Origin: a virus
Direction: 5' to 3' (one strand)
Length of the DNA: 27,717 bases
Virus record (IMG/VR): IMGVR_UViG_3300041402_000215
Span: 1-27,717 of that record
Positions 1 to 27,717 of this stretch are shown here, one piece after another. Position 1 is the first letter of the stretch, and every line of letters begins with the position of its first letter. The notes below the pieces were generated by a model, which saw only the letters and a list, made by a program, of their open reading frames with translations, made no database searches and had not been told where the DNA came from. Made by a program: the position numbers and the translations under genes.

Positions 1-1260
1 AACATATTAGCCCCTGATTTTATGCGGGGGCTTATGGTGGTTCCAAGACGTAATGGTAAGGACTTAACCTGTTGGAACGCATTGATCTGTAAAGCGGTAC
101 AGAAACCTGCTTTATATTATTATATGGCTCCATACTATAATCAGGTTCGTCAGATCATATGGGAAGGATTTTCAGGTGAGCGTAGATTCCTTGATTACAT
201 ACCTAGAGAGCTTATTAAGAATAAGACTAAGCTTGATATGCGAATTGATCTCGTCAATGGATCGCAAATTAAGTTACAAGGATCGGACACTATTGACCGT
301 ATCGTGGGGACGAACCCATACGGCATTGTATTTACTGAGTTCTCGTTACATAAGCCAGAAGCATGGGAGTATCTTAGACCTATTCTCGCCGAAAATGGAG
401 GATGGGCGTTATTTAATGGAACCCCCAGGAGTCTTAACCACTTTTTCGATTTATATACCTATGCGAACACCTCCCAAGGAACGTATAACTGGTACGTCCA
501 ATTCCTTACACGCGACGACACTGGAGTTCCCACAAAAGAAGCTATCGACGAGGATCGTAGATCGGGTATGCCGGAGGAGTTGATTCAGCAAGAGTACTAC
601 TGTTCTTTTACAAGTGGTGGGGTTGGGTCGTACTATGGGGATGTCATCAATACCCTGAGAGGAAATGGACACTTAACCCGAGTGCCACATGATCCTAGAC
701 TTGATGTTTTTACTGCCTGGGACTTAGGGTATGATGACAGTACGGCCATTTGGTTTGCTCAAATCTTTAAACGGGAAATACGATTAATAGATTATTACGA
801 GGACCACCATAAGTCCTTGAAACATTATATCAAAATCTGTAAGGAAAAACCTTATGTATATGAGGAGCATTTTGCTCCACATGATATAGAAGTTCATGAC
901 TATTCTACTGGGGTATCGAGAAGAGATACTGCTGCTGAACTTGGGTTTGATTTTACAACTACTCCTAGACATACTTTAGAGGATGGACATGAGTGGGTTC
1001 GTGAAATGCTACCACAATGTTATTTTGACAGCGGTAAAACTTCTATGGGTTTTAATGCGCTATTGGGGTATAAACAAAAGTATGACACTAAGCTGGATGC
1101 CTATTCAGAAAAGCCTGAGCGTAATAAGGCGAAGCATGGAGCTGATGCTTTTAGGACTCTGGCAGCGAATATAGATAATATGCGTGACGGTGGTAATGTT
1201 GATAAACCTAAAGTCAGACGAGCTTTTAGGCCGATGGTCAAACGCTCGATAGCTGCGTAA
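1..1260 (+). CDS. terL: Terminase large subunit (TerL), 5' end outside window
   Basis: This is the packaging motor ATPase and nuclease, which pumps DNA into the prohead through the portal and cuts concatemers. The frame is open from base 1, so the true start lies upstream; residues below count from the Met at 22. A Walker A-like PRRNGKD sits at about 8-14. A Walker B-like GIVFTEF sits at 101-107, with Thr-Glu where many families have Asp-Glu. An NGTPRS coupling motif is at 132-137. The RNase H-like nuclease follows, with FTAWDLG (Asp at about 234) and a late KHGADAFR motif. Nearly all of the protein is present, missing perhaps a few dozen N-terminal residues. The stop codon TAA (1258-1260) lies inside the first copy of the dispersed palindrome, so the final Ala-stop is encoded by that repeat. 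Assignment is from motifs and position before the portal gene. Confidence 0.95.
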   Translation, partial: NILAPDFMRGLMVVPRRNGKDLTCWNALICKAVQKPALYYYMAPYYNQVRQIIWEGFSGERRFLDYIPRELIKNKTKLDMRIDLVNGSQIKLQGSDTIDRIVGTNPYGIVFTEFSLHKPEAWEYLRPILAENGGWALFNGTPRSLNHFFDLYTYANTSQGTYNWYVQFLTRDDTGVPTKEAIDEDRRSGMPEELIQQEYYCSFTSGGVGSYYGDVINTLRGNGHLTRVPHDPRLDVFTAWDLGYDDSTAIWFAQIFKREIRLIDYYEDHHKSLKHYIKICKEKPYVYEEHFAPHDIEVHDYSTGVSRRDTAAELGFDFTTTPRHTLEDGHEWVREMLPQCYFDSGKTSMGFNALLGYKQKYDTKLDAYSEKPERNKAKHGADAFRTLAANIDNMRDGGNVDKPKVRRAFRPMVKRSIAA

Positions 1261-1269
1261 CGTTACGCA
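1254..1269. repeat. Dispersed palindrome copy 1 (TGCGTAACGTTACGCA)
   Basis: A perfect 16-bp palindrome, extended by one further pair (C...G) to 18 bp. It contains the TAA stop codon of the terminase gene (1258-1260) and ends 12 bases before the portal ATG. The GGAG ribosome site of the portal gene lies just after it. Confidence 0.95.
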
Positions 1270-1281
1270 GTTGGAGATCAT

Positions 1282-2964
1282 ATGGATTGCTTAACTTTGA
1301 AAAATAGGCTAGACGTATTGAGGACAGAACGTTCTACCATAGAAGGTATATGGGAACTCATAGAGCAATTTGTTGTTCCTTTTCGCGCTAAGTTTTTTAC
1401 TGATGATAGGGGCTATGAAGGCTCCATGAACTGGCGAAGAAGGGAACTGTATGATTCTACTGCTGTAGATGCTAATCAAAATCTGTCCTCTAATTTACAA
1501 TCCGGTTTGACCAACCCCGCTTATCGCTGGTTCAGTTTAATATTTCGAGATAAGACGTTAATGAAAGATCGTACAGCAGTTAACTGGCTCGAAGAATCAG
1601 CTAATCGAGTTTTTCTAGCTCTCCAGGAATCGAACTTCGATTTGGAAGTGAATGAGACTTTCCTTGATCTGACTTCCTTTGGCACTTCTATTCTGACAGA
1701 AGAAGTGGAGGAGACTAATGGAGAGTTTACTAATCTTATTTTCTCCTCTATCCCACTTTCTCAGGGCTGGTATGAGTTTAACCATTTAAATGCTGTTTGG
1801 TATTTCTATCGGCAGCTCCAGTGGACAGCAGCCCAGATCAAATCTAAGTGGCCTGAGACTACTCTACCGGATAAAGTTCAAGATAAGCTGGATAACAAAA
1901 AAGACCCTGGAGATAAGTTCTCTGTTATCTATGCAGTATTTCCTCGGGAAGATAAGATAGGTGTTGATGTAGGTAACGTTATTGCCCCTCTTGAACGGCC
2001 TTTTGGTTTTAAGTATTTCATGTATGAAGATGCTGAGATTATCGGAGAGGAAGGGGGGTACTATGAAATGCCCGCGTTTGTTCCGAGATGGAGAAAGACT
2101 GCTGGTTCTACTTATGGTCATAGTCCTGCTATGGTGGTGCTATCAGATATTCTTACTCTTAATCAATTAGTTGAGATGATTCTCAAGGCAAACGAGAAGG
2201 CGATTGATCCCCCTGTCCTCACAACTCGTAGAGGAGTCTTCGGGGACATTGATCTCACGGCTGGTGGGGCAACTGTGGTGGCTACTCTTGAATCTATTAA
2301 GGCGTTTGAATCACAAGCTCGTTTTGATGTTGGAGCCTTGACCAAAGAAGACTTACAAACATCAATCAGAAAAGCTTTCTTTGAAGATCAACTCCAACTC
2401 AAAGAGTCTCCACAGATGACGGCAACGGAGGTGCAGACTCGTTTTGAGATGATGGCGAGGTTGATTGGGCCTTCGCTCGGTAGAATCCAAAACGATCTGC
2501 ACTCTCCGTTAGTTTCAAAAACTTTTAACGCTTTATTCCGTTATAAGAGATTGCCTGAGCCACCTCCAGCAGTAACAGAAAGACAAGCGCAGATTGACAT
2601 AGAATTCATAGGTCCAATGGCTCGGGCACAGAAGATGGATAAAGTTACTAATATCGAAAGATGGGTAGCTAATCTAGCTCAACTTTCTGAGGTTTTACCT
2701 GAGATACTCGATAATGTGGATAGCGATGCTGCTGCTACTGAAACAGCTCATTATCTCACAGTACCACCTGAAGTGGTTAGAACTAAAGCAGCGATATTGA
2801 AAATAAGAAAAGATCGGGCAGCTAAGATAGAAGCACAAGAAAAAATGGCGATGGCTACACAAGGCTCAGAAATGGTTAAAAACCTTGGTGCAGCTGGAGG
2901 AGGTGGTAATGGTGGAGGACTCGAAGACGTCCTCGGTGGAGCAGGAGAACAAACTCCTGTATAA
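1282..2964 (+). CDS. Portal (head-to-tail connector) protein, T7 gp8-like
   Basis: This forms the dodecameric ring at the capsid vertex through which DNA passes and to which the tail attaches. The 560-aa length and the N-terminal region resemble the podovirus head-tail connector family: a helical start rich in LRTERS and IEGIWELI, then YDSTAVDANQNLSSNLQSG at about 57-75 and the NPAYRWF segment. An ESPQMTATEVQ motif near residue 375 is also typical of this family. The C-terminus is Gly-rich and low in complexity (GGGGNGGG), as often seen in portals. A GGAG ribosome site lies just before ATG 1282, 12 bases after a palindrome copy. The next gene starts inside its 3' end in another frame, suggesting coupled translation. 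Confidence 0.93.
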   Translation: MDCLTLKNRLDVLRTERSTIEGIWELIEQFVVPFRAKFFTDDRGYEGSMNWRRRELYDSTAVDANQNLSSNLQSGLTNPAYRWFSLIFRDKTLMKDRTAVNWLEESANRVFLALQESNFDLEVNETFLDLTSFGTSILTEEVEETNGEFTNLIFSSIPLSQGWYEFNHLNAVWYFYRQLQWTAAQIKSKWPETTLPDKVQDKLDNKKDPGDKFSVIYAVFPREDKIGVDVGNVIAPLERPFGFKYFMYEDAEIIGEEGGYYEMPAFVPRWRKTAGSTYGHSPAMVVLSDILTLNQLVEMILKANEKAIDPPVLTTRRGVFGDIDLTAGGATVVATLESIKAFESQARFDVGALTKEDLQTSIRKAFFEDQLQLKESPQMTATEVQTRFEMMARLIGPSLGRIQNDLHSPLVSKTFNALFRYKRLPEPPPAVTERQAQIDIEFIGPMARAQKMDKVTNIERWVANLAQLSEVLPEILDNVDSDAAATETAHYLTVPPEVVRTKAAILKIRKDRAAKIEAQEKMAMATQGSEMVKNLGAAGGGGNGGGLEDVLGGAGEQTPV

Positions 2965-3193
2965 TGTGTTTACTGCTCCAAGAGGGAAGAGAGCATTAGA
3001 AGTTTTGGAGAGTTATTTTTATGATCGACCAAGCTATAACCACAAGGAACCGCAGCCCTATCACACTTTTTTTAGAGAAGGTCAAAGAGATGTGGTAGGT
3101 TTCATAAAGGAGGCTATTGAATCATGCCAGAACCAGGAAACGAAAATTGGAGTGAAGCCTTCCCTGAGGACGTCAGGGGATGGGATGAAGTAA
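2909..3193 (+). CDS. Bbp19-like small head protein, overlapping portal and scaffold genes
   Basis: A 94-aa protein is read in a frame different from both neighbours. Its core FTAPRGKRALEVLESYF followed by FREGQRDVVGFI matches the pattern I know from the Bbp19 family of BPP-1-type podoviruses, which always sits between portal and scaffold; the function is not established. The open frame reaches back to a TTG at 2885. I prefer ATG 2909 because GGAGGAGG lies at a good distance just before it, embedded in the Gly-rich 3' end of the portal gene. It overlaps the portal gene by 56 bases and the scaffold gene by 70 bases. The last 20 or so residues, which overlap the scaffold start, look unconserved in character. 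Confidence 0.82.
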   Translation: MVEDSKTSSVEQENKLLYNVFTAPRGKRALEVLESYFYDRPSYNHKEPQPYHTFFREGQRDVVGFIKEAIESCQNQETKIGVKPSLRTSGDGMK

Positions 3194-4005
3194 AAAACTC
3201 CGAGAATCCCGAAGCTTTTTGGAAGCAGATGACTGATATGAGAGGTCATCTTGGTCAGTCTATTCGCATACCCTCTGAGGAAGCGGGTGACGAAGACTGG
3301 AAAACCTTTAACGAGAAGTTGGTAGCTAAAGTTCCAACTCTTATTAAAAAACCTGATCCAGACGATAACGAAGGGATGGGCTTGTTGTATAAGGCTATGG
3401 GTCATCCCGAGACAGCAGAGAAGTATGAAATCCCAAAACTTGAATCTGATACTGAATTAGACACCACACCTATTGAAGTATTCCGACCTATTGCCCATAA
3501 GTACGGGTTATCTCAGAAACAGTTTGCTGGAATCATAACTGATATGACTCAGGGCAACGTAACGGCTGCTTTAGTGGATCAAGAAACCCATGCTGGCGCT
3601 ATGCAATCCCTTAGGACTGATTGGGGGTTAAAGTATGATACCAATATAGAGAAGGCTAAGACGATAGCTAAGATGACTAACGCGCCTAAGCCTTTGTTAA
3701 GTTCTCTAGAACTCGGTACAGCTTCAGCAGATACTTTAATATGGTTAACTGAAATGGCTGATAGAATGGGTGGCGAACCCACTAACTTAATTAATGATAA
3801 GTCTCAAATTGGAGATATACTGACTCCTGCTGAAGCCAAAAGCAGGCTCAATGAAATCCTCGGAGACAAGAAAAACCCGTATTGGGTAAAAGACCATCCC
3901 GATAACAAAACTGCTATCGCAAAGGTCTTCAAACTTCAACAGATGGCCAATCCAGGCGCAGCCACTACAATGGATAATTTGCGCGCAGGGGCAGCTGGTC
4001 AATAA
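3124..4005 (+). CDS. Capsid scaffold (assembly) protein
   Basis: This is probably the internal scaffold that templates prohead assembly and leaves before or during packaging. The product is a 293-aa acidic, Pro/Glu-rich, largely helical protein. The evidence is its position between portal and major capsid genes and segments typical of podovirus scaffold proteins: GMGLLYKAMGHPETAEKYEIP near residue 80, then a middle helical region with HKYGLSQKQFAGII. The C-terminus is Ala/Gly-rich with NPGAATTMDNLRAGAAGQ. A strong AAAGGAGG precedes ATG 3124, inside the end of the Bbp19-like gene. Its stop is followed after one base by a palindrome variant. No catalytic motif was seen. Confidence 0.8.
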   Translation: MPEPGNENWSEAFPEDVRGWDEVKNSENPEAFWKQMTDMRGHLGQSIRIPSEEAGDEDWKTFNEKLVAKVPTLIKKPDPDDNEGMGLLYKAMGHPETAEKYEIPKLESDTELDTTPIEVFRPIAHKYGLSQKQFAGIITDMTQGNVTAALVDQETHAGAMQSLRTDWGLKYDTNIEKAKTIAKMTNAPKPLLSSLELGTASADTLIWLTEMADRMGGEPTNLINDKSQIGDILTPAEAKSRLNEILGDKKNPYWVKDHPDNKTAIAKVFKLQQMANPGAATTMDNLRAGAAGQ

Positions 4006-4006
4006 C

Positions 4007-4022
4007 TGCGGAACGTTCCGCA
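4007..4022. repeat. Dispersed palindrome copy 2, compensated variant (TGCGGAACGTTCCGCA)
   Basis: Differs from the consensus at two symmetric positions (T to G in the left arm, A to C in the right arm), so the palindrome is intact. It lies one base after the scaffold stop and 53 bases before the capsid ATG. Confidence 0.92.
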
Positions 4023-4075
4023 CTTGAGTCCGAACACTCGGGTAGCTCGTAACTACTAATGAAAGGAAAAGCGAC

Positions 4076-4939
4076 ATGCCAAATACCATTGACAATGCGT
4101 ATGTTCGGACTTTCGAGGACAATGTTCGTTTTCTCGCACAGCAAAGCGATACCCGCCTTCGGGCATGGGTAGACGAACATAACGGCCCTGGCGAAGACCA
4201 TGTATGGGAAACTCTGGCTTCCACTGAAGCAGAGCAGAAAATCGGTCGCCTTGTTGCAACCCCAGTGAATGACACTCCCTGGGCTAACAGGATGGCTACC
4301 ATTTCGACCTACCATGCTGGCGATTCCACCGAACAGGAAGACCCCGGCCAGATGCTGATTGACCCCAACTCTAAACTGACCCGAGCCTTAGCGATGGCGA
4401 TGCGTCGTGAAGTGGACGACGTTATCATCACAGCTGCCACGGCTGCTGCGTCTGATAAGGAAGGCAGTACCACATCTTTCGGGGCGGGGCAAACTGTGGG
4501 AGATGGCACGGGTGTTATCTCTCTTGACGTTATTACTGAAGTTCTGGAGATGTTCGATAACAATGACATTGATGAAGATGAAGCCAAGGCTTTTGTTATC
4601 GGTCCCACACAGAAACGCAAAATGCTTCAGCTCTTGGAAGTTACCTCCGCAGACTTTCAGACCAAGAAAGCCCTGGCTGATGGTTATCTGCCCAACTTCC
4701 TGGGGTTCAACTGGATCGCTTCTAATCGTCTTTTGGTCCCCTCCGGCGGTGAGATAAACTGCTTGGCTTTTACCAAGTGGGGGATCGGTCTACATGTAAC
4801 CAAAGACATTTGGGCGCGGGTAGCTGAAGACGCATCGGCTTCTTTTGCATGGCGTATTTACACGGCCATGTCGATGGGTTCGGTCCGTGTAGAGGATGAA
4901 CATGTTATCAAAGTTCACCTGAAGGACGCCATGTCATAA
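4076..4939 (+). CDS. Major capsid protein
   Basis: This is the main shell subunit. The 287-aa product fits the podovirus capsid family found after portal, Bbp19 and scaffold genes. Features include FLAQQSDTRLRAWV near the N-terminus, then NDTPWANRM, and an Asp/Glu-rich middle loop DNNDIDEDEAKAFVIGP. The C-terminal part has GFNWIASNRLLVPSGG and WARVAEDASASFAWRIY. The gene is preceded by GAAAGGAAAAG and a 70-base leader, the longest leader in the first 4 kb. It uses visibly more G and C at third positions than its neighbours, as expected of a very highly expressed gene or of different ancestry. It is followed by two inverted repeats that may protect or end its message. Confidence 0.9.
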   Translation: MPNTIDNAYVRTFEDNVRFLAQQSDTRLRAWVDEHNGPGEDHVWETLASTEAEQKIGRLVATPVNDTPWANRMATISTYHAGDSTEQEDPGQMLIDPNSKLTRALAMAMRREVDDVIITAATAAASDKEGSTTSFGAGQTVGDGTGVISLDVITEVLEMFDNNDIDEDEAKAFVIGPTQKRKMLQLLEVTSADFQTKKALADGYLPNFLGFNWIASNRLLVPSGGEINCLAFTKWGIGLHVTKDIWARVAEDASASFAWRIYTAMSMGSVRVEDEHVIKVHLKDAMS

Positions 4940-4957
4940 ACCTCCTCACCTTCAGGT
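4917..4957 (+). repeat. Inverted repeat spanning the capsid stop codon
   Basis: ACCTGAAGG (4917-4925) is matched by CCTTCAGGT (4949-4957), a 9-bp stem with a 23-base loop that contains the capsid stop codon. It is immediately upstream of the GC-rich hairpin. Confidence 0.5.
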
Positions 4958-4960
4958 ATG

Positions 4961-4988
4961 GCAGGGGGTCAGGCTGCGGACCCCCTGC
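4961..4988 (+). terminator. Hairpin after the capsid gene
   Basis: GCAGGGGGTC pairs perfectly with GACCCCCTGC around an 8-base loop, a strong GC-rich stem 21 bases after the capsid stop. Downstream bases are TTAAACTTAATT, with no long T run, so it may stabilise the capsid message or cause partial termination rather than stop transcription fully. Confidence 0.65.
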
Positions 4989-5017
4989 TTAAACTTAATT
5001 AAAACGGAGATTGTAAA

Positions 5018-5407
5018 ATGGCAGAACAAGCTGTAGTAAAAAGTGTGATAGAGTCTATCATCTCAGGTGTTAGGAGTCATCTGTTCAGAACTATAGCAGG
5101 TGGCGCTGAGGAACGGCTTGCTTCTCCTCCAGTTAGTGGTGATTTTAAAGGTGGAACCAGTGTAGTTATACCAGCAACCCAGGTTATTGTAGCGGGGGTA
5201 ACTGCTCAGATCAGTTCCTGTACGTTCACTGATGATGAAGGTAACATATTCAGCGATGCTTATGACATTGTTGAATGGTCAACTAGTGATGCCGCGAAGG
5301 GAACTGTTGACAAGAGTGGAAGAGTTACCAAAATCGGTGCGTCTGATGTGATAATTACTGCTACCTGTTTAACCAAAACTGACACTTGCACTGTAAGTGT
5401 GACTTAG
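5018..5407 (+). CDS. Ig-like (Big_2) domain protein, probable head decoration
   Basis: The 129-aa protein has a short helical N-terminal part followed from about residue 50 by a bacterial Ig-like domain. Characteristic features are IVEWSTSDAAKGTVDKSGRVTKIGASDV, split by short loops, and a final strand TDTCTVSVT. Ig-like domains of this kind are often displayed on capsid or tail surfaces and bind carbohydrate weakly. Placement directly after the capsid gene suggests a decoration or head-fiber role, which is inference. Cys residues at about 68, 115 and 122 could form a disulfide. The ribosome site is GGAG before ATG 5018. It lies just after the hairpin that follows the capsid gene. Confidence 0.75.
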   Translation: MAEQAVVKSVIESIISGVRSHLFRTIAGGAEERLASPPVSGDFKGGTSVVIPATQVIVAGVTAQISSCTFTDDEGNIFSDAYDIVEWSTSDAAKGTVDKSGRVTKIGASDVIITATCLTKTDTCTVSVT

Positions 5408-5417
5408 AGGAGGAACA

Positions 5418-5714
5418 ATGCCAAGACGAGATGGTATAAATCGTAGACAGGTTCCCCAACTTAAGAAGGCGTTGAATAGTGGAGTACCAGTTGTTCAGAT
5501 AGCTGGTCACTTCAACGTTGAGGTCAAAGTTATATTCGACTTTGCCAAAGGTTGGGGGATTAAACTAAAGGAAACCCCTGACTCCATAGCTCTCAAGAAA
5601 CATGATGAGATGATTGAAGCGGAAGTGGCTAAACGATTGGCTGAGAGAGAAGTTCTTGGTGCGAAACCTGCGAAGATGGAACTGAAGCCACTGGGTAAAG
5701 GGGACAAAAAATAA
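5418..5714 (+). CDS. Small HTH-like protein of unknown role
   Basis: I do not recognise this 98-aa protein firmly. Its first half, RRQVPQLKKALNSGVPVVQIAGHFNV, reads like a helix-turn-helix of the kind in which a variable helix is followed by VxxIAxHFNV. The second half is a charged helix rich in Glu, Lys and Ala, ending in a basic Lys-rich tail. Similar small proteins occur in podovirus head clusters. A DNA-binding, head-completion or assembly role is possible. AGGAGG precedes the ATG 10 bases after the previous stop, so it is co-translated with the Ig-like gene. It ends the capsid module: the next palindrome copy begins 19 bases after its stop. Confidence 0.7.
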   Translation: MPRRDGINRRQVPQLKKALNSGVPVVQIAGHFNVEVKVIFDFAKGWGIKLKETPDSIALKKHDEMIEAEVAKRLAEREVLGAKPAKMELKPLGKGDKK

Positions 5715-5733
5715 CCGTGTCTTAGACACTAGC

Positions 5734-5749
5734 TGCGTAACGTTACGCA
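5734..5749. repeat. Dispersed palindrome copy 3
   Basis: Perfect TGCGTAACGTTACGCA between the HTH-like gene (stop 19 bases upstream) and the gene at 5773 (ATG 23 bases downstream). The AAGGAG ribosome site is downstream of it. Confidence 0.95.
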
Positions 5750-5772
5750 CAAACTCATAAGGAGATAAAACC

Positions 5773-6105
5773 ATGCCAGGTAAATTTGCCTATGGTGAAA
5801 AAGTTGACACTTTACTCGGGACAACCGAAACCATTGACCTGCGTAAATCGGCCAGAATATTCCAGGGAACTGTTACGGCTGCGTGTATTTTAACGCTGTC
5901 CAATGCCCCTGAAGGATTCACGGAATTAACTTTCTACCTCACCAATCCGCATACCAATTTCGATATTCTTGGTGCTCTGTGGACTGCTGGAACCAAAACC
6001 TTAACTCAAAGTGGTGTGGACTATCTGAAGATCGGTGTTCTTCGATCCGGGTCTTCTACTACCATTTTTCAGATGAGCAAAGAGTTGGCTTTAGCAGCTG
6101 ACTAA
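5773..6105 (+). CDS. Hypothetical structural protein (110 aa)
   Basis: This is a compact, beta-rich protein with no motif I can name: a short charged start, then alternating Thr/Leu/Gly stretches such as ILTLSNAPEGFTELTFYLTNPH. Similar small proteins with a SNAPEG-like loop occur in phage structural clusters, often near fiber genes. Position between the capsid module and the gp11-like adaptor suggests a minor virion protein. AAGGAG lies a few bases before the ATG, downstream of a palindrome copy, so the gene opens a new module. Function unknown. Confidence 0.7.
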   Translation: MPGKFAYGEKVDTLLGTTETIDLRKSARIFQGTVTAACILTLSNAPEGFTELTFYLTNPHTNFDILGALWTAGTKTLTQSGVDYLKIGVLRSGSSTTIFQMSKELALAAD

Positions 6106-6126
6106 ATCTAAGGAGGAGGAGGAGTC

Positions 6127-6699
6127 ATGAGTCTCTCGGAAGTTGGAATATGTAATTTAGCTCTTGGTTGGCTAGGTGCTAACCTCATAACATCATTAGA
6201 TGATGATTCAGAAGAAGCTCGTCTATGTGATGCTAATTATGAAGCTGCGCGTGACGCTACGTTAGAAGACCGTAACTGGGTATTCGCAACTACTCGACGG
6301 ACCTTGACTCCTCTTGCTGCTGCACCGGATTTTGGGTACAGTAATGCTTTTCAATTACCGTCAGATTGTATTAGGGTTGTTCAAGCGGATTCAGATGAAG
6401 ATCAAACAGTAGGTGAAATGTGGGAAAGAAATGAGGATACTCTTCTTGCTGATGCTGAAGTACTGTATATTCGATATATAAAAAGAATCACTGATACTGT
6501 AAAATTCTCAGCAGGTTTCGTCCAAGCATGTGCTGCTCAAATCGGGGTAAACATAGCTATTGCTATAACCGGTAGCAAAGATATGCAAACCCTAATGGAA
6601 GCGATGTACGAAGACAAGGTGGGTAGAGCCGGTACTATGGATGGGCTGCAGGGTAAAAATAAAGAATTACGATCCACTAAACTAACTAAAGTGAGGTAG
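6127..6699 (+). CDS. Tail tubular/adaptor protein, T7 gp11-like
   Basis: The 190-aa protein forms the adaptor ring between portal and nozzle in podoviruses. The N-terminus SEVGICNLALGWLGANLI, then DDSEEARLCDANYEAARDATLEDRNWVFAT with the gap between helices, is the typical gp11-like pattern of an acidic helix followed by the Arg-Asx-Trp motif. A LPSDCIRVVQ strand and VLYIRYIKR follow, as in the family. Length agrees with gp11-type proteins. A very strong ribosome site (AAGGAGGAGGAGGAG) precedes ATG 6127. The partner nozzle gene is displaced about 5.4 kb downstream at 12150, with appendage genes inserted between the two, an unusual distance compared with T7, where gp11 and gp12 are adjacent. 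Confidence 0.92.
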   Translation: MSLSEVGICNLALGWLGANLITSLDDDSEEARLCDANYEAARDATLEDRNWVFATTRRTLTPLAAAPDFGYSNAFQLPSDCIRVVQADSDEDQTVGEMWERNEDTLLADAEVLYIRYIKRITDTVKFSAGFVQACAAQIGVNIAIAITGSKDMQTLMEAMYEDKVGRAGTMDGLQGKNKELRSTKLTKVR

Positions 6700-6701
6700 C
6701 T

Positions 6702-7184
6702 ATGAAAAAATTAATAATTGCTTTACTGTTTGTGTTTGTTACGTCCTTTGCTTTCGGTGCTTCAACAATGGTTACAGAGGATAAAGGCGAGTTTATAAGC
6801 GGTGTATCTCGAATAAGAACTCTCACTGTTTTGGGTACTGCTCATACAGATGGGAGTTTTTCTGTGCAGCTTACTGACTCTATGTTTAATCATATTAGGG
6901 GATGGATGATTACTGAAGTGCGGATCAGTAACTCTACAACTCAAACAGACCCTACAATAAATTCTGATGTTACTTTTACTCTAACTGCTTCTGGTTTTGA
7001 TTTACTGTATGGTGCTGGAGTTGACAGGCTTGACAATGACGCGATTAATCAGTTTGTCACTATTGAAGCTGGTGCGTCAGCTTGGCCCCTTAAAGTGGTA
7101 GATCGCTTCTTTGTGGAGGTTGCCAATAACTCTGTGAGTACTGCGATATTCAACATAATGTTGATTCTTGTACCCAGTAACTAA
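6702..7184 (+). CDS. Secreted protein of unknown function with Sec signal peptide
   Basis: This 160-aa protein begins with a clear signal peptide: MKK, a hydrophobic core LIIALLFVFVTSFAF and a Gly-Ala cleavage region around residues 19-20. There is no lipobox. The mature part is beta-rich, with repeated Thr/Ser segments (LTASGFDLLYGAGVD) and a hydrophobic end FNIMLILVPSN. It starts 2 bases after the gp11-like gene with the ribosome site inside that gene, so it is co-translated. A Sec-exported product inside a virion structural cluster is odd, because phage head and tail parts normally assemble in the cytoplasm. It may act in the host periplasm or envelope, or it may be a host-surface modifier. 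No family recognised. Confidence 0.75.
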   Translation: MKKLIIALLFVFVTSFAFGASTMVTEDKGEFISGVSRIRTLTVLGTAHTDGSFSVQLTDSMFNHIRGWMITEVRISNSTTQTDPTINSDVTFTLTASGFDLLYGAGVDRLDNDAINQFVTIEAGASAWPLKVVDRFFVEVANNSVSTAIFNIMLILVPSN

Positions 7185-7185
7185 C

Positions 7186-7201
7186 TGCGTAACGTTACGC
7201 A
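7186..7201. repeat. Dispersed palindrome copy 4
   Basis: Perfect TGCGTAACGTTACGCA beginning one base after the stop of the secreted-protein gene and ending 14 bases before the ATG at 7216. Confidence 0.95.
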
Positions 7202-7215
7202 TCTGAGGTATTATT

Positions 7216-7542
7216 ATGGCAATAAGATTCAAGTTCGCTGACTCTTCTTATAAGAGAACCGCAAACGCATTACTATACACCGGACCCTGTGGTATAACAG
7301 GTGTTAAGATTAATACTGATGGCAACAACAATGCCATACTGACCATATATGATAACACTTCTGCATCAGGTGACATTGTTGAGGAGTTCACTGTTCCTGC
7401 TGCCAATATGTATGGGGGGCGAAATTGGGTCACTCCTGTTAAATGCGAGAATGGGATTTATGCGGTTATCTCTGGGACTAATGCTGCTTATTTTATAGAG
7501 TATCTAAGCGAACAAAAATTAGTGGAAAGCACTTACTCTTAA
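7216..7542 (+). CDS. Hypothetical beta-rich protein (108 aa)
   Basis: This is a small beta-sandwich-like protein: KRTANALLYTGPCGITGVKINTDG, then strands ILTIYDNTSASGD and a Gly-rich turn MYGGRNW. It looks like the small head- or tail-associated proteins of podoviruses with a TGPCxITGV pattern, but I cannot name a family. The gene follows a palindrome copy whose last base is 14 bases before the ATG, with a GAGG ribosome site between. It is followed after 15 bases by the next gene, with its own AAAGGAGG. Function unknown; a minor structural role is likely from context. Confidence 0.68.
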   Translation: MAIRFKFADSSYKRTANALLYTGPCGITGVKINTDGNNNAILTIYDNTSASGDIVEEFTVPAANMYGGRNWVTPVKCENGIYAVISGTNAAYFIEYLSEQKLVESTYS

Positions 7543-7557
7543 ACTAAAGGAGGAATA

Positions 7558-7848
7558 ATGGCTTTAACAGAATTGCAATTACCGGCAAAGGATCGCTTCT
7601 ACAGGGCATTACAAGGTGCAGCTACTGAAATGGATAGTCTCATGACACGTTGGGCTAATTTAGCTGAATTTGTTGCTCTTGTTGAGACAGCTGATCTTGA
7701 TGCTATGGAAGTCCCAGTTGGTCAGGTTAGGACTGACATGGTTGATTTTAGAACTGTGCTAGAGGAAATGGTTTCCCTATACAATGGGGATTCTGTAGTT
7801 CCCACAAATGCACCTAATGAAGTAATTGATAAAATCCGAGCGATCTAA
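7558..7848 (+). CDS. Hypothetical helical protein (96 aa)
   Basis: This is an acidic, mostly helical protein with heptad-like hydrophobics through ALQGAATEMDSLMTRWANLAEFV and VLEEMVSLYNGD. It contains no cysteine and no recognised motif. Similar short helical proteins precede fiber genes in environmental podovirus genomes, but the role is unknown. AAAGGAGG precedes the ATG. The next gene starts 3 bases after its stop, so translation is probably coupled. A chaperone or small joining protein for the appendage genes downstream is possible but is only inference. Confidence 0.68.
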   Translation: MALTELQLPAKDRFYRALQGAATEMDSLMTRWANLAEFVALVETADLDAMEVPVGQVRTDMVDFRTVLEEMVSLYNGDSVVPTNAPNEVIDKIRAI

Positions 7849-7851
7849 AAA

Positions 7852-8724
7852 ATGACAATTTCAAGGCTTGGATCAAATACAAATGACTCAGGCAGCGGGA
7901 ATCTCTCGTTTAGCCATACTCTTGTTGCGGGTTCAGACCGTAAGGTCGTAGTTTTCGTCGGTTTTGAGAATGACGGAGATAGAACGCCAAGTGCAACATA
8001 TGGTGGCGAGCCAATGACCGAAGGCGCGGGATGTAAAACAGGGGTTTCGGATTTACTAAATGGTGCTTATGTCTTTTATATAGATGAAGCTGACCTTCCA
8101 GCTAATGGAGCAAATACTGTAGCTGTTACTTTTTCAGGAGGTGCGAGTCAATTTGAAGCAGTTGCGTTGTGTGCTGAATTCGGTGGTGTTGCTTCGGGCA
8201 TTGAGGATTCAGATAGTACTTGTGAGGGTTCTCCTGGAAATGATACAATAGAGACAACTGGATTCAGTGGTGCTGCTGATGATCTTTTTTGTTCCGCTTA
8301 TACTTCCGGTCAGGAAGGAAGCAACTGGACATACGGTCAAAGCCAAAATGAGTTATTGGATAGTGAGCTTAGTAGTTCTCGGCATGGATTCACCGATTTA
8401 ATAAATGGTTCTATATCAACTTTAGAAGCCACATTTGTTAGTGGTGCAAATAGGCTTGGTGCTGCTGCTGTACATTTCATTACTTCAGCAGTTGAAGCCG
8501 AACTTGAACAAGAGGGCTTCAGATGGCGAAACGATGATGACGATGAAGCAGATGCCACATGGCGTCAGAATCAAGATGTCGATGACGAAATTGCGAGGGA
8601 AATAAATATCAGATTAAGAACTTTGTTAAACGCAACAGGTGATCCCGATTCACAGCAATATGAACTCCAATATAAGGAAACATCAGATGGCGCAGGTGAA
8701 TGGCGTAAGGTTCCGTTAGCGTGA
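7852..8724 (+). CDS. Putative appendage/fiber protein
   Basis: The 290-aa protein has two parts. Residues 1 to about 215 are beta-rich and Gly/Ser-rich, with acidic loops and several Cys (at CKTG, LCAEF, STCEG). From about 217 there is a separate module EQEGFRWRNDDDDEADATW, then IRLRTLLNATGDPDSQQYELQYKE and a closing WRKVPL. I have seen this Arg-Asn-Asp-Asp and LLNATGDP module in many phage and bacterial surface proteins, where it acts as a beta domain. The ribosome site before ATG 7852 is weak, in line with coupling to the gene 3 bases upstream. Its TGA overlaps the GTG start of the next gene. A tail or baseplate appendage is likely. Confidence 0.7.
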   Translation: MTISRLGSNTNDSGSGNLSFSHTLVAGSDRKVVVFVGFENDGDRTPSATYGGEPMTEGAGCKTGVSDLLNGAYVFYIDEADLPANGANTVAVTFSGGASQFEAVALCAEFGGVASGIEDSDSTCEGSPGNDTIETTGFSGAADDLFCSAYTSGQEGSNWTYGQSQNELLDSELSSSRHGFTDLINGSISTLEATFVSGANRLGAAAVHFITSAVEAELEQEGFRWRNDDDDEADATWRQNQDVDDEIAREINIRLRTLLNATGDPDSQQYELQYKETSDGAGEWRKVPLA

Positions 8725-9959
8725 CAACTCACGGAACATTTACTTTTGATGCAGAAAATGACTCGGATTGTCAGCGTTTTGATTTTACGAGTGATGGTAA
8801 CGGCCAGACCAGTGGAGTGCTTATATCTGGTCCTGGTACTGCTGCTGATTTTTGTCATGATACCAATGGCGGTAACTCAGCAAACGTAGGCCCAGATTTT
8901 GGACAGGGTGGCGACCCCGACGGTTATTTATATACTGAATGTTCATCACCAGGAGCATCCGGTGATGAATACACAATGACTTTTGATACCCTCCTTGATG
9001 CACTTGCTGAACAATGGCAGTTCAATTTTTATTGGTGTCAACGAGGTCCAGCAGCAGGAAACAATGACGCATTTTGTGAGGTACAAATAAATGAAGATGG
9101 TGGTGGATGGGTAACAGTAGCAACTTTTGGGGGTGTGGGCGAAGATTCAACTAGTACCGTATGGAATTATGAATCTGTTGATCTATCTGAGAGTGGAGTA
9201 AATGTAGACGAAAATACTCAAGTAAGAATTCGCATTGAGTCTCAGTCTGAAACTTCATGGCACGCAGATTTTGGGATTGATACTGTAACTATTGTTGGAA
9301 GTCCTGCGGGAATCACAAGTGTTACGCCCTCCGAGTTTGACATGGACAATGCTGATATAGACATTACATCTTCGGGTGACGTATTCGATGCAAGCGGAAA
9401 TGATGTCTACATTTCAGATGCTGATACGCTGGCAGGATCAGCAAATGAAGTAGATATATCTTCAGCTATCAACACTGAGTCTACATCTCTTATCAATCTT
9501 GACCTTACGCAATTATCTGCTGGCGAATTAGCTTCATTACATACATTAGGTCCAAGTGCCACGCGATATATTATTGTTGACGCCGTAGGCGGTGAATATT
9601 CTTATCCGATAACCCTTCATAGACCTGAAGCATTTGTGATGTCACTTAGTAGTGAGTTTGCTCCAGGGGCTACTACAGTACAGCTTCTGGCTCCAGCAAC
9701 AAAGACAACTGGAGATTTTAATGCAGGTCGAATCGAAGAAGTAGCTAACCCTGCAACTGCGATTGATATAACCGATGAGAATTACACTGAAGTTGAATCT
9801 TGTTTTCAAGCAACTGTTAATAGTCGTGAAGTTCAATATGATTTTAGAATTGAAGGATTAGACACATATACCGTAACACCACAGCTAACTATTTCAGCTG
9901 CTGTGGGAAACGCCATGCCAATGGCTATGAATGATTTTAGGAGAAGGAGAGTCCAATGA
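8721..9959 (+). CDS. Putative fiber/adhesin with jelly-roll and TIG-like domains
   Basis: The 412-aa protein is acidic and beta-rich. Residues 1 to about 195 look like a MAM or concanavalin-like jelly roll: WQFNFYWCQRG, FCEVQINEDGGGWVTVATF and VRIRIESQSETSWHADFGIDTVTI, the last being the usual closing strand of that fold. Residues of about 198-305 start with ITSVTPSEFDM, typical of an IPT/TIG Ig-like domain. A third beta part ends in a basic tail DFRRRRVQ. The start is GTG 8721, which overlaps the upstream TGA (GTGA), and the stop overlaps the next ATG (ATGA), so the three appendage genes are translationally chained. Receptor or sugar binding on the virion is inferred. Confidence 0.7.
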   Translation: MTTHGTFTFDAENDSDCQRFDFTSDGNGQTSGVLISGPGTAADFCHDTNGGNSANVGPDFGQGGDPDGYLYTECSSPGASGDEYTMTFDTLLDALAEQWQFNFYWCQRGPAAGNNDAFCEVQINEDGGGWVTVATFGGVGEDSTSTVWNYESVDLSESGVNVDENTQVRIRIESQSETSWHADFGIDTVTIVGSPAGITSVTPSEFDMDNADIDITSSGDVFDASGNDVYISDADTLAGSANEVDISSAINTESTSLINLDLTQLSAGELASLHTLGPSATRYIIVDAVGGEYSYPITLHRPEAFVMSLSSEFAPGATTVQLLAPATKTTGDFNAGRIEEVANPATAIDITDENYTEVESCFQATVNSREVQYDFRIEGLDTYTVTPQLTISAAVGNAMPMAMNDFRRRRVQ

Positions 9960-11254
9960 ATTTTTTAAAACAGTCTACAGCATACACACCTATCATCGGG
10001 CCATTTGTGGATGAGACAACTGGTAAAGACGCTGAAACTGGTCTGACCATCACACAGGCAGAGGTACGTTTGTCTAAAAATGGCGGTAACATGGCTCAAA
10101 AGAGTGAAGCGTCATCTTGTGTTCATGATGAGCTTGGGTATTACACTTGTCCTCTGGATACAACGGACACTGGTACTATAGGCAAGCTTCGGCTTATGGT
10201 GCATGAGACTGGAGCACTCCCTGTTTGGGAAGATTTTCATATCCTTGCTGCGAATGTTTATGATTCTATATTCGGAGCAGCATCTGATAAACTTCAGGTG
10301 GATACTGTTGAAGTCAGTGGTACGGGTCAGACAGCTAATGATAATGGCGCAGACATCAATGCCATTCTTGCAGATACGGATGAGCTTCAAACTGATGACA
10401 TTCCTGCTGCTATCGCTGCTCTGCCAACTGCTGTTGAAAACAGAACTGAAATGGATTCCAACAGCACTCAGCTTGCAGCTATTGTAGCTGACACGAATGA
10501 ACTTCAGACAGATGACATACCTACCACGTTAGCTACCATAGCGGGTTATCTGGATACTGAAATAAATGCTATCCTTGCAGATACCAATGAACTCCAGTTA
10601 GATTGGATGAATGGTGGTAGACTCGATCTGATCATTGATGCCATTCTTGCAGATACGGATGAACTCCAAGGCGATGATATTCCAACCTTGATTGCTGCTC
10701 TACCAACTGCTGTTGAAAATAGAACTGAAATGGATTCCAACAGCACTCAGCTTGCAGCTATTGTGGCTGACACGAACGAACTCCAGAGCGATGACATTCC
10801 TACTTCCATCGCTGCTCTGCCTACAGCAGTAGAGATTCAAGCTGAAATGGAAGAGAACGGTGCGAGTATGCTTGACTCCTTGCGTGACGGATTAACTGAT
10901 CAACGAATGGCTAATCTGGATGAATTGGGAGCTGCGAATCTGCCATCTGACATTGATGCCATACTTGCAGACACTAACGAACTCCAGGTTGACGATGTTC
11001 CTGGTCTGATAGCAGCTTTGAATAACCTTTCTGTCGCTGATGTATGGACTGCGACTGAAGACATAACTGGTGATGCTCATACTTACAAGTCTATTCTGGC
11101 CAGACTGTACTCTCACATGAACAATGAGATGAACATCACTGACGCTACTGGATACATGGAATTGAGAAATGCTGCGGATAGTGCGGAAATGGCTAACTGC
11201 ACAATCACTGATAACGCCACAACGACTCAGAGAACTGAACTGACCTGGGCGTAA
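9956..11254 (+). CDS. Repeat-containing tail fiber-like protein
   Basis: The 432-aa protein has a beta-rich N-terminal domain (to about residue 110) with TGLTITQAEVRLSKNG, resembling a virion attachment module. It then has six copies of an ADT[ND]ELQ motif between about residues 135 and 355, most preceded by AIL or AIV and followed by an Asp-Asp-Val/Ile-Pro linker. Between them are IAALPTAVENRTEMDSN segments, one present twice with nearly identical DNA. The C-terminal part includes a SVADVWTATEDI segment and ends in TTTQRTELTW. Such helical repeats fit a trimeric coiled shaft. ATG 9956 overlaps the previous stop. A palindrome copy with one mismatch follows the stop. Confidence 0.78.
   Translation: MNFLKQSTAYTPIIGPFVDETTGKDAETGLTITQAEVRLSKNGGNMAQKSEASSCVHDELGYYTCPLDTTDTGTIGKLRLMVHETGALPVWEDFHILAANVYDSIFGAASDKLQVDTVEVSGTGQTANDNGADINAILADTDELQTDDIPAAIAALPTAVENRTEMDSNSTQLAAIVADTNELQTDDIPTTLATIAGYLDTEINAILADTNELQLDWMNGGRLDLIIDAILADTDELQGDDIPTLIAALPTAVENRTEMDSNSTQLAAIVADTNELQSDDIPTSIAALPTAVEIQAEMEENGASMLDSLRDGLTDQRMANLDELGAANLPSDIDAILADTNELQVDDVPGLIAALNNLSVADVWTATEDITGDAHTYKSILARLYSHMNNEMNITDATGYMELRNAADSAEMANCTITDNATTTQRTELTWA
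10421..10782 (+). repeat. Internal 83-bp direct repeat in fiber gene
   Basis: Bases 10421-10503 and 10700-10782 match at 79 of 83 positions by eye. Both encode PTAVENRTEMDSNSTQLAAI and the following VADTNE. They lie in the same frame, 279 bases apart, so unequal recombination would shorten or lengthen the shaft by 93 residues without breaking the frame. Shorter copies of the ADTNELQ unit flank them. Confidence 0.85.
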
Positions 11255-11258
11255 TAAC

Positions 11259-11274
11259 TGCGTAACGTTCCGCA
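11259..11274. repeat. Dispersed palindrome copy 5, one arm changed (TGCGTAACGTTCCGCA)
   Basis: The left arm is consensus and the right arm carries the C seen in copy 2, so one base pair is broken. Outer bases extend the match to AACTGCG...CGCAGTT (22 bp with one mismatched pair). It ends 12 bases before the ATG at 11287. Confidence 0.92.
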
Positions 11275-11286
11275 GTTGGAGGTCTT

Positions 11287-11481
11287 ATGGCACTTCGATC
11301 AGGAATAGATACTGTCGCAATCGTAACCTACGGGGTTTACACGGAGACATATGTTTCTTCTACTGGTGGTGGAAACATAGCAAGTCTGTTTGTCTCTAGG
11401 GGCTTGATTGAGTCAGCTCCAGGTATCCTTGCTATTGTTAACCTTATGATGTATTACATTAGGAGGAGGAAAAATGGCTAA
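11287..11481 (+). CDS. Small protein, paralogue A of a duplicated pair
   Basis: The 64-aa protein starts MALRSGIDTVAIVTYGVYTE, and residues 1 to about 42 closely match the product at 11943, including ETYVSST and NIASLF. After that the two diverge: this copy ends in a hydrophobic stretch ILAIVNLMMYYI followed by Arg-Arg-Arg-Lys, which could be one membrane segment with a basic cytoplasmic tail. GGAGG precedes ATG 11287, 12 bases after a palindrome copy. Its last 8 bases overlap the start of the next gene. The DNA of the two copies has diverged at many third positions, so the duplication is old. Function unknown; such mini-proteins occur in podovirus tail regions. Confidence 0.72.
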   Translation: MALRSGIDTVAIVTYGVYTETYVSSTGGGNIASLFVSRGLIESAPGILAIVNLMMYYIRRRKNG

Positions 11482-11965
11482 GAATAAAATTCCGATACTG
11501 AGGGAAAAGGTGTATGATAAGCTAGCCCGAGAGTATGATTTCACGGAAATACTTATGCCTTACAGGGAAGGCGGGAGTTCCGATCATCCGGTGGAAAGAA
11601 CATGGGGTCTAATTATTAGCTGGTTATTGGATAAGAAAAAATATCCATTAGATGTGATAGGCGCAGCCATCATGCTAACTATTGACCACATAAAAAGAGA
11701 AGGTGATTTCAAGGGTGATGGAAAATTTGGTAGTGCTGGAAATCAATTTGACCAGACCCTTCTTGGCATCTGTGACCAAATCCAAAAACAGAAGCTGGTG
11801 GATTTGACTTACAAGAGTATAGTTGAATCTCGAACACCCCACATGCAATTATTTATATCAGGTCAAGTGTTTAACTCTATACCTTGGTGGGTAAAAATAT
11901 TCACTTGGTCGTATTGGCAGTTCAAAAAGATAAGGAGGAAGAGTGGCACTCCGAAGCGGAGTTGA
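11474..11965 (+). CDS. Unknown protein (163 aa) between duplicated mini-genes
   Basis: The 163-aa basic protein matches no family I can name. The first half is mixed, with LAREYDFTEILMPYREGG and a hydrophobic helix LDVIGAAIMLTIDHI. The end is aromatic and cationic: PWWVKIFTWSYWQFKKIRRK, which looks like an interfacial membrane-binding helix. TAGGAGGAGG before ATG 11474 is a very strong ribosome site. It overlaps both neighbours, by 8 bases at the start and 23 at the end, so all three genes of this cassette are translationally linked. The cassette sits between the appendage genes and the nozzle gene. A membrane-associated tail protein or a moron-type accessory is possible. Confidence 0.7.
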   Translation: MAKNKIPILREKVYDKLAREYDFTEILMPYREGGSSDHPVERTWGLIISWLLDKKKYPLDVIGAAIMLTIDHIKREGDFKGDGKFGSAGNQFDQTLLGICDQIQKQKLVDLTYKSIVESRTPHMQLFISGQVFNSIPWWVKIFTWSYWQFKKIRRKSGTPKRS

Positions 11966-12140
11966 TCTAATAGCTATTGCAACTAGGGGTGTGTACACTG
12001 AAACTTACGTGTCATCTACTGACCCCGACAACATAGCTAGTCTATTCGCATCTTATGGACTTTTGGAGGATACACCTTACTTTGATGTGTCTCCTGACAG
12101 AACTACAAGAGGTGACTGGTTGTGGGAATACTTCGAGTAA
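11943..12140 (+). CDS. Small protein, paralogue B of a duplicated pair
   Basis: The 65-aa product begins MALRSGVDLIAIATRGVYTE and resembles the protein at 11287 through NIASLF. The C-terminus is different: an acidic, aromatic tail (TRGDWLWEYFE) instead of a membrane-like segment. The start is GTG 11943 with AAGGAGG eight bases upstream, lying in the end of the 163-aa gene. The nozzle gene begins 9 bases after its stop. Retention of the N-terminal 42 residues with exchange of the end suggests a shared binding part with two different effectors. Function unknown. Confidence 0.72.
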   Translation: MALRSGVDLIAIATRGVYTETYVSSTDPDNIASLFASYGLLEDTPYFDVSPDRTTRGDWLWEYFE

Positions 12141-12149
12141 AGGAGAGAA

Positions 12150-13835
12150 ATGTCTAGGTCTTTACCTATACAAGAATCGTTTGCTGCGGGAGAACTCTCC
12201 CCAAGACTCTATGGTCGTAATACTCTAGAAGGCTATAAAGCTGGATCAGAATCTATGGTTAACTGGATAACTACTCCACAGGGTCCGTTCTTCCGCAGAA
12301 ATGGTTTTAAATTTGTTGACGGATTTACTGGATCAGTAGTTAAAGTAATCCCATTTAACACGCCCTTGGGTGACTACTATGTGATCTTCACGGATACTAA
12401 TACGATCTATATTCTGGAATACGGTGACGATGACGTAACCACCATAACTCCTACAGAAACTGATGCTCCTCCTTGGGCTGATGCAGACGTACCTTTTATC
12501 CACTATGTAGTAACTCCAGGTGGTAATACCATGTATTTAGCACATGGTTCAGAACCAGTTATGAAAGTGGTTCACGCAGCCGGTGCATTTACTATAGAAG
12601 AAGTTTCGTTTACTAATCCTCCTGCTGCTTGGGGTGCAGGTAACTATCCCAACACTGTAACTATATATGAAGGTAGACTTTGGCTTGGCGGTTCGCCTGA
12701 CAATCCTACTAATCTATGGGCGAGCAAGTCTGGTATTTATGAAGATATGACAACTGGTGCTGCTGCTGATGACGCTCTTGATTTTGTACTTGATAAAGTT
12801 GGCGCAATCAGATGGTTAGCTGGCGTTAAAAAACTTGTCGTTGGTACTCAGTATAGCGAATATATTTTATACGCTAATGATCCTCCACTTAAACCCGATG
12901 ATATTAATTATGATGCTCAAAGTGCTTATGGCAGTTCCAAAGTCCAAGCACTTATAATTGGTAATACTATCCTCTATGTTAGTGCTGATGGTCGTAAAAT
13001 AAGAGAAATCAGTTATTCCTGGACTGAAGATAGCTGGGCGTCTAAAGATATTATTTTTGTGTCTGAACATTTAACCAAAAATAACAAAGTGGTTGAATTA
13101 GTATTTGCTCAGAATCCTGATTATCTTTTAGCGGTTAGAACTGAAAACAACTCTCTTCTCATGGCTACTTATGATAGGGGTAATAATATAGTAGGTTGGC
13201 ATCGTCATGTTTCTGAAGGTAGTCTCTTAGCTATTTGTGCATTAAATGATAGCGCAACTGGTAATGATATTCTTGCTGGTATATATGATAGAGATGTGAT
13301 AGCGAACCAAGCTAACTTTGAAGAATACGGTAGTAGCTATTTAGACTGCTATCATGTAATAGATAACGCTCCTGCAAGTGCAGATATAACTGGAATAACT
13401 GAATTAGCTGGTGAAACAGTGGGAGTCTTAACTGATGGGGCGGTGCATCCTGATATAACTCTTGATGTGTCTGGAGATGGTACACTTCAATGGGAAGCGG
13501 AGCAAGTTATACTGGGATTTAATTATACTGCTACTGAACTTACACTACCTATGGCTAATACGATTCAACCTGGAAATACTGTTTCCATGAAAAAGAAATG
13601 GAATCAGGTTTTCATAAAAATAATTAACTCTGCTTTCCCGAAAATAAATGGCGTTAGACCCGCCAGTCGGTATCCAGCTACACAGCAAGGAGAAGCAGAA
13701 CCCTTAAAAACAATGGACATACAGGTTACTAAACTTGGTTGGGATAGAACAGCTCAAATAACTATTACTCAAGAGCTACCCCTTGAAACTATGATTGCAA
13801 CTATCTATGGAGAAATTACAGAAGAAACACTCTAG
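12150..13835 (+). CDS. Tail tubular/nozzle protein, T7 gp12-like
   Basis: This is the nozzle that closes the short tail and carries DNA out. The N-terminus (QESFAAGELSPRLYGRNTLEGYKAGSESMVNW then PQGPFFRRNGFKFV, in short segments) is the usual gp12/stabilisation-protein signature. Later parts are typical too: FNTPLGDYYVIFTDTNTIYI, GGSPDNPTNLWASKSG (the beta-propeller-like motif with DNP), KLVVGTQYSEY and YDRGNNIVGWHRH. At 561 aa it is shorter than T7 gp12 (about 800 aa). AAAGGAG precedes ATG 12150. Its last codons overlap the likely start of the gp13-like gene, and a palindrome copy begins one base after its stop. Confidence 0.93.
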   Translation: MSRSLPIQESFAAGELSPRLYGRNTLEGYKAGSESMVNWITTPQGPFFRRNGFKFVDGFTGSVVKVIPFNTPLGDYYVIFTDTNTIYILEYGDDDVTTITPTETDAPPWADADVPFIHYVVTPGGNTMYLAHGSEPVMKVVHAAGAFTIEEVSFTNPPAAWGAGNYPNTVTIYEGRLWLGGSPDNPTNLWASKSGIYEDMTTGAAADDALDFVLDKVGAIRWLAGVKKLVVGTQYSEYILYANDPPLKPDDINYDAQSAYGSSKVQALIIGNTILYVSADGRKIREISYSWTEDSWASKDIIFVSEHLTKNNKVVELVFAQNPDYLLAVRTENNSLLMATYDRGNNIVGWHRHVSEGSLLAICALNDSATGNDILAGIYDRDVIANQANFEEYGSSYLDCYHVIDNAPASADITGITELAGETVGVLTDGAVHPDITLDVSGDGTLQWEAEQVILGFNYTATELTLPMANTIQPGNTVSMKKKWNQVFIKIINSAFPKINGVRPASRYPATQQGEAEPLKTMDIQVTKLGWDRTAQITITQELPLETMIATIYGEITEETL

Positions 13836-14346
13836 ATGCGTAACGTTACGCAGGTTCCGAGAAACTGATATGCCCAGTTTAGTTCATCGGTTAGATATTC
13901 TTATGCCTGATACTGACATGCAAAGTATGATACTAACTGCATCTTCTGGTTTTACTTTTACTATTTCAGTCAATAGTCATCCGGCTGCAATCATAGGAGC
14001 TAACATAATGTGGCCTGGAGTAGCTCAAGTATGGGCTATGTCTTCTGAATTAATACGTGGTTACGGGCGAACCTTCACAAAAATGGTGGATGAACTTTTA
14101 CGTCAAGGGGCTAGAGTTAATAAGTTACGTCGTTATCACGCTATAGTTAATGGCTCTGATATGGAGAACGTACGGTGGCTTTATACTCTTAACTTTGAGT
14201 ATGAATTTTGTATGAATAGTGCTGCACCTGATGGGTCAAACGTTTTTGGATATGTAAGATGGGAGGATAAAAATGGGCGGAGGACCAGACAAACCAAAAC
14301 CAAATTACGAGAACATGTGGACCAATTACTCGGAGTGGCTGCGTGA
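13807..14346 (+). CDS. gp13-like internal/accessory protein with GNAT fold
   Basis: The protein is 179 aa from ATG 13807; the frame also has TTG 13795 and ATG 13870. The segment TLRRFRETDMPSLVHRL fits strand 1 and helix 1 of the GNAT-like proteins found after the nozzle gene in podoviruses. Later MWPGVAQVWAM and the YHAIVNGSDMENVRWLYTLNFEYE stretch match the acceptor-side and C-terminal motifs. Because TLRRFRETD precedes ATG 13870, a start there would lose the first strand, so I prefer an upstream start, although no strong ribosome site is visible. In that case palindrome copy 6 is translated as Cys-Val-Thr-Leu-Arg. No clear acetyl-CoA P-loop (Q/RxxGxG/A) is visible, so catalysis is doubtful and a structural role is more likely. 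Confidence 0.78.
   Translation: MEKLQKKHSRCVTLRRFRETDMPSLVHRLDILMPDTDMQSMILTASSGFTFTISVNSHPAAIIGANIMWPGVAQVWAMSSELIRGYGRTFTKMVDELLRQGARVNKLRRYHAIVNGSDMENVRWLYTLNFEYEFCMNSAAPDGSNVFGYVRWEDKNGRRTRQTKTKLREHVDQLLGVAA
13837..13852. repeat. Dispersed palindrome copy 6, within the start region of the gp13-like gene
   Basis: Perfect TGCGTAACGTTACGCA, starting one base after the nozzle gene stop. It is read in the frame of the gp13-like gene as Cys-Val-Thr-Leu-Arg if that gene starts upstream, as its conserved N-terminus suggests. Confidence 0.95.
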
Positions 14347-14839
14347 AGCTAAGAGTACTTTTTCTAAAAGCTCTGCTACGTCAAGGGCTAAAGCTGCTGC
14401 TTCTGGTGTAATGGGAGGGACTCCTGCAGCTATACAAGAGCAACAGGAAACTGATTTTCAAACAGAATTAAAGACTCTTAGGAAGGGAACTACTGCTAAA
14501 GATTTGGCAAAACTTGGTGCTAGGTACACAGAACCTCAAACTCGTGTGAGTTACGGACCGTATCCTGGTGAAGGAGAAAGAAGAGCTGAAACTCGAACAC
14601 AGGTTCCTGCTCGGTTTGCTCCAGGTTCTAAAGACTATGGAAAGTATGCAGATATATTTAGGGAGCAAACTGGAGCTGAACCTGAGCCTTGGGAAGTGTA
14701 CTTTACCAAGAGGTATGGGTTTAAGGGTTTTGAAATATCTGAAAGAGATAAAGCGGTATTTCGAGCTGAAGGAGCAGCGGGGAAAAGAGCACTCGGTGCT
14801 TCTGTTAAGGGAAGTCAAACAAGCTCTCCGTGGGTGTAG
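14273..14839 (+). CDS. Probable internal virion protein, small (188 aa)
   Basis: The N-terminus MGGGPDKPKPNYENMW is typical of small proteins next to podovirus ejection-protein genes. A helical middle with SRAKAAASGVMGGTPAAIQ follows. The Ala-Ser-Gly-x-x-Gly-Thr-Pro core recurs in the next gene product. Then comes a Pro/Glu-rich part with YGPYPGEGERRAETRTQVP and a charged C-terminal part with PWEVYFTKRYGFKGFEI. GGGAGG precedes ATG 14273. It overlaps the gp13-like gene by 74 bases and the following gene by up to 10 bases. It is probably packaged with the core, but the assignment rests on context and the shared motif. Confidence 0.7.
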   Translation: MGGGPDKPKPNYENMWTNYSEWLREAKSTFSKSSATSRAKAAASGVMGGTPAAIQEQQETDFQTELKTLRKGTTAKDLAKLGARYTEPQTRVSYGPYPGEGERRAETRTQVPARFAPGSKDYGKYADIFREQTGAEPEPWEVYFTKRYGFKGFEISERDKAVFRAEGAAGKRALGASVKGSQTSSPWV

Positions 14840-14841
14840 TT

Positions 14842-15255
14842 ATGGCTGTAGCAATAGGTGTAATAGGATTGGCGATGAGTGCGTATTCTATTTACCAATC
14901 TGTGCAAGCTGCTGAAGAAGCAGAAGAGATTGGTAAAGCTAACCAAAAGCGCATTGAAGCTGAAGCCGACGAAGAAGCTAGGCGTGAAAGGTATAATCTT
15001 TCCCGACAACAGAGTCTCATTAAAGCTAGGGTGGCAGCTTCGGGGATAAAAGGTACTACTCCTGAAGCATACTTTACTGAGTTTAGTAGACAGCGGGAGA
15101 ATGAGATTCGTTGGATACAAACTTCTGCTGAATCTAGAGGTAAGATTGCGAAAAGACAAGGTTCTCGGGCTGCGACTATAGGATACGCTCAAGCAGCTCA
15201 GACAGCATCGCAAACTGCTTTTAGCAGTTATGCTTGGTTTGCAACTTATGCTTAA
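14842..15255 (+). CDS. Internal virion protein, T7 gp14-like
   Basis: This ejection protein of the podovirus core is thought to form the outer-membrane part of the DNA channel after ejection (known for T7 gp14). From ATG 14842 it has 137 aa; an in-frame GTG at 14830 would add four. The N-terminus AVAIGVIGLAMSAYSIYQSV is a single hydrophobic helix, followed by a long Ala/Glu/Arg coiled part. It then has LIKARVAASGIKGTTPEAYF, family-like ENEIRWIQTSAESRGKIAK and an Ala-rich end. Small size, one membrane helix and a coiled coil fit gp14-type proteins. No strong ribosome site is seen for either start, so translation may depend on the overlapping upstream gene. Confidence 0.8.
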   Translation: MAVAIGVIGLAMSAYSIYQSVQAAEEAEEIGKANQKRIEAEADEEARRERYNLSRQQSLIKARVAASGIKGTTPEAYFTEFSRQRENEIRWIQTSAESRGKIAKRQGSRAATIGYAQAAQTASQTAFSSYAWFATYA

Positions 15256-15260
15256 ACAAC

Positions 15261-15276
15261 TGCGTAACATTACGCA
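15261..15276. repeat. Dispersed palindrome copy 7, centre variant (TGCGTAACATTACGCA)
   Basis: The central CG is CA; both 7-base arms are consensus. It lies five bases after the gp14-like stop and 12 bases before the ATG of the 749-aa gene. Confidence 0.93.
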
Positions 15277-15288
15277 CTTAGGGATACT

Positions 15289-17538
15289 ATGGCTACTAAA
15301 CTACCCCAAATAGGATATAGAAGAACTCAGTTGAGAGGTTCCCTTGGACGAGAAAGCGCATTTGCCCCTATTGGTGAAGCACAAGCTCTTGGAGCTGCTG
15401 CTGAAAGTATAGGGGAGTCAGCTAAAAAGATATACACTAAGCATTTAGAATTGCGTTTAGAAAGTGTGGACCTCGAAACACAGAATCAGATAAGCCGATG
15501 GGAAACCGAGAATAAATCTAAAGCATTTCATAAGGCTGAAGATTTATCTGAGGAGTTGGAATTTGATAGAACTCATACGATAGTTGACGTAAATGGTAAT
15601 AAAGTAGAACAGTTAAGAGAGCAAATCCCTGCTTATGAAGTGTATCCTCAGCTTTATCGTAGGCAGATGCAAGCTATTCTTGAAGCTCAATCAGAACGCA
15701 TACCTAATGAGAAGATACGAGGTCAATGGTTTACGGGTCAAATGACCACGTTAAACAAACAATATGCCAAGGCTATGGAAGCTTCGGTTAAAGAGCAGGA
15801 AAAATATCAAGAACGTAGAACCATTCTTAATGCTAAAGAAGCACTCGAAGCGGGTAACTACCATTTAGCTATTGAAATGGCTAAAGGGCTAAACGATCCA
15901 GTTCTTCGTCAACAAACTTTGGACACTATTAATAAAACAAAAGAAACAGATGACTATAACTTAGCTATCATAGATGAAGATATGGAAATTATACAAGGCT
16001 CTATAGATTTTTTGCGCCTTGAAAACTATCATGACATAGGGTATCTAAGTAAAAAAAGTCGAGAGTTTTGGATTGCAAAACTGGAAAGGAAAAAAGATCA
16101 GCTCCTGCGACGAGCTGATGACCAACAAAAAATTAGCGGTGAGATGACTAAGTTTATGGCTCGTCAAATGATAGCAAATTTAAAAGAACAACAGCAAGTA
16201 CCTGTTGACCAAATGGAGGATGCGATTAAGCAGTTGATGGGGTTGAACGCCATTGGTGTTACAGGTACATTACCATTAGCTGTTCAAATAGATCAATGGG
16301 CAAAATTTTCTTACGCTGCTGGCCCGATAACTCGATTGCTGCCATCAGTTCAAAAAAATGTTACTGCTAACTTTATAGATACGTTAGATATGAAGAATAA
16401 TCTTTTGGATTTTCAGATTGGCAAAGCATTGGAATCCGCTGTTGTAGCGAGTACAAACTTATACTACAAAGAGGGCAGGGAATGGGCTTATAATAATGGT
16501 CATATGTCCCCTCAAGAATTTATGCCTGTCACCCCAAATAATATGGCTGAAGCTTTAGCTAATAACCGAGAACCTGGATTACGGTATTTCAAGATAACGG
16601 GTAAAGCGGATGCTCTTATGGATACTCCAGATGCAAGGGTATTAGTTAATTTTATAAATGGTTCACCGAGAGAGCGTAAGCCTGCAATATTTGCTGAGAT
16701 AGTAAAAGGAGCAGGTGACGCATATCCTTTAGCCGTTCAGCAACTCAGGGATAATGGACTTGAGGAAGGCACAGCTGCGACTATGGTAATATCTTATATG
16801 AAGGGTGAAGTGGTTGGGAATATAATGTTGGAGGGTGAAGCACGACTAAAAGATAGAACAACAAATTGGTGGACTCCAGAAGTATCTGATGCTTTTGCTG
16901 ATTACACTCCTGTAAAATTCGGTACTGCTTTTGTACTGAATCCTGAACATAAAAGAACGTTAGAGACTGCTCTTAAGTATGCTACTGCTGGTCTTCTAAC
17001 TAGAAGTGATATAGAAAAAGGCACTACAAAACTTTTAAAAGCAAGAATACAAGAAGCCGAACGTTTGATAGGCCCGTTAGTTGAACATGGTGGGTCTACG
17101 GTATTAGCTCCAGAGGGTTTCGATCAAGAAAATTGGACGACAGCTATAATGACCACAGCTTCTATGGAGTTAGCTAATATGAATGATGGAGCGTTACCTG
17201 TTGATAGTCAAACAGGTAAACCTATAGCTCTTTCACGATTAATGAATATGATACGAAAGGACGAGAATACCGTTCTGCAAAATGATAATATATTCGGGGG
17301 CGGTAGTTATGACATACTAATCTATGGACAACCTGTGTTAAGCACTAGCGGTAAAAGTTATAAGTTTAAACCGCTACCAAATCCCACTACGAGAGATGAT
17401 GTTCGGAAAGTTGAAGAGGTTAACGAGTTTATACGGATAAAAGAAGCAGAAGCAGAAGCATTAACTCAAGGTGTAACTGGTCCGATAATTGAGTTTCATA
17501 GACAAATGAGACAGCGAGCATTAGAGGGAAATAAATAA
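15289..17538 (+). CDS. Internal virion protein, T7 gp15-like
   Basis: This is a 749-aa, almost entirely helical protein between the gp14-like and gp16-like products, where T7 has gp15. The N-terminal segment of about 60 residues starts PQIGYRRTQLRGSLGRESAFAPIGEAQ, then long amphipathic helices with ALEAGNYHLAIEMAKGL and repeated Gln/Glu/Lys-rich coils follow. The C-terminal part includes FGGGSYDILIYGQPVLST and ends Glu-Gly-Asn-Lys. In T7, gp15 is a core component that enters the periplasm to make the DNA tunnel. A GGG ribosome-like site lies 12 bases after a palindrome copy. Its stop overlaps the next ATG by one base. No enzyme motif seen. Confidence 0.82.
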   Translation: MATKLPQIGYRRTQLRGSLGRESAFAPIGEAQALGAAAESIGESAKKIYTKHLELRLESVDLETQNQISRWETENKSKAFHKAEDLSEELEFDRTHTIVDVNGNKVEQLREQIPAYEVYPQLYRRQMQAILEAQSERIPNEKIRGQWFTGQMTTLNKQYAKAMEASVKEQEKYQERRTILNAKEALEAGNYHLAIEMAKGLNDPVLRQQTLDTINKTKETDDYNLAIIDEDMEIIQGSIDFLRLENYHDIGYLSKKSREFWIAKLERKKDQLLRRADDQQKISGEMTKFMARQMIANLKEQQQVPVDQMEDAIKQLMGLNAIGVTGTLPLAVQIDQWAKFSYAAGPITRLLPSVQKNVTANFIDTLDMKNNLLDFQIGKALESAVVASTNLYYKEGREWAYNNGHMSPQEFMPVTPNNMAEALANNREPGLRYFKITGKADALMDTPDARVLVNFINGSPRERKPAIFAEIVKGAGDAYPLAVQQLRDNGLEEGTAATMVISYMKGEVVGNIMLEGEARLKDRTTNWWTPEVSDAFADYTPVKFGTAFVLNPEHKRTLETALKYATAGLLTRSDIEKGTTKLLKARIQEAERLIGPLVEHGGSTVLAPEGFDQENWTTAIMTTASMELANMNDGALPVDSQTGKPIALSRLMNMIRKDENTVLQNDNIFGGGSYDILIYGQPVLSTSGKSYKFKPLPNPTTRDDVRKVEEVNEFIRIKEAEAEALTQGVTGPIIEFHRQMRQRALEGNK

Positions 17539-19304
17539 TGCCTTCCGTATACGGGTTAAGTCATAGCTATGAAAAAGACTTAAGGTCCAGGGGTTTTGCA
17601 ACTCTTCAGCCTAAGTATAGCATTAGTTATTTCGATCAAGCAATTAATCTTGGGTTTTATCACTCTCCTCTCATGGGTCGTCATGTTGTAACTAAGGGTC
17701 AAAAACAAGATCGCTATCAACAGTTAATGGATGCCAGTGAGTCCGGTGTGTATCCAAAAAAGATACTGGATCATTTTGGTAGCGATCACAATGCTGCTGC
17801 TATATGGGGCAACAATAACTTAGACCTTAAGATACCAACTAATGACGATATAGATAAAAAGATAAGGGAAGACCTACGGATAGTCGAAAAGAGTTATGAA
17901 GAAACAATGGCAAGAGCTACTACAGGTCAGCATGTAGCTGCTTTTGCTGGTCAAGCTATACCTGAGATACTAAATCCCTATTTGTTACCATCATATTTTA
18001 TTGGGTATGGTGAAGCTGCCATAGCTGGCAGGTTTCTTAAAGGTTTTGGTAGAGTAATATTAGCTGAAGCTGCTATAGAAACAGCATACCAAGTAGACAA
18101 ATACCATTGGATGAATCGTGTCAGTGAAATGTCTCCTGGTGAAGCTGTTTTAAATATTGCTTTAGTTACAGGGCTGACTGCGGGCATAGGAGTTACTGCT
18201 GCTGGTTTAAGTCGTGGGATGAAACGACTTCTGCGTAAGTCAAATGCGCGTCAGATAGAACAGCTTGGTAATGATTGGGCGTTACATAAATTCACTCAAG
18301 CTGCTGATGAGTTAGCAAGAGCAGATGATTTAGTGATTAGGGGGACTAGATTTATTCGTGCAGGGCTTGAAGCATTTGAAGAACGATTTAAATTCCGTCC
18401 AAAAATAAGAATATATGATACGTTTGAGGACATACCTGAAAGGTTAAAAAAGCAATACGCTGAACGAATAGCTGAAGCAAAGAAATCGGGTATACCTATT
18501 GCAGCTGAAGGAACAGCAGTTACTGGGTTCTGGACTAAGGGAACTTTTAATGTGGTTGCTGCGAATATAACCAGTGCTAAAGGGGCACTTGGTACAATAT
18601 TTCATGAAGCTATAGGTCATAGCTATTTTAGAACTGTTCCCACTAAGCAGATTGATAGCATATACAGACAGTTCAAAAATAATATCGAATCACTTGCAAG
18701 GCGTAAAGGAATATCAACTAAAACTAAAGCAGGAAGAAGAAAAGCCACTGAAGAATACGCAGTAATCAAATTAACTAAAAATATAGAGAGTGCCACCGCT
18801 AAAAAAATCACCGCAGAAATGGGTGAAGTGTTTAAGAAAAAAGGTAAGGTAAGATTCCTCAATAGGATAGCCAGAGAACTGGGTATATCTGACGAAGACT
18901 TCAAAACGATTCTTAAAGACATGGGAATCCCATCCCTCAAGGAAGCTACTCCCGTAAAGCTTGCACAAGTATATACACTGTTTAGGCAAGCAGGATACGC
19001 GCCAAAAAGAACTAAAGCTGTTGACGCTATTAAGGGTCTTCAAGCAGAAGATAAATACCAAAATGTAACTCGACCTCGCGCTCAGGTGCGTAACGTTACG
19101 CAGGTGAGTGATGTCGATGACGAAGTACTTGACGCAGGTTTCGAGCAAATAATAAAGGAGAATCCTGATTTAACCATACCTGAGAGAGTTGAGCTAACTG
19201 CTGCTGGAGAGGAGATTATAGAGCGCAAAGCAACAGACATACTTGATGAACTTGATGCTAGAGTAGAATTAGCTAATAAATATAAGGAGTGTATCATTGG
19301 CTGA
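17538..19304 (+). CDS. Internal virion protein with zincin-like motif
   Basis: The 588-aa protein has hydrophobic helices at about 131-180 and 203-224, suggesting membrane insertion on ejection. A metallopeptidase-like segment GTIFHEAIGHSYFRT has HEAIGH at 356-361. The spacing is His-Glu-x-x-Gly-His, one residue longer than the standard HExxH, and this form is known from large polyvalent phage proteins (HEVVGHYG-type). Basic helical stretches follow. A copy of the dispersed palindrome (19087-19102) is translated as VRNVTQ near residue 517-522. It starts on the last base of the gp15-like gene and overlaps the next gene by 8 bases. It may be half of a split gp16-like ejection protein. Peptidase activity on peptidoglycan or host protein is inference. 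Confidence 0.75.
   Translation: MPSVYGLSHSYEKDLRSRGFATLQPKYSISYFDQAINLGFYHSPLMGRHVVTKGQKQDRYQQLMDASESGVYPKKILDHFGSDHNAAAIWGNNNLDLKIPTNDDIDKKIREDLRIVEKSYEETMARATTGQHVAAFAGQAIPEILNPYLLPSYFIGYGEAAIAGRFLKGFGRVILAEAAIETAYQVDKYHWMNRVSEMSPGEAVLNIALVTGLTAGIGVTAAGLSRGMKRLLRKSNARQIEQLGNDWALHKFTQAADELARADDLVIRGTRFIRAGLEAFEERFKFRPKIRIYDTFEDIPERLKKQYAERIAEAKKSGIPIAAEGTAVTGFWTKGTFNVVAANITSAKGALGTIFHEAIGHSYFRTVPTKQIDSIYRQFKNNIESLARRKGISTKTKAGRRKATEEYAVIKLTKNIESATAKKITAEMGEVFKKKGKVRFLNRIARELGISDEDFKTILKDMGIPSLKEATPVKLAQVYTLFRQAGYAPKRTKAVDAIKGLQAEDKYQNVTRPRAQVRNVTQVSDVDDEVLDAGFEQIIKENPDLTIPERVELTAAGEEIIERKATDILDELDARVELANKYKECIIG
19087..19102. repeat. Dispersed palindrome copy 8, inside a coding sequence
   Basis: Perfect TGCGTAACGTTACGCA within the zincin-like gene, about 200 bases before its stop. 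With flanking bases it is translated as Val-Arg-Asn-Val-Thr-Gln. It is the only copy well inside a gene. Confidence 0.95.
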
Positions 19305-21648
19305 TCCCTGTATAGAAATAATAAGTACATTTGAGAGTCTCGTTCAAGAACATGGTGGAGATGATTTGGTAAAAGAGTTTCGTGCCATGTCTAAAGGACA
19401 GAGAGATAAGCTAGCAGATGAAATAATAGGCGAGATGGATATAAAAACTCGTCAAGCTAAATTGACTGCTGCTGCTTGGGACTCTGTAGTACGTTATCTT
19501 GATGATACAAAAAGTGCTAAAGATATGCGTAAAGCCTTTGCAGATTATAATGCAGGTCACGGAGTACGCATGAGGGGTATAGATAGTCTCGAACGCAGAA
19601 CCGAATCTATATTTCATGGGTTTACTGCGACAATGGCAGAGGGGCTTGAAAAGTATCAACGCAGATTCTTTGGCTTAACTCATAGTAAACTTGGACAGGG
19701 TAACATAATAGATGAGTTGTATGTTCCTGGAGTTTCTGGTGATAAAGATGCTGTTGCTTTTGCTACCATCTATAAGAAATCACATGACGCTTTAGTAACT
19801 TTATTTAATAGGGCTGGTGGTGACATTAAAAGACTTCCCACATATAATCTACCACAATTTCATGACTCTATACGCATAAGGGGAGTAGATAAAAAAGAAT
19901 GGCTTGATTTTGTAAAAGGGTTAATACACACGGATAGATTGGTGTATAAGAGAACTGAGGAGGGGTTACAATCTGTTCCTGTGTCTAATGAAGTAATGGA
20001 CGAAATGCTTGGTAGAGTTTATGATAACCTTGCATCTGGTGGTGTGATACATAAAGAACTTGCTACTAATCCTCATGTTAGAAGAATGTTAGGAAAACAC
20101 CATCAAGAACATCGTGTTCTGCATTTTAAGGATTCGGAATCATGGAAAGCATATGCTGATAAATTCGGAGCCAGTGACTATGTTCAGTCAATGTTAGCGC
20201 AAGCACAATTAATGTCAAGAGAAATTGCTGCTATGCAAAAGTACGGACCTAATGCGGATATGTTAGTGCGTAAAGCTAGGTTGCATGTGCAGAAAGCGTC
20301 AGGTGACAGAAACGCAGGAAGACTCGGAGAAGCTATATACGAACAAATTATGAATCGAACTCCAGTTAATAACACTGTTGCAGCAGATGTTATGAGGGGT
20401 GTCAGAAATATATCTGTCGGAATTAAAATAGGAAAAGCAGTTATATCCGCAGTATCAGATTTAGGATTTTTCGGGCTAACTAATTTCTATAATGGTATGC
20501 CTGTTATGCGTGGGTACTTGAACTTTATAGGCAGTCTTGCTACAGGCGGTAAGGCGGGTAGAACTACAGCTGCTCATGTGAATTTAGGCGCAAGATACGC
20601 TATTGATAATGCTCAGTCAGCCTATAGAGTAGCGGAAGTAATGGGGGTCGGTACTTGGACAGGTAGGTTTGCTGATGTGATGGTTAAGGCTAGCGGTCTA
20701 AACTACTGGACTAACGTGGCAAGACAGCAATATGGATTGAATACTTTGCATCGTTTAGGAGAACTCATCAATAGACCTTTCAATAACTTAAATCCAAAAA
20801 TACAAAGGATGTTTCGTAAGTATGGTATATCTTCTGATAACTGGGACGCGATGAGAGCTGTTCCTTTATACGAACAAGAGGGAGCTAGATACTTAAATCC
20901 TGGAGCCTTTGCGGATGAAGAACTTACGCACAAGATAATTGGTGCGGTAATGGAAGAAACTGATTTTGCCATACCCGAACCGGGAGCTAAGGCTATGACT
21001 CTACTCCGTGGAGGTTCTGCTGCTGGTACAATTCCAGGAGAAATCACAAGAAGTATGGGTATGTTTAAATCCTTTGCTACTTCAGTTATTGTAACCCATT
21101 GGCTCAGAGCACTTAACATGGCTCCCGCAAATGGGCTAGCTTATTTTGCTTCACTGTTATTAGGTACAACTGCTTTAGGGGCTGTAGCTATACAAGCTAA
21201 ACAAATAGTTGACGGTAAGACTCCTATGGAAATGGATCGTGCTTTTTGGTCATGGGCTTTCCTGCAAGGAGGTGGCACTGGTATCATGGGTGATTTCATC
21301 TTCCAAGATCATACCAGAGTTGGGTCACTATCTGAATTTGCTTTAGGGCCACTAGCTGGTGATGCCAGTATCGTACTCGGTCTTACTCTAGGTACGGCAA
21401 ATGATTTTATAACAGCAAGAGATAAGATAGGAGAAAAACTTGGCGCAAGAGCAGCCAGGAGCATTGATAAACTCGCACCTAATCTGTGGCAAACTAACTT
21501 ATTACTTAAACGGTATTTAACAGATCATATTCAATATTTGGTTAACCCTAACTGGCAGAGTCAGCAACGCACTATGGAGCGTAGGATCAGAAAAGAACGG
21601 GGCCAGAACTACTGGTGGGAGCCAAGAGAACTAACCCCAGGTGCGTAA
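19297..21648 (+). CDS. Large internal virion/ejection protein, gp16-like C-terminal part
   Basis: The 783-aa protein starts with TTG 19297, which has TAAGGAG at good distance. Mostly helical, it contains segments shared by large podovirus ejection proteins: ERRTESIFHGFTATMAEGLE, LPQFHDS near 210, and AVSDLGFFGLTNFYNG. The end has FITARDKIGEKLGARAA, LAPNLWQTNLLLKRYLTDH, and a closing GQNYWWEPRELTPGA that I associate with the C-terminus of the family. Hydrophobic patches at about 385-420 and 610-650 could insert into the inner membrane, as proposed for T7 gp16. No lytic transglycosylase domain was seen, unlike T7 gp16. The stop codon lies inside palindrome copy 9. Confidence 0.82.
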   Translation: MADPCIEIISTFESLVQEHGGDDLVKEFRAMSKGQRDKLADEIIGEMDIKTRQAKLTAAAWDSVVRYLDDTKSAKDMRKAFADYNAGHGVRMRGIDSLERRTESIFHGFTATMAEGLEKYQRRFFGLTHSKLGQGNIIDELYVPGVSGDKDAVAFATIYKKSHDALVTLFNRAGGDIKRLPTYNLPQFHDSIRIRGVDKKEWLDFVKGLIHTDRLVYKRTEEGLQSVPVSNEVMDEMLGRVYDNLASGGVIHKELATNPHVRRMLGKHHQEHRVLHFKDSESWKAYADKFGASDYVQSMLAQAQLMSREIAAMQKYGPNADMLVRKARLHVQKASGDRNAGRLGEAIYEQIMNRTPVNNTVAADVMRGVRNISVGIKIGKAVISAVSDLGFFGLTNFYNGMPVMRGYLNFIGSLATGGKAGRTTAAHVNLGARYAIDNAQSAYRVAEVMGVGTWTGRFADVMVKASGLNYWTNVARQQYGLNTLHRLGELINRPFNNLNPKIQRMFRKYGISSDNWDAMRAVPLYEQEGARYLNPGAFADEELTHKIIGAVMEETDFAIPEPGAKAMTLLRGGSAAGTIPGEITRSMGMFKSFATSVIVTHWLRALNMAPANGLAYFASLLLGTTALGAVAIQAKQIVDGKTPMEMDRAFWSWAFLQGGGTGIMGDFIFQDHTRVGSLSEFALGPLAGDASIVLGLTLGTANDFITARDKIGEKLGARAARSIDKLAPNLWQTNLLLKRYLTDHIQYLVNPNWQSQQRTMERRIRKERGQNYWWEPRELTPGA

Positions 21649-21657
21649 CGTTACGCA
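21642..21657. repeat. Dispersed palindrome copy 9
   Basis: Perfect TGCGTAACGTTACGCA containing the TAA stop (21646-21648) of the gp16-like gene. The downstream fiber ribosome site AGGAG starts at its last base and the ATG follows after 9 bases. Confidence 0.95.
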
Positions 21658-21666
21658 GGAGACAAC

Positions 21667-23055
21667 ATGACACTTTCATCTTCCGCAACTAAAATAGAAC
21701 ATATAGGCACAGGATCACAAGATACTTTTCCCTATCCTTTTAAGATATATGATAAGGATGATTTAGCCGTATATGAGGATGGCGGACACACAGGTAGACC
21801 TTATACCGTATCCGGTGTGGGAAATGATAATGGGGGTGATGTAGTATATACAGCATCTGTACCTTCTAATGGAGTAATAGTTTCTCTTGTTAGAGAAATG
21901 GATTACGTTCAAGAGGTAGACTATACTGCTTATGGTCCTTTCCCTGCTGAAACTCATGAAGATGGGTTGGATAAAGTAGTTATGCAGGTTCAGCAACTTC
22001 ATGAAATTATTAACAGGAGCGTACGATTTCCTATTTTTGCTGATAATGTACCCAAAATAGTAGTAATGTCTTTTGGGGATGTTGTTAATGATAAGATACT
22101 TGGTTTCAATTCTATGGGAGTATTATCTCTTTTAGCTACCACTGACTACACTCCTGGTAATGACCTGAATATGGATGGAAATGACATCCTTCTTAATGGA
22201 GGGGTGGTACTAGGTCGCAATAATGAACCAATAATTAGCGGCTTAGATGTAGCTGGTACTACTGTTATTCCTTTAATTAAAATCAATATTGATAATGAAC
22301 TTCAACCGTTAGTTCTTCTTCAGATGGGCGGTGAAAGGATAGAGCTTACGGGTGGTGTAATAGATGCTTTAAACGATGATTTAATATTGCGTGCCCGTAA
22401 TGCTGCTGCTACTGGCACTATAGATATTTTAAAGGTTAACGCCAGTGACCAAATAGAGTTCTTGGATATTGTAAAATTACTTAATGGTGGTGCTGTTAAT
22501 GAGTTTTCTATTGATGGTACTTTAGCAGGTAATAGTGATCTTGCAATACCTACTGAAAAAGCTGTTAAGACTTATGCTGATTGGAAATACTCGGCTTCAC
22601 GAAATACTTTATCTGGAACTACCCATACAATATCTGGTATACCAGCAGGAATAACTGATCTTGAGATTATGTTAGCAGGTGTTAGTACTGATGGTACAAG
22701 TCCTGTTGTGCTTAGATTAGCTGATGCTGGCGGAATCGAAATTACTGGATATGCTTGTGGAGCACTCAGAGATACAGGTGGAGGAATTGGCAACAACACT
22801 GAAACCACTGGATTTATAGTGACTGCACTAGATGCTGCAGCGAATCAAATTATGGGATGTTTGAGACTAGTACTCTATGATGCTGGAGGAGATGGTTGGA
22901 TGGCTACTGGAGGGTTTTTTAACACTAGCGTTAATCAGTATCACCCTTGTGGTGGTTGGAAAGGACTGGATAGTGATATAGTTTCTGTTACTATAACTAC
23001 AGTTGGTGGTACTGATGCATTTGACGCCGGATCATTTAGAATAAGGTATAAATAA
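21667..23055 (+). CDS. Tail fiber protein 1, T7 gp17-type anchor
   Basis: The 462-aa protein carries an N-terminal virion-anchor domain at about 1-130 with TKIEHIGTGSQDTFPYPFKIYD, then LAVYEDGG, VSLVREMDYVQEVDYTAYGPFPAETHE and DKVVMQVQQLHEIINRSVRFP. This is the phage T7 tail-fiber N-terminal pattern. A middle Asn/Asp-rich repeat shaft follows (LNGGVVLGRNNEPII, ATGTIDILKVN), then a trimer-like motif AIPTEKAVKTYAD. The C-terminal domain from about 305 contains TTGFIVTALDAAANQI and VTITTVGGTDAFDAGSFRIRY, a common fiber tip. AGGAG lies directly at the end of the palindrome copy 9. It should bind the host receptor. It shares its anchor with the next protein. Confidence 0.88.
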   Translation: MTLSSSATKIEHIGTGSQDTFPYPFKIYDKDDLAVYEDGGHTGRPYTVSGVGNDNGGDVVYTASVPSNGVIVSLVREMDYVQEVDYTAYGPFPAETHEDGLDKVVMQVQQLHEIINRSVRFPIFADNVPKIVVMSFGDVVNDKILGFNSMGVLSLLATTDYTPGNDLNMDGNDILLNGGVVLGRNNEPIISGLDVAGTTVIPLIKINIDNELQPLVLLQMGGERIELTGGVIDALNDDLILRARNAAATGTIDILKVNASDQIEFLDIVKLLNGGAVNEFSIDGTLAGNSDLAIPTEKAVKTYADWKYSASRNTLSGTTHTISGIPAGITDLEIMLAGVSTDGTSPVVLRLADAGGIEITGYACGALRDTGGGIGNNTETTGFIVTALDAAANQIMGCLRLVLYDAGGDGWMATGGFFNTSVNQYHPCGGWKGLDSDIVSVTITTVGGTDAFDAGSFRIRYK

Positions 23056-23354
23056 TGACAATACAAACTGAAGCAACTAAAATTGTTCATGACGGCACAG
23101 GTTCTCAGGATACTTTTACCTTCAATTTCATAGTGATTGATGAAAACGATCTAAGTGTCTATGAAGATAATGTTCTTACTACCCGAGCATACACTTTAAG
23201 CGGAGAAGGTGATCCGGCAGGCGGTGAAATTGTTTTTGATGATGACCTTGATGTTCCTCTTGCGGGAACTAAGGTAACTCTGATTAGGGAAGGCGAGTAT
23301 AAACAGGAAACAGATTACACCGCATATGGTCCTTTCCCTGCTGAAACTCATGAA
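21931..23354 (+). repeat. 30-bp direct repeat in the two fiber anchor domains
   Basis: Bases 21931-21960 and 23325-23354 are identical over 30 bases and encode YGPFPAETHE in both fibers. The surrounding anchor DNA has diverged, so this block is either constrained or recently converted. Recombination between the copies would fuse the anchor of fiber 1 to the tip of fiber 2. Confidence 0.85.
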
Positions 23355-24167
23355 ATGACAATAGATAAAATCGTCATCTTGGTTCAGCAAGTTAAGGAAC
23401 TGATTGACCGAGCTTTTCGACTTCCTAAGTGGGATGTAACAAGTCCGTTTGAAGTGACTAGAGCACCGGATGATGACATAGAAAGTACTGTGTTAGGATA
23501 CGATATCAATGGTATCCTGACATTGATGCCTATCAGTGACTCTTATATAGAGACGAATGTTCCCAATCCGTTAGTATTTGCTGAACCATTTACTATTGAT
23601 ACGCCTTCTTTGAATCTAACAGGTAATTTAAGATTTAATGGAGCAGGTGCTGAACCTACTGCTTTTACTGGAGCTGACACTAAAATTGCAACTGGTACTA
23701 AAGGTGCTGCTTTAGATTTTGCTATGTGGAATAGTGATGGGGATATTGTTGGTTCTGGTATTGCGGGTACTGAAATAAATCATGTACCTGATCCTTCAGC
23801 AGATTTAACTGGAGCAGGTGAAATTGAAAGCGTAACAGTAGACACTAATGGAATAGGAGTTGGTGCTCTTTTGGTTCTTGGGATTGATGGGAACTGGGAT
23901 GAAGCAGATGCAGATGCTGAACTCACTATTGGTAAACTAGCAGTAGCTTTGGAGTCTGGAACTGGGAGCAAGATGGTATTGCTTCGAGGTAAGTATCGGG
24001 ATGACGCTTTTGATTGGACTCCAGGACAACAGTTATATGTTGGTTCTACTCAAGGTGTCATAGTGTCTACTAAACCAACTACGCCAGCTTTCGTTCAAGT
24101 AATTGGTTTTGCTAAGACGGCTGACGTTATCTACTTTGAGCCTTCAAAAGATTATGCAGAGGTATAA
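23055..24167 (+). CDS. Tail fiber protein 2, paralogous T7 gp17-type anchor
   Basis: The 370-aa protein repeats the anchor of the upstream fiber: TKIVHDGTGSQDTFTFNFIVID, LSVYEDN, KVTLIREGEYKQETDYTAYGPFPAETHE and DKIVILVQQVKELIDRAFRLP. A 30-bp stretch of DNA (23325-23354) is identical to 21931-21960. The tip is unrelated to fiber 1, with VTVDTNGIGVGALLVLGIDGNWDEADADAE and a YVGSTQGVIVSTKP segment common in capsid- or fiber-linked surface domains. The ATG overlaps the upstream stop by one base, and its own stop overlaps the next ATG. Two anchors of the same kind suggest either a branched fiber or alternative fibers competing for the same socket. Confidence 0.85.
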   Translation: MTIQTEATKIVHDGTGSQDTFTFNFIVIDENDLSVYEDNVLTTRAYTLSGEGDPAGGEIVFDDDLDVPLAGTKVTLIREGEYKQETDYTAYGPFPAETHEMTIDKIVILVQQVKELIDRAFRLPKWDVTSPFEVTRAPDDDIESTVLGYDINGILTLMPISDSYIETNVPNPLVFAEPFTIDTPSLNLTGNLRFNGAGAEPTAFTGADTKIATGTKGAALDFAMWNSDGDIVGSGIAGTEINHVPDPSADLTGAGEIESVTVDTNGIGVGALLVLGIDGNWDEADADAELTIGKLAVALESGTGSKMVLLRGKYRDDAFDWTPGQQLYVGSTQGVIVSTKPTTPAFVQVIGFAKTADVIYFEPSKDYAEV

Positions 24168-25402
24168 TGCCACTTGTTAAACTAAACGGAATTGCTGTTG
24201 CGAGTATCATTAAGTTGAATGGCATAGCTGCTTCTAGTATCGAGAAGTGGAATGGCATTGAGTGGGTAACTGGTACTGAAGAAGTTTTCTCTCCTGCTGC
24301 TAATGGGGATGACGGTCACTGTATAGATGATGAAAGCGGTTTCTCTAACAGCACAGATATGCTTATTATTGGTGACGTAGGTGGCGATAACTATTATGCT
24401 TTTATTAGGTTTACTGGCGTAGATGTAATCCCTCATTGGGCAAAAATATCAAGTGCTGTAATTACACTTACTGCGTATGCCACTAATGCTCAAACTGTTT
24501 GTAGGTTAATGTATCAAATACAGTATAACGATGATGACGCGCCTACAAATGGTGATGAAATAGTTAATGCTGATCGTATTTCTGATGTTGTAGAAGTGGA
24601 TGGCGAAGAAACTTGGGTAGATGGTAACATATATCAGTCTCCAGATTTATCAGTTCTTCTTCAAGACGCATTAAATAGTCCGGCTTGGCCCTATGACGGT
24701 GGCGGTGTAGTTTTTCATATATGGGATAACCCTGATGCTGGTTCCTCTGATGATGCAAGACGACAAATATCTTCATTTGATTTTGCTTCGGCTGGTGAAA
24801 AAGCTGTACTAAATATAACATGGTACTGGCAAAATATTTGGTGGAGCGATTATATGGGGGTCTTAACTACCTTCAATCATTATGGCTCTGGAACAGTTAC
24901 TCAAGAAACATTTGGCGGTGAAGAAACTTTCAAGTTTGATTCTTATCCCAGTAGCTACATTGACTCATTTGCAAAATTGGGCACTCGGGGTGATTATGTT
25001 TTTGGTGGCGATCTAATTGTTGCAGAGATAAGACTTTACATAGACCAATTTGATAATGCTCCGTGGGATGACATAACCTTCCAGGTTATAGATGCTCATG
25101 ACCATATTCTCAATGTCAAAATAGCAGGAGATGATCGTAAAGTAGTGATTTATAATGGGAGTGCTTGGGTAGAGACAGGCATCACTATGTCTTTAGATAC
25201 CTGGACCACTCTTAAGTTTGTGCAAAATTTAAGTAGTGGGTGGGCAAGTGCTACAACAGACGTATATAAAGATGGCGATAAAATAGGTGATGATATTGAT
25301 TGTAGTGCTGAGTCTACTGGTAACAGTGCAGCTGTGGCATTTCATACTGATGGAGGTGTAGTTGTTTATGTAGATTTCATAGACGTTCGAGCAACTTTTT
25401 AG
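24167..25402 (+). CDS. Putative tail fiber/adhesin 3
   Basis: The 411-aa acidic protein starts MPLVKLNGIAVASIIKLNGI and repeats the KLNGIA.ASI unit twice, then KWNGIEWV, forming a short repeated anchor seen in other phage tip proteins. Residues of about 45-215 (AANGDDGHCIDDESGFSN up to VLNITWYWQN) look like a beta-sandwich with a lectin or TonB-like topology, possibly carbohydrate binding. The final 190 residues are a concanavalin-like jelly roll: FAKLGTRGDYVFGGDLIVAEIRLY, VIDAHDHILNVKI and WTTLKFVQNLSSG, ending VVYVDFIDVRATF. There is no good ribosome site of its own; translation is coupled to fiber 2 through an overlap of one base. It is probably a virion-tip or fiber-bound adhesin. Confidence 0.72.
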   Translation: MPLVKLNGIAVASIIKLNGIAASSIEKWNGIEWVTGTEEVFSPAANGDDGHCIDDESGFSNSTDMLIIGDVGGDNYYAFIRFTGVDVIPHWAKISSAVITLTAYATNAQTVCRLMYQIQYNDDDAPTNGDEIVNADRISDVVEVDGEETWVDGNIYQSPDLSVLLQDALNSPAWPYDGGGVVFHIWDNPDAGSSDDARRQISSFDFASAGEKAVLNITWYWQNIWWSDYMGVLTTFNHYGSGTVTQETFGGEETFKFDSYPSSYIDSFAKLGTRGDYVFGGDLIVAEIRLYIDQFDNAPWDDITFQVIDAHDHILNVKIAGDDRKVVIYNGSAWVETGITMSLDTWTTLKFVQNLSSGWASATTDVYKDGDKIGDDIDCSAESTGNSAAVAFHTDGGVVVYVDFIDVRATF

Positions 25403-25410
25403 GAGAATAT

Positions 25411-25815
25411 ATGGGAGACTATTTCTATAGTGAACGGTCTAGAGGTAATCTAGATTCTTGCGATACACGAATTATCGCCTTGTTTAATGAGGTGATAAAG
25501 GACATCGACTGCACTATCATATGTGGTAGAAGACAGAAAGCTGCACAGGACGAAGCATATCGGTTAGGCCGTTCAACGAAAAAGTGGCCGGATAGTAAGC
25601 ACAACAAGATGCCATCTCCTGCGGTCGATGCTGTCCCCTACCCTATTGACTGGATTGATCTTAATCGCATGGCTTGGTTCGCGGGATGGGTCATGAGGAC
25701 TGCATCCTATATGCAACTGCCCCTTCGATGGGGAGGGGATTGGGACATGGACACTCATGTCAGGGAGCATAGCCTAATTGATATGCCACACTTTGAGCTA
25801 ATACTAACTGCGTAA
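25411..25815 (+). CDS. Endolysin, M15-type peptidase
   Basis: The 134-aa enzyme should cleave peptidoglycan cross-links or stem peptides at lysis. Zn-binding pattern: Ser-Lys-His (His 64), then Asp 73 in PSPAVDAVPYP, and His 127 in DMPHFE. Asp 124, three residues before the last His, sits where the catalytic acid is in this family. The N-terminal GRRQKAAQDEAYRLGRSTK is the usual helix before the Zn site in phage M15-type lysins. It has no signal peptide and no cell-wall-binding domain, so it depends on a holin. AGGAGA precedes the ATG. The Ala-stop (GCG-TAA) at its end lies inside palindrome copy 10. It opens the lysis cassette. Confidence 0.92.
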   Translation: MGDYFYSERSRGNLDSCDTRIIALFNEVIKDIDCTIICGRRQKAAQDEAYRLGRSTKKWPDSKHNKMPSPAVDAVPYPIDWIDLNRMAWFAGWVMRTASYMQLPLRWGGDWDMDTHVREHSLIDMPHFELILTA

Positions 25816-25824
25816 CGTTACGCA
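25809..25824. repeat. Dispersed palindrome copy 10
   Basis: Perfect TGCGTAACGTTACGCA containing the TAA stop (25813-25815) of the endolysin gene, 17 bases before the ATG of the secreted FN3 gene. Confidence 0.95.
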
Positions 25825-25841
25825 ATAACGGGGAGGTTAAT

Positions 25842-26225
25842 ATGAAAAAATTTTTAATAGCACTATTGATTTTGGGTGTTGCGTCACTCGCTTGTGCGGG
25901 AGATAAAGCTCTCATTTTCCAATGGGGCCATGATGCGGTAGACCTTGATGGATTTAGGCTCTACTACAGTGTGACATCAGGCAACTATACAGATAGTCAC
26001 GATATACTGTATATACCTGATGCCGAAAATCCTGGAAGTTTTCTTTCCGAGAACTTTAAAATTGCAGCTCCAGATGGTGCGGAAACAACTTACTACTTCA
26101 CTATGACTGCCTATGATGACCAAGGGAATGAAAGTGTCCCGAGTAACGAAGTCTCAGCAATCATAGATTTCAAATCACCGAATCAAATATTCGATCTAAC
26201 AGTTGAAATAGAAATCTCTAACTGA
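25842..26225 (+). CDS. Secreted fibronectin-III-like protein
   Basis: The 127-aa product has a Sec signal peptide: MKK, hydrophobic FLIALLILGVASLACA, with likely cleavage after residue 19. The Cys at about 18 is in SLAC, not a good lipobox. The mature part is one FN3-type domain: IFQWGHDAVDLDGFRLYYSVTSGNY, then ETTYYFTMTAYDDQGNESVPSNEVSA. I have seen this domain often in desulfo-type bacteria and their phages. Position between endolysin and holin suggests an envelope role at lysis, or a periplasmic or cell-surface protein affecting superinfection. A GGGGAGG ribosome site lies before ATG 25842, 17 bases after a palindrome. Confidence 0.8.
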   Translation: MKKFLIALLILGVASLACAGDKALIFQWGHDAVDLDGFRLYYSVTSGNYTDSHDILYIPDAENPGSFLSENFKIAAPDGAETTYYFTMTAYDDQGNESVPSNEVSAIIDFKSPNQIFDLTVEIEISN

Positions 26226-26241
26226 GAAAGGAGGTGACAAA

Positions 26242-26418
26242 ATGCCAGAACCAATTATAAAACCCTTGTGGCGAACCGCCACATTTTGGGCAGGAGCTGC
26301 GACAATCGTGACCGCTGTTGGGGGTTGGGCGCAAGGAACATTGATGATAGCTGACTCTCTTGAGATGGTTGCTATTGCTATGATTGGTATCTTCTTAAGG
26401 CGTAACATGCCTAAATAG
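26242..26418 (+). CDS. Putative holin
   Basis: A short gene encodes 58 aa. The N-terminus MPEPIIKPLWR is followed by a first membrane segment at about 13-30 (ATFWAGAATIVTAVGGWAQG) and a second at about 36-52 (LEMVAIAMIGIFL), then a basic tail RRNMPK. Two membrane helices, a small size and a position right after endolysin fit a holin. AAAGGAGGTGA before the ATG is a near-perfect ribosome site. The gene ends with a degenerate half of the palindrome (GCGTAACAT at 26400-26408) that encodes part of the tail. Assignment is by topology and context only; no holin family signature is recognised. Confidence 0.78.
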   Translation: MPEPIIKPLWRTATFWAGAATIVTAVGGWAQGTLMIADSLEMVAIAMIGIFLRRNMPK

Positions 26419-26457
26419 GATACCGTAATTTCTTAAGAGTGATGGGAGGTAGAACAG

Positions 26458-26862
26458 ATGCAGCAATTCAAACGTTTCACTGTGCTAACGCTAATGGCGG
26501 TGCTTGTCTTGTTTCTGCTGGCAAGCTGTGGCACTTTTAATCAGAATTCATACAGAGGTCTAGGTGTCATGCAGGTGTCATATGACATCGCTATGAAATC
26601 TGCAAATAATCTATACACCAAGGGTATGATCTCACCTGAGGGTAAAGAAGACATTGTTAAGTATGGAAACTCATATGCCGAAGGACATAACTCAGCGGTT
26701 CAAGCTTTTCAAGATTACTTGAACGCACCCTCTGAGCAAAAGGCCGATGAGAAGGGGCGGGCGGTTCTAGCCATGCAATCCGCCCTGGGTTTCTATTCCT
26801 CACTATTAACGATCTTGGCCGATCATGGAGTCTATGGAGAACCCGTTGAACCCTGGTTCTAA
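26458..26862 (+). CDS. Lipoprotein, possible spanin-like or envelope protein
   Basis: The 134-aa precursor has a signal anchor with VLFLLASCG: a lipobox LASC with Cys about 24, so it should be lipid-modified. The mature part is helical, with SYDIAMKSANNLYTKGMIS and YAEGHNSAVQAFQDYLNAPSEQ. A small outer-membrane lipoprotein in a lysis cassette could be an o-spanin, although those are normally shorter and Pro-rich and no inner-membrane spanin partner overlaps it. It could also be a superinfection-exclusion lipoprotein. GGGAGG precedes ATG 26458. Codon use looks more GC-rich than the structural genes. Function uncertain. Confidence 0.75.
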   Translation: MQQFKRFTVLTLMAVLVLFLLASCGTFNQNSYRGLGVMQVSYDIAMKSANNLYTKGMISPEGKEDIVKYGNSYAEGHNSAVQAFQDYLNAPSEQKADEKGRAVLAMQSALGFYSSLLTILADHGVYGEPVEPWF

Positions 26863-26873
26863 GGAGGTGAATT

Positions 26874-27077
26874 ATGGTGGAACCGATTAGTGCAACTGGT
26901 ATGGCTATCCTAGCCATAACCGAGTTAATCTTGAAGTATGGTCCAGCTGCTGCGATTGCGATTATAACTGCGTGGGAAGTGGAGGAGCCAACCGTGTCAG
27001 ACTGGGAAGCTCTTAAGGTTAAATCTGCGGATTCATATTTTGATACTGTCCCTCCGCCAGACGGTCCAGCGGAGTAA
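26874..27077 (+). CDS. Small membrane protein, possibly second holin or spanin partner
   Basis: The 67-aa protein has a hydrophobic region at about 10-33 (ILAITELILKYGPAAAIAIITAW), long enough for one membrane segment with a central Lys-Tyr-Gly-Pro break, or for two short ones. A short acidic tail with VEEPTVSDWEAL and a Pro-rich VPPPDGPAE end follows. AAGGAGGTGA before ATG 26874 is strong, and the gene begins 11 bases after the lipoprotein stop. The neighbourhood suggests an accessory holin, antiholin or membrane partner. A palindrome copy with long arms follows 14 bases after its stop and may close the operon. Confidence 0.7.
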   Translation: MVEPISATGMAILAITELILKYGPAAAIAIITAWEVEEPTVSDWEALKVKSADSYFDTVPPPDGPAE

Positions 27078-27083
27078 ACCAAT

Positions 27084-27115
27084 AGCTGAGGTGCGTAACA
27101 TTACGCACCTCAGCT
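27084..27115. repeat. Dispersed palindrome copy 11 with long arms, terminator-like
   Basis: The core TGCGTAACATTACGCA (27092-27107, centre CA) is extended by AGCTGAGG on the left and CCTCAGCT on the right. This gives 15-bp perfect arms around CA. It lies after the last membrane-protein gene of the lysis cassette. No run of T follows (TATATAGGAG), so rho-independent termination is uncertain. Confidence 0.9.
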
Positions 27116-27132
27116 TATATAGGAGTTAGAGT

Positions 27133-27312
27133 ATGCCTAAAATTCTACCCTTTCCTACTTCCCAACCTGTTGCCACATGTAAGTGTGGTTCTTTTCAATT
27201 CTATATGCTATTAGATGGCTATGGAGATGGCTGGGGCACGATTATTGGAATAGAGTGTGTTTCATGTGGAGATTTTACTGATTGGATAAAGGTAGAACGA
27301 GAGGAGGAATAA
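27133..27312 (+). CDS. Small zinc-ribbon protein
   Basis: The product is 59 aa. It has two cysteine pairs, Cys-Lys-Cys near residue 16-18 and Cys-Val-Ser-Cys near 42-45, separated by a 23-residue stretch. That is the arrangement of a zinc ribbon, although the first pair has only one residue between cysteines. The rest is short: a Pro-rich N-terminus and an acidic end with DWIKVEREEE. AGGAG sits a few bases before ATG 27133, behind the long-arm palindrome. Such proteins often bind nucleic acids or are accessory to phage gene regulation; nothing more specific can be said. Confidence 0.7.
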   Translation: MPKILPFPTSQPVATCKCGSFQFYMLLDGYGDGWGTIIGIECVSCGDFTDWIKVEREEE

Positions 27313-27313
27313 A

Positions 27314-27484
27314 ATGCCAAAAGGGACTAAAGTACACAAGGCATATACTAGCATGAGGAGGAAGGGTTATTCTAAAGGTAAGGCTGCCAGAATAGCTCAG
27401 TCAAAAACGGGGCAAGCCCTCCAAACAGGAAGACCGCCCCGTCAAAGACGAAAAAGTAGACGTAAGAAACGACTGGGAAAGTAA
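27314..27484 (+). CDS. Small basic protein
   Basis: The 56-aa product is rich in Lys and Arg. The core MRRKGYSKGKAARIAQSKTGQ resembles phage mini-proteins with a GYSKxKAARIA motif that I have seen as hypothetical proteins in many tailed phages. The end is RPPRQRRKSRRKKRLGK. The ATG comes one base after the previous stop, with GAGGAGG inside the end of the zinc-ribbon gene. Strong positive charge suggests nucleic-acid binding; a role in packaging or as a host-directed factor is guesswork. It is the last + strand gene of the window and converges with a minus-strand gene 19 bases further on. Confidence 0.72.
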   Translation: MPKGTKVHKAYTSMRRKGYSKGKAARIAQSKTGQALQTGRPPRQRRKSRRKKRLGK

Positions 27485-27503
27485 GATGTCAGCAGTTGCA
27501 GGA

Positions 27504-27717
27504 TTAGTGTCCTACTTGATCCAGCATTAATGACATAGCGAATTCCTGTTTATATCCCTTCTGAATGTAGATTTCCCAACAATCCTGTATCTTGCACTTC
27601 TCTATCATTATATGCACAGCAAACTCTGTATCATCTAGTGGATCATACCAAGGCTGCTTCTTTATATCCGGTTTAAATCCTACACGCCATCGAACATATG
27701 TCGGGAACAGGGCATCC
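27504..27717 (-). CDS. C-terminal end of a convergent protein, unidentified
   Basis: On the minus strand an open frame enters from the right edge and stops at TAA (27506-27504), giving the last 70 residues. The readable part has VRWRVGFKPDIKKQPWYDP, then a charged middle (DDTEFAVHIMIEKCKIQDCWEIY) and ends MSLMLDQVGH. No family is recognised. It is the only convincing minus-strand gene, so the late operon ends here and a differently oriented block starts. The 19 bases between the converging stops hold no clear terminator. Confidence 0.65.
   Translation of the reverse strand, partial: DALFPTYVRWRVGFKPDIKKQPWYDPLDDTEFAVHIMIEKCKIQDCWEIYIQKGYKQEFAMSLMLDQVGH

Follow-up and report, generated by a model that had tools for sequence, protein, structure and literature searches.

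Dispersed 16-bp palindromes at the gene junctions of a podovirus late region and its relatives: putative dyad DNA sites read by a dimeric phage protein of drifting specificity

Repeated sequence elements dispersed over phage genomes have been described in several settings, and those most like the element analyzed here are the repeats of the Cluster O mycobacteriophages and the parS and NBS sites of ParB and Noc. In the sections of PMC4351075 that concern these repeats, Cluster O phages (Corndog) are described as carrying more than 30 dispersed 17-bp dyad sites that lie both in intergenic regions and in genes, mostly off promoters, and that are not oriented by transcription; Corndog also encodes a ParB-like protein, gp90, and the function of the repeats is given there as unknown. 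The parS and NBS sites are 16-bp palindromes present in multiple dispersed copies, and the specificity of the proteins that read them can be switched by four residues (PMC4368675, PMC7383237, PMC8429893). Other repeated elements include (i) SPBRE of the Bacillus phage SPbeta, which occurs in many intergenic places and is bound by one phage protein, MrpR (PMC10516654); (ii) the Cluster A stoperators, numerous repressor sites across the phage genome (PMC9283540); (iii) the Cluster K start-associated sequences, repeats located just upstream of starts, the inverted-repeat part of which varies between phages on both half-sites (PMC3203893); and (iv) the 20-bp inverted repeats of phage phiVC8, four copies of which were noted without a function (PMC4802629).

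The palindromes described below resemble the Cluster O repeats in being dispersed, dyad-symmetric, both intergenic and genic, and mostly not linked to promoters. However, Cluster O has one sequence in one cluster, with a 3-bp central spacer, and the same sections of PMC4351075 describe no relatives with a switched sequence at the same junctions. The parS/NBS design is found both in our phage and in its relatives, although the consensus in our phage, TGCGTAACGTTACGCA, is neither parS (TGTTCCACGTGGAACA in P. aeruginosa) nor NBS, the candidate binding protein has no recognisable CTPase domain, and the phage sites are spread genome-wide at gene junctions. SPBRE is located in the promoter regions of a temperate phage (PMC10516654), whereas the palindromes show no promoter enrichment and lie at structural operon junctions; stoperators are asymmetric and transcription-oriented (PMC9283540), whereas the palindromes are near-perfect dyads; and the Cluster K element has a 13-bp asymmetric, oriented core 3–7 bp from the start codon (PMC3203893), whereas the palindromes are symmetric, lie 9–53 nt from starts, and are also found inside genes and between convergent genes. 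The phiVC8 repeats are the same type of element in a relative, for which our scan gives 9–10 copies as opposed to the four published; their link to the palindromes of other phages is not made by PMC4802629.

The window, i.e., the whole 27,717-nt (27.7-kb) virus record analyzed, is the late region (late half) of a podovirus, a bacterial virus, and encodes terminase, portal (phrog_332), major capsid protein (MCP, phrog_3437), tail proteins and a phrog_684 virion protein. Allowing three mismatches or fewer, it contains 11 copies of the palindrome, compared with 0.05 expected, and none of the shuffled sequences reached this number. Ten of the 11 are located at gene junctions, mostly 1–19 nt past a stop codon or with a TAA within the palindrome, and the next ATG lies 9–53 nt from these junction copies. 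Seven copies have the consensus sequence: copy 1 (1254–1269), which holds the in-frame TAA of the terminase gene and is followed 12 nt on by the portal ATG; copy 3 (5734–5749); copy 4 (7186–7201), with a stop codon 1 nt before it; copy 6 (13837–13852), downstream of a tail protein gene (phrog_376); copy 8 (19087–19102), the one copy not at a junction, which lies within ORF 17538–19304 about 200 nt upstream of the phrog_684 gene; and copies 9 (21642–21657) and 10 (25809–25824), which enclose the in-frame TAA of the phrog_684 gene and of ORF 25411–25815, respectively. Copy 2 (4007–4022; TGCGGAACGTTCCGCA) lies 1 nt after the upstream stop and 53 nt ahead of the major capsid ATG, and copy 5 (11259–11274) reads TGCGTAACGTTCCGCA. 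Copies 7 (15261–15276) and 11 (27092–27107) both read TGCGTAACATTACGCA and have an ACAT centre (CG to CA); in copy 11, extended arms (AGCTGAGGTGCGTA...TACGCACCTCAGCT) bring the number of perfect pairs to 14. Separately, ORF 9956–11254 contains imperfect tandem coding repeats at 10354–11017, with units of approximately 67–117 nt and ILADTNELQ-type segments.

Searching IMG/VR with the window's site returned multi-copy matches only in contigs of the window's own phage, and most of the other matches were single and chance-like. Among these contigs, in which capsid and portal are 100% identical, L018 reaches further upstream; the early half of the phage was not found among them. L018 carries four additional copies, at 379 (TGCGGAACATTCCGCA), 796 (TGCGGAATGTTCCGCA), 1150 (TGCGTAACGTTCCGCA) and 1739 (TGCGTAACGTTACGCA), the first two in an AT-rich non-coding stretch ahead of the late promoter, which is of the consensus sigma-70 type (TTGACA-17-TATAAT, L018:1028–1056), and the third between this promoter and the small terminase gene (TerS), the first late gene. 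The AT-rich non-coding stretch between the early and late genes (L018:190–1027) contains, besides its two palindromes, half-copies (ttgttccgcacttg, aggtgcggta) and many actatctgatatta-type repeats, and is a possible origin or control region.

A sequence-only reading had noted a symmetric double change in copy 2 and a right-arm change alone in copy 5, and both were borne out: relative to the consensus, copy 2 carries T5>G together with A12>C, and copy 5 only A12>C. The four L018 copies include the symmetric G/C form twice and the half-changed form once, so that over all 15 copies positions 5/12 are T/A in 10, G/C in three, T/C in two and G/A in none. By an exact test, the half-sites are only modestly coupled over the 15 sites (P = 0.021), and the window's 11 alone do not show the coupling (P = 0.14). 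As 12 of the 16 core positions are invariant in this phage, only one arm pair holds covariation information, and a formal count of pairs over core and flanks did not exceed that of shuffles, save weakly for the covariation score (74/500). Flank complementarity within this phage alone was likewise not significant (P 0.2–0.5; P 0.13–0.47 in a family-wise permutation). The symmetric change at copy 2 is real, yet by itself modest evidence; mirrored substitutions are not in themselves evidence of RNA structure, and the window's genome alone cannot settle whether the symmetry originates in RNA or in DNA.

De novo palindrome scans were applied to the genomes of annotated relatives, the nearest of which show 44–49% identity, and to 155 loci, mostly from environmental relatives. 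Relatives with 44–51% capsid or portal identity have multi-copy palindromes of their own, in which the 16-bp design is kept, the arms differ and the junctions are shared. The families are GTGTCG-AC[GA]T-CGACAC in phiVC8 (form GTGTCGACGTCGACAC), GT[AC]CTG-AYRT-CAG[GT]AC in K300, GGTGCC-A[CT]GT-GGCACC in L120, GGTGTT-NYRN-AACACC in L195/L200, [TCG]GTTCC-AYRT-GGAAC[ACG] in L239 and L242, GTCCCG-AYRT-CGGGAC in G010/G011, and, in about 11 copies, the hairpin family GGTAGTCG-NYRN-CGACTACC (TAGTC[GT]-NYRN-[AC]GACTA) of L241 (genome G012) and L121. The loops of this last family vary (GCAA, GTGA, GCAC, TTAC, etc.) and have a pyrimidine-purine (YR) centre in every case. The genome of L242 (G005) carries 28 copies; the scan found no palindrome family in ZP6, HTVC010P and most other near-complete contigs. 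Copies from one genome have arms that are 93.5% identical, as compared with 39% for copies from different genomes. Of 98 copies, 97 have a YR step at the centre, and 88 keep the dyad across the would-be loop, positions A7/U10 being complementary. In G005 (L260/L261, contig of L242), the asymmetric centres are TG on the top strand nearly throughout, the exception being at position 92, regardless of gene direction, a pattern suggestive of C-to-T bias on one strand or of an orientation set by replication or packaging.

The junctions at which these different sequences reside recur among genomes. Sites are found 25–54 nt upstream of TerS in six genomes, 21–27 nt ahead of the portal gene at the TerL/portal junction in five, ahead of MCP in four, and 20–37 nt downstream of MCP in eight, there with several different arm sequences; these distances are approximate, since ortholog starts were projected by tblastn. 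Relatives also have a site at the TerS/TerL junction, and four genomes have one within the gene preceding phrog_684, a placement similar to that of the window's copy at 19087. Further sites lie between convergent genes and in non-coding DNA. Gene direction was taken from a simple longest-ORF caller, which put some copies wrongly 'inside' ORFs. Neither sigma-70 promoters nor promoter hexamers were enriched at or near the sites, nor was a -10 element at any offset (90 copies), so that a classical repressor role is not indicated.

The location of so many copies close to stop codons might suggest terminator-like or REP-like elements after each gene, and some phiVC8 copies were indeed called terminators by WebGeSTer (PMC4802629). 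We consider this very improbable: most copies lack a T-run, a scan of the window scored only the copy at 15261 as terminator-like (minus strand), and the copy at L018:1150 sits between a consensus sigma-70 promoter and the first late gene.

The reading that symmetry or base pairing is selected had left two options, a dimeric protein site or a six-pair RNA stem with an ACGU loop. As an RNA, the element would be an intercistronic hairpin with a 6-bp stem and a tetraloop that processes or protects late mRNA or tunes translation of the next gene. The position of the copies just past stop codons and 9–53 nt ahead of ATGs is compatible with this, as are a Shine-Dalgarno sequence and start within 75 nt downstream in 63 of 90 copies (27% of controls), the long perfect stems at 27092, at L018:1739 and in L195, L200 and L239, and the ordinary UUCG hairpins that occupy the post-MCP junction of other relatives. 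No RNA families and no tRNAs were detected in the window. Under selection for RNA pairing, the arms read in transcript sense should admit G.U pairs but exclude A.C pairs. Yet the transcript-sense arms from 10 genomes, counted over true family members only because chance hairpins dominate a count of all hairpins of the relatives, contain 13 G.U and 12 A.C pairs alongside 825 Watson-Crick pairs, whereas a positive control, the structured capsid-leader motif of the same phage group, contains seven G.U, no A.C and 62 Watson-Crick pairs. Lacking the G.U preference of this control, the palindromes do not appear to conserve RNA base pairing. Moreover, sense and antisense strands fold alike (91 copies, Wilcoxon P ~0.5). 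An RNA tetraloop needs neither complementary loop positions nor a YR centre, and the YR step is a feature of flexible DNA centres. A generic hairpin, furthermore, would not require the copies of one genome to be identical in sequence, nor would it be expected between convergent genes or in the non-coding DNA upstream of the late promoter. We thus regard RNA hairpins as unlikely. What stood of the earlier claim is the symmetry, which is conserved across many related phages; its RNA-pairing part did not. Equal numbers of G.U and A.C, equal folding, a dyad that runs through the loop and a YR centre lead us to conclude, from sequence comparison, that the symmetry is probably a property of the DNA, and favour the dimeric protein site over the RNA stem.

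The motif used as the control looks like an undescribed RNA motif. It is conserved: of 109 major-capsid leaders, 17 carry it as NNNNGG-GTAGC-[hairpin]-GTCC-NNNN, in which the outer stem covaries. A further 12 have a circular permutation of it, GTCC-[hairpin]-GGGTAGC; the window is one of these, with the element at 4027–4050 of its capsid leader (GTCC-GAACACTC-GGGTAGC). The element is also present in L126, L128, L198, L114, L115, L113, L105, L106, L107, L242 and L239, and in several relatives it lies downstream of an extended -10. An Rfam search with it gave no match beyond one chance match.

In several relatives, the arms extend past the core and are copy-specific yet self-complementary, as in cttatattagg...cctaatataag (L239:6277). 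Pooled over families, this extended pairing exceeds that of permuted arms (P 2e-4; longest-run statistic 0/5000), a result unexpected of a plain dimer site. Because the copy-specific pairing is strand-symmetric, its simplest cause is template-switch correction of quasi-palindromes (PMC8794818), an established repair mechanism (PMC8794818, PMC7202029). A single mutation like that of copy 5, followed by one such switch, would also yield the paired change of copy 2. The compensated changes might then be purely mutational, one arm being copied onto the other during replication with no selection for pairing, and the almost purely Watson-Crick arms are in line with this. As a full explanation we find it quite unlikely, since identical cores at 11–28 places per genome, conserved junctions and the YR centre are left unexplained, and template switching could act only on top of another constraint.

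Because the copies are identical within a genome and change between genomes at fixed junctions, a trans-acting factor is implied. The relatives offer two candidates. A DUF3102-like protein, phrog_9688, is encoded by phiVC8 (34621–35421, minus strand), K300, G010, G011 and G021, with a DUF3102 match above cut-off in G010 and G011; a different, ParB_N-like protein is found only in G005 (L242) and G012 (L241). One or the other is encoded by each of the six near-complete genomes that have sites, as compared with one of the nine that lack them (P 0.0014), in a post hoc test that ignores the relatedness of these genomes and in which one of the nine, G019, was scanned over half its contig. In an AlphaFold model of phrog_9688 (mean pLDDT 77), the most probable PDB matches are ParB/Noc DNA-binding domains (7bnr 0.84, 7ng0 0.82, 6sdk 0.60, 6s6h 0.54), but no PDB match falls below E 0.001 and the Foldseek E-values exceed 1; the predicted likeness to ParB is suggestive only. 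Across 20 genomes no protein matched Pfam ParB_N above cut-off, the G005 and G012 proteins being weakly ParB-like; a 210-aa protein of G005 has no profile link to phrog_9688, and an AlphaFold model of the G005 ParB-like protein, built without an alignment, has a pLDDT of 36. Among the L239/L242 sites are copies of P. aeruginosa parS2 (TGTTCCACGTGGAACA), the others deviating at the centre or in the outer pair, and a host ParB could therefore also be recruited there. The unrelated Proteus phage PM 116, picked for its DUF3102-like protein, likewise carries a palindrome, TTGTCCAACA-C-TGTTGGACAA; it occurs four times, once within an annotated terminator. These candidates come from relatives and do not identify the binder of the window's phage, of which the analysis covered the late region and the stretch upstream in L018.

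We consider it somewhat probable that the palindromes are dispersed dyad DNA sites for a putative phage-encoded, fast-evolving dimeric DNA-binding protein of drifting specificity. Repetition, symmetry, concerted change, conserved junctions and the absence of an RNA signature are seen in the sequences themselves. Located at gene junctions, each palindrome would consist of a pair of inverted 7-bp half-sites that flank a central YR step, and one dimeric protein would recognise all sites in its genome. The copies of one genome would then change together, as all must fit one protein, while the occupied junctions stay; in copy 2 both half-sites would be of the variant type (G at position 5), and in copy 5 only one, the other being normal. 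The foremost candidate for the binder would be a ParB/Noc-type HTH protein, phrog_9688 in phiVC8-type relatives and the ParB_N-like protein in two others, one of which has sites that match Pseudomonas parS exactly. The inferred protein may, by analogy, serve to mark or coat the DNA of the phage, or to block or modulate transcription from one operon into the next. More tentatively, it is possible that in this widespread group of lytic podoviruses parS/NBS-like sites, spaced along the genome at conserved junctions, are read by the phages' own ParB/Noc-derived protein, its CTPase domain sometimes lost, and that this protein changes specificity in concert with dozens of sites, so that each phage would have a code of its own for genome marking or coating.

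Dispersed phage palindromes, such as those of Cluster O and phiVC8, have so far been without a function. Different palindromes at the same junctions amount to a natural experiment, in which genomes can be compared for site sequence, candidate protein and junction; with this set it could be tested how a DNA-binding protein shifts specificity in step with its dozens of sites, and whether phage genomes are among the targets of ParB/Noc-type proteins.
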